From Mesonia mobilis DSM 19841 (lineage in GTDB: Bacteria > Bacteroidota > Bacteroidia > Flavobacteriales > Flavobacteriaceae), in the NCBI RefSeq assembly GCF_000423405.1, contig NZ_AUHX01000001.1:248001-312000 (forward strand): a stretch of 64,000 nucleotides of DNA. Reading direction: 5' to 3'. Positions 1 to 64,000 of this stretch are shown one piece after another. Both the position numbers and the translations under genes were made by a program. Position 1 is the stretch's first letter. Each line of letters starts with the position of its first letter. A model generated the notes under the pieces. It ran no database searches. It was not told the DNA's origin and saw nothing but the letters and a program-made list of their open reading frames with translations.

Positions 1-1654
1 CTTCCGGACCAATATCTATAATTTCATCAGCGGCTTTCATGATATCTTCGTCGTGTTCAACTACGATCACCGTGTTACCTAAATCTCGAAGATCTTTTAA
101 AACGCCAATAAGTTTCTCGGTGTCTTTTGGGTGCAAACCGATCGAAGGTTCATCTAAAATATACATCGAACCGACTAAACTACTCCCTAACGAAGTTGCT
201 AAATTAATACGTTGTGATTCTCCACCAGAAAGTGTATTTGATTTTCGGTTAAGCGTTAAATAATCTAAGCCAACATTAGAAAGAAAAGCTAAACGGTTGT
301 TGATTTCTTTCAATAAACGTTTCGCAATATGCTCGTCGTGTTCACTTAATTCTAATTTTTTGAAGAATTCTGCAACTTTATCTAAAGGCTTTTCAACGAG
401 ATCGGTAATTGGCGAGCCACCAACTTTTACATAGTTGGCTTCTTCTCGCAGGCGTTTTCCTTTACAAACTGGACACTTGGTTTTTCCGCGGTAACGAGAA
501 AGCATTACCCGATTCTGAATTTTATATGCTTTGGCTTCTAATTCTTCAAAAAATTCAGTTAAACCGGTAAAATAGCGATTACCATCCCAAAGCAATTGTT
601 TTTGTGCTTCTGTTAGATCGTAATAAGGTTTATGGATTGGAAAGTTGAATTTATGTGAATTATTGACCAACTGATTTTTATACCAACTCATACTCTCGCC
701 ACGCCAAGGGAAAATCGCTTCATCGTAAATAGAAAGTGAAGTGTTAGGCACGATTAAATCTATATCTAAACCAATTACATCGCCATAACCTTCACATTTT
801 GGACAAGCGCCGTAAGGATTATTAAAACTGAATAAATGAACATTGGGTTCGTTAAACGTGATGCCGTCTAATTCAAATTTATTACTGAAATGTCGCGTTT
901 TTTTGTCGGCCAATTTTTCTATGAAAAGTTCTCCTTTACCTTCATAAAACGCTGCTTGAATAGAATCTGCCAACCGATTATAAAAATCTTCATCATCTTT
1001 TTTAATAATCCGGTCAACGACGATAAAAGCTTCTTCAGACTTTATATTTTTTAAGTTCGCTTCATCAATTCGACTTACTTCATCTTTAATTTTTATTCGG
1101 CTATAACCTTGCTGATTTAAGACTTTCACTTTTTCTTCTAAGCTTCGGCCTTTTTCAACCAGAATAGGAGCGAGGAGTAATAATTTTTCACGCTCCGGAA
1201 AATCTTTTATGTAATTTACTACATCGGTGACCGTATCTTTTTTTACTTCATCACCAGAAACGGGAGAAAATGTTTTCCCGATACGAGCGTAAAGCAATTT
1301 TAAATAGTCATAAATTTCTGTTGAAGTTCCTACGGTCGAACGCGGATTGGTAGAATTTACTTTTTGCTCAATCGCAATTGCCGGCGCGATCCCTTTTATA
1401 TAATCTACTTTAGGTTTATCTAAACGACCTAAAAACTGTCGAGCGTACGAAGATAAACTTTCTACATATCGACGCTGACCTTCGGCATACAAGGTATCGA
1501 AAGCTAAACTCGATTTCCCTGAACCGGAAAGCCCAGTAATCACCACCAATTTATTTCTTGGGATTACCGCATTTATATTTTTTAAATTATGGAGCTTAGC
1601 GCCCTTAATAATGATATTTTCCTTCGGGTTTACTTGAGCAATATCTGGAGTCAT
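1..1654 (-). CDS. uvrA: UvrABC excinuclease subunit A, 5' part (C-terminus beyond window)
   Basis: UvrA is the damage-recognition ATPase of nucleotide excision repair. About the first 551 residues are present and the gene runs off the left edge. I translated the minus strand from ATG at 1654. Visible are the N-terminal Walker A ([10 protein letters not shown]), the [21 protein letters not shown]-type segment, [26 protein letters not shown], the ABC signature LSGGESQRI and Walker [13 protein letters not shown]. The first zinc-module cysteine pair seen in E. coli UvrA is replaced by FSNKFELDG, leaving only CPKC of that module. A -7-like TATCTTTG lies about 20 bases upstream. Identification is secure from motif order. 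Confidence 0.97.
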
Positions 1655-1675
1655 ATCTGTTTTTAGAATAATTTA

Positions 1676-1683
1676 CAAAGATA
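1676..1683 (-). promoter_or_regulatory. -7 promoter element of uvrA
   Basis: The minus strand reads TATCTTTG, a perfect match to the Bacteroidota -7 consensus TAnnTTTG, 22 bases before the uvrA ATG. No clear -33 TTG is seen at the usual distance. The assignment rests on motif and position only. Confidence 0.45.
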
Positions 1684-1746
1684 CTTAATCTATATGGGCT
1701 TGTAAAGTAGGAGTATGATTATACAAATGTTAAAATTTTTAACTTG

Positions 1747-1779
1747 TTTGTATTTGTTAAAAATATGTTGTTATATTTA
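1747..1779 (+). promoter_or_regulatory. Putative promoter of the sigma-factor gene
   Basis: TTTG at 1747-1750 is followed after 21 bases by TATATTTA at 1772-1779, seven of eight matches to TAnnTTTG. It would give a 5' leader of roughly 115 bases that includes the hairpin at 1867-1884. Inferred from motif spacing. Confidence 0.4.
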
Positions 1780-1866
1780 GCTTTTTCAAACAAACCCCAA
1801 TAAATCTAAGCGCCTATATAGCACAGTTACTTCAAATTAAAATTTATTAACCCTAAGTTTAATTGA

Positions 1867-1884
1867 CTTAAGATTTTTCTTAAG
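1867..1884 (+). repeat. Perfect inverted repeat upstream of sigma-factor gene
   Basis: CTTAAGA-TTTT-TCTTAAG is a perfect 7-base inverted repeat with a 4-base loop, ending 16 bases before the sigma-factor ATG. It could be an operator or an RNA hairpin close to the translation start. It has no long T-run, so a terminator is unlikely. Confidence 0.5.
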
Positions 1885-1900
1885 AATTGAGGTAACCACT

Positions 1901-2491
1901 ATGAAAAAAATCGAAACTACTACAGACGCGACCCTTGTTAGGCAGTATTTAGACGGAAGTGAAGACGCACTTTCTAAATTAATTAACAGACACCAACAAC
2001 GTATTTACAATTTTATTTTCTCGAAAGTTTTTGATCGAGATATCACCGAAGATATCTTTCAGGATACTTTTATTAAAGTAATTCGAACGCTTAAACGAGG
2101 TAAATACAACGAAGAAGGGAAGTTTTTACCTTGGGTAATGCGTATTGCTCATAATTTAGTGATCGATCATTTCAGAAAAAATAATCGTATGCCTAAGTTT
2201 GACAATAGTGGCGATTTCAATATTTTTTCAGTTTTACACGATGAAGATCTAAATGCTGAAAAATTAATGGTGAAAGACCAGATCGAAAGTGATGTACGCG
2301 AGCTTATTAAAGAATTACCGGAAGATCAAAAAGAAGTTTTGGTGATGCGTATTTATAAAGATATGAGCTTTAAAGAAATTGCTGAACGTACCGATGTAAG
2401 CATTAATACAGCCTTAGGTAGAATGCGTTACGCGCTCATTAACTTACGTAAAGTTATCGATAAGCATAATATTGTGCTCACAAAATATTAA
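1901..2491 (+). CDS. RNA polymerase sigma-70 family factor (ECF type)
   Basis: A 196-residue alternative sigma factor with only regions 2 and 4. Region 2 spans about residues 20-95 (LINRHQQRIYNFIFSKV, then DITEDIFQDTFIKV and LPWVMRIAHNLVIDHFRK). Region 4 spans about 130-190 (LPEDQKEVLVMRIYKDMSFKEIAERT followed by the recognition helix VSINTALGRMRYAL). It should direct RNA polymerase to a set of promoters. No anti-sigma gene is adjacent; instead a 49-codon ORF follows and uvrA diverges upstream. The target regulon cannot be read from the sequence. Family assignment is secure. Confidence 0.93.
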   Translation: MKKIETTTDATLVRQYLDGSEDALSKLINRHQQRIYNFIFSKVFDRDITEDIFQDTFIKVIRTLKRGKYNEEGKFLPWVMRIAHNLVIDHFRKNNRMPKFDNSGDFNIFSVLHDEDLNAEKLMVKDQIESDVRELIKELPEDQKEVLVMRIYKDMSFKEIAERTDVSINTALGRMRYALINLRKVIDKHNIVLTKY

Positions 2492-2553
2492 GCTGATACA
2501 ATAAGGCGTTTTTTTTATCGTTATTATGATGATACTAACAAAAAACGTCGCTA

Positions 2554-2703
2554 ATGGCAAAACTTTACCTCAACGAATCACCCAATGAAAAGGTGGAAAA
2601 ACTAGGACCAAAAAAAGAAACCATCAAGTTTCTTTTAAATTATTCGAAAGCACTCCATGTGCTCGATGGTAAGCATTTGCAATATGAAAACTTACTTAAC
2701 TAA
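2554..2703 (+). CDS. Small conserved-looking ORF behind sigma factor, 49 aa
   Basis: An ATG-initiated ORF of 49 residues beginning MAKLYLNESPNEKVEKLG and ending KHLQYENLLN. It starts 62 bases after the sigma-factor stop and ends 7 bases before a strong terminator, so it fits as the last gene of that transcript. It is hydrophilic and basic with no signal or membrane segment. Codon use resembles its neighbours. I do not recognise a family. Its placement before the terminator and its orderly composition argue that it is real, but only conservation in relatives would prove it. Confidence 0.6.
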   Translation: MAKLYLNESPNEKVEKLGPKKETIKFLLNYSKALHVLDGKHLQYENLLN

Positions 2704-2710
2704 AAAATAA

Positions 2711-2741
2711 AACCCGTAAAGTTATTTACGGGTTCTTTTTT
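2711..2741. terminator. Bidirectional intrinsic terminator (sigma operon / nth)
   Basis: Stem AACCCGTAAA / TTTACGGGTT (2711-2720 with 2725-2734) has T-rich sequence on the plus side and an A-tract at 2702-2709 that serves the minus strand. It overlaps the last codons of nth. Confidence 0.8.
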
Positions 2742-3402
2742 GCTTTTTATTCAGGTTTTCTTCGTAGGCTTTTAAAACCGACTTTCTGCCGATGGTTTTG
2801 GTAATCATATCATTTTCCAACTTCCAACCGCGAGCAGGAGAATATTCTCGACCATACCAAATAATTTGTAAGTGAAGTTTATTCCATAATTCTTTTGGGA
2901 ATAAGCGTTTAGCATCTTTTTCGGTTTGCTGTACGTTTTTACCGTTCGATAAATTCCAACGGTACATTAATCGGTGAATATGCGTATCTACAGGAAACGA
3001 CGGAACATCGAAAGCTTGCGCCATTACAACGCTGGCGGTTTTGTGACCAACGGCAGGCAAACTTTCTAAAGCTTCCATATCTGCAGGAACTTCACCATTA
3101 TATTTTTCAATTAAAATTTCTGAAAGTCCGTGAATACCTTTCGATTTCATCGGTGAAAGTCCGACGGGTTTAATAATTTCTCGAATTTCTTCAACACTAA
3201 GTTTTATCATTTGGTAAGGGTTATCGGCTCTTTCAAAAAGAAGCGGCGTAATTTGATTCACCTTTACATCGGTACTTTGGGCTGAAAGTAAAACTGCAAT
3301 TAATAAGGTATAAGGATCTTTATGATCTAACGGAATCGGGATCTTTGGGTAAGTTTCTTCCAGCGTATCGATCACAAATTGCACTTTTTCAGCTTTTGTC
3401 AT
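2722..3402 (-). CDS. nth: Endonuclease III, iron-sulfur-cluster-less
   Basis: A HhH-GPD base-excision-repair glycosylase/AP lyase of 226 residues that would remove oxidised pyrimidines. The helix-hairpin-helix with the catalytic lysine is LPAVGHKTASVV (Lys121) and the catalytic aspartate lies in PVDTHIHRL (Asp139). E. coli Nth ends with four cysteines binding a [4Fe-4S] cluster. Here the equivalent region reads YGREYSPARGW...ITKTIGRKS and the whole protein has no cysteine at all, so the cluster must be absent. The catalytic residues are intact, so activity is expected. A -7-like TATTTTTG lies at 3432-3439. Confidence 0.93.
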   Translation of the reverse strand: MTKAEKVQFVIDTLEETYPKIPIPLDHKDPYTLLIAVLLSAQSTDVKVNQITPLLFERADNPYQMIKLSVEEIREIIKPVGLSPMKSKGIHGLSEILIEKYNGEVPADMEALESLPAVGHKTASVVMAQAFDVPSFPVDTHIHRLMYRWNLSNGKNVQQTEKDAKRLFPKELWNKLHLQIIWYGREYSPARGWKLENDMITKTIGRKSVLKAYEENLNKKQKRTRK

Positions 3403-3431
3403 TTTTTAGGTTGAATTAAAAATTTGTATCT

Positions 3432-3439
3432 CAAAAATA
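3432..3439 (-). promoter_or_regulatory. -7 promoter element of nth
   Basis: The minus strand reads TATTTTTG, a perfect TAnnTTTG match, 30 bases before the nth start. No obvious -33 element is visible. Confidence 0.45.
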
Positions 3440-3485
3440 TGAATTTTGAATTTATTCGGTAAGCGTTGAATTGAACTTGTTTCAG

Positions 3486-3526
3486 AAATAAAAAAACGTC
3501 AACTCAAATTCTATTCAAGTTGACGT
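3486..3526 (-). terminator. Intrinsic terminator after HMG-CoA synthase gene
   Basis: Stem ACGTCAACT / AGTTGACGT (3496-3504 with 3518-3526). On the minus strand it is followed by a T-run, since the plus strand has the A-tract at 3490-3496. It lies directly downstream of the minus-strand gene ending at 3561. Confidence 0.8.
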
Positions 3527-3560
3527 ATCTTTTATATTTGTATTGAATTTGAACCTAAAT

Positions 3561-4919
3561 CTATTTTACCCATTTATAATAACGAGCACCAATTAAATTA
3601 GGTTTTTCAGTTTCTATACTTTCTAAAATCCATTCTTTTTGAGGAGAAAGCACACTTGCTGTTTTTTCTTTTTTATGCAGCTGATGATAGGTTTCAATAT
3701 CGATAGATTTAGATTTTTCTAGCGTTTCAAAAAGTGCTTGCTTTTCAATAACTTTTTCCCAACCTTCAACCAATTTTCCTTCAAAAACTTTCGATTTGGC
3801 TCCGCTTCCGTAAGCAATAAAACCAAGTGTTTTTCCGGTTAAATCTTCACCTTTTTCGTAATAATTGCAAAGCGTAGAAAGCATTCCCATAAACATTGAA
3901 GCCGTGTACATATTCCCGATAAGTGAAGATGCGCGTTCTGCCGGCGCAAATTTTTCAGCAACAAAAGCACGGTATTCTTCAGATTTACTTAAAGCTTTAA
4001 GTTTTGAGAAATATTCAGGATCTTCTTTTTGGTATGTTTTCGCTAATTCAGGATGATCTGCCGCATAAATTTCAGCAAACATACGACGTGCCTGAAAAGA
4101 GTAGGGAAGATGCATGATAATTGCTTTCCAAGAATCGTATAAAATTCCTTCTTCAGCTTTTAATTTTTTAAACTGAAAGTAAGCATCGGTCGTACGTTCA
4201 ATATAACAATCGTTAGAATATTGCCCGTCAAAGACCGGTTGCTCTTTAAAAATTTCAATTTCACTTTCTAAAACACCTTGCCAAGCTTCATTATTGGTAA
4301 TCCCGATATTTTCTTTTCTTACGGTACGATGTGGTTTAAAGAAATCGAAAACACCTTTCGTACTCACCGAAAAATTATTTTCAACCTCCATTAAACGCGG
4401 ATCTTTACTCATCAATAAAGCTACAGCGCCAGCTCCTTGTGTATATTCTCCGGTAGATTCTAAGTCGTATTTCGCAATATCGGTACAAATCACGATCGCT
4501 TTTTTCTCGGGATTAGCGCGAACAAAATCTAAACAGTTATGGAAGGCATCAACGCCACCAATACAAGCAAATGTAAAATCTACGGCATCGCAATGGGTGA
4601 ATTTGTGTTCACCAAAATAATCATCCATCATTCCGACTAAATACGAGCCGATAGGCTTAGAAGCATCGATCCCACTTTCTGAACCCACGTAAATACGGTG
4701 AATGTCTGAAGGCTGAAGTTGTTCTTGCTCGATAAGCTTAGTTAGCGCATTGGCAGCAAAAACAATTGCGTCTTGATGCACATCTGGTAACGCCATATTA
4801 ATGAGCCCGAGGCCTTTTTCTAATTTTGCCGGCTCGATATTTCTGGCAATCGCTAAGTTTTTTATAGGTAATTGAATTTTCGGTATATCGTAACTTAGGC
4901 TGTCTATTCCTATTTTCAT
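3561..4919 (-). CDS. mvaS: Hydroxymethylglutaryl-CoA synthase family protein
   Basis: A 452-residue thiolase-fold enzyme expected to condense acetyl-CoA with acetoacetyl-CoA to HMG-CoA at the entry of the mevalonate isoprenoid pathway. The catalytic triad is recognisable: glutamate in VGSESGIDASKP, cysteine in DFTFACIGGVDAF and histidine in IIMHLPYSFQARR. The conserved GNMYTASMFMG segment is also present. The length suits bacterial HMGCS with a C-terminal extension. The gene stands alone with its own terminator. A related function in beta-branching polyketide synthesis is possible but nothing nearby suggests it. Confidence 0.88.
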   Translation of the reverse strand: MKIGIDSLSYDIPKIQLPIKNLAIARNIEPAKLEKGLGLINMALPDVHQDAIVFAANALTKLIEQEQLQPSDIHRIYVGSESGIDASKPIGSYLVGMMDDYFGEHKFTHCDAVDFTFACIGGVDAFHNCLDFVRANPEKKAIVICTDIAKYDLESTGEYTQGAGAVALLMSKDPRLMEVENNFSVSTKGVFDFFKPHRTVRKENIGITNNEAWQGVLESEIEIFKEQPVFDGQYSNDCYIERTTDAYFQFKKLKAEEGILYDSWKAIIMHLPYSFQARRMFAEIYAADHPELAKTYQKEDPEYFSKLKALSKSEEYRAFVAEKFAPAERASSLIGNMYTASMFMGMLSTLCNYYEKGEDLTGKTLGFIAYGSGAKSKVFEGKLVEGWEKVIEKQALFETLEKSKSIDIETYHQLHKKEKTASVLSPQKEWILESIETEKPNLIGARYYKWVK

Positions 4920-5229
4920 GGGTAGAATTTATCAACTGAAAAACTTGAAATCATTAAAGAAATCAAGCTTTTAACAAACGGTTATTGGCTTACGAATTTA
5001 TTATGCTGAAGTATTTTAAACAAGTAAATTTTAGCCTAATTGCTTATATTTATTGACCTCATAAGGAAACTATTCTTTTTCTGAATTATATTGAATTTAG
5101 TAGTTTGATTTAAGTATTGTTTTGAATTTTTAATAGTAAAACAAGCTCTAAATCTTTCTAAAATTCTTGTAAATACTCGCCAATGTTTATATTTTACCGC
5201 GACTTAACATAGAAAAACAGATTTAAGCT
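4920..5229. other. 310-base divergent intergenic region
   Basis: This stretch lies between the divergent HMG-CoA synthase and bcp genes. Apart from the bcp promoter-like motif near its right end I see no ORF with a plausible start, no hairpin terminator and no repeat. Confidence 0.6.
5167..5195 (+). promoter_or_regulatory. Putative bcp promoter
   Basis: TTG at 5167-5169 and TATATTTT at 5188-5195 (seven of eight to TAnnTTTG) are separated by 18 bases and lie about 35 bases before the bcp ATG. Position and partial consensus only. Confidence 0.4.
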
Positions 5230-5685
5230 ATGACAACATTAAAAGCAGGAGATGCAGCTCCAGAATTTTCAGCTAAAGATCAAGACGGAAATGTACACGA
5301 ATTAAAAGATTATAAAGGAAAGAAATTAGTGGTTTTCTTTTACCCGAAAGCAAGTACACCGGGTTGTACGGCAGAAGCTTGTAATTTACGTGATAACTGG
5401 GAAGTCTTTCAGGAGAAAGGTTACGAAATTTTAGGAGTAAGCGCAGATTCTGCCAGAAGACAAACCAATTTTAAAAATAAGCACGAATTGCCTTTCCCAC
5501 TTTTAGCAGATGAAGAGAAAGAAGTGATCAACGCGTTTGGTGTTTGGGGACCTAAAAAGTTTATGGGGAAAGAATACGACGGCATTCACCGAACTACTTT
5601 TATTATCAACGAAGAAGGAAAAATAGAAGAAGTGATCGGGAAAGTGAAAACCAAAGCTCACGCCGAACAAATTTTAGGCGAATAG
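5230..5685 (+). CDS. bcp: Thioredoxin-dependent thiol peroxidase (Bcp-type peroxiredoxin)
   Basis: A 151-residue cytoplasmic peroxiredoxin that reduces hydrogen peroxide and organic peroxides with thioredoxin as donor. The active-site segment FYPKASTPGCTAEACNL holds the peroxidatic Cys46 and the resolving Cys51, five residues apart as in atypical two-cysteine Bcp enzymes. The thioredoxin fold runs from LKAGDAAPEFSAKDQ to RTTFIINEEGKIEEVI. The gene stands alone, diverging from the HMG-CoA synthase gene. Confidence 0.96.
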   Translation: MTTLKAGDAAPEFSAKDQDGNVHELKDYKGKKLVVFFYPKASTPGCTAEACNLRDNWEVFQEKGYEILGVSADSARRQTNFKNKHELPFPLLADEEKEVINAFGVWGPKKFMGKEYDGIHRTTFIINEEGKIEEVIGKVKTKAHAEQILGE

Positions 5686-5712
5686 TTTATTATTTTATAA
5701 TGAAAAGTATGT

Positions 5713-5738
5713 GATTCCGGATCAAGTCCGGAATGACG
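5713..5738. repeat. Dispersed palindromic repeat, copy 1
   Basis: ATTCCGGA-TCAAG-TCCGGAAT is a perfect palindromic stem followed by GACG. Read on the minus strand it begins CGTCATTCCGGACTTGATCC, nearly the same as the element at 32642-32667. It sits between the convergent bcp and aroB genes and may also serve as their terminator, although it lacks a long T-run. Confidence 0.7.
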
Positions 5739-5764
5739 TTTTAAAGAGTTTCATTAAACTAATA

Positions 5765-6832
5765 TTATTCCGCGTAGTAAGCGAAAGCTTGATAAATAAC
5801 ATCATTTGGGACAGTGCAATCTATTTTGCATTGTCCTATTTTTTCTAAGAGCACAAAATTGATGTTCCCGTGACTATTTTTCTTATCGTACTTCATTAAT
5901 TCGATAATTTGCTCGATATCCTTTTCTGTAAAACTTACTTTTTCAAATGTTTGTAGCAATACCGATTTAATTTCTGCAACCTCTTCGTGAGGTAAATTGG
6001 TAATTCGGTTAGAAATGTAAGCGGCAAGAATCATTCCGATCGCAATGGCTTCTCCGTGTAAAAGCGTTTTCTTTTCAGTATTTGTTAGAAAATACGATTC
6101 GATAGCGTGACCTAAGGTATGTCCGAAATTTAAGGTTTTACGAATGCCGTCTTCATTTAGATCTTCAGTAACCACATTATTTTTAATGATGACGCTTTCA
6201 TAAATAAGTTGCTCTAAATCGGCTAAAGAAAGCTGAGAGAGATCGCTCATTTTCTTCCAATAAGCTTGGTCTTGAATTAAACCGTGTTTCAGCATTTCAG
6301 CTAAACCACTTTTCATTTGATTCTGCGGAAGCGTTGCCAAATAGCCTACATCAATCAAGACCATTTCAGCATTGCTAATTAAACCAATCTGATTTTTTAA
6401 ATTTCCTAAATCTACGCCGGTTTTTCCGCCAACGGAAGCATCAACCATTGCTAAAAGTGTGGTGGGAATATTAATGTAAGCTATACCGCGTTTAAAAGTA
6501 CTGGCTACAAAACCTCCCAAATCTGTTACAACGCCGCCACCAAGATTCAGTAGTAACGATTTTCTGTCGGCATCCAACTCAGATAATGTTTGCCAAACTC
6601 CGTTACAAGTCTCAATGGTTTTGTGTTCTTCGCCGGCTTCAATCTCAATAATTTCAATAGTTATATCGGTTTCTAATTGCTGAAGAAAAAATGATGTACA
6701 ATTTGTTTGGGTATGCTCATCGACCAATAAAAACAACTTAGAAGGTTGATTTTCTTTGATATAGGTGTTGAGTTGTGAATAAACCTCTTGACCGAAAACT
6801 ATAATATTATTAACAGATTGAATTGATTTCAT
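5765..6832 (-). CDS. aroB: 3-dehydroquinate synthase
   Basis: The second enzyme of the shikimate pathway, converting DAHP to 3-dehydroquinate with NAD and a divalent metal. Motifs: NAD-binding LGGGVVTDLGGFVAS, PTTLLAMVDASVGGKTGVD, and metal or substrate residues in KSGLAEMLKHG, NFGHTLGHAIES and LLHGEAIAIGM. An upstream ATG at 6877 would add 15 residues but would cover the promoter of the divergent proline dehydrogenase gene. I prefer MKSIQSVNNIIVFG at 6832, giving 355 residues. It is a solitary gene. Confidence 0.95.
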   Translation of the reverse strand: MKSIQSVNNIIVFGQEVYSQLNTYIKENQPSKLFLLVDEHTQTNCTSFFLQQLETDITIEIIEIEAGEEHKTIETCNGVWQTLSELDADRKSLLLNLGGGVVTDLGGFVASTFKRGIAYINIPTTLLAMVDASVGGKTGVDLGNLKNQIGLISNAEMVLIDVGYLATLPQNQMKSGLAEMLKHGLIQDQAYWKKMSDLSQLSLADLEQLIYESVIIKNNVVTEDLNEDGIRKTLNFGHTLGHAIESYFLTNTEKKTLLHGEAIAIGMILAAYISNRITNLPHEEVAEIKSVLLQTFEKVSFTEKDIEQIIELMKYDKKNSHGNINFVLLEKIGQCKIDCTVPNDVIYQAFAYYAE

Positions 6833-6897
6833 TAAAATATTCGTTAAATGTGATTCGAAATTACTTAGAAAATTCAAAATATTGTTATTTCGAACAG

Positions 6898-6905
6898 TAT
6901 ATTTG
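6898..6905 (+). promoter_or_regulatory. -7 promoter element of proline dehydrogenase gene
   Basis: TATATTTG is a perfect TAnnTTTG match 19 bases before the preferred ATG at 6925. It supports the shorter start over the upstream ATG at 6823. The nearest TTG (6882-6884) is only 13 bases away, shorter than usual. Confidence 0.55.
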
Positions 6906-6924
6906 CGAAAAATTTAAAACTTCG

Positions 6925-8115
6925 ATGGTTACAAAAATCTTTAATAATACGAAGCGTGCTTTTGCTTTAAAAAGTGATAAAGAATTAAAAAAGGCCTTAT
7001 TTATTTTCGGGATGATGAATCGGCCAACCTTAGTTGCAGTAGGTACCCGAATGACTAATTTGGCTCTTAAATTAAATTTACCGGTAGATGGTTTAATTAA
7101 GAAAACTATTTTTGAAATGTTTTGTGGCGGAGTGAGCATGAAAGACTGTGAACCGGTAATGGAAAAAATGTATAAAATGCACGTACATAGCGTGCTCGAT
7201 TTTTCTAAAGAAGGTGAAGATGTCGAAGAAGTTTTTGACGAGACTTTAAAAGTTAAAAAAGATATTGTAGAATTTGCAAATGGTAAAAAACAAATACCGT
7301 TTACAGTTTTCAAGCCCACAGGAATCGGTCGTTTCGAAATTTGGGAAAAAGTTTCTTCTAAAGAAGAATTAACCAAAGAAGAACAAGAAGAATGGGATCG
7401 TGTTAGAAATCGTGTAGATGAGATATGTAAATTGGCATACGATTTAGATACGCGTATTTTAGCCGATGCAGAAGAATCTTGGATGCAAGATGCTGCCGAC
7501 GATCTATTAGAAGAAATGATGTCGAAGTACAATAAAGAGAAAGTAATTGTTTATAATACGTTACAATGTTACCGTTGGGATCGACTTCAGTATATTAAAG
7601 ATCTACATAAAAGAGCAAAAAATAAAGGCTTTAAAGTAGGAGCGAAGATCGTGCGTGGCGCTTATATGGAAAAAGAAAATGCACGCGCAGAGAAAATGGG
7701 ATATCCTACACCAATTTGTGAAGATAAAGAGGCAACCGATGTAAACTTTAATGCCGTACTTTATTATGCGATGCAAAACTTAGAAGATATTTGGTTATAT
7801 ATAGGTACTCACAATGAGGTAAGTACATATCTTACTATGCAATTGATGGATGAGAAAGGAATAGACAAACGTGATGAACGCATTTGGTTTAGTCAGTTAT
7901 TCGGGATGAGTGATCATATTACTTTCAATTTAGCTTTAAACGGATTTAACGCTGCTAAATTAGTCCCATTCGGTCCGGTGAAAGATGTAGTTCCATATTT
8001 AATTAGAAGAGCGCAAGAAAATTCTTCAGTAAAAGGACAAACCGGTCGTGAGCTTGCGTTGTTAAGAGAAGAACAAGATCGTAGAGATGGAAATTTTACA
8101 AAAACAATTGCTTAG
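6925..8115 (+). CDS. putA: Proline dehydrogenase
   Basis: A single-domain FAD-dependent proline dehydrogenase that oxidises proline to pyrroline-5-carboxylate. About 396 residues from ATG at 6925, which lies just after a -7 element; the longer reading from 6823 would start upstream of the promoter and inside aroB. Features: FCGGVSMKDCEPVM near the N-terminus, barrel strands with VIVYNTLQCYRWDRLQYI and VGAKIVRGAYMEKE, IGTHNE, and the C-terminal RRAQENSSVKGQTGREL segment typical of FAD/substrate binding. No P5C dehydrogenase is adjacent. Symbol follows the PutA PRODH domain. Confidence 0.93.
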   Translation: MVTKIFNNTKRAFALKSDKELKKALFIFGMMNRPTLVAVGTRMTNLALKLNLPVDGLIKKTIFEMFCGGVSMKDCEPVMEKMYKMHVHSVLDFSKEGEDVEEVFDETLKVKKDIVEFANGKKQIPFTVFKPTGIGRFEIWEKVSSKEELTKEEQEEWDRVRNRVDEICKLAYDLDTRILADAEESWMQDAADDLLEEMMSKYNKEKVIVYNTLQCYRWDRLQYIKDLHKRAKNKGFKVGAKIVRGAYMEKENARAEKMGYPTPICEDKEATDVNFNAVLYYAMQNLEDIWLYIGTHNEVSTYLTMQLMDEKGIDKRDERIWFSQLFGMSDHITFNLALNGFNAAKLVPFGPVKDVVPYLIRRAQENSSVKGQTGRELALLREEQDRRDGNFTKTIA

Positions 8116-8160
8116 TTACAAAGACAATGATATAGTTAAAAATAATCTTAATTATGTATT

Positions 8161-8192
8161 AAATCCCGTCATTACAATGATGGGATTTTTTA
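8161..8192 (+). terminator. Intrinsic terminator after proline dehydrogenase gene
   Basis: AAATCCCGTCATT / AATGATGGGATTT hairpin followed by a T-run, placed just before the next plus-strand ATG at 8203. Confidence 0.8.
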
Positions 8193-8202
8193 TTTTGGCT
8201 TT

Positions 8203-9192
8203 ATGCTTAAGAAATACTTCAAACTCATAAAAAACACTTATAGCGAATGGATGAAAAACGATCCGTTCGAGCAAAGTGCGGTAATTGCTTATTATACATT
8301 ATTCTCACTTCCTTCATTATTAGTAATTGTTATTACGATCGCCGGTTATTTTTATGGGCGTGAAGCAGTACAAGATAAAATTACTTCAGAAATAGGAATG
8401 TTTATTGGTGAAGGCACTGCCGAAGCAATTGAAACAATGATCTCTAACGCATTTTTAGAAGGTGGCTCCATTCTAACCATTTTATTTGGTATCGGTATGC
8501 TGCTTTTTGGGGCAACAGGAGCATTTTTTCAACTTAAAAAGGCAATGAATAAAGTTTGGGGAGTTCGACCTAAGAAAGAGAATTTTAAAATGATATTACT
8601 CGACCGAGCGATCTCATTAGGAATGATCTTAGTGATCGGATTTATGCTTTTGGTGTCATTAGTAATTTCAGCAATTATACAAGCACTAGGTAATTACCTA
8701 CAAAGTTTTGCTCCAGAAATCACATCGTTTGCCTTATCAACTTTTAACTTTTTGATTTCTTATATATTTATCGGAGCTATTTTTGCGGGAGTCTTTAAAC
8801 TGCTTCCAGATATTAGAATTGGTTGGAAGGTAACTTTTACCGGAGCTTCAATAACAACCATACTTTTTCTAGTAGGTGAATTTTTGCTTGGTTTTTACTT
8901 TGGCCAGAGCGATCCAACTTCAGTTTATGGCGGTGCATCTTCAGTCATCTTAATTTTACTTTGGGTTTTTTATTCTTGTTTAATTATGCTTTTTGGGGCA
9001 GAATTTACCGTGCAGTATGCTTTATTTAGAGGCTATACCATAAAACCGAATAGTTTAGCAGAACCTGCTGAACGACAAGAATTAGAAGAGTTAAAAGAAC
9101 GCGAAGAAGAAATAAAAAAAAAGAGTGAACTTTTAAAAGAATTAGAAGCAGAAGGTCCCGGTGAACATGCCGATGAAGAATTTAAGAATTAA
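8203..9192 (+). CDS. YihY/virulence factor BrkB family membrane protein
   Basis: A 329-residue inner-membrane protein with about six membrane segments, including LPSLLVIVITIAGYFYG, the SILTILFGIGMLLFGATGA helix, LGMILVIGFMLLVSLVIS and LILLWVFYSCLIMLFGAEF. The amphipathic start with AVIAYYTLFSLPSLL and the motif YGGASSVILILLWVFYSC are diagnostic of YihY/BrkB (UPF0761). The C-terminal 50 residues are charged and coiled-coil-like (EELKEREEEIKKKSELLKEL). The molecular role of the family is not established; RNase BN is an old mis-assignment. Confidence 0.9.
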   Translation: MLKKYFKLIKNTYSEWMKNDPFEQSAVIAYYTLFSLPSLLVIVITIAGYFYGREAVQDKITSEIGMFIGEGTAEAIETMISNAFLEGGSILTILFGIGMLLFGATGAFFQLKKAMNKVWGVRPKKENFKMILLDRAISLGMILVIGFMLLVSLVISAIIQALGNYLQSFAPEITSFALSTFNFLISYIFIGAIFAGVFKLLPDIRIGWKVTFTGASITTILFLVGEFLLGFYFGQSDPTSVYGGASSVILILLWVFYSCLIMLFGAEFTVQYALFRGYTIKPNSLAEPAERQELEELKEREEEIKKKSELLKELEAEGPGEHADEEFKN

Positions 9193-9257
9193 TAAAGTTT
9201 AACGTACTCAGTTTAAGCTTTATCACATCTTTAATACAAGAGCAGATCGTAATTTTT

Positions 9258-9265
9258 TATTTTTG
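9258..9265 (+). promoter_or_regulatory. -7 promoter element of the DJ-1/PfpI gene
   Basis: TATTTTTG, a perfect TAnnTTTG match, 37 bases before the ATG at 9303. No convincing -33 partner. Confidence 0.4.
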
Positions 9266-9302
9266 AGTTGAAAAGAAAAATTAATTAAAACTAAAAATTG
9301 TT

Positions 9303-9851
9303 ATGGACAAGAAAATTGCAATTCTAGCAACCGACGGATTTGAAGAAAGCGAATTTACTTCACCTAAAGAAGCGATGGAAAAAGAAGGCTTTCAAGTAGA
9401 TGTAGTAAGCTTAAAAGCAGGAAAAATTAAAAGTTGGGATGTAGATAACTGGGGAAAAGAATTTGATGTAGATAAAACCATCGATGAGGTTTCTGCAAAA
9501 CAATACAATGCTTTAGTCTTACCAGGTGGCGTAATTAATCCGGATACTTTAAGAACTAACGAAGAGGCACTTGTTTTTGTAAGAGACTTCTTCAAACAAT
9601 CTAAACCGGTAGCAGCTATTTGCCACGGACCGCAAACTTTAATTAATGCAGATGTAGTTGAAGGAAGAACACTAACTTCATTCCCATCGATCAAGAAAGA
9701 TCTAGAAAACGCAGGAGCGCTTTGGGTAGACAAAGAAGTTGTGGTAGACGAAGCTTTTGTAACCAGTAGAAATCCTGATGATTTACCGGCATTTAATGCG
9801 AAATTAATTGAAGAAATTAAAGAAGGTAAGCACGAATTACAACACGCGTAA
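9303..9851 (+). CDS. DJ-1/PfpI family type 1 glutamine amidotransferase-like protein
   Basis: A 182-residue flavodoxin-like protein of the PfpI/YhbO subgroup. Visible are KIAILATDGFEESEFTSPKEA with the conserved acidic residue, ALVLPGGVINPD, and the nucleophile elbow AAICHGPQTL. Members are described as cysteine proteases, glyoxalase III/deglycases or chaperones; the residues cannot distinguish these. It has its own promoter-like motif and terminator, consistent with a stress gene. Confidence 0.92.
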   Translation: MDKKIAILATDGFEESEFTSPKEAMEKEGFQVDVVSLKAGKIKSWDVDNWGKEFDVDKTIDEVSAKQYNALVLPGGVINPDTLRTNEEALVFVRDFFKQSKPVAAICHGPQTLINADVVEGRTLTSFPSIKKDLENAGALWVDKEVVVDEAFVTSRNPDDLPAFNAKLIEEIKEGKHELQHA

Positions 9852-9876
9852 TTTTAGAAAGTAATTGATTTTAAAG

Positions 9877-9910
9877 AAATCCGTGGTAGAAATACTGCGG
9901 ATTTTTTTTA
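9877..9910 (+). terminator. Intrinsic terminator after DJ-1/PfpI gene
   Basis: AAATCCG ... CGGATTT hairpin followed by eight or more T, ending where the convergent minus-strand gene ends. Confidence 0.7.
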
Positions 9911-10243
9911 TTTCTGAATACTATTTTTAAATAAATGACCGCCGCTAAGTCTATTCAGCATTTTCTTTTCGAAATTCCAGAAAAATTTGAATTGTCCAAA
10001 AATTGTCCCGATCACAATTAATAAAACTTGATAGAAAGGAAAGATCAAGAGGATTCGAAGTAAATAATACCCCAAACCACCAAAAAAGAAATCTTCACCA
10101 AAATGACTTCGATCTAGATTAATAAATTCTAAAAAAGGTTTTGCAACATATACCGATGAAGATCCTGTAATAGCAAAAACAATAAAAATAATTACAAGCT
10201 GAAAATTAGAGTGAATACCCCATTTTTCTTTTAATTTTCGCAT
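9908..10243 (-). CDS. Small membrane protein, DUF6787-like
   Basis: A 111-residue protein with two or three membrane segments (LVIIFIVFAITGSSSVYVA and YYLLRILLIFPFYQVLLIVIG). It begins with MRKLKEKWGIHSNFQ and ends with GQFKFFWNFEKKMLNRLSG, features I associate from memory with DUF6787 of flavobacteria. Function is unknown. It follows the lipoprotein gene at 10249 after five bases, so both are probably co-transcribed with the RlpA gene upstream. Confidence 0.7.
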   Translation of the reverse strand: MRKLKEKWGIHSNFQLVIIFIVFAITGSSSVYVAKPFLEFINLDRSHFGEDFFFGGLGYYLLRILLIFPFYQVLLIVIGTIFGQFKFFWNFEKKMLNRLSGGHLFKNSIQK

Positions 10244-10248
10244 AGAGC

Positions 10249-10659
10249 TTACCTCAAGTTTTGATTGTATTCTTTCTGAAAGAATAAGAAATAATGAAAA
10301 AGTAAATAATTTACTTCGTAACCGTAATCGGTATCGTATTGATAATCGATTTGCTGCGGATAAAGTCCTGAAGCAGCATATTGAGAATTGATCACACGAT
10401 TATTATACGCTACTACATATCGCCAGTTTTTTTGCTCTAAATAACTTTGGCTGTAATAACCTCTTGGCCGTTGTGTAGCTAACCAAGAATTAAAACCGGG
10501 TTCAAAAATAATGATCTCATAATCTAAACTATCGTTAGCAATTCTAAGCGTATCGTTTTCTACTTGGGTAGAAGAAGCAGTTTGCTCTGAAGCTTTTTGA
10601 GTTCCAGAGCAAGCTGCAATCATTAACAAAATACTTATGATAACGATAAGATTCTTCAT
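10249..10659 (-). CDS. Lipoprotein, DUF6146-like
   Basis: A 136-residue predicted lipoprotein: MKNLIVIISILLMIAACSG has a lipobox with Cys17. The mature part contains DSLDYEIIIFEPGFNSWLAT, RPRGYYSQSYLEQKNW and DYGYEVNYLLFHYFLFF, which fit my memory of the DUF6146 family. It should be tethered in the envelope. Role unknown. It lies three bases after the RlpA gene, which points to a shared cell-envelope operon. Confidence 0.75.
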   Translation of the reverse strand: MKNLIVIISILLMIAACSGTQKASEQTASSTQVENDTLRIANDSLDYEIIIFEPGFNSWLATQRPRGYYSQSYLEQKNWRYVVAYNNRVINSQYAASGLYPQQIDYQYDTDYGYEVNYLLFHYFLFFQKEYNQNLR

Positions 10660-10662
10660 CTT

Positions 10663-11439
10663 TTATTCTTGAAGTGCTTTAAAATCGATAATAAAACTAC
10701 CCGGATATTTTTTAGAAACTTTATCTCTAAAACGTTCCGCTTGGTCTCTGTTATTGAATTTACCTAAAATTAAGCTATAAACCTTAATGCTTTGCACGGT
10801 TTTAACCTGTACCGTTACATCTTTTTGATAACTAATTTTAAGGTTATCTGCCAAACGAATTAAATTAGCAACTTCTTGAAAACTACCTATTTGAACTCCA
10901 AACCAATCAGGTTCAATACGTTCAATGTTCAGCTCATAAAACTCATTAGGTTCTACATTACTTACTGCTGAAGTATTGGTTGAAGTTGGAGTAGTGGTCG
11001 TTGTTTCTTGATTATTGGTAGCACCTTCATTACCGGTAGCAACGGTTTCTTCAGGTATTCCTAAATCGTCGATAGTGTCGTTGGCGTTACCAACTACTTC
11101 TATAACCACATCGGTAACACCAATAGGTACATACCCCAGTTTTTGTGCTGCAGATTTTGATAAATCGATAATTCTTCCACTTACAAAAGGTCCGCGGTCG
11201 TTAATTTCAACAATAACAGTTTTATTATTGGCTAGATTGGTCACTCTTACTTTGGTACCAAAAGGTAAATGCCGGTGTGCTGCTGTTGCTTTATTATGGT
11301 AATATTTAACTCCGCTGGCGGTTCTTCTTCCTTCAAATTTATCGGCATAAAAAGAAGCTTTTCCCGTTTGTACTTGGGCAAAACTAATAAGACTTACAAA
11401 TATGAAGCAAAGTGTGATTAAGAATTTCTTCATTATCAA
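10663..11439 (-). CDS. rlpA: RlpA-like septal protein with SPOR domain
   Basis: A 258-residue exported protein; signal peptide in MKKFLITLCFIFVSLISFAQ (that Met is at 11433, two codons after the first). Residues about 22-100 form a double-psi beta-barrel (GKASFYADKFEGRRTASG, PFGTKVRVTNLANNK, EINDRGPFVSGRIIDLS). A Thr/Asn-rich linker leads to a C-terminal SPOR domain (about 180-258, FGVQIGSFQEVANLIRLADN). RlpA proteins bind or cleave denuded peptidoglycan at the septum. Lytic activity in this lineage is not proven by sequence. Confidence 0.9.
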   Translation of the reverse strand: MIMKKFLITLCFIFVSLISFAQVQTGKASFYADKFEGRRTASGVKYYHNKATAAHRHLPFGTKVRVTNLANNKTVIVEINDRGPFVSGRIIDLSKSAAQKLGYVPIGVTDVVIEVVGNANDTIDDLGIPEETVATGNEGATNNQETTTTTPTSTNTSAVSNVEPNEFYELNIERIEPDWFGVQIGSFQEVANLIRLADNLKISYQKDVTVQVKTVQSIKVYSLILGKFNNRDQAERFRDKVSKKYPGSFIIDFKALQE

Positions 11440-11450
11440 AAAAGGTTGGT

Positions 11451-12401
11451 TTAGTTTAAAATTTCTATAATTTGACTGGCTAACTCGATACCAATTCTGT
11501 CTTGCGCTTCGTTGGTAGATCCACCAATGTGCGGACTTAACGAAATATGCGGACTCATTAAAATCTTAAGTTCAGGCTTTGGTTCAGATTCAAAAACATC
11601 TAAACCTGCAAAAGATAACTTCTTGTTATCAAGAGCTTCAACAAGCGCCACTTCATCTATTACTCCACCACGTGCTGCGTTAATTAAACCGGCACCGTCT
11701 TTCATCATTTCTATTTCTTTTTTACCGATCACGTATTCTTTTTGCGCAGGAACGTGAAGTGTAATAAAGTCAGCTTGTTTTAATAGCTCTTCTTTGCTAA
11801 TGGTTTTAATTTTGAAATCTACGGTTTGCCCATCGAAGAAATCTAATTCGATCGTTGCTTCTTCTAAAAATGCATCGGCAGCAATCACCTTCATCCCTAA
11901 ACCAAGAGCAACTTTTGCGGTAGCTTGACCAATACGACCAAAACCAATGATCCCTAATGTTTTTCCTTTTAGTTCAACTCCTTTAGCGTAGCTCTTTTTA
12001 AGCTCTTTAAATTTACTTTCACCTTCTAAAGGCATATCGCGGTTGGCATTTTTAAGAAAACGAACACCGCTTAATAAGTGTGCAACAACTAATTCTGCCA
12101 CACTAGCTGAAGAAGCTGCCGGCGTGTTGATTACTTTTACGCCTTTTTCTTTAGCATATTCTACATCGATATTATCTAAACCAACGCCACCACGACCAAT
12201 AATTTTAAGGTCTGGACAAGCATCGATAATATCTTTTCTTACTTTGGTCGCGCTTCTTACCAAGATTACATCAACCTTATTTTCGTTGAGATAGTTAATT
12301 AATTGTTCTTGTGCTACTTTGGTAGTGATTACTTCAAAACCGGCACTTTCTAATTTATCGATTCCGCTTTGAGAAACGCCATCGTTTGCTAATACTTTCA
12401 T
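11451..12401 (-). CDS. serA: D-3-phosphoglycerate dehydrogenase (D-2-hydroxyacid dehydrogenase)
   Basis: A 316-residue NAD-dependent dehydrogenase, the short form without a C-terminal ACT domain. Motifs: substrate-domain IGRGGVGLDNIDVEYAKE, Rossmann LGIIGFGRIGQATAKVALG, NAARGGVIDEVALVEAL and the histidine segment LSPHIGGSTNEAQDRI. It lies 25 bases after serC in the same direction, so the pair would convert 3-phosphoglycerate to phosphoserine. No serB is present in the window. Lack of the ACT domain suggests no serine feedback through that module. Confidence 0.92.
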   Translation of the reverse strand: MKVLANDGVSQSGIDKLESAGFEVITTKVAQEQLINYLNENKVDVILVRSATKVRKDIIDACPDLKIIGRGGVGLDNIDVEYAKEKGVKVINTPAASSASVAELVVAHLLSGVRFLKNANRDMPLEGESKFKELKKSYAKGVELKGKTLGIIGFGRIGQATAKVALGLGMKVIAADAFLEEATIELDFFDGQTVDFKIKTISKEELLKQADFITLHVPAQKEYVIGKKEIEMMKDGAGLINAARGGVIDEVALVEALDNKKLSFAGLDVFESEPKPELKILMSPHISLSPHIGGSTNEAQDRIGIELASQIIEILN

Positions 12402-12426
12402 TATAATGTTGTTGTGTTTGTTTAAT

Positions 12427-13494
12427 TTAAGCTTGTGTTTCTAACTCTTTCATCACGTTTACCAATGTCTGAACGCTCTTTAAAGGTAAGGCATTATACA
12501 TTGATGCTCTATAACCGCCAACGCTTCGGTGACCGTTAATACCGTTAATATGCGCAGCTTTTGCTAAATCTTCAAAAAGATCTTTATATTTTTCATCTTT
12601 TAAGTTGAAAGTGGCGTTCATCATCGAACGATCTTCAACGGCTGCAAAACCTTCAAATAAAGGATTTCTATCTATTTCATTATAAATAAGCGCAGCTTTT
12701 TCTTCATTTAATTTTTGAATACCTTCAACACCGCCTTTTTCTTTTAACCATCTTAACGTTAACATTGAAGTGTAAACCGCAAAAACCGGTGGCGTATTGA
12801 ACATACTGTCTTTACCAATATGGGTTTGGTAATCTAACATTGATGGGATTTCGCGTGAAATTTTCCCTAAAATATCTTCTTTAACTACTACTAGAGTTGT
12901 TCCTGCAGGTCCCATATTTTTTTGTGCTCCCGCATAAATAATGCTGAATTTAGAAAAATCTAATTTTCTACTGAAGATATCACTACTCATATCGCAAACC
13001 ATTGGGATTCCGCCGGTGGTAGGGAAATCTTTGATTTGCGTACCAAAAATAGTGTTGTTGCTCGTGCAGTGAAAATAATCTGCATCGGCAGGAACGCTAT
13101 AATTTTTAGGAATATAGTTGAAGTTTTTATCTTTAGAAGAGGCAACTTCTTCCACTTCGCCAAAAAGTTTTGCTTCTTTAATGGCTTTAGAAGACCAAGT
13201 TCCTGTATTTAAATAAGCAGCTTTTTTTTCTAATAAATTGTAAGCAGCCATTAAAAACTGAGTGCTCGCACCACCTTGTAAAAATAAAGCTTTGTAACCT
13301 TTACCTTCTAAACCAAGAAGTTCGATAGCTAATTTTTGAGCTTCATCCATAACCGCGACAAAATCTTTACTTCGGTGAGAGATTTCTAATATAGATAAAC
13401 CGGAATTATTGAAATTTAATACGGCTTGAGAGGCTTGTTCAAATACACTTTGTGGCAAGATGCAAGGTCCTGCGCTAAAATTGTGCTTTTTCAT
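12427..13494 (-). CDS. serC: Phosphoserine aminotransferase
   Basis: A 355-residue PLP enzyme that makes O-phosphoserine from 3-phosphohydroxypyruvate and glutamate. It begins [20 protein letters not shown], the hallmark SAGP start. Further marks are [17 protein letters not shown] and the PLP-lysine segment [13 protein letters not shown], and the C-terminal [17 protein letters not shown]. It is followed 25 bases downstream by serA. Confidence 0.96.
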
Positions 13495-13564
13495 AAATTT
13501 TTATTTTGTTGTATCATAAGAAAGCTAAAATTACAAAGTATCTCAACTTTAAAAAAGCTTATTC

Positions 13565-14608
13565 TTATAAATTTAATAGGAATTGTATCGTGTCTACATT
13601 ATCTGCAAAATCTGATAACTTTGGCTGTTGTGTTTTGCCAAATTCTATATGATTTGGCTGTAAATTTTGCGAAACTATACATTGAATATTTTCTTCTTGT
13701 TCGGTCAATTTTGAATTTAATTCTTCTAAACTCGAATATTTCTCGTAAAATAATGTAGCAATGGGAGAGGAGAACGACTCGTCTTCCTTCAGAATTAAAA
13801 ATCCGTTATCAAAAAGTTTAAATTCACTCATTAAATAAACCGCTTTGTTGTAATCATAATTATTAGCGTATTTATTTTGATTGATAATCGGGTTCCACTC
13901 ATAAATGGCTTGAAATAATTTTTCAAACTGAAAATCTTCAGGAATAAATATTTTGGAAACATTGCGACAACCTAAACCGTAATATCTAAAAATATCATCA
14001 CCTAGCGGAGCTAATTCTTCTTTCGATTCATCACCGGTTATAATAGCAACAGAATTTCTGTTTTTTCGAATAATATGAGGATATTTAGAAAAATAATATT
14101 CAAAATAACGAGCGGTATTGTTGCTTCCGGTAGCGATCACGGCATCAAAATTTTCTAATTTTTCTTTCGTAAATCTTATTTTTTCACGGAAAGCTTCGTT
14201 TTGCTGAATTAAAAATTCAACCAACACCGGTAATAATTGTTGATCGTCTTTCGATTGTTTGATCAAAATATTATTCCCCGTAATTAAAACGGAAAGAAAA
14301 TCGTGAAAACCAACTAACGGAATATTTCCCGCCATAATCACTGCGACTGTTTTCGCAGGTTTTTCTTCAAGATCATAAGCCGCTAACCATTCATTTAAAT
14401 TTTCAGTCGTAAGCGCTGCTGCCCATTGCTGTAAAGAAAAATAAATATTCTCTTTGGTAAACCAACCATTGTAATGAATAGAAACTTCTGTTTTTTCCTG
14501 AAGTTGTCGATATAGATCTTTATGTTCTTCGGAATAAATTTCGTTTGTGAAATCGTTTAAAAACTTACCTAATTCAATAAATGCTTCTTTACGTTCTTCT
14601 AGCGTCAT
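13565..14608 (-). CDS. LuxC-like acyl-CoA reductase
   Basis: A 347-residue protein of the acyl-CoA/acyl-protein reductase (LuxC) family, related to aldehyde dehydrogenases. The N-terminal half has AVIMAGNIPLVGFHDFLSVL and NNILIKQSKDD. The central part has ATGSNNTARYFEYYF and IRKNRNSVAIITGDE, and the putative nucleophile lies in YYGLGCRNVSKIFIP. It would reduce an activated fatty acid to an aldehyde with NADPH. No other lux gene is nearby. It is upstream of serC-serA on the same strand and diverges from a ferredoxin gene, so a redox link is possible but not shown. Confidence 0.85.
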   Translation of the reverse strand: MTLEERKEAFIELGKFLNDFTNEIYSEEHKDLYRQLQEKTEVSIHYNGWFTKENIYFSLQQWAAALTTENLNEWLAAYDLEEKPAKTVAVIMAGNIPLVGFHDFLSVLITGNNILIKQSKDDQQLLPVLVEFLIQQNEAFREKIRFTKEKLENFDAVIATGSNNTARYFEYYFSKYPHIIRKNRNSVAIITGDESKEELAPLGDDIFRYYGLGCRNVSKIFIPEDFQFEKLFQAIYEWNPIINQNKYANNYDYNKAVYLMSEFKLFDNGFLILKEDESFSSPIATLFYEKYSSLEELNSKLTEQEENIQCIVSQNLQPNHIEFGKTQQPKLSDFADNVDTIQFLLNL

Positions 14609-14612
14609 ATTA

Positions 14613-14644
14613 TTTGGTTATCTATGCGAATGGCTTTATTTTTG
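14613..14644 (+). promoter_or_regulatory. Promoter of the ferredoxin gene
   Basis: TTTG at 14613-14616, a 20-base spacer, and TATTTTTG at 14637-14644 match both Bacteroidota elements at standard spacing. It lies about 30 bases before the ferredoxin ATG at 14675. The -33 element falls just outside the start of the divergent acyl-CoA reductase gene. Confidence 0.7.
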
Positions 14645-14646
14645 TG

Positions 14647-14654
14647 CAAAGTTA
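14647..14654 (-). promoter_or_regulatory. -7 element of the acyl-CoA reductase gene
   Basis: The minus strand reads TAACTTTG, a perfect TAnnTTTG match, only two bases from the ferredoxin -7 element on the other strand. The two promoters would physically overlap and probably exclude each other. No -33 partner is evident on this strand. Confidence 0.5.
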
Positions 14655-14674
14655 CGTAAACTAAAAAGAAAAAA

Positions 14675-15025
14675 ATGGCTATAATTATAACAGACGAATG
14701 CATAAATTGTGGAGCTTGTGAACCAGAGTGTCCCAATACCGCAATTTATGAAGGAGCAGACGATTGGAGATATGCAGATGGTACCGATCTAGAGGGTGAC
14801 GTAGTTTTACCTAGCGGAAAAGAGGCTAATGCAGAAGAAGCTCAAGAGCCAATTAGCGATGAGTTTTACTATATTGTTCCCGATAAATGTACAGAATGTA
14901 AAGGTTTTCACGAAGAACCACAATGTGCGGCAGTTTGCCCGGTAGATTGTTGTGTTCCTGATGAAGATCACGTTGAAGAAGAAGAAACTTTACTGGCGAA
15001 GCAAAGTTTTATGCACCACGAATAA
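14675..15025 (+). CDS. 2[4Fe-4S] dicluster ferredoxin
   Basis: A 116-residue electron-transfer protein. The first cluster motif is [15 protein letters not shown]. The second, [18 protein letters not shown], has an eight-residue insertion between its second and third cysteines, as in Allochromatium-type 2[4Fe-4S] ferredoxins; both motifs end with CP. A central acidic loop ([18 protein letters not shown]) and an acidic C-terminus follow that type. The partner is unknown; divergence from the acyl-CoA reductase gene is the only hint. Confidence 0.95.
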
Positions 15026-15035
15026 AAATTAGATA

Positions 15036-15071
15036 CAAAAAAAGCCTCTGAAATTTCAGAGGCTTTTTTTA
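15036..15071. terminator. Bidirectional intrinsic terminator
   Basis: AAGCCTCTGAAATTTCAGAGGCTT (15042-15065) is a perfect inverted repeat flanked by an A-tract and a T-tract, between the convergent ferredoxin and secreted-protein genes. Confidence 0.9.
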
Positions 15072-15089
15072 TTTAGTTTATATTTTAAA

Positions 15090-15578
15090 TTACTCTAAGT
15101 TATATTTCTTTAAGTAAACAGAATCTGAATCTGGATCGTAACTTTCAACGATAAAATTACCGTCGTTATCAAAATAACCAAAAGAGTTTTCATTTTCTTT
15201 AGCTAAAATATAAAATTCACGGTCCGGCATTTTTCTAATTTTACCGTACATTTTTTCTTTTCCGTCTTTTTTAGACATCATGGTATATCCGTTCTTGTCG
15301 GGTTGAATGGTAAACATTTCGTTACCGGTACTAAATGTTGTTGATTCAGTAATTTTAACCGGTTTTCTACTTACCGCTTGGTTAGTTTCATTATTATTTT
15401 CTACCTGTAATTTTTGATTAGCAGTGTATTTTTGCTCTTTAACTGCAACTTCTTCACCTTTAGAAGATTTTACTTTGGTTTTAGTAATTACGGTTTTCGA
15501 CATTTTATCTTCATTTTGGGCAAAACCAAAAGTAAACGATAGTATGGCTAAACTTAAGATTAACTTTTTCATTATCAA
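15090..15578 (-). CDS. Secreted hypothetical protein, 162 aa
   Basis: An exported protein of unknown family. The signal peptide is clear (MKKLILSLAILSFTFGFAQ, with an in-frame Met two codons upstream). The mature part starts with a charged, Lys-rich segment and continues with short beta-like stretches such as TESTTFSTGNEMFTIQPD, GYTMMSKKDGKEKMYGKI and NSFGYFDNDGNFIVESYD, which resembles a repeat of GYF/GYFD-type strands. A -7-like motif lies at 15601-15608. I do not recognise a domain. Confidence 0.8.
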   Translation of the reverse strand: MIMKKLILSLAILSFTFGFAQNEDKMSKTVITKTKVKSSKGEEVAVKEQKYTANQKLQVENNNETNQAVSRKPVKITESTTFSTGNEMFTIQPDKNGYTMMSKKDGKEKMYGKIRKMPDREFYILAKENENSFGYFDNDGNFIVESYDPDSDSVYLKKYNLE

Positions 15579-15600
15579 TGTATTTTCTAATTAGTTAATT

Positions 15601-15608
15601 CAAATTTA
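15601..15608 (-). promoter_or_regulatory. -7 element of the secreted hypothetical gene
   Basis: The minus strand reads TAAATTTG, a perfect TAnnTTTG match 23 bases before the start at 15578. Confidence 0.4.
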
Positions 15609-15714
15609 AAGCTAGATACTGTTAAAATCTGATAATGGAAAACTAATGTTTAGCTAAACTTTATTAGAAGTGCGGCTTATTTATTTAAAAAGTCTAAAAA
15701 AATAAATCAAATTG

Positions 15715-15722
15715 TATATTTG
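15715..15722 (+). promoter_or_regulatory. -7 element of ychF
   Basis: TATATTTG, a perfect TAnnTTTG match, 24 bases before the ychF ATG. No clear -33 TTG at standard spacing. Confidence 0.5.
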
Positions 15723-15745
15723 CGGTCATAAAAATTATAAGCTCA

Positions 15746-16840
15746 ATGAAAGCAGGAATTGTAGGATTACCAAACGTAGGTAAATCAACATTATTTAATT
15801 GTTTGTCGAATGCGAAAGCACAAAGTGCAAACTTTCCTTTTTGTACGATCGAACCTAATATTGGAGTGGTAAACGTGCCGGATCCTAGATTACGAAAGTT
15901 AGAAGAATTGGTAAATCCCGAGCGCGTTATTCCCGCAACGGTAGAGATCGTGGATATTGCAGGATTGGTAAAAGGAGCAAGTAAAGGAGAAGGTTTAGGA
16001 AATCAGTTTTTAGGGAACATTAGAGAAACCGATGCTATTTTACACGTGTTAAGGTGTTTTGATAACGATAATGTAGTCCACGTAGACGGTAGTGTAGATC
16101 CTATTCGAGATAAAGATACGATCGATATGGAGCTTCAGTTAAAAGATCTAGAAACTGTAGAAAAGAAACTCGATAAAGTTAAAAGAGCCGCTAAAACCGG
16201 AAATAAAGAAGCGCAAAAAGAAGAAGAAACACTTTTAAAACTTAAAGAAGGTTTAGAAGCTGGAGTTTCGGTAAGAGCAATTGAAATTGAAGAAGAAGCT
16301 CGTAAAGACTTCGTTAAACCTTTACAGTTTATTACCGATAAACCGGTGATGTATGTTTGTAATGTAGATGAAAACTCTGCTGTTGAAGGTAATAAATATG
16401 TAGAGCAAGTTAAAGAAGCGGTAAAAGACGAAAACGCAGAAGTGATCTTTTTAGCAGTAGGAACAGAAGCCGATATTGCAGAATTAGAAGATTATGAAGA
16501 GCGTAAAATGTTCTTAAACGATATTGGTTTAGAAGAAGCAGGTTCAGCTAAATTAATTCGTGGCGCTTATAAATTATTAAATCAGCAAACTTATTTTACA
16601 GCCGGAGAGAAAGAAGTAAGAGCTTGGACGGTTCACGTGGGAGCAACCGCACCACAAGCCGCCGGAGTTATACATACCGATTTTGAAAAAGGTTTTATTA
16701 GAGCTGAAGTAATCGGGTATGACGATTACGTAAGTTTTGGTAGCGAAGCAAAAGTAAAAGAAGCCGGAAAATTAGGGGTTGAAGGAAAAGAATATATCGT
16801 GAAAGACGGAGATGTAATGCATTTTAGATTCAACGTTTAA
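15746..16840 (+). CDS. ychF: Redox-regulated ATPase YchF (Obg family)
   Basis: A 364-residue translation-associated P-loop ATPase of the OLA1/YchF subgroup. The start MKAGIVGLPNVGKSTLFNCL carries the G1 loop and DIAGLVKGASKGEGLGNQFL carries G3. YVCNVDENS replaces the GTP-specific NKxD motif, consistent with ATP preference. The C-terminal TGS domain ends with KEYIVKDGDVMHFRFNV. Length matches the family. It is a single gene with its own promoter-like motif and terminator. Confidence 0.97.
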   Translation: MKAGIVGLPNVGKSTLFNCLSNAKAQSANFPFCTIEPNIGVVNVPDPRLRKLEELVNPERVIPATVEIVDIAGLVKGASKGEGLGNQFLGNIRETDAILHVLRCFDNDNVVHVDGSVDPIRDKDTIDMELQLKDLETVEKKLDKVKRAAKTGNKEAQKEEETLLKLKEGLEAGVSVRAIEIEEEARKDFVKPLQFITDKPVMYVCNVDENSAVEGNKYVEQVKEAVKDENAEVIFLAVGTEADIAELEDYEERKMFLNDIGLEEAGSAKLIRGAYKLLNQQTYFTAGEKEVRAWTVHVGATAPQAAGVIHTDFEKGFIRAEVIGYDDYVSFGSEAKVKEAGKLGVEGKEYIVKDGDVMHFRFNV

Positions 16841-16864
16841 TTTTTTTAGAAAACTATAACACGT

Positions 16865-16900
16865 AAAGCCTATGAATTAGTTTCATAGGCTTTTATTTTT
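16865..16900 (+). terminator. Intrinsic terminator after ychF
   Basis: AAGCCTATGAA / TTCATAGGCTT hairpin followed by a T-rich run. Confidence 0.85.
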
Positions 16901-17056
16901 GCTGCAAATTCTAATAAAAGAAATTAGAATTAATTCATCCAACTAAATTAAAATAACTGTTATTGAATTATTTGAGGTGATTACTTAAACAATTGACTAT
17001 AAAATGTTACTTTGCGCCCTCAAATAGGAAAATAGGCGAAATTTTAAAAATTACTC

Positions 17057-19264
17057 GTGACGAAACTGTATTTTTTTATTGCTTTTTTAAGTGTAAATCT
17101 TCTCTCTTTTGGGCAGTCTACTTCAGTTTCTATAGATTCACTAAATACTTATCTTAACGATGCTTATATTTATGGTGAAAAGTCAGATTACCTAAATGCT
17201 ATCGTTTCGGGTAAAAAATTACTAGAGTTATCTTATAAACAAAACGATTCTACTTATATCGCAGAAGCCTATTATGTGCTAGGTTATATAGATGAAGTGA
17301 TTGAAGAATACGAGCAAGCCGAAGAAAAATACAACAAAGCACTTGAAATTATCGAGAAAAAGCAAGATTCTGTTTTTTTGGTAGATATTTATAATGGTTT
17401 GGCAAATGTTGCTTCTCTTCAAGGCCGCCGAAAAAAATCTGACACACTTTATCACAAGGCTTTATATATTACAGAATTAATAGAAAATAAATCTGATAGG
17501 GATATTATTTTAAATATTTGTTGGAATTATTTAGATGACAATAAATATGAAAAAGTAAAAAAATACCTAGAAACCTTAAGATCTTATCTATTAGAAAATT
17601 ATGATGAAGATATTAAGAAAAATCAAATTGTTTTCTATAGTGATTTAAATTTTGTTTTAGGTCGCTATTATGGCGAGTCTAAAAACTATGAGTTAGCTCA
17701 CGAAAATTTAGATTTAGCGATAAGTTTAGCCGAACGTGAAAATTTATACGAAGAGCTAAGTCAGGCTTTAGAATTTAAAGCTAAGTATTTAAGAGAGCAA
17801 GAAAGGTTTGAAGAAGCCTTAAATTTTACACAGCGATATATAAAAAGTAAAGAAAAAAAAATAGATGAAGACCTTTTAAAGAAACTTCAAGTAGAACAGG
17901 TTAAATACGGTGTAAATGAGTACGAAAGAGCCTTAAAAGCATCAGAAAAAGAAAAAGCATTAGTAGCGTCGATAGCATCTTCTAAAAGTAAATTAAGTTG
18001 GCTTTACCTTATATTAAGTGTAATTTTAGGTATTTCTTTAATTGTGATCATTCTAGCTTCTTTCCGAAGAAAAAAATTAATTAAAAGCTTAAATCAAAAA
18101 AACAGTCAGCTGGTTCAAGCGCAAAAAGATGCTGAAAAAGCCGCTGAGATCAAATCTAATTTTATCTCGAATATTAGTCACGAACTTCGAACTCCGCTAC
18201 ACGGTGTAATTGGGATTACCTCTTTATTATTAGGCGAGAAAGAAATGTCTAACGGTAATCGAAAGCTTCTTAAATCTTTAAAATTTTCAGGAGATTATCT
18301 TTTAGGGCTCATTAATAATGTGCTTTTAATGACGAAGTTAGATAATGGGAAAGTTCAGATAAAACCTCAATTAGTAGTAGTTGAGAATTTAATTAGCGCC
18401 ATTAAAAGCGGAATCACTTTTTCCGCAGAAAAAAAAGATGTAGAAGTTGATTTTCAAGTTGCTCAAGACGTTCCCGATAAAGTAATTTTAGATACCAATA
18501 TTGTTTCAGAAATATTGATCAATTTAATTGAAAATGCGATTAAATTTTCAAAAGGAGGAAGGGTTACTACGCACATTCAGGTAAATAAAGATTTTGAAAT
18601 TACCGATGAAGCCTTAACACTTCGCTTTTCTGTGGAAGATAACGGTAGTGGAATCCCGGAAAATAAAAAAGAAGAAATTTTTAATAAATTCTCACAAGTC
18701 GCTTTAGAGCGTGATATGCTAGAAGGAACCGGTATTGGTTTATCGTTGGTTAAAAGCTTATTATTACATTTAGGTACCGATATTCAACTTGAAACTGAAA
18801 TAGGTAAAGGTTCTAAGTTTTATTTCGATCTTGCTTGTAAACTTATTCCAGATGAAGATGCTAAGCCAACTTTGTTAAAAGAAAACCTGAAGTTTTTATA
18901 CGCTAACAAAAAAATTTTATTAGTTGAAGATAATCAAATCAATAAAATGGTGGTCGAAAAGTATTTGTCTTCTTACGATATTGAATTAGAAATGATTACC
19001 GACGGGAAGTTAGCTTACGAAGCACTTTTAGAGAAAACGTACGATTTAGTATTGTTAGATATAAATATTCCATCGATGAATGGTTATCTAATTTCAGAGA
19101 AAGTACGTGCAAAAGGTATTAAAACACCGATTATAGCAGTAACAGCCTCAGAACTTTCAGAAATAGAAGAGAGAGCTTACAAAGCCGGTATCGACGATAT
19201 AATTATCAAACCATTTCAAAAACAAAAACTTATTCAAACACTATCAGAATTCTTCAATGAATAG
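17057..19264 (+). CDS. TPR-containing hybrid sensor histidine kinase / response regulator
   Basis: A 735-residue membrane-bound signalling protein. The start codon is GTG at 17057; it is favoured because the first residues MTKLYFFIAFLSVNLLSFGQ form a signal peptide. A periplasmic TPR region spans about residues 30-290, one membrane segment about 313-336, then a coiled coil. HisKA has NISHELRTPLHG with His375, the HATPase domain has LIENAIKF and DNGSGIP, and a C-terminal receiver holds LLDINIPSMNG with Asp668. There is no DNA-binding output domain, so phosphate must pass to another protein. No partner regulator is adjacent. Confidence 0.93.
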   Translation: MTKLYFFIAFLSVNLLSFGQSTSVSIDSLNTYLNDAYIYGEKSDYLNAIVSGKKLLELSYKQNDSTYIAEAYYVLGYIDEVIEEYEQAEEKYNKALEIIEKKQDSVFLVDIYNGLANVASLQGRRKKSDTLYHKALYITELIENKSDRDIILNICWNYLDDNKYEKVKKYLETLRSYLLENYDEDIKKNQIVFYSDLNFVLGRYYGESKNYELAHENLDLAISLAERENLYEELSQALEFKAKYLREQERFEEALNFTQRYIKSKEKKIDEDLLKKLQVEQVKYGVNEYERALKASEKEKALVASIASSKSKLSWLYLILSVILGISLIVIILASFRRKKLIKSLNQKNSQLVQAQKDAEKAAEIKSNFISNISHELRTPLHGVIGITSLLLGEKEMSNGNRKLLKSLKFSGDYLLGLINNVLLMTKLDNGKVQIKPQLVVVENLISAIKSGITFSAEKKDVEVDFQVAQDVPDKVILDTNIVSEILINLIENAIKFSKGGRVTTHIQVNKDFEITDEALTLRFSVEDNGSGIPENKKEEIFNKFSQVALERDMLEGTGIGLSLVKSLLLHLGTDIQLETEIGKGSKFYFDLACKLIPDEDAKPTLLKENLKFLYANKKILLVEDNQINKMVVEKYLSSYDIELEMITDGKLAYEALLEKTYDLVLLDINIPSMNGYLISEKVRAKGIKTPIIAVTASELSEIEERAYKAGIDDIIIKPFQKQKLIQTLSEFFNE

Positions 19265-19349
19265 TGTACAAGTTTGTTAATTAATTTCCTAAAAAGAAGT
19301 TTTATTTTTTGTTAAATGATGCTATCTTAGCCTGACATCCTGAGATTTT

Positions 19350-21206
19350 ATGGCAGAAGAAACAAAGTACACAGAAGATAACATACGTTCTCTCGACTGG
19401 AAAGAACACATTAGAATGAGACCCGGAATGTATATTGGTAAACTGGGAGATGGTTCTGGAGCAGACGATGGTATTTATATTCTTCTTAAAGAGGTGCTAG
19501 ACAACTCTATAGATGAGTTTGTGATGGGTTCTGGTAAAACCATCGAGGTTTCTGTACAAGGGCAAAAAGTAATTGTTCGAGATTACGGTCGTGGTATTCC
19601 GCTTGGTAAAGTGGTCGATGTAGTTTCGAAAATGAATACCGGTGGTAAATACGATACGAAAGCTTTTAAAAAGTCTGTTGGATTAAATGGTGTTGGTACC
19701 AAAGCAGTAAACGCACTCTCAGCTTATTTTAGAGTAGAATCTACACGAGATGGTAAATCTGCTTCAGCTGAATTTGAAAAAGGAGAACTCACCGACCAAG
19801 AGTTCTTAGAGGAAACTTCTCGCCGAAAAGGAACCAAGGTTTCTTTTATTCCCGATGAAAGTATTTTTAAAAACTACAAATACCGTAGTGAATATATTGT
19901 AAAAATGCTGAAGAACTATGTGTACCTAAATCCGGGGTTAACCATAGTTTTTAACGGAGAAAAATTTTATTCTGAAGATGGTCTAAAAGATTTACTCTCC
20001 GATAGTATTCACGAAGACGACCGTATGTTCCCGATTATTCATTTAAGAGGAAATGATATTGAAGTCGCGATCACCTATAATAGGTCTCAATACAGCGAAG
20101 AATATAATTCGTTCGTAAATGGGCAACATACCACACAAGGTGGTACGCATCAAGCGGCATTTCGTGAAGCGATCGTAAAAACAATACGTGAATTTTACGG
20201 TAAAAATTACGATCCATCAGATATTCGAAAATCAATCGTTTCTGCCATTAGCATAAAGGTAATGGAACCGGTTTTTGAAAGCCAGACCAAAACCAAATTG
20301 GGTTCGACCGATATGGGAGGCAATTTACCCACGGTAAGAACTTATATAGTTGATTTCGTAAAGCGACAGCTAGATAATTATTTACACAGAAATGCAGAAA
20401 CTGCAGAGAAACTTCAGCGTAAAATCTTACAAGCCGAGCGTGAACGTAAAGACCTTTCCGGTATTCGAAAACTTGCAAGAGAACGAGCGAAAAAAGTAAG
20501 TCTTCACAATAAAAAATTACGTGATTGCCGCGTGCATTTGGGCGATGTAAAAAAAGAAAGAAACTTAGAAACGACTTTGTTTATTACCGAGGGAGATTCA
20601 GCAAGTGGTAGTATTACCAAATCTCGTGATGTGAATACACAGGCAGTTTTCAGTTTAAAAGGTAAACCCTTAAACAGTTTTGGTTTAAGTAAAAAGATCG
20701 TTTATGAGAATGAAGAATTTAATTTACTACAAGCTGCGTTAAATATTGAAGATTCTATTGACGATTTACGTTATAATAATATCGTGATCGCTACCGATGC
20801 CGATGTCGACGGGATGCATATTCGATTACTGTTAATCACTTTTTTCTTACAGTTTTTCCCGGAGCTTATAAAAAAAGGACATCTTTATATTTTACAAACA
20901 CCATTATTCAGGGTTAGAAATAAGAAAGAAACGATTTATTGCTATTCAGAAAAAGAAAAGCAAGACGCTATTAGAAAATTAACCGGTAAACCTGAAATTA
21001 CTCGATTTAAAGGTTTAGGTGAAATTTCTCCAGATGAATTTAAATATTTTATTGGTGAAGATATTCGTCTAGACCCGGTAATGTTAGATAAAGATACCGG
21101 GATAGAAGATTTGCTTACTTTTTATATGGGCAAAAATACCTCAGACAGGCAAGAGTTCATTATCGATAATTTAAGAGTTGAATTAGATGTAATTGAAGCA
21201 GAATAG
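19350..21206 (+). CDS. parE: DNA topoisomerase IV subunit B
   Basis: The 618-residue ATPase subunit of a type IIA topoisomerase. The GHKL ATPase motifs are [13 protein letters not shown] and [10 protein letters not shown], with [14 protein letters not shown]. The TOPRIM domain has [11 protein letters not shown] and [15 protein letters not shown]. The C-terminus ends soon after TOPRIM as in ParE. Assignment as ParE rather than GyrB rests on the linked subunit A gene at 21700, with gyrA present separately at 43265. It heads a tight plus-strand run through parC, mscL and the DUF3861-like gene. Confidence 0.93.
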
Positions 21207-21209
21207 TCA

Positions 21210-21725
21210 ATGAGGTTTAGTAACTACAACACTATTCGGTATGTGCCGTTTTTATACTTTTTTATTATTACAAGTATAATGGTGTTGGGTTATTTAGAAT
21301 TTAAATTTGAGCAGGAAGATTTGTTTTATGCTGAAGTAATTTACTGGATTTTCTTAGGGGTAATGATCGTACTTTTACTGTACATTTATAACTTCGGAAA
21401 AATCTTTGAATACGATAGTGATGGTGAAGCATTATGTTTTAGAAATTCGGGAGCTGTACTTTCAGAAACATTAAATTATAGAGAGAATAAAGCAGAATTT
21501 CCGAAGCATAAATTAAAAAAATATAAAATAAGCGATTACTTAATTTTTAAAAAATTAAGTATCTACGTTAAGTCAAATTATTTAGGACAAAAACAAGTTA
21601 AAAAAATTGTTTTTGATATTACTTTTGTAAAGCCTAAACGCATCAGTTTAATGAAGGCTTCACTTAATAAAGTTGTAAAAACCAATAGCGAAAAATTACA
21701 TGAGCGAAGATCAAGAAAACAATAA
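21210..21725 (+). CDS. Unrecognised two-helix membrane protein between parE and parC
   Basis: A 171-residue protein starting three bases after parE and overlapping the parC start by 26 bases in another frame. Two membrane helices occupy about residues 10-30 (VPFLYFFIITSIMVLGYLEF) and 43-63 (VIYWIFLGVMIVLLLYIYNF). The remaining hundred residues are basic and strand-rich, with KYKISDYLIFKKLSIYVKS and KPKRISLMKASLNKVVK. I do not recognise a family. The tight spacing and overlap indicate translational coupling within the topoisomerase IV operon. Confidence 0.8.
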   Translation: MRFSNYNTIRYVPFLYFFIITSIMVLGYLEFKFEQEDLFYAEVIYWIFLGVMIVLLLYIYNFGKIFEYDSDGEALCFRNSGAVLSETLNYRENKAEFPKHKLKKYKISDYLIFKKLSIYVKSNYLGQKQVKKIVFDITFVKPKRISLMKASLNKVVKTNSEKLHERRSRKQ

Positions 21726-24342
21726 TCAAGAACCTATAGAAGAACATACTAATCAAGAGGTAATTACCAGAATTACCGGGATGTATAAAGACTGGTTTTT
21801 AGATTATGCATCTTATGTAATTTTAGAACGTGCCGTTCCTGCGATCGAAGATGGTTTTAAGCCGGTACATCGTAGGATCATGCAGTCTATGAAAGATCTA
21901 GACGATGGTCGCTATAATAAAGTTGCTAATATTGTTGGTCACACCATGCAATATCACCCGCACGGTGATGCGAGTATTGGTGATGCGATGGTACAAGTTG
22001 GTCAAAAAGAATTATTGATCGATACTCAAGGAAACTGGGGAAATATCTTAACCGGCGATCGCGCAGCAGCACCTCGTTATATTGAAGCTCGACTTTCTAA
22101 ATTCGCTTTAGAAGTAGTTTATAGTCCAAAAGTAACAGAATGGCAAGCTTCTTACGATGGTAGAAAAAAAGAACCGATCAATTTACCGGTAAAATTCCCG
22201 CTACTATTAGCGCAAGGAGCAGAAGGGATTGCAGTTGGTTTGAGTACCAAAATTTTACCACACAACTTTAACGAACTTATCGATGCTTCCATTAAACATC
22301 TACAAGGGAAGCGTTTTAAACTAGTACCCGATTTTGCTACGGCTGGTATTATGGATGCCAGTAATTATAACGACGGTTTACGCGGAGGGAAAATTCGAGT
22401 GCGAGCAAAAATTAGTCAGCAAGATAAAAATACGCTAGTCATTACAGAAATTCCTTTTAGTACGACCACATCGAGTTTGATCGATTCGGTAATTAAAGCA
22501 AACGAAAAAGGAAAGATCAAAGTAAAACACATAGAAGATAACACGGCAGAAAATGTAGAAATCGTTATTCATCTGCCTAACAATATTTCTCCAGATAAAA
22601 CCATCGATGCACTTTACGCATTTACCAATTGTGAGATTTCGATTTCGCCATTATCGTGTGTAATTATCGACCACAAACCACATTTTATTGGAGTTTCAGA
22701 AATACTTCGTTTAAGTACAGATCACACAGTAAAACTACTAAAGAGTGAACTTGAAATTAAATTAGATGAGCTTCAAGAACAATGGCATTTTTCTTCTTTA
22801 GAGCGAATTTTTATTGAAAAAAGAATTTACCGTGATATTGAAGAAGAAGAAACCTGGGAAGGTGTAATTAAAGCCATCGACGAAGGTTTAAAACCGCACA
22901 TTACCCATCTAAAAAGAGCGGTTACCGAAGAAGATATTACAAGACTTACCGAAATTAGAATTAAACGAATTTCAAAATTCGATTTAGATAAAGCCCAACA
23001 AAAAATTGAAGCTTTAGAAGATGAGATCGCTCAGGTAAAACATCATCTAGAACATTTGATTGAATTTGCTATTGCTTATTTTGAAAAGCTGAAAAAAGAC
23101 TACGGTCAAGGTCGTGAGCGTAAAACTGAGATTCGACTTTTTGAAGATATTGAAGCTACCAAAGTAGTGATTAGAAATACCAAACTTTATGTGAATCGTA
23201 AAGAAGGCTTTATTGGTACAGCTTTAAAGAAAGACGAATATGTGACCGATTGTAGCGATATCGACGATATTATTTGTTTTATGCAAGACGGTACCATGAC
23301 GGTCACCAAAGTAGATACCAAAACTTTTGTAGGTAAAAACATTATTCACGTTGCGGTCTTCAAGAAAAAAGATAAAAGAACCATTTATAACTTGATCTAT
23401 CGAGATGGTTCTAAAGGTAATACATACATTAAACGTTTTGCGGTCACTTCAATTACACGTGACCGAGAATACAGTATCGGTAAAGGTGAAAAAGGAACCA
23501 AAGTATTCTATTTCTCTGCAAACCCTAATGGTGAAGCAGAAAAAGTCACTGTTTATTTACGACAAATAGGAAGTATTAAAAAACTGAAATTCGAAGTAGA
23601 TTTTGCCGATCAATTGATTAAAGGTCGCGGAGCTAAAGGAAATATTGTTTCTAAGCATCCTGTGAAAAAAGTTGAATTAAAAGAAGAAGGAGTTTCTACC
23701 TTAAAACCTAGAAAAATTTGGTTCGACGATGTTGTGCAGCGTTTAAATGTAGATGGTAGAGGAGATCTACTGGGTGAATTTAAAGGGGAAGATCGAATTT
23801 TGTTAGTCACTCAAGACGGAATCGTAAAAACCATCATTCCAGAATTAACCACACGTTTTGATGAAAACTATGTGTTAATGGAAAAATGGAATCCTAAACA
23901 ACCCATTTCTGCGGTGTATTGGGAAGGTGAGCGTGAGCGTTACTATGTAAAAAGATTCTTGGTAGAACATCCAGATAAAGAAGAAGTAATTATTACCGAT
24001 CATCCTAAATCGCAATTAGAGTTAATTACGACAGATTCAATTCCGGTTTTAGAGATTGTTTACCGTAAACAGCGCAATAAAGAGCAAAAACCAAACGAAG
24101 AGGTGAATTTGGAAGAATTTATTTCAGTGAAAGGTATAAAAGCGCAAGGTAACCAGTTAACGACAGAAAAAGTTACACAGCTTAATCTTTTAGAACCTAT
24201 AATTCCTGAAGTTGCCGATCCTGAAGAAGAGGAAGAAGAATCTCACAACGAAGAAACAACTTCAACTTCAGAAGAAAAAGAGCACAATAATTCTTCAGAA
24301 GAAAATAAAAATTCTGAAAGTCAAGGTTCGTTATTCGACTAA
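21700..24342 (+). CDS. parC: DNA topoisomerase IV subunit A
   Basis: The 880-residue DNA-cleaving subunit of a type IIA topoisomerase, partner of the upstream parE. The N-terminal winged-helix region contains HPHGDASIGDAMVQ, and the catalytic tyrosine is Tyr127 in AAAPRYIEARL. A coiled coil lies around LDKAQQKIEALEDEIAQVKHHLEHL. The C-terminal half is a divergent beta-pinwheel, ending in a Glu/Ser/Asn-rich acidic tail. It is more divergent than the gyrA at 43265, as expected for ParC of Bacteroidota. Decatenation of daughter chromosomes is the family role. Confidence 0.92.
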   Translation: MSEDQENNNQEPIEEHTNQEVITRITGMYKDWFLDYASYVILERAVPAIEDGFKPVHRRIMQSMKDLDDGRYNKVANIVGHTMQYHPHGDASIGDAMVQVGQKELLIDTQGNWGNILTGDRAAAPRYIEARLSKFALEVVYSPKVTEWQASYDGRKKEPINLPVKFPLLLAQGAEGIAVGLSTKILPHNFNELIDASIKHLQGKRFKLVPDFATAGIMDASNYNDGLRGGKIRVRAKISQQDKNTLVITEIPFSTTTSSLIDSVIKANEKGKIKVKHIEDNTAENVEIVIHLPNNISPDKTIDALYAFTNCEISISPLSCVIIDHKPHFIGVSEILRLSTDHTVKLLKSELEIKLDELQEQWHFSSLERIFIEKRIYRDIEEEETWEGVIKAIDEGLKPHITHLKRAVTEEDITRLTEIRIKRISKFDLDKAQQKIEALEDEIAQVKHHLEHLIEFAIAYFEKLKKDYGQGRERKTEIRLFEDIEATKVVIRNTKLYVNRKEGFIGTALKKDEYVTDCSDIDDIICFMQDGTMTVTKVDTKTFVGKNIIHVAVFKKKDKRTIYNLIYRDGSKGNTYIKRFAVTSITRDREYSIGKGEKGTKVFYFSANPNGEAEKVTVYLRQIGSIKKLKFEVDFADQLIKGRGAKGNIVSKHPVKKVELKEEGVSTLKPRKIWFDDVVQRLNVDGRGDLLGEFKGEDRILLVTQDGIVKTIIPELTTRFDENYVLMEKWNPKQPISAVYWEGERERYYVKRFLVEHPDKEEVIITDHPKSQLELITTDSIPVLEIVYRKQRNKEQKPNEEVNLEEFISVKGIKAQGNQLTTEKVTQLNLLEPIIPEVADPEEEEEESHNEETTSTSEEKEHNNSSEENKNSESQGSLFD

Positions 24343-24347
24343 AATTT

Positions 24348-24797
24348 ATGAGTAAGTTTTTTAAAGAATTTAAAGAGTTTGCCATCAAGGGTAATATGAT
24401 CGATATTGCTGTTGGGGTAATTATTGGTGCGGCATTTAATAAAGTGATCGATACGTTGGTCAAAAAGATCATTATGCCACCAATTTCTTTGTTAACCGAC
24501 GATTTTAATTTTGAAAGTAAAAAATTAGTACTTCGCGAAGCTGTCTTAGAAAATGAAAAAGTAATTAAAGAAGAAGTTTTTATAGGTTATGGTGAGTTAA
24601 TTACTGTACTTATCAACTTCTTTATCATCGCTTGGTGCGTTTTTTTAGTGGTTAAAATCTCTAATCGTTTACGTATAAAAGCAGAAGACACCAAAAACAA
24701 AAAAGTAACCACACCAAAAGATATCGAGCTTTTAGCAGATCTAAAAGAGATTATGCAGGAGCAAAATGAATTGCTAAGAAAAAGAAATAATGGCTAA
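24348..24797 (+). CDS. mscL: Large-conductance mechanosensitive channel
   Basis: A 149-residue MscL. The N-terminal amphipathic helix and first membrane segment read KEFKEFAIKGNMIDIAVGVIIGAAFNKV, the most conserved part of the family. The second segment is ELITVLINFFIIAWCVFLVVK, and a charged C-terminal helix ends in KEIMQEQNELLRKRNNG. It releases solutes during hypo-osmotic shock. It starts five bases after parC and overlaps the next gene by eight bases. Confidence 0.95.
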   Translation: MSKFFKEFKEFAIKGNMIDIAVGVIIGAAFNKVIDTLVKKIIMPPISLLTDDFNFESKKLVLREAVLENEKVIKEEVFIGYGELITVLINFFIIAWCVFLVVKISNRLRIKAEDTKNKKVTTPKDIELLADLKEIMQEQNELLRKRNNG

Positions 24798-25083
24798 GAA
24801 AAATAATAAATACCAACTTACTTTAGAACAAGTTTCTGTAAAAGATGAAAGTCTAAAGCAAGAACAACCCGTAAGTTTTGAGTTTGAAAATCACGATGAA
24901 ATTTTCCAGATCATTAACAAAGTAGAAGAGAAGCAATTATTTGATAATAAAAGCGATGCCAAAGAGTTTGCGGTCGGTTTAAAACTATTTAGTGAAGTAA
25001 TGCTTCGCAACAGAAAACATCCTTTATTTGAAGAGTTTTCGCCAGCGTTTGCGAAATTTATGAAAAAGCTAAAGAGCAGTTAA
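24790..25083 (+). CDS. DUF3861-like small protein
   Basis: A 97-residue cytoplasmic protein overlapping mscL by eight bases. It opens with basic MAKKNNKYQLTLEQVSVKDE, then PVSFEFENHDEIFQIINKVEEKQLF and FAVGLKLFSEVMLRNRKHPLF. This pattern matches my memory of DUF3861, whose function is unknown. It is the last gene of the parE-to-mscL run. Confidence 0.7.
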   Translation: MAKKNNKYQLTLEQVSVKDESLKQEQPVSFEFENHDEIFQIINKVEEKQLFDNKSDAKEFAVGLKLFSEVMLRNRKHPLFEEFSPAFAKFMKKLKSS

Positions 25084-25103
25084 TACTGCTCTTTTTTATA
25101 AGC

Positions 25104-25481
25104 TTATTTTACCTTTCTAACCGTTCCTTTTTGTTTTCGGTCTTCACCCACGACAGAAAACTCAAATGTATAAGAATCGCCATCGGTGGTTAAAATCTTC
25201 ATATGTAAAGGCTTTTCTTCAGCCATATTTTTCGGATTCAAATTCGTTAAGATATATTCACAATCGTTGATCCAACGTATCGAAGAAGAATCTACCTCGT
25301 TTCTAAAATAATCTATTTCTAAAGAGTCATTTCGCACAAAAGTGGTTTTCACCATTTCGCCTTCCAAATAAGATTCAAATTCAAAAGTGCCTGTTTTAAA
25401 TTTTGCACAATTGCGCTCCGGTGTATAACAACTTACCAAAAATAAAGAAGCGACGACTCCAATAATTAAGCTTTTCATTAA
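25104..25481 (-). CDS. Predicted lipoprotein of unknown function
   Basis: A small lipoprotein. I prefer the Met at 25481 (MKSLIIGVVASLFLVSC) over 25499 because it places a standard lipobox with Cys17 at the end of the signal. The mature part has CAKFKTGTFEFESYLEGE, TTFVRNDSLEIDYFRN and a possible disulfide partner in WINDCEYILTN, and forms short beta strands. Homologues are often labelled DNA topoisomerase IV in databases, which I believe is context-driven mis-annotation; nothing in the sequence resembles a topoisomerase. Confidence 0.8.
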   Translation of the reverse strand, partial: LMKSLIIGVVASLFLVSCYTPERNCAKFKTGTFEFESYLEGEMVKTTFVRNDSLEIDYFRNEVDSSSIRWINDCEYILTNLNPKNMAEEKPLHMKILTTDGDSYTFEFSVVGEDRKQKGTVRKVK

Positions 25482-25496
25482 CCAATAAATTTTAGG

Positions 25497-25504
25497 CAAA
25501 AATA
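25497..25504 (-). promoter_or_regulatory. -7 element of the lipoprotein gene
   Basis: The minus strand reads TATTTTTG, a perfect TAnnTTTG match 16 bases before the preferred start at 25481. It supports that start over the one at 25499. Confidence 0.45.
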
Positions 25505-25519
25505 AGATATAAAACAGAC

Positions 25520-25948
25520 TTAATTCTCAAAAGCATCAAAACTTCCGTCTTCGTAAAAAATTACAATTTTCTGAATTTTTTTCTTCGATGAAGTAGGTTG
25601 GATTGCTTCTGAAAAATTTTTAGTAGCAGAAGAATTAGATTTTTCTATGGAAGGTTGAATTGGTTTTTGGGTTGAATTATTTTCGACTTCAATAGAAGAT
25701 GGAGTAGAAGTTTCGGTATTACTTTTTGGAAATATTCCTTTTCCGTTCAACAACCAATATAATTCAACTTCTTGAAATTGCTCGACGATTTTGAGTACAA
25801 AATCTAAGCTGGGTTTATTTCTTCCCGATAAAATATGCGAGATAGAAGAGCGGCCAACATTAATCTTATCGGCAAATCCTGCAGCCGATAACTCATAATA
25901 TTGCATCACTTTTTCAAGACGCTTGGCAAATTCTTTACTGTTTACCAT
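25520..25948 (-). CDS. XRE-family helix-turn-helix regulator
   Basis: A 142-residue Cro/CI-type DNA-binding protein. The HTH domain covers about residues 5-65: KRLEKVMQYYELSAAGFADKI followed by the recognition region NVGRSSISHILSGRNKPSLDF. A Ser/Thr/Pro-rich linker (about 75-122) leads to a short conserved-looking tail, KIQKIVIFYEDGSFDAFEN. It diverges from the M14 peptidase gene, and both promoters carry the same TTTAC-N4-GTAAA palindromes, one of which overlaps its own start codon. I infer that this protein binds them and represses itself and the peptidase. Confidence 0.9.
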   Translation of the reverse strand: MVNSKEFAKRLEKVMQYYELSAAGFADKINVGRSSISHILSGRNKPSLDFVLKIVEQFQEVELYWLLNGKGIFPKSNTETSTPSSIEVENNSTQKPIQPSIEKSNSSATKNFSEAIQPTSSKKKIQKIVIFYEDGSFDAFEN

Positions 25949-25954
25949 TGTAAA
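25941..25954. promoter_or_regulatory. Operator site 1, TTTAC-N4-GTAAA, over the XRE start codon
   Basis: TTTAC-CATT-GTAAA is a perfect 5-base inverted repeat. Its centre contains the start codon (CAT on the plus strand) of the XRE gene, a position that suits autorepression. Confidence 0.6.
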
Positions 25955-25975
25955 TTAATATGGTTCAAAATCATT

Positions 25976-25989
25976 TATACAAATGTAAA
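25976..25989. promoter_or_regulatory. Operator site 2, one mismatch, over the XRE -7 element
   Basis: TATAC-AAAT-GTAAA differs from the palindrome by one base and covers the minus-strand -7 element TACATTTG (25980-25987). A further half-site GTAAAC lies at 25999-26004. Confidence 0.55.
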
Positions 25990-26011
25990 CATCTTCTTGT
26001 AAACAGACAAA
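25980..26011 (-). promoter_or_regulatory. Promoter of the XRE regulator gene
   Basis: On the minus strand TTTG (26011-26008) is followed after 20 bases by TACATTTG (25987-25980), both perfect matches at standard spacing. The predicted start of transcription is about 25 bases before the XRE ATG. Confidence 0.7.
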
Positions 26012-26187
26012 TAAATGATTGAATATCAATTTTAAACCTAAACTTTAAGTTTAGATAAATATTATTAAATATCTAAAAATAAATAATTTATGTATTAAAA
26101 TATAAAGATTTGGAGTTTTTCCCATACAATCTTCCACATACTTTAGAAAGTAGTTTACAATAATAAACATTGAAGTGAAAATAAATG

Positions 26188-26201
26188 TTTACAAATGTAA
26201 A
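26188..26201. promoter_or_regulatory. Operator site 3, TTTAC-N4-GTAAA
   Basis: TTTAC-AAAT-GTAAA, a perfect palindrome extended by a leading G (26187). It sits where the -33 region of the M14 peptidase promoter should be, 24 bases from site 4. Confidence 0.6.
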
Positions 26202-26210
26202 ATATAGATT

Positions 26211-26226
26211 GTTTACTTTTGTAAAC
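26211..26226. promoter_or_regulatory. Operator site 4, GTTTAC-N4-GTAAAC, over the M14 peptidase -7 element
   Basis: GTTTAC-TTTT-GTAAAC is a perfect 6-base inverted repeat ending one base before the peptidase ATG at 26228. It contains TACTTTTG (26214-26221), a perfect TAnnTTTG -7 element. Transcription would then start at or within a few bases of the ATG, predicting a nearly leaderless mRNA whose promoter is occluded when the site is bound. Confidence 0.65.
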
Positions 26227-26227
26227 T

Positions 26228-27385
26228 ATGGAAGCACAACAATTACTTAACAACTATTCAGCATTCAAAGTTGAAGAGATCAAAGGGCGTTATTTGTCTT
26301 ATGAAATGATTGTCGATTACCTTAAAAATTTGCCGGCATATTTCAATTTAAAAATCGAAGGAACATCGGTTTTAAGTGAAAACATCTATTCTATTGAATT
26401 TGGAAATGGTCCAAAAAAGATATTGATGTGGTCACAAATGCATGGCAACGAATCGACCACCACGAAAGCCGTTTTAGATTTATTAGAATATATAGTCACC
26501 GATCAAAATGATGATTTTAAAAATTCGGTTTTAGAATTTTGTACGATCAAGATTATTTTGGTGCTCAATCCTGACGGACTCAAAAACTACACGCGAGTTA
26601 ACGCAAAAGAAGTCGATTTAAATCGAGACTCCTCTAACCAAACGCAACCCGAAAGTCAACTACTTCGTAAAGTGTTTGATGAGTTTCAACCGGAATATGC
26701 ATTTAACTTGCACGATCAACGCACGATCTTTAGCGCAGGAAAGCAAAATAAGCCCGCTACCGTTTCTTTTTTGGCTCCGGCGTATAACGAAGCTAGAGAA
26801 GTAAATAAGGTACGAAAAAAGGCAATGCAAATAATTATAGCGATGAATAATTATTTACAAACGGTAATTCCTGGTCAGGTAGGTCGTTACGATGATAGTT
26901 TTAATATAAACTGTGTGGGCGATTATTTTCAGAATAGGGGAGCGAGTACCATTTTATTTGAAGCAGGTCACTTTGCTAACGATTATGATCGGGAAGAAAC
27001 CAGAAAATATATTTTCTTATCGCTTTATTATGGTTTGGTAGAAATTATTACTTCAGACTATAAAAATCAAAATATTTCAGATTATGATAAAATTCCTGAA
27101 AATGAAAAGTTGTTTTACGACATTATCATTAAAAATGCAGAAGTAAATGGAGTAATAAAAGATGTCGCTATACAGTATGAAGAAAACTTGCGTAGCAATC
27201 GATTGCACTGGATTCCTAAGCTTCAAGGAGTTGGCGATTTTGAGGAATTTTTTGCGCATAATACGGTGAATGCTAAAAATAAGATTTTACGAATAAATGG
27301 TGTTAAAAACTTCGAAAACGAAACTTATATTGAAGAAATAAGCTTAAATAATGAGATTTTTTCAATAAAATTAACAAATTCTTAA
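26228..27385 (+). CDS. M14-family zinc carboxypeptidase-like protein
   Basis: A 385-residue metallopeptidase. Zinc ligands are visible in WSQMHGNESTTTKAVLD (His72 and Glu75) with the third in YAFNLHDQRT. NPDGLKNYTRVNAKEVDLNRD carries the substrate-binding Asn-Arg pair and LFEAGHFANDYDREE a likely catalytic Glu. No signal peptide is seen, so it is probably cytoplasmic, perhaps acting on murein peptides or other short peptides. The last hundred residues are a less conserved extension. It diverges from the XRE regulator with shared operators. Confidence 0.88.
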   Translation: MEAQQLLNNYSAFKVEEIKGRYLSYEMIVDYLKNLPAYFNLKIEGTSVLSENIYSIEFGNGPKKILMWSQMHGNESTTTKAVLDLLEYIVTDQNDDFKNSVLEFCTIKIILVLNPDGLKNYTRVNAKEVDLNRDSSNQTQPESQLLRKVFDEFQPEYAFNLHDQRTIFSAGKQNKPATVSFLAPAYNEAREVNKVRKKAMQIIIAMNNYLQTVIPGQVGRYDDSFNINCVGDYFQNRGASTILFEAGHFANDYDREETRKYIFLSLYYGLVEIITSDYKNQNISDYDKIPENEKLFYDIIIKNAEVNGVIKDVAIQYEENLRSNRLHWIPKLQGVGDFEEFFAHNTVNAKNKILRINGVKNFENETYIEEISLNNEIFSIKLTNS

Positions 27386-27417
27386 AGCCTAAATTCGGAT
27401 AATGCAAATTTTTGTCT

Positions 27418-27425
27418 TAATTTTG
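27418..27425 (+). promoter_or_regulatory. -7 element of the Lrp/AsnC gene
   Basis: TAATTTTG, a perfect TAnnTTTG match 37 bases before the ATG. TTCG at 27394-27397, one mismatch to TTTG, lies 20 bases upstream. Confidence 0.5.
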
Positions 27426-27462
27426 GCGTTTGAATTAGACGAATTACAATTAAACTATCAAA

Positions 27463-27945
27463 ATGGCAAGATTTAGATTAGACGAAGTAGATCACCAAAT
27501 TCTGGATATCTTAATAGATAATACCAGAACTCCTTTTACAGATATCGCTAAAAAACTTAGCATTTCTGCAGGAACGGTACACGTAAGAGTGAAAAAAATG
27601 GAAGAAGCAGGAATTATTATTGGTTCTTCTTTAACCTTAGATTATAAAAAATTAGGTTATGCATTTATTGCATATGTAGGGGTGTATTTAAATAAAACTT
27701 CTCAAACAAAATTTGTTTTAGAGCGTATTAACGAGATTCCGTTTGTTACGGTAGCACACGTTACTACCGGGAAATTTAATGTATTTTGTAAAGTAAGAGC
27801 AAAAAATACCGAGCACGCAAAACAAATTATCTTTTTATTAGACGATATTGAGGGAGTTTACCGAACAGAAACGATGATCTCGATGGAAGAAAGCTTAAAT
27901 GATAAAAAACGATTAATGCATTCTATTTTTAATGAAATGGCATAA
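27463..27945 (+). CDS. Lrp/AsnC family transcriptional regulator
   Basis: A 160-residue feast/famine regulator. The N-terminal HTH is MARFRLDEVDHQILDILIDNTRTPFTDIAKKL followed by SISAGTVHVRVKKMEEAG. The C-terminal RAM ligand-binding domain runs from LGYAFIAYVGVYL to GVYRTETMISMEESLND. The effector amino acid cannot be read. It follows the M14 peptidase gene by 77 bases with its own promoter-like motif. Confidence 0.93.
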   Translation: MARFRLDEVDHQILDILIDNTRTPFTDIAKKLSISAGTVHVRVKKMEEAGIIIGSSLTLDYKKLGYAFIAYVGVYLNKTSQTKFVLERINEIPFVTVAHVTTGKFNVFCKVRAKNTEHAKQIIFLLDDIEGVYRTETMISMEESLNDKKRLMHSIFNEMA

Positions 27946-27965
27946 TTGATTCTTATATTTCAAAA

Positions 27966-27999
27966 AAAAGGAGCTATTTTAAAATAGCTCCTTTTTTTT
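27966..27999. terminator. Bidirectional intrinsic terminator
   Basis: AAAGGAGCTATTTT / AAAATAGCTCCTTT forms a long perfect stem flanked by A and T runs, between the convergent Lrp/AsnC and yebC genes. Confidence 0.92.
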
Positions 28000-28021
28000 A
28001 TATTTAAATATGGAATAAAAA

Positions 28022-28732
28022 TTACTCTTCCATCGTGTGATATACGTTTTGTACATCATCATCTTCTTCAATTTTTTCAATAAGCTTTTCTACATCTGCA
28101 ACTTCTTCTTCAGAAAGCTTTTTGGTAGTAGTTGGTATTCTTTCGAAACCTGAAGAAAGTATTTCTATATTACGATCTTCTAATTCTTTTTGAATGGCTC
28201 CAAAACTTTCGAAAGGGGCGTAGATTAAAATTCCGTCTTCATCTTCAAAAACTTCTTCGGCTCCAAAATCGATAAACTCCAGTTCTAATTCTTCCGCATC
28301 GATTCCTTCTGCATTTATTCTAAAATTACAAGTGTGGTCGAACATAAATTCAACAGAACCAGAGGTTCCTAAGTTCCCGTTGCATTTGTTAAAATAAGAG
28401 CGAATATTGGCTACGGTTCTGGTATTGTTATCGGTAGCAGTTTCAACTAAAATGGCAATTCCGTGTGGTGCATAACCTTCAAAAAGTACTTCTTTATAAT
28501 CTCCTTGGTTTTTGTCGCTCGCTCGTTTAATGGCACGCTCGATATTATCTTTTGGCATATTTACAGATTTTGCATTCTGTATAACTGCTCTTAAACGTGC
28601 ATTAGCATCTGGATCGGGACCGCCTTCTTTAACGGCCATTACAATATCTTTTCCTATTCTAGTAAAGGCTTTAGACATTGCTGCCCACCTTTTCATTTTT
28701 CTGGCTTTACGGAATTCAAAAGCTCTTCCCAT
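28022..28732 (-). CDS. YebC/PmpR family regulatory or translation factor
   Basis: A 236-residue YebC/TACO1 protein. It begins MGRAFEFRKARKMKRWAAMSKAFTRIG, then has KEGGPDPDANARLRAVI and NMPKDNIERAIKRA, and the acidic middle with YEGYAPHG-like FEGYAPHGIAILVE. Family members were described as DNA-binding regulators and more recently as translation factors for proline-rich stretches. The sequence does not decide. A -7-like motif lies at 28760-28767. Confidence 0.95.
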   Translation of the reverse strand: MGRAFEFRKARKMKRWAAMSKAFTRIGKDIVMAVKEGGPDPDANARLRAVIQNAKSVNMPKDNIERAIKRASDKNQGDYKEVLFEGYAPHGIAILVETATDNNTRTVANIRSYFNKCNGNLGTSGSVEFMFDHTCNFRINAEGIDAEELELEFIDFGAEEVFEDEDGILIYAPFESFGAIQKELEDRNIEILSSGFERIPTTTKKLSEEEVADVEKLIEKIEEDDDVQNVYHTMEE

Positions 28733-28759
28733 GTTATTCTCGTTAAATTATCGTGCTCG

Positions 28760-28767
28760 CAAATTTA
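28760..28767 (-). promoter_or_regulatory. -7 element of the yebC-family gene
   Basis: The minus strand reads TAAATTTG, a perfect TAnnTTTG match 28 bases before the start at 28732. Confidence 0.45.
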
Positions 28768-28804
28768 ATAAAATCTAAAAATTCTAAGGTGTTTTCGCTA
28801 AAAA

Positions 28805-29095
28805 TTAGTCAGCCTCAATAATAGATTCAATGGTTTCTGCCATTTTGAAGTCTTTTTCTGTAACGCCGCCGGCATCGTGGGTAGAAAGGGTAATACTTAA
28901 GGTGTTATAAACATTTGTCCACTCCGGGTGATGTTGTTGCGCTTCCGCTTCAAAAGCAATTCGCGTCATAATACTGAAGGTTTCTTTAAAGTTCTCAAAT
29001 TCAAATTTGGTCTGAATAGAATTCTCTTCATATTGCCAACCTTCTAATTTCTCTAATCGTTGATTAATTTCAGCTTCACTTAATTTTTTCATCAC
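28805..29095 (-). CDS. 4a-hydroxytetrahydrobiopterin dehydratase (PCD/DCoH)
   Basis: A 96-residue pterin carbinolamine dehydratase that regenerates the pterin cofactor of aromatic amino acid hydroxylases. The active-site signature is EAEAQQHHPEWTNVYNTL, followed by LSTHDAGGVTEKD. Length matches the family. No aromatic hydroxylase lies in the window; some members instead support molybdopterin synthesis. It follows the SDR gene on the same strand after 76 bases. Confidence 0.93.
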   Translation of the reverse strand: MMKKLSEAEINQRLEKLEGWQYEENSIQTKFEFENFKETFSIMTRIAFEAEAQQHHPEWTNVYNTLSITLSTHDAGGVTEKDFKMAETIESIIEAD

Positions 29096-29171
29096 TACTA
29101 TTTTTTGTTGAATTTATAAATTTTGAAATTGAATTCTGGCTGAAGAAACTAAATTTAGTACAAGCTTAACA

Positions 29172-29996
29172 TCACGAAACCAGCGTATCTTTTACCACAT
29201 CTTGAATGGTGATCTGAAGATTTTTAGGCAGTAAATTATCTTTGGGTAATAAGGCTAAAAAACGATCTTCATTAGAATCGTAAACACTTTTAAATAACGG
29301 ATTCTCAAGCTGAAGTTGCTTACAAATTTCGTCGATCAAATCGATATGATGTACTAAATCTGTGCTTCCTAAATGAAAAACTCCTTGTAAATCGCGATTA
29401 ATGATGTAATGTAATTGTTGCGTAAATTTAGAAATACTCGTGGCATTGGTCACCACATTCGGGAAAACCTCGATCGCTTCATGCAGGTCGTGTAAAATTT
29501 TTAATTCTTCAATTCTGGGAGATTTGGCGCCGTAAACCATCGGTAAACGAGCAATCACATATTTTTCGTTGGGCAAACGAAGTAAAGCGTTTTCAATTTT
29601 TATTTTGAATTTACCATAAACACTTAACGAAAGCGTTTTGTCGTATTCGTAAGAAGGGTAATTGGTAAACGCGTCAAACACATTGGCAGACGATAAAAAA
29701 ATGAGTTTAGTATCGTGGGTGAGAATATAATTTATAGCTTCAAAATGAGCGTAAATCTGTGCTTCAAATTCGCCACGCATAGCTGAAATAATGAGATCGG
29801 GCTTTAAAGTTTTTAATAAAATTTCTAAAGATTCTGTCTCTGCATCCCATTGATGAAATTTTCGATTTTTATCGAAGAAATCATTTTCTGTTCTGTAAGT
29901 GGCGTGCACATTAAAATAGGGCAGGAGCTCTTTGTAAAGGGCATTTCCTAGAAAGCCGCTTCCGCCTAAAATTAATATTTTTTTTGAATTTTTGAT
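29172..29996 (-). CDS. RmlD-like NAD(P)-dependent sugar epimerase/reductase (SDR); start codon non-standard or lost
   Basis: An extended-SDR protein. The Rossmann motif KKILILGGSGFLGNALYKEL and the catalytic YGKFK (YxxxK) are both visible, plus FLSSANVFDAF and RLPMVYGAKSPR. The first ATG/GTG/TTG-type codon in this frame is GTG at 29909, which would delete the whole nucleotide-binding motif. Upstream, the frame stays open to a TGA just before the gcvT side, with no ATG, GTG, TTG or CTG before the motif. Relatives would start at the codon before KKILILGG, which here is TCA. I give ATC at 29996 as a nominal start. Either a rare start (ATC/ATA/ATT) is used or the start was mutated. Confidence 0.7.
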   Translation of the reverse strand: MKNSKKILILGGSGFLGNALYKELLPYFNVHATYRTENDFFDKNRKFHQWDAETESLEILLKTLKPDLIISAMRGEFEAQIYAHFEAINYILTHDTKLIFLSSANVFDAFTNYPSYEYDKTLSLSVYGKFKIKIENALLRLPNEKYVIARLPMVYGAKSPRIEELKILHDLHEAIEVFPNVVTNATSISKFTQQLHYIINRDLQGVFHLGSTDLVHHIDLIDEICKQLQLENPLFKSVYDSNEDRFLALLPKDNLLPKNLQITIQDVVKDTLVS

Positions 29997-30096
29997 AAAC
30001 TTGGGGTTTGTACTATAAACGGTAAAAAAAGAAAAACTAGTGCTAAAAACAGAATAAAATTGCCTTCAACACTAGTTAAAATTTATTTTCGAAAAA

Positions 30097-31179
30097 TTAT
30101 CCTTTGTAAAATGGCGGTTTAACCACTTTTGCCGGAATTGTTTTCTTTCTAATTTGAATAAAAATTTCGGTTTCAGGTTTACTGAATTCAGTTTTTACAT
30201 AACCTAAACCAATTGCTTTTCCGGTTGAAGGTGATTGCGTACCAGAAGTAACTACACCAATTTCATTTCCTTCGGCATCGGCAATTACATAATCTTTACG
30301 AGGAATACCACGTTCAGTTAATTCGAAACCGACCAATTTACGTTTTGGTCCTTCTTCTTTTTGCTTCTTTAAATTTTCTGAATTTATAAAGTCTTTCGTG
30401 AATTTAGTGATCCATCCTAATCCGGCTTCAATAGGAGAAGTGGTATCGTCAATATCGTTACCATATAAACAGAATCCCATTTCTAAGCGAAGCGTATCAC
30501 GAGCTGCAAGACCGATTGGTTTAATCCCGAAATCTGCTCCGGCTTCTAATACTTTTTTCCAAACCTGTTCAGCAAATTCGTTTTTCACATAAATTTCGAA
30601 TCCGCCACTTCCGGTATAACCTGTGGCTGAAATAATTGTATGTGCAGCACCGGCAAAATCTCCAATTTTAAAATTGTAGAATTTTATTTCAGCTAAATCT
30701 ATATCGGTAAGCGCTTGCATAGCTTCTACCGCTTTTGGACCTTGAATCGCCAATAAAGAATAATCGTCTGAAACATCTTTTAAATCGGCACCCATAGTGT
30801 TATGTTGTGAGATCCAATTCCAATCTTTATCGATGTTTGAAGCATTTACAACTAGTAAATACTTTTCTTCATTCATTCGATAAATAATTAAATCGTCAAC
30901 AATACCGCCGTCTGCGTTAGGCATACACGTATATTGTGCTTTCCCGTCGATAAGTTTAGCAGCATCGTTAGACGATATTTTTTGAATAAGATTTAAAGCT
31001 TCTGGCCCAGAAACTAAAAATTCTCCCATATGTGAAACGTCGAAAACACCAAGTTTTTCACGAACCGTTTCGTGTTCAATATTTACTCCTTCGTAAGAAA
31101 CCGGCATATTATAGCCCGCAAACGGAACCATTTTAGCACCAAGCTCTTCGTGTATATGTGTAAGTTGCGTATTCTTCAT
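30097..31179 (-). CDS. gcvT: Glycine cleavage system T protein (aminomethyltransferase)
   Basis: A 360-residue tetrahydrofolate-dependent aminomethyltransferase that takes the methylamine from the lipoylated H protein. Motifs: [32 protein letters not shown], the [16 protein letters not shown] folate-site segment, [14 protein letters not shown] and the C-terminal [20 protein letters not shown]. No gcvH or gcvP is nearby. I looked for a glycine riboswitch in the upstream 140 bases and saw none. It is upstream of the SDR and pterin dehydratase genes on the same strand. Confidence 0.96.
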
Positions 31180-31202
31180 GACCGCGTCTTTTTGATTTTT
31201 GG

Positions 31203-31210
31203 CAAAATTA
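31203..31210 (-). promoter_or_regulatory. -7 element of gcvT
   Basis: The minus strand reads TAATTTTG, a perfect TAnnTTTG match 24 bases before the gcvT start. Confidence 0.4.
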
Positions 31211-31320
31211 TCAAAAAATAAAGAGTAGCGATAAGAAGTTTTAAAATAATATTAATAATAGATAGATTTATTATGAAATCTTCAAATCACTATCACTTGC
31301 CATTTTTTATGGCTAACAAA

Positions 31321-32613
31321 TTATTTTTTTAAAAATAATTTTAATTCATCGTAATTTTTTATTTTAATACTCTGTTTGTTATTTATTACTAATTCTTTGA
31401 TTTGTTGCGGAATAGCTATTTTAGTTGAAAGTGTTTCTTCAACAGTTTCTAAAAACTTTACGGGATGAGCTGTTTCTAGAAATATACCCAAAGCATCGGG
31501 AAATTCTTCTTTTATCTTTTGCCAACCTAAATAACCCACGGCACCGTGAGGATCTGTAATGTAATTAGTTTTTGTATAAATTTCTTTCATCGCCTTTTTA
31601 GTTTCGTCATCACTAAAACTAAAAGAAGTAAAAGTTTCTTTTAAAGCTTCAGTATCATTGCTGTAGAGTTGCTGAATTCTTACAAAATTGCTAGGATCGC
31701 CAACATCCATCGCATTAGAAATGGTTGCTGTGGAAGGCTTTGCTGAATAAGTTCCTGTTTTTAAAAACTGCGGAACAGTATCGTTCAAATTGGTTGCGGC
31801 CACGAAAAACTCAATTGGTAAACCTAGACTTTTAGCCAGCATTCCTGCACAAATATTTCCGAAATTTCCACTGGGAACCGAGAACACTAATTTTTTATGT
31901 AAGGGTTTTAATTCTTTATACGCAAAGAAATAATAGAACATTTGTGGTAACCAACGCGCAACATTTATAGAGTTGGCTGAAGTTAAATTTAACGTACTCA
32001 ATTCTTCATCTAAAAAAGCTTGTTTTACCATTGCCTGGCAATCGTCAAACGTCCCATCAACTTCTAAAGCGGTAATATTTTGACCTAAAGTGGTAAGTTG
32101 TTTTTCTTGAATTTCAGATACTTTCCCGCTTGGGTAGAGAATAATTACTTCAACACCTTCCACACCTAAAAAACCGTGAGCAACTGCGCCACCGGTATCG
32201 CCGGAAGTAGCTACCAACACCCGAATTTTCTGATCTTTTTTATTTCTATTGAAATAACCTAAACAACGCGCCATAAACCGTGCGCCAACATCTTTAAAAG
32301 CCATCGTGGGGCCGTGAAAAAGTTCTAAAGAATAAGTTCGTTCATCCAATTTTACTAACGGAAAATCAAAGTTTAAAGTTTCTGCTATAATTTTGCGGAG
32401 TTCTTTCTTCGGAATTGATTTGTTCACGAACTGTCGAATTACTTCATAAGCAATTTGTTCGTTACTCATAAACTCAATGGTTTCTAGCATTAATTTATCG
32501 AGCGGAATTAAACTTTCCGGGAAATATAAGCCTTTGTCGGGCGCAATTCCGTTAACCGTGGCTTCTTCAAAATTTACGGTTGGTGCTTTATGATTTAAAC
32601 TGAAATAATTCAT
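31321..32613 (-). CDS. thrC: Threonine synthase
   Basis: A 430-residue PLP enzyme converting O-phosphohomoserine to threonine. The PLP lysine lies in LFHGPTMAFKDVGARFMAR; ATSGDTGGAVAHGFLG and SVPSGNFGNICAGMLAKSLG bind the cofactor phosphate and substrate. It begins with MNYFSLNHKAPTVNFEEA as in other bacterial class II-type enzymes. It is the third gene of the thr operon; the 88-base gap after thrB contains a dispersed palindromic repeat. Confidence 0.96.
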   Translation of the reverse strand: MNYFSLNHKAPTVNFEEATVNGIAPDKGLYFPESLIPLDKLMLETIEFMSNEQIAYEVIRQFVNKSIPKKELRKIIAETLNFDFPLVKLDERTYSLELFHGPTMAFKDVGARFMARCLGYFNRNKKDQKIRVLVATSGDTGGAVAHGFLGVEGVEVIILYPSGKVSEIQEKQLTTLGQNITALEVDGTFDDCQAMVKQAFLDEELSTLNLTSANSINVARWLPQMFYYFFAYKELKPLHKKLVFSVPSGNFGNICAGMLAKSLGLPIEFFVAATNLNDTVPQFLKTGTYSAKPSTATISNAMDVGDPSNFVRIQQLYSNDTEALKETFTSFSFSDDETKKAMKEIYTKTNYITDPHGAVGYLGWQKIKEEFPDALGIFLETAHPVKFLETVEETLSTKIAIPQQIKELVINNKQSIKIKNYDELKLFLKK

Positions 32614-32641
32614 TTTGTATAGTTTTTTGATTTTAGAGATT

Positions 32642-32667
32642 CGTCATCCCGGACTTTATACGGGATC
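32642..32667. repeat. Dispersed palindromic repeat, copy 2
   Basis: CGTCATCCCGGACTTTATAC followed by GGGATC, with stem ATCCCG / CGGGAT. It agrees with the element at 5713-5738 (read on its minus strand) at 22 of 26 positions. Two of the four differences are a paired T-A to C-G change within the stem. It lies in the gap between thrB and thrC. Confidence 0.7.
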
Positions 32668-32701
32668 TCATCCTGCTATTGATTTTAAAATAGTTCTTCA
32701 T

Positions 32702-33625
32702 CTAAAGAATTTTTATCCCATCTCGATTAATTTTAGAAACGTGAATATCATAGGCTACTTCAAATTTACGATAAACCTCTGCCATCGCAGCAGCGATTTG
32801 ATTTGCGGTGGCTTCATCTTTACTCAGTGCAAAAATGGAAGGGCCGGAGCCGGAAATTCCGCTGCCTAAAGCTCCGTTTTTCAGTGCAGTTGCTTTAACT
32901 TCATTAAAACCGGGAATAAGCACGCTTCGCAAGGGTTCGACTATTTCATCGTGTAAACATCTCGCTAACAATTCATAATCACTCGTATATAAAGCACTAA
33001 TTAAACCGGCCAAATTTCCCCATTGGGTAATCGCGTTTTTTAAGGAAACAGAATGTTTTAAAACCGAACGCGCATCGGCAGTTTTCACTTCTAACTGCGG
33101 ATGAATCACCGTTCCTATTAATTGTTCAGGCACCGGAAGTTTTATCACATCAAGCGGATCATAACTTCTTACGAGCGTAAAACCGCCCAAAAGGGCAGGA
33201 GCAACATTATCGGCGTGTAAAGCGCCACTAGCTAATAATTCACCTTGCATTGCAAACGGAATCAATTCTTTTGCTGAAAAAGGTTCATCGAGTAATTGAT
33301 TAATACCGAAAACCGCTCCGGCTGCACTCGCAGCGCTACTCCCGATCCCGCTACCGGGTTTGATTTTTTTATAGATTTCAATTTCGAAACCTGCTTTTAG
33401 TTCTTTTAGATCATTTAATAAAGCTAAACCGGCAACTCCGGCAACATTTTTTTCAGTTTCTAATGGTAAATCCTGACCAACAATTTTAGTGATTTGTATA
33501 CCCGGAGTTTTCGATTTTCTAATGATCATCTCATCACCGGGTTGTTCTAAACAAAGTCCGAGAACATCGAAACCACAAGAAACATTGGCAATGGTAGCCG
33601 GGCAAAATAGTTTAATTTCTTCCAT
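32702..33625 (-). CDS. thrB: Homoserine kinase
   Basis: A 307-residue GHMP kinase that phosphorylates homoserine with ATP. Marks are the start LFCPATIANVSCGFDVLGL, the phosphate-binding loop KPGSGIGSSAASAAGAVFG, DNVAPALLGGFTLVR and the C-terminal GSGISGSGPSIFAL. It starts three bases after the thrA stop, so both are co-transcribed. Confidence 0.96.
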   Translation of the reverse strand: MEEIKLFCPATIANVSCGFDVLGLCLEQPGDEMIIRKSKTPGIQITKIVGQDLPLETEKNVAGVAGLALLNDLKELKAGFEIEIYKKIKPGSGIGSSAASAAGAVFGINQLLDEPFSAKELIPFAMQGELLASGALHADNVAPALLGGFTLVRSYDPLDVIKLPVPEQLIGTVIHPQLEVKTADARSVLKHSVSLKNAITQWGNLAGLISALYTSDYELLARCLHDEIVEPLRSVLIPGFNEVKATALKNGALGSGISGSGPSIFALSKDEATANQIAAAMAEVYRKFEVAYDIHVSKINRDGIKIL

Positions 33626-33628
33626 TGC

Positions 33629-36076
33629 TTAATAATTTCCAATTCGTATAATATCGGCAAAAATTCCTGATGCCGTTACATCGGCTCCGGCTCCGGCACC
33701 TTTGATGATCAAGGGTTGTTCAACATATCTTTCGGTATAAAACAACACGATGTTGTCTTTACCTTCTAGATTGTAAAATGGGTGATGCTGCGGAATTTCT
33801 TCTAACCCAACACTTGCTTTTCCGTTATTAAATTGCGCGACGTATTTGAGTCGGCTATTGTTTTGTTGAGCGCTTTTGAATAATTGATTAAAATGTGATT
33901 TATGTTTCTCTAAACTTTTAAAAAATTCTTCAACATTTTCAGTTTTTAAACATTCTTCCGGTAAAAATGATTCATTTTGAATATCGTCTAATTCTAAGCT
34001 ATAACCACTTTCACGAGCGAGAATAAGTATTTTTCGCATCACATCGATTCCGCTTAAATCTATTTTAGGATCTGGTTCTGTATAACCTTCAACTTGGGCT
34101 TGTTTTACCACCTCGACAAATTCGTGATCGTCATTAAAATTATTGAATACAAAATTTAAACTTCCTGAAAGAACCGCTTGAATTTTAGTGATCTTATCTC
34201 CAGAAGCTACTAAATTTTTCAAAGTATCGATAATCGGTAAACCGGCGCCAACATTCGTTTCAAATAAAAATGGAGCGTTGTAATCTCGGGAAAGTTGCTT
34301 TAGTTCTGCATAATTTTCGTAAGCTGAAGAACTTGCAATTTTATTACAGGTCACCACCGAAATACTATTTTTTAAATATTGCGCATAAGTAGCAGCAATA
34401 ACATCATTAGCTGTGTTATCTACGAAAATACTGTTGCGTAAATTCATCGATTTTATTTTTTCAAAAAATAAATCTTTGTCGGCTTTTTCTCCATTTTCAA
34501 GTTGTGTTTCCCAGTTTTTAAGCGAAATTCCGCCTTCTTGAAAATGCATTTTTCGAGAGTTAGAAAGCGCGATTACGCGAACATTCAGTTTTAAATTCTC
34601 TTTTAAAAAATTCTTCTGTTGCTGAATTTGCTTTAAAAATTTAGCTCCAACATTTCCTACGCCCATCACAAATAGATTGAGTTGCTTGACGTTTTCTTCA
34701 AAAAATCGTTCGTGAAGCGTATTTAGAGCCTTTTTTACATCTTCTTTTTTAATAACGGCAGAAATATTTCGCTCTGAAGCTCCTTGAGCGATCACACGGA
34801 TGTTCACATTATTTTTACCTAAAGCGCTAAACATTTTTCCGCTTAGGCCTTGATGACTTTTCATATTATCGCCTACCAATGCAATTATGGCCTGATCGTT
34901 TTCTACAAGAACCGGTTTTATGCGATGCAAAGAAATCTCGTAAGCAAAAGATTGGTCGAGCGCTTCTTTCGCTTTTTCTGCATCTTCACTGGCAATAGCA
35001 ACACAAATGCTGTGTTCTGATGAAGCTTGTGTGATAAGCACCACGCTAATTTGGTTGACAGATAATACTTCAAAAAAACGTTTAGAAATACCCGGAATAC
35101 CAACCATTCCAGGACCTTCGAGTGAAAGCAAACTAATATTTTCAATATGACTTATTCCACGAACGGGGCGATTTTTACCATTGGTGTTTTTGGTAATGAG
35201 CGTTCCTTTTTCATGGGGTAAGAACGTATTTTTGATATGAATAGGAATTTCTTTAGCTAAAACAGGCTGAATAGTTGGCGGATACAAGACTTTCGCTCCA
35301 AAATGAGAAAGTTCCATCGCTTCTTGATACGAAATCTCTTCAATAGCCTTTGCTTGCTTCACCAAACGCGGATTGGCAGTGAACATTCCGCTAACGTCAG
35401 TCCAGATTTTTAAAACTTCAGCATTTAAAGCAGCAGCAACAATCGCCGCCGTATAATCTGAACCGCCGCGACCCAAAGTGGTCGAATCTCCAGAAAGGGA
35501 AGAAGCCACAAAACCCGGCATTAAACAAACCTGTGCTTCAGCTTCAGCAATATTTTCAATTAGATTTTTCTGAGTGATTTCAAAATTTACTACCGCTTTA
35601 CCGAATTGATTATTGGTTTTAATAAATTCTCTACTGTCTTTGTATGCACACGAAATTCCTTCCGCAGAGAAATAACTATGAATAATTTTTGAAGAGAGTA
35701 ATTCGCCATAACCTAGAATTTTATCTAAAAGTTTCGGAGTGGTTTCGCCAATTAAAAAAGCGCCTTCTAATAAAGTTTCTAACGTATTGAGTTCTCGTTT
35801 TAAGAAACTCATCACCGAGCTTTGTTGTTGAACGGGAATTAATTTTTTGACAACCTCTAGATGTTTTTTTTCAATTAACATAAAGGTTTCGCGATATTCT
35901 TCTTTTTGTTGACTTGCTAAAAATGCGGAGTCTAGAAGTAAATCGGTTACGCCGCCAAGTGCTGAAACCACGACGCATAAGCGCTTAGATTTTGCTTGTT
36001 GTTGAACAATATTTTTTACGAGTTGTATATTTTCTGCATTCGCTACAGAAGTCCCTCCAAATTTGAGAACTTTCAT
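33629..36076 (-). CDS. thrA: Bifunctional aspartokinase / homoserine dehydrogenase
   Basis: A fused enzyme that catalyses the first and third steps from aspartate to homoserine. I start at MKVLKFGGTSVANAENI (36076, 815 residues) because the upstream in-frame Met at 36127 adds a non-conserved leader. The aspartokinase part (about 1-290) has LGRGGSDYTAAIVAAAL; paired ACT domains (about 310-460) have GPGMVGIPGISKRFFEVL; the dehydrogenase part begins with FVMGVGNVGAKFLKQI and ends with the GAGAGADVTASGIFADIIRI segment. The ACT domains suggest threonine feedback. A Thr/Ile-rich leader peptide lies directly upstream. Confidence 0.95.
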   Translation of the reverse strand: MKVLKFGGTSVANAENIQLVKNIVQQQAKSKRLCVVVSALGGVTDLLLDSAFLASQQKEEYRETFMLIEKKHLEVVKKLIPVQQQSSVMSFLKRELNTLETLLEGAFLIGETTPKLLDKILGYGELLSSKIIHSYFSAEGISCAYKDSREFIKTNNQFGKAVVNFEITQKNLIENIAEAEAQVCLMPGFVASSLSGDSTTLGRGGSDYTAAIVAAALNAEVLKIWTDVSGMFTANPRLVKQAKAIEEISYQEAMELSHFGAKVLYPPTIQPVLAKEIPIHIKNTFLPHEKGTLITKNTNGKNRPVRGISHIENISLLSLEGPGMVGIPGISKRFFEVLSVNQISVVLITQASSEHSICVAIASEDAEKAKEALDQSFAYEISLHRIKPVLVENDQAIIALVGDNMKSHQGLSGKMFSALGKNNVNIRVIAQGASERNISAVIKKEDVKKALNTLHERFFEENVKQLNLFVMGVGNVGAKFLKQIQQQKNFLKENLKLNVRVIALSNSRKMHFQEGGISLKNWETQLENGEKADKDLFFEKIKSMNLRNSIFVDNTANDVIAATYAQYLKNSISVVTCNKIASSSAYENYAELKQLSRDYNAPFLFETNVGAGLPIIDTLKNLVASGDKITKIQAVLSGSLNFVFNNFNDDHEFVEVVKQAQVEGYTEPDPKIDLSGIDVMRKILILARESGYSLELDDIQNESFLPEECLKTENVEEFFKSLEKHKSHFNQLFKSAQQNNSRLKYVAQFNNGKASVGLEEIPQHHPFYNLEGKDNIVLFYTERYVEQPLIIKGAGAGADVTASGIFADIIRIGNY

Positions 36077-36158
36077 AAGTTTTGCTTTTAGATGAAATGG
36101 AAAATGTGATTCGGTCTGTAAAAACAAACCAATATAACCTAAGGATGATATGAATTAT

Positions 36159-36260
36159 TTATACCCCAAACGGGGTAATGGTAGTGATTGTAGAAATAGC
36201 AATACTGCCCGAAGTAGAAATTTCGGTAAATATTAAAGATATGTTATTGCTATGTATCAT
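36159..36260 (-). CDS. thr operon leader peptide, 33 aa
   Basis: On the minus strand an ATG at 36260 opens a 33-codon ORF ending at TAA 36159, 82 bases before thrA. It encodes eight Ile and six Thr residues, including the run STITTIT near its end, strikingly like the regulatory codons of E. coli ThrL (ISTTITTTITITT). A promoter with both Bacteroidota elements lies immediately upstream. The last codons form a stem, TACCCC-GTTT-GGGGTA. I infer ribosome-stalling control of thrABC by charged tRNA-Thr and tRNA-Ile levels. The downstream terminator half is not obvious, so the exact switch is open. Confidence 0.75.
   Translation of the reverse strand: MIHSNNISLIFTEISTSGSIAISTITTITPFGV
36163..36178 (-). 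promoter_or_regulatory. Hairpin at the end of the thr leader ORF
   Basis: TACCCC-GTTT-GGGGTA is a perfect 6-base-pair stem with a 4-base loop covering the final codons. It is followed by an A/T-rich stretch rather than a clean T-run. A ribosome stalled on the Thr/Ile codons would prevent its formation, so it may be the switching element. Confidence 0.5.
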
Positions 36261-36276
36261 AAGAATGTATCCATCT

Positions 36277-36307
36277 CAAATGTATTACATTTATATAGAG
36301 AAACCAA
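36277..36307 (-). promoter_or_regulatory. Promoter of the thr operon
   Basis: On the minus strand TTG (36307-36305) and TACATTTG (36284-36277, perfect TAnnTTTG) are separated by 20 bases. Transcription would begin around 36271, about ten bases before the leader-peptide ATG, so the leader is the first translated ORF of the transcript. Confidence 0.7.
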
Positions 36308-36358
36308 GCGGTTTAGAGAAATTGATAGTTTAATAATTTTTGAAATATATTTTGAATA

Positions 36359-37864
36359 ATGAAAATTTTTAACAAAGGAAAACTCAAGGAAGCTGATGAA
36401 TTCACAATAAAAGAGCAAAATATTAGTAGTGACGAACTGATGGAGCGAGCGGCGATTCAGCTTTTTGGATGGTTAAAAACACAATTAAAAGAAAACCGAC
36501 CAAAAATTAATTTGTTTTGCGGAATAGGAAATAACGGTGGCGACGGATTGGCTTTAGCGCGTTTATTGTTGAATGATGGTTATGAAGTAGAAGTTTATAT
36601 TGTGAACTTTAGTGATAAACGATCGGATGATTTTCTGCTGAATTTAAAACGATTAAAAGAACATCAATTTTGGCCAGAATTTATTAATGAAAATTCAGAT
36701 CTACCGGAATTAAATCAAGGGGAAATTGTAATTGATGCTATTTTCGGGATCGGTTTAAATCGGCCGGCAGAAGGTTGGATCAAAGAATTAATTCAGCATA
36801 TCAATCAATCAAAATCTTATGTAATTGCGGTTGATGTACCTTCCGGGTTATATTTAGATAAAGCACCCGAAGTTCCTGAAGCAATTATAAAAGCAGAAAC
36901 AACCATTACTTTTCAACTCCCAAAATTAGTTTTCTTTTTACCGGAAACTGCAGAATTTGCCGGTCGTGTAGAGATCGCAGATATTGGTTTAGACCAAAAT
37001 TTTATTGCCAAAACAGCTTCAGAAGCCTTATTAATTCAGCAACACGACGCGCAACGTTTATATAAACCTAGAGGAAAATTTTCACATAAAGGTACGTTTG
37101 GGCATTGTTTAGTGGCCGGCGGAAGTTATGGCAAAATGGGAAGTGTTTTATTAGCGACCAAAGCAGCGTTAAGAGTTGGAGTAGGGAAAGTGAGTGCGTT
37201 AATCCCGAAATGTGGTTACGATATTTTACAATTAGGCATTCCGGAAGCGATGGTGATCACTGCTGAAAATGAAAAATTTTTAGAAAAAACGACTATCGAT
37301 TTTACACCTGAAAGTATTTGTTTTGGGATTGGCGCCGGAAAAGAAGAAGCGACCAAAGAATATTTAGAACAGCTTTTAAAAGAAAGAACCGCTCCACTAT
37401 TAATCGACGCAGACGGAATTAATATTTTAGCTGAAAACCAAGAATTGTTAAATTATTTGCCGGAAAAATCAATCTTAACGCCACATCCCGGAGAATTGAA
37501 ACGTTTGCTAGGAGAGTGGGAAGATGATTTTGATAAACTGGAGAAAGCCAAAGCATTTTCTTTAAAATATAAAGTGATTGTAGTAATTAAAGGCGCATAT
37601 ACAATCACGATCGCCGATAAAAATTTATATATAAACTCTACAGGAAACCCGGGAATGGCAACTGCCGGAAGTGGCGATACCTTGTCGGGAATAATTGCTG
37701 GATTGGTGGCTCAAGGTTATGATGCAACCATCGCAGCGGTTTTCGGAGTTTACTTACACGGAAAAGCCGGTGATCTGGCAGCAGAAAAATTAGGTTTTGA
37801 AGCGGTAATCGCCGATGATCTTATTCAGCATTTGGGAGAAGCGTATAAAAGTTTGTTTGAATAA
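36359..37864 (+). CDS. nnr: Bifunctional NAD(P)HX epimerase / ADP-dependent NAD(P)HX dehydratase
   Basis: A 501-residue metabolite-repair enzyme restoring hydrated NADH and NADPH. The N-terminal YjeF epimerase domain (about 1-215) has NLFCGIGNNGGDGLALARLL and AVDVPSGLYLD. The C-terminal ribokinase-like dehydratase (about 225-500) has GTFGHCLVAGGSYGKMGSVL, ILTPHPGELKRLLG and the NPGMATAGSGDTLSGIIAGL motif. The fusion is the common bacterial form. It diverges from the thr operon. Confidence 0.95.
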   Translation: MKIFNKGKLKEADEFTIKEQNISSDELMERAAIQLFGWLKTQLKENRPKINLFCGIGNNGGDGLALARLLLNDGYEVEVYIVNFSDKRSDDFLLNLKRLKEHQFWPEFINENSDLPELNQGEIVIDAIFGIGLNRPAEGWIKELIQHINQSKSYVIAVDVPSGLYLDKAPEVPEAIIKAETTITFQLPKLVFFLPETAEFAGRVEIADIGLDQNFIAKTASEALLIQQHDAQRLYKPRGKFSHKGTFGHCLVAGGSYGKMGSVLLATKAALRVGVGKVSALIPKCGYDILQLGIPEAMVITAENEKFLEKTTIDFTPESICFGIGAGKEEATKEYLEQLLKERTAPLLIDADGINILAENQELLNYLPEKSILTPHPGELKRLLGEWEDDFDKLEKAKAFSLKYKVIVVIKGAYTITIADKNLYINSTGNPGMATAGSGDTLSGIIAGLVAQGYDATIAAVFGVYLHGKAGDLAAEKLGFEAVIADDLIQHLGEAYKSLFE

Positions 37865-37946
37865 TACTTAATAGTTGAGAAAAGACTTGGATATTTTGTA
37901 AGATATCTTCAATTTTGAAGCTCAATATTAACAATTGTTTAAAGAA

Positions 37947-39461
37947 ATGAGAGAAACCCATTATATAAGTCGAGAAATTTTAGATCTACCTCAAATTCAG
38001 CAGATTCTAGAAGAAAATAAATTATTGGCATTAAGTGACGAAGCAAAATTAAGTATCGATAAAGCCAGAAATTACCTCGATCAAAAAATGGATGCTTCTC
38101 AGGAGCCTTTCTACGGAATTAATACCGGGTTTGGTTCTTTATGTAATGTGAAAATCTCTAGAGAACATTTAGTTCAGTTGCAAGAAAATTTAGTGATTTC
38201 TCATGCTTGTGGAACCGGCGATAAGGTGAATTCGAAAATCGTAAAGCTAATGTTATTGCTGAAAATACAATCCTTAAGCTACGGAAATTCAGGAATTACC
38301 CAAGAAGTGGTTTTACGCCTCATCGACTTTTTTAACGAAGATGTGTTACCGGTAGTTTACGAACAAGGTTCTTTGGGAGCTTCAGGAGATTTATCGCCAT
38401 TGGCACATTTATCGCTTCCGCTTTTGGGTAGAGGTGAAGTTGAAGTAGATGGAAAAATTTATTCTTCCGCAGAAATTCTTCAGCAAAAAGGTTGGGAGAA
38501 AATAAATTTACGTTCCAAAGAAGGTTTAGCTTTATTAAACGGAACGCAGTTTATGAGCGCTCACGCCGTATTTTCTTTAATTGAAGCTTATAAATTATCG
38601 TATTTAGCAGATGCGATCGGAGCCGTTTCTGTAGATGGTTTTGATTGTAATCTTTCGCCTTTCGACCCGCTCGTACATTACGTGCGACCACATCGCGGAC
38701 AAGTAAAAACTGCCGAACGCATCTTAGAATTTTTAGACGGAAGCGAAATTGCAGAAAAAGTAAAAGAAAGTATTCAAGATCCTTATTCATTTAGATGTAT
38801 ACCGCAGGTTCACGGAGCTACAAAAGATACGATTCGGTTTGTACATCAAACGGTGAAGACAGAGATTAATAGTGTTACCGACAATCCGAATATTTTTGTT
38901 GAAGAAGATAAAATTATTTCCGGCGGAAATTTTCACGGTCAGCCTTTGGCTTTAGCGATGGATTATTTAGCAATTGCTTTAGCAGAATTGGCAAATATTT
39001 CTGAACGTAGAATTTATCAATTAGTTTCTGGTTTACGTGATTTACCTATGTTTTTGGTAGACGATCCCGGTTTAAATAACGGGTTTATGATTCCGCAATA
39101 TACCGCGGCGAGTATTGTAAGCCAAAATAAACAATTATGTACGCCTGCGAGTGTAGATTCGATTGTTTCTTCAAACGGACAGGAAGATCACGTGAGTATG
39201 GGTGCAAATGCTGCTACGAAATTGATAAAAGTCGTAGAGAATTTAAAATCGGTTTTAGCGATCGAATTGTTTAATGCTTCGCAAGCACTTTATTATCGCG
39301 AGCCATTACAATCTTCTAATTTTATTATGCAATTGGTAAACAGTTTTAGAGAAGAAGTTCCAGTAGTTAAGCAAGATAAAGTAATGGCAGAAGAAATTGC
39401 TAAGGCTAAACTCTATATCAATCAGTTTGGTATCGATCAAGAGATTTTGTTTGAAAATTAA
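37947..39461 (+). CDS. hutH: Histidine ammonia-lyase
   Basis: A 504-residue lyase that deaminates histidine to urocanate. The MIO cofactor forms from Ala145-Ser146-Gly147 in GSLGASGDLSPLAHLSLP. Other marks are FYGINTGFGSLCNV and VTDNPNIFVEEDKIISGGNFHGQ. An in-frame TTG at 37935 would add four residues; I prefer the ATG at 37947. No hutU, hutI or hutG lies in the window, so the rest of the pathway must be elsewhere. A perfect palindromic terminator follows. Confidence 0.95.
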   Translation: MRETHYISREILDLPQIQQILEENKLLALSDEAKLSIDKARNYLDQKMDASQEPFYGINTGFGSLCNVKISREHLVQLQENLVISHACGTGDKVNSKIVKLMLLLKIQSLSYGNSGITQEVVLRLIDFFNEDVLPVVYEQGSLGASGDLSPLAHLSLPLLGRGEVEVDGKIYSSAEILQQKGWEKINLRSKEGLALLNGTQFMSAHAVFSLIEAYKLSYLADAIGAVSVDGFDCNLSPFDPLVHYVRPHRGQVKTAERILEFLDGSEIAEKVKESIQDPYSFRCIPQVHGATKDTIRFVHQTVKTEINSVTDNPNIFVEEDKIISGGNFHGQPLALAMDYLAIALAELANISERRIYQLVSGLRDLPMFLVDDPGLNNGFMIPQYTAASIVSQNKQLCTPASVDSIVSSNGQEDHVSMGANAATKLIKVVENLKSVLAIELFNASQALYYREPLQSSNFIMQLVNSFREEVPVVKQDKVMAEEIAKAKLYINQFGIDQEILFEN

Positions 39462-39469
39462 AGATCATT

Positions 39470-39503
39470 AAAAAACGGCAATTAAATTTAATTGCCGTTT
39501 TTT
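39470..39503. terminator. Bidirectional intrinsic terminator after hutH
   Basis: A 34-base perfect palindrome centred on ATTAAATTTAAT with arms AAAAAACGGCA / TGCCGTTTTTT. The stop codon of the decayed minus-strand gene lies inside it. Confidence 0.92.
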
Positions 39504-39883
39504 AGTTGTAACTCTTTGCATACAATACTGCTTTTAAAGTCTTGATAGCTTTCAAAAGAATAGCAAGATATGGTGGTAAACACTTTAACAAATTCTAGAT
39601 TCTGAAAATCGTTTTCTTTTTCAGAAATAACCGTTACCCATTTGGCGTGATTTTCGAATTTTTCTTTTTCATTAATGAGAATAGATGGATCGAAAGAGTA
39701 GGCATGATCAAGATTTTGCTTAATAATTAAGACACCAACTTTATGATCGTTGAAATGATTCTTTTTAATTTGAAATGATTGCTGAAGTAATTCAGCATCA
39801 AAATGGCATTCGTGTAATAGTTATAATTCTAAATGATCGTGATGAACAATTAAATTAGCATTAGTTAATTGATAAGTTTTCAA
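39488..39883 (-). pseudogene. Stop-interrupted paralog of the 121-aa protein at 40018-40383
   Basis: The minus strand from about TTG 39883 to TAA 39490-39488 encodes a protein alignable with the intact neighbour: HHDHLEL-stop-LLHECHF against AHHIELFIKPETHL, then VGVLIIKQNLDHAYSFDPSIL against VGLIVVREGQNHYYSIDPLIF, and FENHAKWVTVISEKENDFQNL against FETHLKWYALVSPNKSGFQNL. An in-frame TAA interrupts the frame where the intact copy has Phe, and no ATG opens the frame. Everything downstream of the stop stays in frame, so decay is recent, or the region is read in an unusual way. It explains most of the 556-base gap between hutH and the next gene. Confidence 0.7.
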
Positions 39884-40017
39884 GGTAAATTTTGAAATTA
39901 TTAGTTTATTTTTTTTGTCGTCGAGGATAATTCTTTTGAGTGAAACCAATATATGATGATAAATAATATTTGTTATTGATTAGTTGAAAATTTATTCAAA
40001 AGTACTTTAAGTCTGAA
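39884..40017. other. AT-rich spacer between decayed and intact paralog
   Basis: It contains the upstream remnant of the decayed gene frame without a start codon. I see no hairpin, repeat or promoter match in it. Confidence 0.5.
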
Positions 40018-40383
40018 TTATTCTTCAATCAAGCTTAGTGCATCTTCGTAATTTGTGAAAGAATAGACTTTTAAATTAGTCATTTGCTTTAAGTAGACTA
40101 AATTTTGAAATCCGGATTTATTGGGAGACACTAATGCGTACCATTTGAGATGGGTTTCGAACTGCGTTTTAAATTTCAAAAAAATTAGTGGATCAATAGA
40201 GTAGTAGTGATTTTGACCTTCACGAACCACAATTAGTCCTACAGGATCATCGTAATGAGAAATTTTTAAGTGTAATATTTGGAAGAAAACACTATTCTCT
40301 AAATGTGTTTCCGGTTTGATGAAAAGTTCGATATGATGAGCATATAACTTCATCGTAAAGCTATCCTGAATTACTTCTTTCAT
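40018..40383 (-). CDS. Hypothetical protein, 121 aa, possibly STAS-like
   Basis: A cytoplasmic protein with alternating strand and helix pattern: YAHHIELFIKPET, DDPVGLIVVREGQNHYYSIDPL and LKVYSFTNYEDALSLIEE. The pattern and length recall SpoIIAA/STAS-like proteins, but I do not recognise a specific family and give no function. It is the intact member of a tandem pair whose other copy at 39488-39883 carries a stop. It lies downstream of clpC but after that gene's terminator. Confidence 0.75.
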   Translation of the reverse strand: MKEVIQDSFTMKLYAHHIELFIKPETHLENSVFFQILHLKISHYDDPVGLIVVREGQNHYYSIDPLIFLKFKTQFETHLKWYALVSPNKSGFQNLVYLKQMTNLKVYSFTNYEDALSLIEE

Positions 40384-40393
40384 CTTAATATAT

Positions 40394-40431
40394 TAAAAAA
40401 TTAAACCCCATACTTTATATAAAATATGGGG
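40394..40431 (-). terminator. Intrinsic terminator after clpC
   Basis: CCCCATA / TATGGGG stem (40406-40412 with 40425-40431). On the minus strand it is followed by TTTAATTTTTT. It separates clpC from the 121-aa gene. Confidence 0.75.
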
Positions 40432-40457
40432 TCTGTCTTTAAATTTTAAAAAATTAT

Positions 40458-43022
40458 TTAAGATTCTTCAGTTTTAGCTTCAGATTTTTTGACATCAATA
40501 ATTAATTCAGATTTTTCTTTATCTAAATCCATTACAACTTTATCGCCTTCTTCAATTTTAGAAGTGATAATTTCTTCAGCTAAAGCATCTTCAACATATT
40601 TTTGAATTGCTCTTTTTAATGGTCTTGCACCGTATTGCTGATCGAAACCTTTATCTGAAATAAAATCTTTCGCCTCTTTAGTTAATTCTAAATCGTAGCC
40701 CAGATCCTTAATTCTTACAAATAGTTTTTCTAATTCGATATCGATGATCTTATGAATATCTTCTCTTTCTAAAGCGTTGAAGATAACTACATCGTCAATT
40801 CTATTTAAAAATTCTGGAGCGAATGCTTTTTTAAGCGCATTTTCAATAACCCCACGAGCATTAGCATCTGCCTGATTTTTCTGAGATTGTGTACCAAAAC
40901 CAACTCCTTGACCAAAGTCTTTTAGTTTTCTGGCTCCGATATTAGAAGTCATAATGATGATCGTATTTCTAAAATCGATTTTACGACCTAAACTATCGGT
41001 TAAATACCCGTCATCTAAAACTTGCAAGAGCATATTGAAGACATCTGGGTGAGCTTTTTCAACCTCGTCTAATAAAACTACTGCGTAAGGCTTACGTCTA
41101 ACTTTCTCGGTTAATTGACCACCTTCTTCGTAACCAACATATCCCGGAGGTGCTCCAACTAATCTAGAGATGGCAAATTTCTCCATATATTCACTCATAT
41201 CGATTCGAATGAGTGTGTCTTCATTATCAAATAATTCTTTGGCAAGAATTTTTGCTAATTGCGTTTTACCAACACCAGTTTGACCTAAGAAAATAAACGA
41301 ACCAATGGGTTTGTTAGGGTCTTTAAGTCCTGCACGGTTACGTTGAATTGCTTTTACAACTTTATTTACCGCTTCGTCTTGACCAATTACTTTACCCTTT
41401 ATTAGTTCTGGTAATTTGGCCAATTTGTTGCTTTCTGTTTGCGCAATTCTATTTACAGGGATACCTGTCATCATTGAAACTACATCGGCAACACTATCTT
41501 CAGAAACGGTTTCTTTATGTTGTTTAGACTCTTCTTCCCAACGTTCTTGAGCGATTTCTAATTCTTTTTCAAGATTTTTTTCATCGTCACGAAGTTTCGC
41601 TGCTTCTTCATATTTCTGTTTTTTAACCACAGAATTCTTTGTTTCACGAACTTCTTCAAGTTTTCTTTCTAAATCTAAAATACGTTTAGGTACTTCAATA
41701 TTAGTAATGTGTACTCGAGATCCCGCTTCATCTAAAGCATCGATAGCTTTGTCTGGTAAAAAACGATCGGTCATATAACGATTTGTCAATTTCACACAAG
41801 CTTCGATTGCTTCTGGAGTATAATTTACGTTGTGATGACTTTCGTATTTTTCTTTGATATTGTTTAAGATTTCAATGGTTTCATCAACCGAAGTTGGTTC
41901 AATGATCACTTTTTGAAATCTTCTTTCTAAAGCTCCATCTTTTTCGATATGCTGTCTGTATTCGTCTAATGTTGTGGCACCAATACATTGTAATTCACCT
42001 CTAGCTAAGGCAGGTTTAAACATATTGCTGGCGTCTAAACTTCCGGTAGCGCCACCGGCTCCAACAATGGTGTGAATTTCATCAATGAAAAGAATAATAT
42101 TGTCATTCTTCTCTAATTCATTCATTACCGCTTTCATACGTTCTTCAAACTGTCCGCGATATTTAGTTCCAGCAACTAAACTTGCTAGATCTAAAGTTAC
42201 TACACGCTTGTCGAAAAGAATTCTACTTACTTTTCTTTTTACGATGCGTAATGCTAAACCTTCAGCAATAGCACTTTTACCAACACCAGGTTCACCAATA
42301 AGTAATGGATTGTTTTTCTTACGTCTACTTAAAATTTGAGAAACGCGTTCAATTTCTTTTTCACGACCAACTACGGGATCTAATTTTCCTTCGTCGGCCA
42401 TTGCGGTAAGGTCTCTACCAAAATTATCTAATACCGGAGTTTTAGATTTTTTATTGGTTTTTGTGTTTCCCGTATTGCCACTACCTCCAAACGGATTGTT
42501 TCGAGTAGTATCGCCAGAAGCAGTATCGTCATCAGAAAATGATTCTGAAGTCGGTCCTTCTGTATAATCTTTATCTTGTGTTATCATTGATTTAAATTCA
42601 TCTTTCACATTATCGTAATCTACTTTCAACTTATTTAAAAGTTTAGTAGTTGGGTCATTCTCATTTCTAAGAATGCATAAAAGTAAATGTGCTGTATTAA
42701 TAGACGAGCTCTGAAATAATTTAGCTTCTAAAAAAGTAGTTTTTAAAGCACGTTCTGCCTGTCTTGTTAAATGCAAGTTTTTCTTATCGTTAGAAACTAC
42801 TGCACTTTCAGGATTAGCAGGACTTAAAATCTCTACTTTTCGCCTTAAGTGATCTAAATCTATGTTTAAGGTATCTAATATATCTATGGCTTTACCATTG
42901 CCATCACGTAATAGTCCAAGCACTAAATGCTCGGTCCCAATAAAATCGTGACCTAAGCGTAAAGCCTCTTCTTTACTATATGTGATTACATCTTTTACTC
43001 TAGGTGAAAAATTATCATCCAT
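40458..43022 (-). CDS. clpC: ATP-dependent Clp protease ATP-binding subunit ClpC
   Basis: An 854-residue HSP100 unfoldase. The N-terminal Clp-N repeats start at MDDNFSPRVKDVITYSKEEA. The first AAA+ module has LLIGEPGVGKSAIAEGLA, the second FLGQTGVGKTQLAKILAKEL. A UVR-type middle segment lies at KQKYEEAAKLRDDEKNLEKEL, which separates ClpC from ClpA/ClpB. The ClpP-docking loop is probably QGVGFGTQS. A Ser/Thr/Asn/Gly-rich stretch (about 155-190) follows the N-domain. It degrades misfolded or tagged proteins with ClpP, encoded elsewhere. Confidence 0.96.
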   Translation of the reverse strand: MDDNFSPRVKDVITYSKEEALRLGHDFIGTEHLVLGLLRDGNGKAIDILDTLNIDLDHLRRKVEILSPANPESAVVSNDKKNLHLTRQAERALKTTFLEAKLFQSSSINTAHLLLCILRNENDPTTKLLNKLKVDYDNVKDEFKSMITQDKDYTEGPTSESFSDDDTASGDTTRNNPFGGSGNTGNTKTNKKSKTPVLDNFGRDLTAMADEGKLDPVVGREKEIERVSQILSRRKKNNPLLIGEPGVGKSAIAEGLALRIVKRKVSRILFDKRVVTLDLASLVAGTKYRGQFEERMKAVMNELEKNDNIILFIDEIHTIVGAGGATGSLDASNMFKPALARGELQCIGATTLDEYRQHIEKDGALERRFQKVIIEPTSVDETIEILNNIKEKYESHHNVNYTPEAIEACVKLTNRYMTDRFLPDKAIDALDEAGSRVHITNIEVPKRILDLERKLEEVRETKNSVVKKQKYEEAAKLRDDEKNLEKELEIAQERWEEESKQHKETVSEDSVADVVSMMTGIPVNRIAQTESNKLAKLPELIKGKVIGQDEAVNKVVKAIQRNRAGLKDPNKPIGSFIFLGQTGVGKTQLAKILAKELFDNEDTLIRIDMSEYMEKFAISRLVGAPPGYVGYEEGGQLTEKVRRKPYAVVLLDEVEKAHPDVFNMLLQVLDDGYLTDSLGRKIDFRNTIIIMTSNIGARKLKDFGQGVGFGTQSQKNQADANARGVIENALKKAFAPEFLNRIDDVVIFNALEREDIHKIIDIELEKLFVRIKDLGYDLELTKEAKDFISDKGFDQQYGARPLKRAIQKYVEDALAEEIITSKIEEGDKVVMDLDKEKSELIIDVKKSEAKTEES

Positions 43023-43098
43023 CTCTAATCTCCTCTAATTATTAAACATTTTAATGGTTTCAAAAACCATGCCTGTTTACAAGCACCAAGCTAATAGA

Positions 43099-43131
43099 CA
43101 AAAATATCTGCTAAAATCAAAGCTTTTGCAA
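43099..43131 (-). promoter_or_regulatory. Putative clpC promoter
   Basis: On the minus strand TTG (43131-43129) and TATTTTTG (43106-43099) are separated by 22 bases. The -7 element is 76 bases before the clpC start. I see no CIRCE or CtsR-like repeat nearby. Confidence 0.45.
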
Positions 43132-43264
43132 GTTTTCTTATTAACCGGGCTGTAATAAATTTTTGTTAATAAAATATACGTAAACTTACCAAGTATGGCT
43201 TTAAATTACTCATATTTTACGTAAATTGCCACGTTAGAAATATAAATTAACCAAAATTAATTTT

Positions 43265-45799
43265 ATGGCTGAAGGAGAGAAGTTAATTCCTATCAACATT
43301 GAAGATGAAATGAAATCGGCATACATCGATTATTCGATGTCGGTCATTGTGTCACGTGCGCTGCCAGATGTGCGTGATGGTTTAAAGCCAGTTCATAGAA
43401 GAGTATTATTTGGAATGTACGAATTAGGCGTACTTTCTAATCGAGCATATAAAAAATCAGCAAGAATTGTTGGAGAAGTTTTAGGTAAATATCACCCACA
43501 CGGTGATACCTCTGTTTACGATACAATGGTACGTATGGCTCAAGAGTGGAGTTTACGTTATATGTTAGTCGACGGTCAGGGTAACTTTGGTTCGGTAGAT
43601 GGCGATAGCCCCGCAGCAATGCGTTATACCGAGGCTAGAATGAGAAAGATTAGTGAAGATATGTTAGCCGATATCGATAAAGATACGGTAGATCATACCT
43701 TAAACTTTGATGATACCTTAAAAGAACCATCTGTTTTACCTACAAGAATCCCAAACTTATTAGTGAATGGAGCTAGTGGTATTGCCGTAGGTATGGCTAC
43801 TAATATGCCACCACATAACTTATCTGAAGTGGTCGATGGTACTGTTGCTTATATCGACAATCACGATATTGAGGTAGATGAACTTATCGAGCACGTAAAA
43901 GCTCCAGATTTTCCTACTGGTGGAATTATCTATGGTTACGATGGCGTAAGAGAAGCTTTTAAAACAGGACGCGGTCGTGTAGTCATGCGCGCAAAAGCAA
44001 ATGTTGAAGAAGTTAATGGTAAAGAATGTATCGTAGTAACTGAAATACCTTACCAAGTGAACAAAGCAGATATGATCAAGAAAACTGCTGATTTGGTAAA
44101 CGATAAAAAAATTGAAGGGATTTCTCTAATTCGTGATGAATCGGATAGAAACGGTATGCGTATCGTTTATATCTTGAAGAGAGATGCCATCCCTAATATT
44201 GTTTTAAATACACTTTACAAGCATACCGCTTTACAATCATCTTTCAGTGTCAATAATATTGCTTTAGTAAAAGGACGTCCGGAAATGTTGAATCTAAAAG
44301 ATATGATTCAATATTTTGTGGAACACCGTCACGAAGTAGTAGTAAGACGTACCGAATTTGAATTAAAGAAAGCAGAAGATCGTGCACACATCTTAGAAGG
44401 ATTAATTATTGCTTCAGATAATATTGATGAAGTAATTGCATTGATCAGATCTTCTAACAATGCCGATGAAGCAAGACAAAAATTAATCGATCGTTTTGAA
44501 TTAACAGAAATTCAAGCCAAAGCGATTGTAGAAATGCGTTTAAGACAACTTACCGGTCTTGAGCAAGATAAATTACGTGCAGAATATGATGAATTGATGG
44601 AAACCATCAAAGATTTAAAAGAAATTCTTGCAAGTAAAGAACGTCGTATGCAAATCATTAAAGATGAATTGCTAGAAGTAAAAGAAAAATACGGTGACGA
44701 GCGTAGATCGACCATCAATTTTGCCGGGGGAGATCTAAGTATTGAAGATATGATCCCAGATGAGCAAGTAGTGATCTCTATTTCTCACGCCGGTTATATT
44801 AAACGTACACCGCTTTCAGAATACAAAAAACAGAATAGAGGAGGCGTTGGTTCTAAAGCTTCAACAACGAGAAATGAAGATTTCTTAGAATATTTATTTG
44901 TTGGGACTAATCACCAATACATGATTTTCTTCACTCAAGAAGGAAAATGTTTCTGGATGCGCGTTTACGAAATTCCTGAAGGAAGTAAAACTTCAAAAGG
45001 AAGAGCTATTCAGAACTTGATCAATATTGAACCGCAAGATAAAGTAAAAGCCTTTATTTGTACACAAGACCTGAAAGATGAAGAATACATCAACAGTCAT
45101 TATGTGATTATGGCGACTAAAAAAGGTCAAGTGAAAAAGACTTCGTTAGAACAGTATTCACGTCCGCGTACTAATGGTATTAATGCGATTACCATCAAAG
45201 AAGGAGATGAGTTGCTTTCTGCGAAATTAACTACAGGTGAAAGCCAAGTTATGTTAGCGCTTAAATCTGGTAAAGCGATTCGATTTGAAGAAGCGAAGAC
45301 TAGACCAATGGGAAGAAATGCCAGTGGGGTAAGAGGAATTACCTTAGCACACGACAAAGATGAAGTAGTAGGAATGATCGCTGTTGAAAACCCAGATGAA
45401 GAAACGGTATTAGTTGTTTCTGAAAATGGTTATGGTAAACGTACTTACATTAACGATCCTGAAACCGGAGATGAAATTTACAGAATTACTAACCGTGGTG
45501 GTAAAGGGGTAAAAACTATTTCGGTAACCGATAAAACGGGTGAGTTAGTGACCATTAAATCTGTTACCGATAATGATGATTTAATGATTATCAACAAATC
45601 AGGTATTGCTATTCGAATCGCTGTAGAAGATTTACGCGTAATGGGTAGAGCAACACAGGGAGTTCGATTGATCAACTTAAAAGGTAACGATTCTATTGCA
45701 GCAGTTGCTAAAGTGATGAATGAAGATGATGAAGACGATGAAATTTCTGATGTTAATGAAGATGGCACAGCTGTTGATACAAGTGGAGAAGAAGAATAA
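43265..45799 (+). CDS. gyrA: DNA gyrase subunit A
   Basis: The 844-residue cleavage subunit that introduces negative supercoils with GyrB (encoded elsewhere). Catalytic Tyr121 lies in [13 protein letters not shown]. The quinolone-resistance-determining region reads [17 protein letters not shown], with Thr82 and Asp86 at the positions of E. coli Ser83 and Asp87. The C-terminal pinwheel contains [13 protein letters not shown] in place of the canonical QRRGGRG GyrA box, and the protein ends in an acidic tail. Identification as GyrA rather than ParC rests on higher similarity to the GyrA style and on the separate parE-parC locus. Confidence 0.95.
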
Positions 45800-45826
45800 A
45801 TAATCTTAAACCAAAACAATAAAAAA

Positions 45827-47065
45827 ATGAAAACAAAAATTTTAGCAGTGGGCTTATTATTAGCGGGAACTGCAGTTTTTGCACAAAAAAAAGAAATTAA
45901 AAATGCTGAAAAAGCTATCGATAAAGAAAACTATAGCGAAGCAAAAAGCATTTTAACTTCTGTTGAAAGCCAAGTAGCTGGTGAAAAAGATAAGGTCAAA
46001 GAGGATTACTATATGGCTAAAGGAAATGCTTATATGGGGAAACAACCCCAAAAGCAATCTGCGGCTGATTTAAAAATTGCCGGAGAAGCATTTAAGATGG
46101 CGATGGAATTGGGTAATGATGATGCAAAAGCAAGTTTAGGTAAAGTAAGAAACGCATTAGTAAACTCTGCTATTGCAGATCAAAATGCTCAGAAGTTTTC
46201 AGATGCCGCTAAAAAATTATACACTTCCTATGATTTAAATAAAAAAGACACGATTCATTTGTATTATGCAGCTGCAAATGCTACCAACGGAAAAGATTAC
46301 GCAAAAGCTTTAGAATATTATAAAGCTTTAGCTGATATGAATTTTTCTGGTGCAGGAACAGATTACTATGCAGTAAATAATAGTACTGGTGAAAAAGAGA
46401 AATTTGGCGATGAAAAACAAAGAGATCTTTATCTAAAATCTGGAGATTATAGCAATCCAACTGAAGAGAGTGTACCTTCTAAAAGAGCAGAGATCACCAA
46501 AAATATTGCTTTAATTTATATTGAAGAAGGAGAAACGGAAAAAGGATTACAAGCTATTAATGAGGCAATGGAAGAAAATCCAGACGATACCTCTTTAATG
46601 TTAGCACAAGCAGATATTTATTACCAATCTGGTGATAAGAAAAAATATTCCGAGATTGTTGAAAAGGTTTTAGAAAAAGATCCTAATAATGCTTCATTAT
46701 ATTATAATTTAGGAGTTACAGCAATGCAGATGGATGCTCCAGAAAAAGCAATTAAATATTATAAAAATGCTATTGAAATTGATCCTAAGATGGCAAGTGC
46801 TTATGTGAACTTAGGTTCTTCAATTTTAATGAAAGAGCAATCGATCATTGATGAAATGAATGGTTTAGGAATGAGTAAAGCAGATAATAAAAAGTATGAT
46901 GAACTTCAAAAAGAGCGTACTTCACTTTATGAAAAAGCAGTTCCTTATTTAGAAAAAGCTGTAGAATTAGACGCTAATAATGCTCAAGCAATTCAGACTT
47001 TAGTAAATATTCATTCACAATTAGGAAATGAAGATAAAGTAGCTAAATATAAAGCAATGCAGTAA
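45827..47065 (+). CDS. Exported TPR-repeat protein
   Basis: A 412-residue protein with signal peptide MKTKILAVGLLLAGTAVFAQ. The mature part is alpha-helical with tetratricopeptide units; the clearest are NASLYYNLGVTAMQMDAPEKAIKYYKNAIEI and the following MASAYVNLGSSIL, plus an N-terminal unit near DKENYSEAKSIL. TPRs mediate protein contacts, so a periplasmic scaffold is likely. It follows gyrA after 27 bases, possibly co-transcribed, though a functional link is not apparent. Confidence 0.9.
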   Translation: MKTKILAVGLLLAGTAVFAQKKEIKNAEKAIDKENYSEAKSILTSVESQVAGEKDKVKEDYYMAKGNAYMGKQPQKQSAADLKIAGEAFKMAMELGNDDAKASLGKVRNALVNSAIADQNAQKFSDAAKKLYTSYDLNKKDTIHLYYAAANATNGKDYAKALEYYKALADMNFSGAGTDYYAVNNSTGEKEKFGDEKQRDLYLKSGDYSNPTEESVPSKRAEITKNIALIYIEEGETEKGLQAINEAMEENPDDTSLMLAQADIYYQSGDKKKYSEIVEKVLEKDPNNASLYYNLGVTAMQMDAPEKAIKYYKNAIEIDPKMASAYVNLGSSILMKEQSIIDEMNGLGMSKADNKKYDELQKERTSLYEKAVPYLEKAVELDANNAQAIQTLVNIHSQLGNEDKVAKYKAMQ

Positions 47066-47082
47066 TTCACTGAATTGAATTT

Positions 47083-47116
47083 AAAAAAAGCTCCGAAATA
47101 TTTCGGAGCTTTTTTT
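47083..47116. terminator. Bidirectional intrinsic terminator
   Basis: AAGCTCCGAAATATTTCGGAGCTT, a long near-perfect stem flanked by A and T runs, between the convergent TPR and NlpC/P60 genes. Confidence 0.9.
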
Positions 47117-47128
47117 ATGCTAACATTT

Positions 47129-47881
47129 TTAAATCACCTTCTTGATCACTCTTAAATTATGGGAGTATTGGTTGGTGTCGACATTAAAAATTCCGCTATG
47201 ATCGATTCGGTCTATTCTTACTTTTCCGTGTGCGTGAATAATGTAGTTGTCTTGCATAATTATTCCTACGTGAATTATATCTCCTTCAGCATTATCGAAA
47301 AATGCTAGATCACCGGGTTCACTCTCTTCGATAAAACTTAAGGCTTCTCCTTGTTTTGCTTGTTGCGAAGCATCTCTGTAAAGTTGATACCCATTTAAGC
47401 GATACACCATTTGCGTAAAACCGCTACAATCGATACCAAACGGAGTTTTTCCGCCCCATAAATAAGGTGCATTTAAATAGAGGTAAGCGATTTTAAGAAT
47501 GTTCTCTTTGGGTTGAAGACCAACAATGCGTTGTCCTTCAAATTCTAAGTGAAGATGCTCTAAAAAATTCAATTTAGCACCTAAAGAAATAGGAGTGAGG
47601 GCTTGTGTTTTTGGTTCTACCGCAAAATCGACAAGATCGATCGAAAGTTCTTCTGCAGAAGATTCTAACAAGGCATAATTCTCTTCTTCGAGATCTAAGT
47701 ATTGTTTATTATCGATCCAACCTTCATATTTATCGAATGCAATACGGATTCTGCTCCATTTTTTTCTTTTTTCTAAGACCTTGAAATGCTCTCCAAATAA
47801 TAATTGAGAAACCATTTCACTCGTATCGGTAGGTTCTAAACGTACCGGCACAATGTTTAGATGACAAATTCCGTATTGCAT
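47129..47881 (-). CDS. C40-family NlpC/P60 peptidase with SH3b domains
   Basis: A 250-residue cell-wall peptidase. The N-terminal part (about 1-115) resembles bacterial SH3 domains (LNIVPVRLEPTDTSEMVSQL, WSRIRIAFDKYEGWID). The C-terminal NlpC/P60 domain has the catalytic cysteine in PFGIDCSGFTQMVYRL, the histidine in IIHVGIIMQ and a third polar residue near IIHAHGKVRID. No signal peptide is evident, so it may recycle murein peptides in the cytoplasm, as described for dipeptidyl-peptidase VI types. Confidence 0.93.
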   Translation of the reverse strand: MQYGICHLNIVPVRLEPTDTSEMVSQLLFGEHFKVLEKRKKWSRIRIAFDKYEGWIDNKQYLDLEEENYALLESSAEELSIDLVDFAVEPKTQALTPISLGAKLNFLEHLHLEFEGQRIVGLQPKENILKIAYLYLNAPYLWGGKTPFGIDCSGFTQMVYRLNGYQLYRDASQQAKQGEALSFIEESEPGDLAFFDNAEGDIIHVGIIMQDNYIIHAHGKVRIDRIDHSGIFNVDTNQYSHNLRVIKKVI

Positions 47882-47897
47882 GAAATCAATTTTCCTG

Positions 47898-47905
47898 CAA
47901 AAATA
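47898..47905 (-). promoter_or_regulatory. -7 element of the NlpC/P60 gene
   Basis: The minus strand reads TATTTTTG, a perfect TAnnTTTG match, 17 bases before the NlpC/P60 start and directly after the thiolase stop. Confidence 0.45.
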
Positions 47906-49084
47906 TTAATTTCTTTCAATAATCATTGCAGATGCGCCACCACCTCCGTTACAAATTGCAGCAGCACCTACTTTTGCGTTGTTTTGTTGAAGCACATTCA
48001 TAAGGGTAATTAAGATCCTAACTCCCGAACAACCAAGCGGATGCCCAAGTGAAACTGCACCGCCATTTACATTTACGTTCTCGTCTGATAATCCTAAAAT
48101 TTTCATATTTGCTAAGCCAACCACAGAAAAAGCTTCATTAAATTCAAAATAATCTACATCATCAATGGCAATTCCTGCTTTTGCGATAGCTTTTGGTAAA
48201 GCTTTAGAAGGTGCTGTGGTAAACCATTTAGGCTCTTGCGCAGCATCGGCATAACTTTTAATCGTCACTAATGGAATTAAACCTAACTCGTCTGCTTTTT
48301 CTTTACTCATAAGCACAACCGCTCCGGCACCATCATTAATGGTGGAAGCATTTGCGGCAGTTACGGTTCCTTCTTTGGTGAAAGCGGCGCGTAGTTGCGG
48401 AATCTTTTCCATTTTGATGTTCTTAAATTCTTCATCTTGGCTTACCACAACCGGCTCGCCACGTCGTTGAGGAACTTCCACAGGAACTACTTCATTATCA
48501 AATTTTCCTTCATCCCAAGCTTTTTTAGAACGTACATAAGATTTAATCGCAAATTGATCTTGCTCTTCACGAGAGAAACCGTGCTCTTTTGCACATAAAT
48601 CGGCAGAAACTCCCATTGCTTGATGATCGTACGCATCGACCAAGCCATCTTTTTGCATCCCGTCTTCCATCGTTTTCGGACCAAATTTTTGTCCGTTTCT
48701 CAAATGCATGTAATGTGGGATCAAACTCATATTTTCCATTCCGCCGGCAACAATAATATCGGCATCACCTAAGGCAATTGCTTGCGCGCCTTGCATCACC
48801 GCTTTTAGCCCTGAAGAACATACTTTATTTACCGTTGTACAAGGAACACTGTCTGGGATTCCTGCACCTAGTGCGGCTTGTCTTGCAGGAGCTTGCCCAA
48901 CACCAGCTTGTACTACATTACCCATTAATACTTCTTGTACTAATTTAGGCTTTAAATTAATTTTTTCTAAGGCTCCTTTTATCGCTACAGCTCCTAATTG
49001 AGTAGCAGGAATCGTTGATAAACTCCCTAAAAAACTACCGATTGGCGTTCTTGCAGCACTCACAATAACTACTTCTTTATTCAT
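47906..49084 (-). CDS. Acetyl-CoA C-acyltransferase (thiolase)
   Basis: A 392-residue thiolase. The acyl-accepting Cys89 lies in TVNKVCSSGLKAVMQGAQ; the conserved NEAFSVVGL, GGAVSLGHPLGCSGVRI (His and second Cys region) and CNGGGGASAMII complete the active site. It may act in acetoacetyl-CoA formation for the mevalonate route or in beta-oxidation; the sequence does not separate the two and no fad genes are adjacent. Confidence 0.95.
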   Translation of the reverse strand: MNKEVVIVSAARTPIGSFLGSLSTIPATQLGAVAIKGALEKINLKPKLVQEVLMGNVVQAGVGQAPARQAALGAGIPDSVPCTTVNKVCSSGLKAVMQGAQAIALGDADIIVAGGMENMSLIPHYMHLRNGQKFGPKTMEDGMQKDGLVDAYDHQAMGVSADLCAKEHGFSREEQDQFAIKSYVRSKKAWDEGKFDNEVVPVEVPQRRGEPVVVSQDEEFKNIKMEKIPQLRAAFTKEGTVTAANASTINDGAGAVVLMSKEKADELGLIPLVTIKSYADAAQEPKWFTTAPSKALPKAIAKAGIAIDDVDYFEFNEAFSVVGLANMKILGLSDENVNVNGGAVSLGHPLGCSGVRILITLMNVLQQNNAKVGAAAICNGGGGASAMIIERN

Positions 49085-49175
49085 TATTTCTTAATTTTTG
49101 TTTTTATTTTTTACGAATTTAATAATTTTAAGCAGAACAGACGATTGGTTTAGAGGTTAGCTTTTAACTTTTTAC

Positions 49176-49183
49176 TACATTTG
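49176..49183 (+). promoter_or_regulatory. -7 element of pgpH
   Basis: TACATTTG, a perfect TAnnTTTG match 17 bases before the pgpH ATG. Confidence 0.5.
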
Positions 49184-49200
49184 ATTTCGAATAAAAATTT

Positions 49201-51258
49201 ATGAGCAACTTCGTTAATAGTATTTATAAGAATCAGGCTTTAATTTATAAGGTTTTTCTTTATTTATTAACCACGGCCATTATCGTGTATTTGTTTCCGA
49301 AGGGAAGTAAATTTAAGTACGAATATTCTAAAGGGCAACCTTGGCAATATGAAAATTTATACGCGCCTTTTGATTTTGCGATTTTAAAATCTGAAGATGA
49401 AATTGCTGAAGAAAAGGAAGAGATTCGCAACAAGCATACGCCTTACTACGATTTTAACGAAGACATTCCTAAACAAGTTACCAATTCTCTCGATGCTGAA
49501 ATAAATTCAGTGTTTTCTGATAGTATTATCGATCGTGATGGCGTTCGATTAATAAAATTTACGCGTAGAACTTTAGACGATTTATACAAAGACGGTTTGC
49601 TTCAAGAAATTAAGCCATTTAAATCGAGTAGAATTGTCTATTTAATGAAAGGAAATGAGGCGGAAGAAGTGGTTTACAGCAGTATTGTAAAACAAGACGG
49701 TCTACGCTCTTACATTAATAGTAAAATTGAAATCGCAGGTTTACAGAAATATGAAAACCAATTAACCGAATTATTTTTTGACATTGTACAACCTAACGTA
49801 AGTTTAAATGAAGAGTTAACCCGACAAGATCTTCAGTCTAAATTAAACGCAATTTCTTATACCCGCGGAATCGTCAACCAAGGTTCTCGAATTATCGCTA
49901 GAGGAGAAGTGATCGATGGGAATAAACTGGGCATTTTAAATTCACTTAAAAAAGAATACGAATCTAAAGTCTGGTCGAGTTCCAGTTACTACGTGGTGGT
50001 TTTTGGTTACGTTTTATTGGTTTCTTTAGCGTTATTGATGCTGTTTTTATTCATCAAAAAATACAGATCAGATATATTCGATAACAACACTAAGGTTACC
50101 TTTATATTTTTCAATATTCTTTTCGCGGTAATGATGACGGTTGGCGTGATGAAATTTAATGTGAAATACGTTTACGTCGTTCCGCTTTGTATTTTACCGC
50201 TTACGTTAAAAGCCTTTTTCGATGCGCGATTAGGTTTATTTGCTCACGTAATTACCGTACTTATTTTAGGTTTTATTGTACCGAACAGCTACGAATATAT
50301 GTTCTTGCAGATTATTGGCGGTATCGTTACTATTTTAACGGTTTCAGAATTATATAAACGAGCCAATTTATTTGTAAGTGTCGGGCAAATTACGGCAATC
50401 TATATTTTTGCCTATTTTTCGTTCACGATCATTCAAGAAGGAGATTTAAGTGAAATTAATTACGAAACTTTCATCATTTTCTTGATTGGTGGTTTTGCAA
50501 CGCTTTTTGTACAACCTTTAATTTACGCCTACGAGAAGTTATTTGCTTTAGTTTCAGATATGTCGCTGTTAGAATTGTCTGATACCAATTCAAAATTATT
50601 AAAAGAACTTTCGAACAAAGCACCGGGAACGTTTCACCATAGTTTGAATGTGGCAAATTTAGCGGAAGCTGCCGCCAATGAGATCGGTGCCAATTCAATG
50701 TTAGTGCGTGTTGGAGCTTTATATCACGATGTAGGAAAAATGTCGAATCCTACTTTTTTTACTGAAAATCAGACGACTTCAGTTAACCCGCACGACGAGT
50801 TAGAACCTAAAGAAAGTGCCAGAATTATAATCAATCACGTAATTCACGGTATCGAAATTGCGAAAAAACACAACTTGCCCGATCGTTTGATCGATTTTAT
50901 ACGAACGCATCACGGGACGAGTTTGGTTTTCTATTTTTATAAGAAAGAAAAGCAACGTTTAGAAGGAACCGATGAAGAAGTGAATCCGGAAGATTTTAGA
51001 TACCCGGGACCGGAGCCTTTTAGTAAAGAAACCGCCATTTTAATGATGAGTGATAGCGTTGAAGCCGCGAGCAAAAGCTTAAAAGAACCCACCGCAACGC
51101 TTATCGATAATTTTGTAGAAAAGATTATCGATAAACAGATGGATGAAGGTCAGTTTTTAAATGCCGATATTACCTTTAAAGAAATTCAGATAATTAAGAA
51201 AGTTTTAAAACGAAAGTTGAAAAACATTTATCATCTTCGAATTGAATATCCAGAATAA
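49201..51258 (+). CDS. pgpH: PgpH-type 7TM-HD protein, probable cyclic di-AMP phosphodiesterase
   Basis: A 685-residue membrane protein. An N-terminal membrane helix is followed by a large extracytoplasmic 7TMR-HDED domain (about 40-255), then about seven membrane segments (260-460). The cytoplasmic HD domain has GTFHHSLNVANLAEAAANE and VGALYHDVGKM, with further ligands in IINHVIHGIEIAKKH and RTHHGTSLVFYFY. Characterised PgpH proteins hydrolyse cyclic di-AMP. Residue order matches, so the same activity is inferred. It starts a plus-strand run with the DUF72 and NUDIX genes. Confidence 0.93.
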   Translation: MSNFVNSIYKNQALIYKVFLYLLTTAIIVYLFPKGSKFKYEYSKGQPWQYENLYAPFDFAILKSEDEIAEEKEEIRNKHTPYYDFNEDIPKQVTNSLDAEINSVFSDSIIDRDGVRLIKFTRRTLDDLYKDGLLQEIKPFKSSRIVYLMKGNEAEEVVYSSIVKQDGLRSYINSKIEIAGLQKYENQLTELFFDIVQPNVSLNEELTRQDLQSKLNAISYTRGIVNQGSRIIARGEVIDGNKLGILNSLKKEYESKVWSSSSYYVVVFGYVLLVSLALLMLFLFIKKYRSDIFDNNTKVTFIFFNILFAVMMTVGVMKFNVKYVYVVPLCILPLTLKAFFDARLGLFAHVITVLILGFIVPNSYEYMFLQIIGGIVTILTVSELYKRANLFVSVGQITAIYIFAYFSFTIIQEGDLSEINYETFIIFLIGGFATLFVQPLIYAYEKLFALVSDMSLLELSDTNSKLLKELSNKAPGTFHHSLNVANLAEAAANEIGANSMLVRVGALYHDVGKMSNPTFFTENQTTSVNPHDELEPKESARIIINHVIHGIEIAKKHNLPDRLIDFIRTHHGTSLVFYFYKKEKQRLEGTDEEVNPEDFRYPGPEPFSKETAILMMSDSVEAASKSLKEPTATLIDNFVEKIIDKQMDEGQFLNADITFKEIQIIKKVLKRKLKNIYHLRIEYPE

Positions 51259-51281
51259 GCTTCAATTTAAACCAATCTGTT

Positions 51282-52157
51282 ATGAAATTTGGAAAAGTAG
51301 AAGATCCCGGAAGTATCGATTTTACGCTTCCGCCAGATCACCCGCAAACAAAAGAAGTACTTCAAAATTTTGCGCCTCAATCTTTCAATAACGTAAGTAT
51401 TGGTTGTGCTAAGTGGAATCGTAAAGACTTAAAAAACTTTTATCCGCGTGGCACCAAAGAAGAGTTGACTTATTATTCAACCCAATTTAATAGTATCGAA
51501 TTAAACGCTACATTTTACCGAATATGGCCGGTAGAGCAATTTCAAAACTGGAGAGATAAAACGGGAGACGATTTTAAGTTTTTTCCTAAAGTTCCTCGAC
51601 TTATTAGTCATATAAAACGTTTAGCGAACGCCGACGAATTAGTGACCGATTATACGGCTAATTTACTAGGTTTAGAGCAAAAGTTAGGAATGGTTTTTCT
51701 GCAAATGCCCGAGAACTTTCAAACAAAATGGATGGAGCGTTTACCGGAGTTTTTCAAAAAATGGCCACGTGAAATTCCACTCGCTTTTGAAGTTCGTCAC
51801 CAAGATTGGCATCAGGATGAAGCGGTGAGCGACGAGTTAAATTCAATATTAAAAGAATACAACATTGCCAATGTAATTACCGATAGCGCGGGAAGACGAG
51901 ATTTATTGCACATGCGTTTAACCAGTGATACCGCTTTTATTCGTTACAACGGGGCAAACCATGATTCAGATTATACGCGCTTAGACGATTGGGTCGATCG
52001 GTTAGAAGATTGGTACGATCAAGGATTAAAAAATGTTTACTTTTTTGTGCATCAAAACTTAGAAGAAGCTTCACCATTACTTTCGGCTCATTTCATCAAA
52101 AAAATGAACGAACGTTTTAACTTATCGATCAAAATTCCACAAACCTTGAACAAATGA
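51282..52157 (+). CDS. DUF72 family protein
   Basis: A 291-residue TIM-barrel-like protein of the DUF72/YecE family. Typical segments are VSIGCAKWNRKDLKNFYP, STQFNSIELNATFYRI, FKFFPKVPRLISH and PLAFEVRHQDWH, ending in VYFFVHQNLEEASP. The activity of the family is not established. It begins 23 bases after pgpH and overlaps the NUDIX gene by four bases (ATGA), suggesting co-expression of these genes. Confidence 0.9.
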   Translation: MKFGKVEDPGSIDFTLPPDHPQTKEVLQNFAPQSFNNVSIGCAKWNRKDLKNFYPRGTKEELTYYSTQFNSIELNATFYRIWPVEQFQNWRDKTGDDFKFFPKVPRLISHIKRLANADELVTDYTANLLGLEQKLGMVFLQMPENFQTKWMERLPEFFKKWPREIPLAFEVRHQDWHQDEAVSDELNSILKEYNIANVITDSAGRRDLLHMRLTSDTAFIRYNGANHDSDYTRLDDWVDRLEDWYDQGLKNVYFFVHQNLEEASPLLSAHFIKKMNERFNLSIKIPQTLNK

Positions 52158-52576
52158 AACAAGACCTTGCGATTACTGTAGATGCGGTTGTTTTTGCTGA
52201 AGAAAATGAACATTTATACTTGTTAGTGATCAAACGAAAAAACGATCCTTTTCAAGGAAAATGGGCGTTACCCGGTGGTTTTTTAGAAGAAGATGAATTG
52301 TTGCATACCGGATGTTTGCGAGAGTTAGAAGAAGAAACGGGATTGCAATTAAAAGAAATGCAGCAAGTTGGTATTTATGATGAAATAGATCGTGACCCTC
52401 GAGGAAGAACTTTATCGATCGCTTTTACGACAAAACTTCAGCAACGAAAAGAAATTAAAGGAAGTGACGATGCAGAAGAAGCACAGTGGATTTTGTTAGA
52501 TAATCTTAAAGAACTTGCTTTTGATCATCACAAAATCATCAACGACGCTTTAGAGAAATTACAAATAACTCGATAG
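52154..52576 (+). CDS. NUDIX hydrolase
   Basis: A 140-residue pyrophosphohydrolase. The Nudix box is seen as GGFLEEDELLHTGCLRELEEETGLQL (GX5EX7REUXEEXGU form). The N-terminal segment TVDAVVFAEENEHLYLLVIKR and the following KWALPGG match the YjhB/ADP-ribose or NrtR-like N-domain group, but no C-terminal winged helix is present. The substrate cannot be inferred. The start overlaps the DUF72 stop by four bases. Confidence 0.93.
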   Translation: MKQDLAITVDAVVFAEENEHLYLLVIKRKNDPFQGKWALPGGFLEEDELLHTGCLRELEEETGLQLKEMQQVGIYDEIDRDPRGRTLSIAFTTKLQQRKEIKGSDDAEEAQWILLDNLKELAFDHHKIINDALEKLQITR

Positions 52577-52638
52577 TTTTTCTTAATTCAAATTGAAGTT
52601 ATTTCAGCTTAAAAACAACTAACTTTACCATAAAAAAT

Positions 52639-53037
52639 ATGAGATTTCACACGAGAAAATGGGTAAAACCCGAAGATTTAAATCCTAATGGAACTTTATT
52701 TGGAGGTCGTTTGTTAGAATGGATCGATGAAGAGGCCGCTTTATACTCAATTATTCAGTTAGAAAACCAGAAAACGGTAACGAAATATATGAGTGAGATC
52801 GATTTTCAAAGTTCTGCAAAACAAGGTGATATTGTAGAAATTGGTATTGAAGTGCTAAAATTTGGAACTGCTTCGTTAACTTTAAAATGTGAAGTGCGAA
52901 ACAAAATGACTCGCAAACCTATTATTAAAGTCGACAAAATCGTCATGGTAAGCTTAGACGAAGAGGGAAAAGCCAAACCGCATGGTAAAACTAAAGTAGA
53001 GTTTGTAAAAGACCGTTTAGCTGACGATGAACGTTAG
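52639..53037 (+). CDS. Acyl-CoA thioesterase (hotdog fold)
   Basis: A 132-residue single hotdog thioesterase of the YciA/BFIT type. The active-site helix begins NPNGTLFGGRLLEWIDEEAAL, and strands include MSEIDFQSSAKQGDIVEIGIEV and KPIIKVDKIVMVSLDEEG. It would hydrolyse acyl-CoA. Its stop overlaps the stop of the convergent DUF3817 gene by four bases. Confidence 0.93.
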   Translation: MRFHTRKWVKPEDLNPNGTLFGGRLLEWIDEEAALYSIIQLENQKTVTKYMSEIDFQSSAKQGDIVEIGIEVLKFGTASLTLKCEVRNKMTRKPIIKVDKIVMVSLDEEGKAKPHGKTKVEFVKDRLADDER

Positions 53038-53321
53038 TTAGACGGTAAATACTTTTTATCGGCGTAAAAAGGTCCAAAAGGTAAAACTGAACAAAAAATT
53101 ACGATCGCTAAGGTTTTAAACGACCAGTTGAGCTTTTCGTACATAAAATAAGCGCCTATAATATACATCACAAATAAAATCCCGTGTGCCATCCCGACGA
53201 TTCTTACCATTTCTGGAGTATCCCAAATATATTTTAACGGCATTGCGATGAGTAGAAGAACAAGAAAAGAAATCGCTTCGAGAATACTAATTATTTTAAA
53301 GGCTTTTATTTGGTAATCCAT
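53034..53321 (-). CDS. DUF3817 small membrane protein
   Basis: A roughly 95-residue protein with three membrane segments. I choose MDYQIKAFKIISILEAISF (53321), since the longer reading from 53339 lies on or next to the -7-like element at 53337-53344. Conserved features are EAISFLVLLLIAMPLKYI, VRIVGMAHGILFVMYI and LPFGPFYADKKYL, typical of DUF3817/YdzA proteins found alone or in transporters. Function unknown. Confidence 0.9.
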   Translation of the reverse strand: MDYQIKAFKIISILEAISFLVLLLIAMPLKYIWDTPEMVRIVGMAHGILFVMYIIGAYFMYEKLNWSFKTLAIVIFCSVLPFGPFYADKKYLPSN

Positions 53322-53336
53322 CTTAAAAATTTTCAG

Positions 53337-53344
53337 CAAAAATA
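53337..53344 (-). promoter_or_regulatory. -7 element of the DUF3817 gene
   Basis: The minus strand reads TATTTTTG, a perfect TAnnTTTG match 16 bases before the preferred start at 53321. Confidence 0.45.
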
Positions 53345-53544
53345 ACGAAAAGCTTAAGTATAAACTATCATTTTTCTAGTAAAAGAATAGTTGTTAAAGC
53401 CTTTTAGAATCATTTTTTGAGATGATAAAATTTTGATATAATGAAATGATTTTTACAAAAATAAGCTTCAGTTTAAAATTATTTAGTCTAAAATAGATAC
53501 CTTTATCAAGTCTTTTTTATAAAATCTTAGAATAATTTATTTAG

Positions 53545-54184
53545 ATGAATACAAATAGTTTAAAGGTGGTAACTAATATTTGGTCTAAAATTGCCAAAAA
53601 TGCGACTACCAAAGAACTAGAAAAAATAGAAATAGAGATCTATAAAAAGATGCTTAACTTTTTTCAAGTAGGCGATTTTGCTTATATGATCTTGAATCTT
53701 TCCACCGCAAAACTGGAATATATTAGTGAAGAAATTGAAAAACTTAATGGTTATAAAAATTCTGAATGTGATTTAGATTTTTTAATCAATTCTATTCATC
53801 CCGATGATTTTCCGAATTTTATTTCTTTTGAATCGACCTCACTCAAGTTTTTTCTTGAATTACCAGTTGAAAAAATGATGAAATATAAGATCAGGTATAA
53901 TTACAGACTGCGAACTAAATCTGGAGAATATAAAAAAGTTTTGCAGCAAATTATGCCCATTCAGGTAGATGAAGAAGGCAATATGCTAAGAACCTTCGTG
54001 ATCTTAACCGATATTTCTCATTTAAAAGATAATCATAAAATGAAGTTATCGTACATCGGTTTTGATGGAGTTATGTATTAGTGTAAATACGGTGGCAACT
54101 CATCGTAAAAACATTCTCAAAAAGACAAAAACACACAATGTTTTAGATTTAGTAAAAAATGCGATCGATAAAGGGTGGATTTAA
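53545..54184 (+). pseudogene. PAS-LuxR-type regulator broken by internal deletion and frameshift
   Basis: The intact frame from ATG 53545 to TAG 54081 (178 residues) encodes a PAS domain (MILNLSTAKLEYISEEIEKL, SIHPDDFPNFISF, RLRTKSGEYKKVLQQIMPIQ) ending in MKLSYIGFDG. In the +1 frame, from about 54070 to TAA 54184, the sequence continues ISVNTVATHRKNILKKTKTH and ends NVLDLVKNAIDKGWI, which is the second half of a LuxR-type helix-turn-helix. The connecting linker and the first HTH helices (KREKEIL-type) are missing. I infer a deletion, probably over 100 bases, that also shifted the frame. The PAS part alone might still be made, but DNA binding is lost. Confidence 0.8.
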
Positions 54185-54221
54185 TTATAAATTTTATCTT
54201 TAAAACAAAAACTTGAGAAAT

Positions 54222-55238
54222 ATGAAAATATTAGTCACCGGAGGTCTAGGTTTTATTGGGTCTCATACTGTTGTCGCTTTGCTAAATGAAGGTTTTGAAG
54301 TAGTTATCATCGATAACCTTTCTAATTCATCTATCGGAGTTTTGGAAGGCATCACAAAAATCACCAATAAATCTCCGGAGTTTCATAAAATAGATTTAAG
54401 AGATAAAGATCGCGTAGAGCAATTTTTTGAAGAACACCAAGACCTTGAAGGTATCATACATTTTGCCGCTTCTAAAGCAGTAGGAGAAAGTGTTGAAAAA
54501 CCTCTTTTGTATTATGAAAACAATATAAATACATTGGTTTATATTCTTCAAGAGATGAGAAGAAAAGAACTTTCTAATTTTATTTTTAGCTCTTCTTGTA
54601 CGGTTTACGGTCAGGCAGATGAATTACCGATTACAGAAAATGCTCCGGTAAAGCAAGCAGAATCACCTTATGGTAACACAAAGCAAATCGGAGAAGAGAT
54701 CATTAGAGACTTTGCAAAAACAAATAATTCGTTTAAAGCTATTGCACTGCGTTATTTTAATCCGATTGGGGCTCATCCAACTGCAGAAATTGGAGAATTG
54801 CCTATTGGTACTCCACAAAATTTAATTCCGTATATCACGCAAACCGCTGCAGGAATTAGAGCAGAACTATCTGTATTTGGTGACGATTATCCTACAGAAG
54901 ATGGTACGTGTATTCGAGATTATATTCACGTGATGGATTTAGCCGAAGCTCACGTAGTTGCTCTGCAAAGACTAATAAAGAATAACAATAAGAAAAATTA
55001 TGAAGTATTTAATTTAGGTACGGGTAAAGGAAATTCTGTGCTTGAAGTTGTAAATACTTTTGAAGAAGTTTCTGGTAAAAAACTTCCGCATAAAATTGTA
55101 GCTAGAAGAGAAGGAGATGTAATTGCAGCCTATGCAGACACTACTAAAGCAAATTCAGACTTGGGCTGGACAGCACGTTTTAATCTGGAAGATGCTTTGG
55201 CAAGTGCTTGGAAATGGCAACAAAAGCAGCCAAGTTAA
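54222..55238 (+). CDS. galE: UDP-glucose 4-epimerase
   Basis: A 338-residue extended SDR interconverting UDP-glucose and UDP-galactose. MKILVTGGLGFIGSHTVVAL is the NAD-binding start. The catalytic Ser/Thr is in FSSSCTVYGQ and the Tyr-Lys pair in SPYGNTKQIGEE. ALRYFNPIGAH and YIHVMDLAEAHV are family hallmarks. A TTG at 54213 is in frame, but the ATG at 54222 matches relatives. It is adjacent to the YqaE-like gene, whose stop abuts its own. Confidence 0.96.
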   Translation: MKILVTGGLGFIGSHTVVALLNEGFEVVIIDNLSNSSIGVLEGITKITNKSPEFHKIDLRDKDRVEQFFEEHQDLEGIIHFAASKAVGESVEKPLLYYENNINTLVYILQEMRRKELSNFIFSSSCTVYGQADELPITENAPVKQAESPYGNTKQIGEEIIRDFAKTNNSFKAIALRYFNPIGAHPTAEIGELPIGTPQNLIPYITQTAAGIRAELSVFGDDYPTEDGTCIRDYIHVMDLAEAHVVALQRLIKNNNKKNYEVFNLGTGKGNSVLEVVNTFEEVSGKKLPHKIVARREGDVIAAYADTTKANSDLGWTARFNLEDALASAWKWQQKQPS

Positions 55239-55397
55239 TTATCTTTTACTAGTCACGTAAAACGCGTGAATTACGCCCGGAAGCCAAAAGATTAAGGTTA
55301 AAATAAGGTTGATTAAAAAATCTTTACCTAAGCCTTTGTTTACAAAAACGCCTAAGGGTGGTAAGATAATATTTAAAATAATAGTTAGTAAAGACAT
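55239..55397 (-). CDS. YqaE/Pmp3 family membrane peptide, 52 aa
   Basis: A 52-residue proteolipid starting at ATG 55397. Two hydrophobic helices, LLTIILNIILPPLGVFV and FLINLILTLIFWLPGVIHAF, flank a short loop; the ILPPLGV motif and the closing GVIHAFYV are diagnostic of Pmp3/YqaE (UPF0057). Such proteins are linked to membrane potential under salt or cold stress. Its stop codon lies immediately next to the galE stop, tail to tail. Confidence 0.93.
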   Translation of the reverse strand: MSLLTIILNIILPPLGVFVNKGLGKDFLINLILTLIFWLPGVIHAFYVTSKR

Positions 55398-55484
55398 TGT
55401 TTTTGTTTTTTATTTAAAACTAAGCAATGTTTTTTTACTGTAATAAAGATTATAGATAAGTATAACAGCTATTTAACTAATGTG

Positions 55485-56123
55485 TTAAGGACAGTTGAAT
55501 TCTATATCGTAAACAGGGTAACTGTAAGCCCTCCCAAAATCGTAATGCCACCATTCCGTTCTAATCGTGTGAAAACCGAATTTCTTTAAGCCTTCTCGCA
55601 GTAATTTTCTATTCGCAAGAACCTTAGCAGGTAATTTTTTGTAAGCTTGATGAGCTTCTTCTCCAAAATGATCATAACCGGTTCCCATTTCTAATGGCTT
55701 CCCATTTTCTTTATTCACTAGCGTCAAGTCTACTGCCGCGCCACGATTATGTACCGATTTTTTAGTGTAGGGATTAGCCACATAACGAGCATCGGGATAA
55801 ATTTTCCACATCTTTTTTTGAGCACTTAAAGGCCGATAACAATCAAAAAGTTTGATTTGATAACCTAAATCACAAAAATAATTATTGGCTTTTGCTAAAG
55901 CTTCAGCTACTTCTGGTAATAACAAACATTTTTCACAATCGTAAATAGGTTGTTCTAAAAAGTTGTTTGCAGTCGCATATCGAACATCGTAGGTAAAACT
56001 ATCGTCATAATTTTCTAGATCGATAAAATGACTCAAGCTGTCTTTAGTTTGTGAAAAAACATATAACGGGAAACAGCATAAGATAACCAAAAGCATTCTC
56101 ATACTTATAAATGTAAACATCAT
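55485..56123 (-). CDS. M15-family D-Ala-D-Ala dipeptidase (VanX/DdpX-like)
   Basis: An exported zinc dipeptidase of about 205-212 residues. The signal peptide is MRMLLVILCCFPLYVFSQ, with alternative Met codons just upstream (56123, 56102, 56096). Zinc ligands are in SVHNRGAAVDLTL (His and Asp) and the catalytic Glu and His in TEWWHYDFGRAY. DCYRPLSAQKKMW holds the conserved Arg. Several cysteines (CEKCLLL, FCDLGYQ) suggest disulfides. In non-resistant bacteria such enzymes recycle or trim D-Ala-D-Ala; there are no vanH/vanA genes here. Confidence 0.92.
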   Translation of the reverse strand: MMFTFISMRMLLVILCCFPLYVFSQTKDSLSHFIDLENYDDSFTYDVRYATANNFLEQPIYDCEKCLLLPEVAEALAKANNYFCDLGYQIKLFDCYRPLSAQKKMWKIYPDARYVANPYTKKSVHNRGAAVDLTLVNKENGKPLEMGTGYDHFGEEAHQAYKKLPAKVLANRKLLREGLKKFGFHTIRTEWWHYDFGRAYSYPVYDIEFNCP

Positions 56124-56133
56124 TGTGGGGAAA

Positions 56134-56162
56134 AATAAAAAAGCCTTCTTAAAAAGAAGGCC
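56134..56162 (-). terminator. Intrinsic terminator after the 122-aa gene
   Basis: GCCTTCTT / AAGAAGGC stem (56143-56150 with 56154-56161). On the minus strand it is followed by TTTTTTATTTTT. It separates the 122-aa gene from the downstream M15 peptidase gene. Confidence 0.85.
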
Positions 56163-56186
56163 GGTGTTGTTAAATTTTAGTAAAAA

Positions 56187-56555
56187 TTAGTCTTCGTAAG
56201 CCTGAAGCGCTTCATTGTATTCTCTAATTTCTTCAATATTCATTGGGTTTTCAGCGTTTTTAATAAGGTTGATTAGGTACATCAAACTCTCATCGGCGCT
56301 AAACTCTTGTGTGCTAAACTCTTCTTCTTCACCTTCAATAGGCTCATCTTCCGGGATTGGGATATCGAACGTATAATTTTCTTCTAAATGTTCGTATGTT
56401 AAACGTAAAGCTTTGGCAACCACAGGAAGCTTTTCTTCCACAGCGTAAGGGCGTAGTAGCTTTAAATCTTCAACTAATGTATTGGTAATAATACCGGCGT
56501 GATCTAAATCGTCTAAGATCTTTTTGATTAATTTCTGAGCTTTAGGATTATTCAA
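56187..56555 (-). CDS. Hypothetical acidic protein, 122 aa
   Basis: A soluble, strongly acidic, helix-rich protein that looks conserved in flavobacteria, but I cannot assign a family. It starts MNNPKAQKLIKKILDDLDHAG, has KLPVVAKALRLTYEHLEENY, a Glu-rich linker (PIPEDEPIEGEEEEFS) and a C-terminal helical part (SLMYLINLIKNAENPMNIEE). No signal or membrane segment. Its promoter-like TATTTTTG is at 56585-56592. It diverges from the helicase gene. Confidence 0.8.
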   Translation of the reverse strand: MNNPKAQKLIKKILDDLDHAGIITNTLVEDLKLLRPYAVEEKLPVVAKALRLTYEHLEENYTFDIPIPEDEPIEGEEEEFSTQEFSADESLMYLINLIKNAENPMNIEEIREYNEALQAYED

Positions 56556-56584
56556 AATCGAGTTTTTTAAAGGTTAACGGGTTA

Positions 56585-56592
56585 CAAAAATA
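56585..56592 (-). promoter_or_regulatory. -7 element of the 122-aa gene
   Basis: The minus strand reads TATTTTTG, a perfect TAnnTTTG match 30 bases before the start at 56555. Confidence 0.45.
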
Positions 56593-56767
56593 AATTTTTA
56601 ATACTTCCTTTCTTTATAAATTTTAAAAAATGTAGATATTTTTTTCAAGACAATCATCGAAATAATCGTTGACCATTTTTATAATCTTATAAGGCTTTGA
56701 CTGTGAATAAACTAAAATTAAATTGAGATTTTAGGGGTAAATATTTCAATAAACCTTTAAAACTGAT

Positions 56768-56775
56768 TAATTTTG
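56768..56775 (+). promoter_or_regulatory. -7 element of the helicase gene
   Basis: TAATTTTG, a perfect TAnnTTTG match 44 bases before the helicase ATG. No clear -33 TTG at the standard distance. Confidence 0.4.
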
Positions 56776-56819
56776 CAGGGTTTTATTTTAAGAATTACAA
56801 GAAGAGGAGATAACGATTT

Positions 56820-58319
56820 ATGGCTGAAAAAGTGGCAGAAAAGAAATTATACGACTATCAAGAAGCAGATTTACAGAAGATATTTTCATATCTAAATGAG
56901 GCGCCAGATAATTTTAATTTATTATATCAACTTCCTACAGGAGGTGGTAAAACGGTGGTGTTTTCTGAAATCGTTAGAAGATATATCGAGCAAACCAATA
57001 AAAAGGTAGTGATTTTAACTCACCGTATTGAGCTTTGTAAGCAAACTTCTAAAATGCTGAAGGGTTTCAACGTTAACAATAAGATCATTAACAGTAAGGT
57101 TAAAGAATTACCCGATCAAGACGAATATCAATGTTTTGTGGCCATGGTAGAAACTTTAAATAACCGTTTAAGTGATGATAAATTAGAAGTTTCTGATGTT
57201 GGTTTAGTGATTATTGATGAAGCGCATTATAACTCGTTCACGAAGCTATTTAAATACTTCGAAGAATCTTTTATTTTAGGAGTAACTGCTACACCGTTAA
57301 GTTCGAATATAAAATTACCGATGAAGGATAATTACCAAGAACTTATTGTAGGTAATTCTATTCCTTCGTTGATTGAAAAAGGCTTTTTAGCACGTGCAAA
57401 CACCTATAGTTACGATGTTGGTTTAACTTCGCTACAAGTCGGGATTAACGGAGATTACACCGTAAAATCTTCAGAAGATCTATATACGAATTTTTCGATG
57501 CAAGAGAAGCTCGTGCAAGCTTACGAAGAGCGTTGTAAAGGTAAGAAAACATTAATCTTTAATAACGGTATTAATACCTCGTGGTATGTTTACCAAACCT
57601 TTAAAGATGCGGGTTACGAGATTAGGCATTTAGACAATACGCATAGTAAAAAAGAACGTAAAGACATTTTGCGCTGGTTTAAAGAGAAACCGGATGCTAT
57701 TCTAACTTCGGTAAGTATTTTAACCACCGGTTTTGATGAACCTACTGTTGAAAATATTATTCTTAACCGAGCAACTAAATCTCTTACCTTATATTATCAA
57801 ATGATCGGGCGTGGTTCTCGTAAATTACCGGGTAAAGATGAATTTAGCGTAATTGACCTTGGGAATAATGCTGCTCGTTTCGGACTTTGGGATGCTCCGG
57901 TAGATTGGCAATTGATCTTTAAGAACCCGGATTATTTCTTAGAGAACATCACTTCAGATGAAGATATTGAACGTGAGTTTAAATATAAAATGCCGGAAGA
58001 AGTTCGGGAGATGTTTAAAAACTCTGATAATATTGAATTCGATATTAAAGAAGCTTATGAAGCGGCTGTAAACAACGGAGAGAAATCGAAAAAAGTATTA
58101 GAAGAATCGATCGACCAACACGCGCAAATGTGTGCAGAAAATAGTGAAGATGTGTTTGATGCCAGAATTTTAGCTCGTGAGTTAGACGATGATATTCGTG
58201 ATCGTGTAAAACGTTATTCTCGTTGTATCATTAATAACACCAAGAACTATAGAGATTGGTTATTTGAAGATTATAACCGTAAATTAAGATCTAGAATCAA
58301 TGAAATGTTTCAGGATTAA
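56820..58319 (+). CDS. Superfamily 2 DEAD/DEAH-box helicase
   Basis: A 499-residue SF2 nucleic-acid translocase related to the SSL2/RadD group. Motif I is LPTGGGKTVVFSE, motif Ia VILTHRIELCKQT, motif II VIIDEAHYNSF, motif III GVTATPLS. In the second domain motif V is ILTTGFDEPTVENI and motif VI YQMIGRGSRKLPGKDEF. The C-terminal hundred residues are charged and family-specific, without a zinc cluster. DNA repair or RNA metabolism are both possible. Confidence 0.92.
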   Translation: MAEKVAEKKLYDYQEADLQKIFSYLNEAPDNFNLLYQLPTGGGKTVVFSEIVRRYIEQTNKKVVILTHRIELCKQTSKMLKGFNVNNKIINSKVKELPDQDEYQCFVAMVETLNNRLSDDKLEVSDVGLVIIDEAHYNSFTKLFKYFEESFILGVTATPLSSNIKLPMKDNYQELIVGNSIPSLIEKGFLARANTYSYDVGLTSLQVGINGDYTVKSSEDLYTNFSMQEKLVQAYEERCKGKKTLIFNNGINTSWYVYQTFKDAGYEIRHLDNTHSKKERKDILRWFKEKPDAILTSVSILTTGFDEPTVENIILNRATKSLTLYYQMIGRGSRKLPGKDEFSVIDLGNNAARFGLWDAPVDWQLIFKNPDYFLENITSDEDIEREFKYKMPEEVREMFKNSDNIEFDIKEAYEAAVNNGEKSKKVLEESIDQHAQMCAENSEDVFDARILARELDDDIRDRVKRYSRCIINNTKNYRDWLFEDYNRKLRSRINEMFQD

Positions 58320-58350
58320 TTACTGAAACATTCAATTTATAAAAATGAAA

Positions 58351-58379
58351 AAGCCAGATTTTAGAATCTGGCTTTTTTT
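58351..58379. terminator. Intrinsic terminator between helicase and VTT genes
   Basis: AAGCCAGATT / AATCTGGCTT stem followed by a T-run on the plus strand, with an A-tract on the other side, between convergent genes. Confidence 0.88.
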
Positions 58380-58405
58380 ATAGGTTGAAATTTAATTGAA
58401 TTTTT

Positions 58406-59026
58406 TTAGTTGAGTGCTCCAAAAATAGCGACACCATATAAGAAGAAACGTAAGAAACGTAACAATCCGAATAGTAAATAACTACCAAAAGGAAATTTAA
58501 TAATCCCGGCAGCCATACTTGAGATAGAAAATGGTACCGGTAATAACGCTCCTACGATAATTAAAAAACCACCCCATTTACGCATGTTTTTAATGTGTTT
58601 GGCCATTTTTACTTCTAAGTACACAAATACCGATGGAATGCTGGCAATACCTCTTCCCATAAAATAAGAAAGAATACCACCGCAATAAGAAAGGGTAGCG
58701 ATAGCTGCTAAATACCATTCTGGATGTGCAGATTTTCCTGCCCAGGCAATAAAAATTTCCGGAGGAATTAATCCTAAAATAGATTCTGAAGCAAAAAATA
58801 CAGATAAAACTCCGAGTGGCGGAAAGTTATCGGTCACATATGCTAATATGTCATTAATATCGATAACGAAAAAATGAACACAAATAAGCGCAGCTATAAA
58901 AACTAAAATAGGAATAGCTGCTTTTAATAAACTTTTACCTACAAAACTATAAAACCCTGTGTAGGAGTAATATTGATGTAGGAGTTTCCATTTAGGTTTA
59001 CGGTTTGTTGGGCGTTTGTTCTTCAT
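58406..59026 (-). CDS. VTT-domain (DedA/YqaA-like) membrane protein
   Basis: A 206-residue inner-membrane protein. After a basic start, hydrophobic segments include IPILVFIAALICVHFFVI, LGVLSVFFASESILGLIPP and GFLIIVGALLPVPFSISSMA. The motif ESxxxxxPPEIFIAWAG followed by GGILSYFMGRGI and the LPVPFSISSMAAGI stretch match the VTT/SNARE-associated Golgi domain, whose members scramble or flip lipids such as undecaprenyl phosphate. The substrate is not evident here. Confidence 0.88.
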   Translation of the reverse strand: MKNKRPTNRKPKWKLLHQYYSYTGFYSFVGKSLLKAAIPILVFIAALICVHFFVIDINDILAYVTDNFPPLGVLSVFFASESILGLIPPEIFIAWAGKSAHPEWYLAAIATLSYCGGILSYFMGRGIASIPSVFVYLEVKMAKHIKNMRKWGGFLIIVGALLPVPFSISSMAAGIIKFPFGSYLLFGLLRFLRFFLYGVAIFGALN

Positions 59027-59099
59027 AAGTAATAAGCGTAAAAATAAGGGGTAATTTTACACGAGCCAATAAATAAATGGTAAGAATTAGTTAATAAAA

Positions 59100-60380
59100 T
59101 TAACTTTTGTAAGTCGGATTCATCTGGCTTAATTCTCTAAAATCATATCCGGTTGGCAATTCATATAATTCTAAATTAAAATAGGGGGTAGCGGCTAATA
59201 AATGATCAAAAATATCGGCAATAATATGTTCGTAATTTTGCCATACTTTATCTTTACTAAATGCATAAATTTCTAACGGAATTCCTTGAGGTGTTGGGTC
59301 TAATTGTCGTGTCATGATCATCATATCTTTGTTGATCGCAGAATGCTGGTTTAAATAGGCATCGACATATTTTCTGAAAATTCCGAAGTTGGTCATATTT
59401 CTACCATTCAGTAACACTTCTTTATTTACTTTGTTCTTTTGGTTGTGTTGATCGATATCGGCTTGACGCTTTTCAAGATAATCGCTAATCAATTCAAATT
59501 GTTTAAATTTTTGCAATTCTTCATCGTTTATATAATGAATACTCGTCGCTTGTATTAAGAGTGCTCTTTTTATTCTTCTTCCACCGGAAACACTCATTCC
59601 ACGCCAGTTTTTAAACGAATCAGAAATCAAATAATAAGTAGGGATCGTGGTAATGGTGTTATCAAAATTTCTCACTTTAACTGAAGCTAGATTAATTTCG
59701 ATCACATCACCATCGGCGCCATATTTTTCCATAGTGATCCAATCGCCAATTCTTACCGTATCGTTCACCGTTACTTGAATACTGGCGACAAAACCTAAGA
59801 TCGTATCTTTAAAAATTAAAAGAATAATTGCAGAAACCGCTCCTAAGGCAGTTAGAAATTCAACAATAGATTTACCGGTTAAAATGGTAAAGACTACAAT
59901 AAAACCAATACCCCAAGAAAAAATTAAAAAAACCTGTAGGTAGCTTTCAATAGGTTTGTCTTTAAAATTTTCTAAAGATTTTAAAAAGTCTTTTACCGTA
60001 AGTAAAACACTTCGAATAAGCCAGATCACTAAAAATACGGTTACAATATCTAAGAAAGTATCGACCTCGTCTTTAACTTCAGGATAATCCCGCAATACAA
60101 ACGGCATCACCCATTTTAAAATGAACACCGAAAGTAAATGGCAAAAGTTTAAAAATACTTTATTATGAAATAGATGATCGTCAAACTCACTAATGGTTTT
60201 TTGCGCTACTAAGCCTAATGTTCTTTTAAAAATGTTACGTAAAACTCGATTAAAAGTGTAGGTGATGATGAGTAAAATAATGGTGTTGATCACCACATTT
60301 ACAAAACTTGCTGCACTTTTAGACCAACCAAAATCTATAAAAAGATCATAAAAATAATGTGTGATGCTAGTAATATCCAT
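59100..60380 (-). CDS. MscS-family mechanosensitive channel (YbdG-like)
   Basis: A 426-residue channel. About five membrane segments come first (FVNVVINTIILLIITYTF, LDIVTVFLVIWLIRSVLL, VFLIFSWGIGFIVVFTIL), then the pore-lining region IVEFLTALGAVSAIILLIFKDTILGFVASIQ. The beta domain has RIGDWITMEKYGADGDVIEINLASVKVRNFDNT and IPTYYLISDSFKNWRGMS, as in the YbdG/miniMscS type. A C-terminal extension of about 150 residues follows. It opens on membrane tension. A full promoter lies upstream. Confidence 0.92.
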   Translation of the reverse strand: MDITSITHYFYDLFIDFGWSKSAASFVNVVINTIILLIITYTFNRVLRNIFKRTLGLVAQKTISEFDDHLFHNKVFLNFCHLLSVFILKWVMPFVLRDYPEVKDEVDTFLDIVTVFLVIWLIRSVLLTVKDFLKSLENFKDKPIESYLQVFLIFSWGIGFIVVFTILTGKSIVEFLTALGAVSAIILLIFKDTILGFVASIQVTVNDTVRIGDWITMEKYGADGDVIEINLASVKVRNFDNTITTIPTYYLISDSFKNWRGMSVSGGRRIKRALLIQATSIHYINDEELQKFKQFELISDYLEKRQADIDQHNQKNKVNKEVLLNGRNMTNFGIFRKYVDAYLNQHSAINKDMMIMTRQLDPTPQGIPLEIYAFSKDKVWQNYEHIIADIFDHLLAATPYFNLELYELPTGYDFRELSQMNPTYKS

Positions 60381-60399
60381 TTAGGCTTAAAATTTTGTA

Positions 60400-60430
60400 C
60401 AAAAATACATTTGAAATTTTGTACTGCCAA
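60400..60430 (-). promoter_or_regulatory. Promoter of the MscS-family gene
   Basis: On the minus strand TTG (60430-60428) and TATTTTTG (60407-60400) are separated by 20 bases, both matching the Bacteroidota consensus, 19 bases before the start at 60380. Confidence 0.65.
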
Positions 60431-60491
60431 GAAGTATTGGGCTTAGCTGATAAACTATTCTTAAAGAAACTAAAAAATTGTACAGTTTAAA

Positions 60492-60499
60492 TAACTTTG
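60492..60499 (+). promoter_or_regulatory. -7 element of the FUSC gene
   Basis: TAACTTTG, a perfect TAnnTTTG match 24 bases before the ATG at 60524. It lies back to back with the MscS promoter. Confidence 0.5.
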
Positions 60500-60523
60500 T
60501 GCCAAACTTTGCAAACCTGCTGA

Positions 60524-62770
60524 ATGAACCTACAACAACTCAAAACAAATTTTTTAAGATTTATCTCAGGCACCGATTTTTCTAAAGGTGTGCTTTTAGC
60601 ATTTGATATGGTCTTAAAAGTTTCTGTGGCTTATTATTTTGATGCCATTCCTATTGGAGTTAGTTTGGCGATCGGTTCGTTTTTAGTTGCACCTAGCGAC
60701 GTTCCCGGTAATTTAAAGCATCGACTTTTTGGGATGCTAACTGCTTTGTTTTTAGGAGTAAGCGTAACTTTACTTTCTGGTTTACTTCAGATGAATATTT
60801 GGCTAGAATTACCAATTTATTTTGTGGTTATTTTCTTCTTGGCCTACATATCTGTATATGGTTTTAGAGCTTCTTTAGTAACCTTTACCGGCCTCATCGC
60901 ATTTGTTTTAGGCTTTGCCAATTTAGGTGGAGACAATCTAATCATGCATGCTGCTTTGATCGCCGCCGGCGGACTTTGGTTTATATTTATCACCAGTATT
61001 TATTGGATTTTAAGACCAGAAAAACACCAAGAGTTACTACTAGGGGAAACCGCGCAGTTAACCAGTAAGTTTTTAGCAATTCGATCTAAATTAGGTAATC
61101 GTAATGAACGTGAAAATCTTTTAAAAGAGCAATTCAACCTGCAAATATCCATTAACGATCTCCATGAAAGTTTACGAGAAAGTTTAATAGGAAATCGAAA
61201 GCGTTCCGGTAGATCAAATTCTGCGCGTCGTAAAATATTAGTGTTTATTGAGTTGGTCGATATTTTAGAGTTGAGTATTGCGCATCCGGTGAATTTTCAA
61301 AAAGTAGATGAATTGAATGAAGATTTTCCGGAGATGATTTCAGCAATCGAAAAATTACTGATTTTAATGAGCGATCGGCTTCAGGATATTTCGAATTTTT
61401 TAATCGATGGAAAGACTATTCAATCTCATAAAAAAATACCGGAGCAACTTCAGTTTATCGACGATTTAATTGAAACCTATAAAAAAACAGAACCTTACCC
61501 GCAATCGAGACCTATGATTTTGCTGATGCGAAATCTATTAGATTACGAGAAAAAGCAATATGAAAAAATTCTGTCGATCGAAAGGATTTTAGGAGCGATA
61601 AACGACCGGAACAAAGTAAAATTAGGGCATAGAAAGATTGAACAATTTATCACGCCCACCGATTATTCCTTCAGCATATTAAAAGAAAACTTCAGTTTAT
61701 CGTCAACTATTTTTAGGCATAGTTTGCGCTTAGCGATCTTAATGATCGCCGGTATTTTAATTGGTCATTTTTTTCATCTTCAAAACTCGTATTGGATTTT
61801 ATTGACCATCGTCGTGATTATGCGACCTAATTACGGACTTACCAAAGAGCGTTCGAAACAGCGAATTTTAGGAACCGTAATTGGTGGTTTACTCGCTTTG
61901 GCTATTGTTTTATTGATCGAGAATCCTTGGGTTTATGTGGTTTGCGGCGTAGTAAGTTTAATTATGGCTTTCTCGATGCTTCAAAAAAACTATGTAGGCG
62001 CAGCCATTTTTATCACTTTAATGGTGGTTTTTCTGTACGCGTTAATTCAGCCCGATGCAGTGAATGTGGTGCAGTTTAGAATTATCGACACTATTATTGG
62101 CGCGGTGTTGGCCATTATCGGAAATAAATTTATACTTCCTGCCTGGGAACATTTGGAGATTGAAAATACCATTGCCAATACCATCGAAAAAAATATCGCT
62201 TACCTAAAAGAGATCGATAAGTATTACCATAACAAAGAAAAACTTTCAAACTCGTATAAACTGGCAAGAAAAGAGGCTTTTTTAGCAATGGGGAATTTGA
62301 GTGCTGCCTTTCAGCGAACTTCTCAAGAGCCTAAATCTAATCAAAAACAATATGCTTCTATTTATCGCTATACGGTGCTTAACTATACGTTTTTAACCTC
62401 TTTGGCGAGTTTGGGTACTTTTATTAGAACGCATAAAACTACCGAAGCTTCTATCTATTTTGAAACCTATGTAAATTATATTCTGAAGAATTTGCAGGCA
62501 GCCATTCAAAAGCTCAACCAATCGGTTCAATTAGAATATAATGAAGACTATTCGCTAGACGCCGCGGAAGAATACCTTGAAAAAGAAAATCAAAAATTAC
62601 ACGATATTCGAGATCAAGAAGTGAAAGAAGGCTATCAAGAAATTAGCAATACCTTAAGAACAAAAATGCAGGAAGTTCAGTTAATTTCAGAACAATTAAA
62701 ATGGTTGCATCAAGTCTCTATCAATTTAAAAAACATAACTAGTAAGAAAACCTATGAAAGATTATTTTAA
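60524..62770 (+). CDS. FUSC-family (YccS/YhfK-like) membrane protein
   Basis: A 748-residue inner-membrane protein with two similar blocks of membrane helices. The first block (about 20-165) includes AIGSFLVAPSDVPGNLKHRL; the second (about 400-535) has the FUSC signature SYWILLTIVVIMRPNYGLTKERSKQRILGT with IGGLLALAIVLL and RIIDTIIGAVLAIIGNKFILP. A long cytoplasmic helical part separates them and another ends the protein. Related proteins are proposed aromatic-acid exporters. It overlaps the next gene by 17 bases. Confidence 0.9.
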   Translation: MNLQQLKTNFLRFISGTDFSKGVLLAFDMVLKVSVAYYFDAIPIGVSLAIGSFLVAPSDVPGNLKHRLFGMLTALFLGVSVTLLSGLLQMNIWLELPIYFVVIFFLAYISVYGFRASLVTFTGLIAFVLGFANLGGDNLIMHAALIAAGGLWFIFITSIYWILRPEKHQELLLGETAQLTSKFLAIRSKLGNRNERENLLKEQFNLQISINDLHESLRESLIGNRKRSGRSNSARRKILVFIELVDILELSIAHPVNFQKVDELNEDFPEMISAIEKLLILMSDRLQDISNFLIDGKTIQSHKKIPEQLQFIDDLIETYKKTEPYPQSRPMILLMRNLLDYEKKQYEKILSIERILGAINDRNKVKLGHRKIEQFITPTDYSFSILKENFSLSSTIFRHSLRLAILMIAGILIGHFFHLQNSYWILLTIVVIMRPNYGLTKERSKQRILGTVIGGLLALAIVLLIENPWVYVVCGVVSLIMAFSMLQKNYVGAAIFITLMVVFLYALIQPDAVNVVQFRIIDTIIGAVLAIIGNKFILPAWEHLEIENTIANTIEKNIAYLKEIDKYYHNKEKLSNSYKLARKEAFLAMGNLSAAFQRTSQEPKSNQKQYASIYRYTVLNYTFLTSLASLGTFIRTHKTTEASIYFETYVNYILKNLQAAIQKLNQSVQLEYNEDYSLDAAEEYLEKENQKLHDIRDQEVKEGYQEISNTLRTKMQEVQLISEQLKWLHQVSINLKNITSKKTYERLF

Positions 62771-63668
62771 AAGTCCGCCGTTTTTTATCACTATCGGGAT
62801 TTTACTATTAGTCGGCATTATTTATTATTTCTCAAAAGATAAATATTACATCGAATATACCGATTCTAGCCAGATTAAAATTATAAATAAATGGCCGTTA
62901 CCGCGAGTGTTAGAAGAAGTTTCTGCAATTGCTTATTTAGATAATGAGCGTGTGGCTTGTGTTCAAGATGAAGTGGGCGATATTTTTATTTATAATTTAG
63001 TAAGTGAACAAATAGAAAACCGTATTAACTTTGCTAAAGATGACGATTTTGAAGGATTAACGATGGTGAAAAATAAGGCTTACGTACTTCGAAGCGATGG
63101 AAACATTTTTAGGGTAGAAGACATTACCGTAAAAAACCCGAAAGTAGAAAAATTTGAAACCGGACTTTCTTACAAATACGATTTTGAAGGTTTATGTTAC
63201 GATCAAAAAAATAATCGTTTGCTCGTAGCCGCAAAGAGTTACGGACCTAATAATGACGATCGTTTTAAGCCAGTTTTTGCCTTTAATTTACGTACCAATA
63301 AAATTGAAAAAGAACCTGCTTTTAAGTTGAATTATGATAATCCTGTATTTGAAGGTTTAGATGCTGCCGGAGACGAAAAAGTATTTAGAACTTCAGAAAT
63401 AAATATTCATCCTAAAACCGGACAGATTTATATGTTAGACGGTGTAATTGGTAAACTTTTAATTTTAGATGAAAAATGGAACGCTCAAGATCTCTACATC
63501 TTTAATCCAGATGATTTTCCGCAGCCGGAAGGCATTACTTTTTCACCCGAAGGAAAAATGTTGATTTCTAATGAAGGAGAATGGGATCCTGCCAATATTC
63601 TAGAGGTAGAATTGAAAGGACCTCCCAAAGAAAAACCAACGATAGAAACAGAACAAGCGACGCCTTAA
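62754..63668 (+). CDS. SdiA-regulated-domain beta-propeller protein, membrane-anchored
   Basis: A 304-residue protein with an N-terminal membrane anchor (PPFFITIGILLLVGIIYYFS) and an extracytoplasmic propeller-like region. Repeats of the type EEVSAIAYLDNERVACVQDE, FEGLTMVKNKAYVLRSDG, DFEGLCYDQKNNRLLVAAK and the closing FPQPEGITFSPEGKMLISNEGE match the SdiA-regulated/phytase-like esterase group. Catalytic function is unclear. It overlaps the FUSC gene by 17 bases, so both are co-expressed, and its stop abuts that of the convergent PBP gene. Confidence 0.85.
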   Translation: MKDYFKSPPFFITIGILLLVGIIYYFSKDKYYIEYTDSSQIKIINKWPLPRVLEEVSAIAYLDNERVACVQDEVGDIFIYNLVSEQIENRINFAKDDDFEGLTMVKNKAYVLRSDGNIFRVEDITVKNPKVEKFETGLSYKYDFEGLCYDQKNNRLLVAAKSYGPNNDDRFKPVFAFNLRTNKIEKEPAFKLNYDNPVFEGLDAAGDEKVFRTSEINIHPKTGQIYMLDGVIGKLLILDEKWNAQDLYIFNPDDFPQPEGITFSPEGKMLISNEGEWDPANILEVELKGPPKEKPTIETEQATP

Positions 63669-64000
63669 TTATTCGTCGTCTTCCTCTTTTTTTCCTTTTA
63701 AGAAAGAGAAAATACCCCCTTTTTTCTTTTTCTCTTTCTTAAATTCTTTTTTGTCTTTTTCGCCTCCAAATAACTTTTTAAAGAAACCATCTTCTTTAGA
63801 AAGCTCACAATCTAGATCATTCAAGACTTCATCATCTGGCGTTTCAAATTTTGCTTGAGTAATGGAGTTGAAGTCTTCATCGCGATTGAGTTCTTGCATA
63901 AATTCACCAAAAATAGGTAATGCTGAGTTTGCTCCTTGGCCAATACCGGTACTGCTAAAACCAATACGCTGATCGTCGTTTCCTACCCAAGTTACCGTAA
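63669..64000 (-). CDS. Class A penicillin-binding protein, C-terminal end (N-terminus beyond window)
   Basis: The minus strand from the right edge to TAA at 63669 encodes about 110 residues: TVTWVGNDDQRIGFSSTGIG, GQGANSALPIFGEFMQ, then a low-complexity tail with KKLFGGEKDKKEFKKEKKKK and a closing Glu/Asp cluster. The WVGNDD and GANSALPIFGEFM segments are the end of the transpeptidase domain of PBP1a-type proteins, after the KTG motif, which lies outside. The Lys-rich tail is typical of flavobacterial PBP1a. An internal Met at 63899 is not the real start. Confidence 0.9.
   Translation of the reverse strand, partial: TVTWVGNDDQRIGFSSTGIGQGANSALPIFGEFMQELNRDEDFNSITQAKFETPDDEVLNDLDCELSKEDGFFKKLFGGEKDKKEFKKEKKKKGGIFSFLKGKKEEDDE

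Follow-up and report, generated by a model that had tools for sequence, protein, structure and literature searches.

A Threonine- and Isoleucine-Rich Leader Peptide Upstream of thrABC in Mesonia mobilis: a Candidate Switch Without an Intrinsic Terminator

Results and Discussion

The window analysed here, a 64,000-nucleotide stretch of Mesonia mobilis DSM 19841 in its entirety, carries on its minus strand three consecutive genes which had been predicted to form a thrABC operon, and the Pfam domains of the encoded proteins agree with this assignment. Upstream of thrA lies a small open reading frame (MIHSNNISLIFTEISTSGSIAISTITTITPFGV) of 33 codons, read from 36260 to 36159, whose stop codon is followed by the thrA start after 82 nt. 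The elements discussed below are the following.

33629 to 36076, minus strand: thrA, fused aspartate kinase/homoserine dehydrogenase (Pfam AA_kinase, ACT, Homoserine_dh)
32702 to 33625, minus strand: thrB, homoserine kinase of the GHMP type (Pfam GHMP kinase domains; homoserine kinase from the operon context)
31321 to 32613, minus strand: thrC, threonine synthase (Pfam Thr_synth_N, PALP)
36277 to 36307, minus strand: putative promoter for the leader transcript, Bacteroidota type, TTG-N20-TACATTTG (from the sequence and from TAnnTTTG in relatives)
36159 to 36260, minus strand: ORF of the leader peptide, the coordinates covering 33 codons and the stop; frame open in 120 of 120 relatives
36196 to 36253, minus strand: hairpin P2 within the ORF, outer arms ATAGCAATA/TATTGCTAT, inner arms CCGAA (36226-36222)/TTCGG (36213-36209)
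36174 to 36194, minus strand: putative regulatory codon run STITTIT (from the sequence; the Thr share climbs toward the hairpin in relatives)
36162 to 36177, minus strand: hairpin P3, TACCCC-GTTT-GGGGTA, six pairs, own fold z -2.22 against 60 shuffles
36143 to 36152, minus strand: motif R2, CATATCATCC, with ATAT 9-13 nt after P3 in relatives
36111 to 36132, minus strand: hairpin P4, TTGGTTTGT-TTTT-ACAGACCGA, about 30 nt past P3 and with no U tract behind it

The ORF contains eight Ile and six Thr codons including the run STITTIT, exactly as the original prediction had it. Across the window, 333 ORFs of 15-60 codons begin with ATG, and no second one has a run of this kind. The promoter proposed for the leader is likewise an exact match, with TTG at 36307-36305, the N20 spacer and TACATTTG at 36284-36277, and would place the ATG about 10-13 nt past the expected transcript start. 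The hairpin P3 had been described as following the run and preceding the stop. Indeed, the stop codon TAA (36161-36159) directly follows its 3' arm; its 5' arm, however, includes the final Thr codon, ACC (36176-36174), so that run and hairpin overlap.

For comparison, we collected the regions upstream of 175 thrA homologues, the paralogues L002-L004 having been dropped. The own-family sample comprises 111 loci, best-scoring or hand-picked from larger lists, while a thrA match exists in 329 of 395 family genomes. From the 175 we took as a 120-locus set those loci up to L149 that have a C/G hairpin preceded by A (L150-L178 were ineligible). All these loci are phylogenetically related, and their counts are therefore not independent.

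At 103 of the 111 own-family loci, Thr codons are immediately followed by a hairpin of the form CCC(C)-N-GGG(G), and the ORF together with its Thr/Ile codons is kept at all six thrA loci of the same genus, so that the conservation asked for by the original prediction is indeed seen. The hairpin-anchored leader also occurs outside the family, namely at 6/8 loci of family f4, 6/9 of f35, 4/5 of f17 and 1/1 of f2, and four further loci with a leader of this type belong to genus g337 of f16. None of the 11 f15 loci has it; they come from reduced genomes of 600 kb, in which thrA itself is kept. The remaining 30 loci, from 23 families, stand outside this count; among them are two f21 loci with flipped hairpin arms, CGGG-GUAA-CCCG (L161) and CGGG-GUGA-CCCG (L155), L070 of f22 with the close variant CCCGG-UAA-CCGGG behind Thr codons, and three f16 loci of a second, terminator-bearing kind discussed below. 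After L149 the hairpin pattern appears only in L168, L172 and L174, where no Thr-rich leader is listed. With the pattern used, the element is missing from eight family loci, among which L083 has such a leader farther upstream. Two more of these loci, L121 and L054, carry the promoter motif TAnnTTTG shortly before thrA and have apparently lost the leader.

Over the twelve codons up to the hairpin, in-frame stops are found in none of the 120 loci, compared with 26/120 and 20/120 for the other two frames. Thr makes up 41.2% and Ile 16.6% of the last 12 leader codons, the Thr at the final codon before the hairpin being fixed by the selection of the set and the 11 codons before it being free. At codon -11 the Thr share is 0.19, climbing to 0.52 at -5 and 0.62 at -1, with a range of 0.47 to 0.99 over the last six codons; Thr and Ile codons crowd within about 20 nt of P3. 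Each of the four Thr codons occurs (ACC 229, ACT 168, ACA 162, ACG 35). TAnnTTTG lies upstream of the leader at 103 of 120 loci, where 7.8 would be expected. In the stretch from the hairpin to thrA it occurs at eight, the M. mobilis sequence not being one of them. A transcription start of thrA downstream of the leader, which would speak against the original prediction, is thus not indicated by this promoter motif, the one means by which we looked for it.

Covariation is seen at the second pair outward from P3, which forms at 64 of 120 loci compared with 49.5+-4.9 in shuffles (reached in 5 of 2000), and is absent from the first, third and fourth outward pairs (87 vs 87.1, 31 vs 37.7 and 23 vs 23.7 over the 120 loci). 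Behind P3, the ATAT of R2 starts 9-13 nt past the hairpin at 98 of 120 loci compared with 9.7+-2.7 after shuffling, a motif and a spacing that were both picked after inspection. The motif has the form (C)ATATC-N-YCC; YCC or TTC follows shortly behind ATAT at 80 of these 98 loci, and the R2 columns are at least 90% conserved in 52 sequences selected from the 120. CATATC also occurs early in the leader (36238-36244) as well as in R2 (36143-36152), here and in a number of relatives, forming a direct repeat with no complementarity.

From 52 of the 120 loci we built a covariance model that covers the run, P3 and R2. Searched with strict filters against 120 whole family genomes, some of which are sources of the model, it gave a single match in 52 and none in 68. 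All 30 matches that were returned as loci lie just upstream of thrA; among the other 22, the match in G107 is probably false because it lies 36 kb from the thrA of that genome. As for other operons that might share P3, its pattern occurs at one other place only in the M. mobilis genome.

What could the leader do, if it acts on thrABC? One reading is translational attenuation, in which the position of the leader ribosome opens or closes the thrA start region and termination is at most a consequence. Structures that are opened by ribosomes and control translation are known, as described for toiL/topAI (PMC12121999), and a candidate long-range helix P1 between the leader start and R2 is partly supported in one clade: in 44 loci of the PLG type we count 151 paired cells compared with 138.4+-3.0, above all 2000 shuffles, with all five pairs formed at 11 loci (8.8 expected). 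Over all 120 loci, however, P1 shows no excess (mean z -0.08), and the distance from P3 to thrA varies from 64 to 173 nt (5th-95th percentile). A stretch of 60 nt around the thrA start shows no more structure than its shuffles do (mean z +0.26), which makes occlusion of this start unlikely, and we regard translational attenuation as improbable.

A second reading is control of mRNA stability, with a stalled ribosome and the hairpins P2-P4 shielding the transcript from nucleases; several hairpins and a conserved AU-rich motif in a leader devoid of a terminator would suit it. The segments TAGCAATA (36252-36245) and TATTGCTA (36204-36197), which had been thought able to pair inside the ORF, are both present, and the stem is kept at 6/6 loci of the genus; in certain other lineages this position is occupied by another stem. 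P2 ends just ahead of the Thr/Ile run. Against 60 shuffles, the own sequence gives a fold z of -2.98 for P2 and of -2.34 for the P4 region. For P2 the value is -1.35 in the own genus and +0.41 in the PLG clade, and for P4 it is -1.41 in the own genus, P4 being unseen in two clades. By energy both hairpins thus belong to some clades only and are not universal. In a clade of 11, P2 and P4 together have five pairs changed on both sides compared with 1.6+-1.1 (8 of 500 shuffles) and a covariation score of 0.167 vs 0.125 (2 of 500 shuffles); slid controls reach five pairs in three of six cases, with scores of at most 0.101 and 42-63% of cells paired vs 92%. P4 alone contributes four of its six pairs changed on both sides. 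The covariation is not significant in a Flavobacterium-like clade of 8, and in a 13-locus group with leader ends of the own type RNAalifold retains P3 alone. The stability reading leaves unexplained why Thr codons crowd so closely against P3 and why the spacing to R2 is fixed at 9-13 nt, and we give it a slim chance.

The textbook view of leader-peptide attenuation has terminator and antiterminator as its two alternatives, and the third reading is a classical thrL-type attenuator, in which a stalled ribosome selects an antiterminator over an intrinsic terminator before thrA. Leader composition and downstream gene are alike. The original prediction had already suspected that a canonical terminator is missing, and our scan bears this out: of 120 spacers separating the leader from thrA, one (L074) holds a canonical intrinsic terminator, compared with 0.6+-0.7 in shuffles, with none in the own sequence, none at the six loci of the genus and none in the four f16 g337 spacers. 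Scanning the whole leader plus spacer, we find terminator-like sites at 10 of 120 loci vs 3.4+-2.0 shuffled, by a scan that could miss bulged or weak terminators. Six of these ten sites are P3 with a T-rich tail, because of which P3 might have a weak terminator role in a few lineages. An antiterminator pairing of the GGGG arm with R2 is not supported, its duplex energy being no better than shuffled (mean z +0.30 over 120 loci); the PWGC clade, at -0.58, departs furthest in the opposite direction. Because no such alternative pairing of the GGGG arm is supported, we find no classical two-state fold. Another candidate, GGGGUA with UACUC before a U run, which had been noticed by eye in two clades, gave a mean z of 0.00 in a swap test of the stretch and is likewise not supported.

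Other thr leaders of related families do carry terminators. This second kind, found in f16 (which we infer to be Chitinophagaceae-like) and in genus g233 of f4, has an early Thr run in a short peptide with a longer tail, followed by a strong terminator hairpin and a U tract. By the same scan the terminator is present at 5/5 loci and then at 24/24 of f16 and 20/20 of f4 g233. As four loci of the initial five are contained in these larger sets, this amounts to 45/45 distinct loci. The 24 do not include L203 and L204, two of the 30 f16 loci sampled, which showed no leader. Both kinds coexist within f4 (g206 with the M. mobilis kind, g233 with the other) and within f16, where g337 (L185-L188) has the M. 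mobilis kind. The thrA of these four loci is 58-60% identical to that of M. mobilis, while other f16 thrA reach 45-48%, which suggests that thrA and its leader were probably transferred jointly and horizontally.

Two further leaders of M. mobilis serve as controls. Its hisG leader (MRQINLHHHHIHFHAQAR, His run HHHHIHFH, G000:C1 near 519686, L267) and its pheA leader (MKNVFTWNAYFYFYFFIRNRVGSAM, run FYFYFF, G000:C3 near 302725, L280) both end in strong intrinsic terminators, and within the genus such terminators are found at 14/14 his and 6/6 phe loci, five of the latter by the scan and the sixth (L284, a clipped record) by motif look-up. Because the his and phe leaders of the genus use intrinsic terminators, the lack of one at thr is, as far as sequence can tell, no habit of the lineage. 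The window itself contains an A-tract/U-tract hairpin (TAAAAAACGGCAATTAAATTTAATTGCCGTTTTTTA, 39469-39504) behind the gene at 37935-39461; it is likely a bidirectional terminator and suggests that strong intrinsic terminators are used here. Within the same genus, a close fused thrA (E <= 1e-150) is present in 6/16 genomes, the same six match PDT (pheA), and hisG is found in 14/16; synthesis of threonine and phenylalanine has possibly been lost in the other genomes.

Finally, the Rfam model Thr_leader finds nothing around the M. mobilis leader (36000-36420) even at E 10, and no Rfam family reaches its gathering score anywhere in the window. Among ten other loci, weak matches below the gathering score (E 0.0003 to 0.004) were obtained for three f16 loci only (L157-L159). 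A thrL-type switch is thus in our judgement highly unlikely at this locus.

That the ORF encodes a functional small protein would fit its conserved frame. The peptide, however, drifts freely outside the Thr/Ile run, its C-terminus is set by the coding of the hairpin (TPFGV, TPLG, TPWGC, or TP, the stop then lying in the loop) and its length runs from 12 to about 56 codons by machine-chosen starts, which makes this reading very improbable. A chance ORF is hardly conceivable: ACN Thr codons and CCCC/GGGG could arise in AT-rich DNA, but frame, composition and hairpin are conserved in relatives, the run is the only one of its kind in the window, and the 30 model matches returned as loci lie upstream of thrA.

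Proposed Mechanism

We consider it very probable that a leader peptide controls thrABC in one way or another, a regulation which we infer from the arrangement and conservation described above. When a charged tRNA is scarce, the ribosome slows at the matching codons, here Thr and Ile. The switch would accordingly read the supply of charged Thr-tRNA and probably also that of Ile-tRNA. This sensor step is well supported, while the output step can only be deduced. Because neither terminator nor antiterminator was found, the output seems unlike the usual terminator choice, and that something other than an intrinsic terminator serves as the output we hold to be quite probable. The reading we prefer, a cis-acting leader-peptide switch of thrABC that works through ribosome position and without an intrinsic terminator, appears to us reasonably probable as a whole.

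Two general points bear on the output. In a hairpin-stabilised pause, some 10-12 nt separate the hairpin from the RNA 3' end behind it, and Rho favours C-rich, G-poor RNA. The median C/G ratio over the 120 loci is 1.93 in the leader, 2.27 in the spacer and 0.76 in the first 60 nt of thrA. It is 0.95-1.19 in the terminator-bearing thr leaders, 1.43-1.44 at the four g337 loci and 0.96 in 31 other 5' regions of the window. Within the genus the thr leaders have 1.79 (6 loci), the his leaders 1.20 (14) and the phe leaders 0.83 (6, one of them mis-positioned). Part of this C excess comes from the ACN codons, and a rut site is not proven by base composition. A rho gene, encoding the Rho RNA-binding domain, is present in the genome.

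Because the spacing from P3 to R2 is pause-like, the transcript is C-rich and G-poor, and a rho gene is present, we favour a pause hairpin combined with Rho, albeit as a tentative choice of the particular output. P3 and R2 would then constitute a hairpin-stabilised pause site for RNA polymerase. With plentiful threonine, the ribosome would complete the leader at the stop codon in or behind P3 and leave, P3 would refold and the polymerase would pause at R2, allowing Rho, loaded on the C-rich, G-poor leader RNA, to terminate transcription ahead of thrA. Under threonine shortage, a ribosome stalled within the Thr run would cover the CCCC arm and hold P3 open; the pause would be lost and thrABC transcribed.

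One may even speculate about a second, terminator-independent class of leader-peptide switches. Here the regulatory codons would run directly into a pause hairpin, with ATAT-N-YCC at a set distance behind it, and the ribosome, by opening this hairpin, would govern a read-through that depends on Rho or on another factor. Such a class would share one genome with the classical terminator attenuators of his and phe and would have moved between families together with thrA; this generalisation we hold to be possible but doubtful. With a sensor conserved across several families, the terminator missing and the his and phe leaders of the genus keeping theirs, the output step becomes directly testable. 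This combination points to pausing and Rho, and Rho has received attention in Bacteroides through condensate formation, as noted in passages of PMC13269538.

Comparison with Known Systems

The closest relative by gene and composition is E. coli thrL (RF00506, Thr_leader), which also has a Thr/Ile-rich leader peptide upstream of thrABC. It differs from the element described here, in which no terminator/antiterminator pair was found, the hairpin overlaps the last Thr codon and no Rfam match exists. Because terminator and model match were both looked for and neither was found, we do not class the element with thrL/RF00506. Transcriptional pauses, some of them hairpin-stabilised, occur in thrL and other E. 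coli leaders, according to passages of PMC9291695. The second kind of thr leader (f16 and f4 g233) shares the gene and the Thr-rich leader and differs by its early Thr run and its terminator, while the his and phe leaders of the genus are peptides rich in the product amino acid before biosynthetic genes and differ by their textbook terminators.

A 2004 survey of attenuators reportedly mentions cases from Bacteroidetes/Chlorobi. The Bacteroid-trp RNA, which we take to be a trp leader, differs from the present element in that the window holds no match to any Rfam family that reaches the gathering score. This RNA (RF01692) is listed among the named cis-regulatory RNAs of Bacteroidetes in Table 1 of PMC2864571. 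For a thr element of this architecture, or for a terminator-less form of it, we found no description in open-licence papers.

Rho-dependent regulators with a leader peptide exist, mgtL being of this type. In toiL-topAI (PMC12121999), stalling on an upstream ORF feeds a Rho-dependent output, akin to our proposal; there the ribosome-binding site of topAI is occluded, whereas the thrA start is open. At the family level, a study of Flavobacterium psychrophilum provides a precedent for the attenuation of amino acid operons, reporting 64 structured 5' elements with clues to leader-peptide attenuation and naming elements of pheA and hisG; its section 19 contains no terminator-less design, and the words "threonine" and "thrA" are absent from its main text (PMC9723704). 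Leader-peptide attenuation in a flavobacterium is hence already in print in that study, while the architecture described here, with its regulatory codons running into P3 and R2 at a set distance behind, appears to be new as judged from open-licence papers and could enter Rfam as a leader family of its own.
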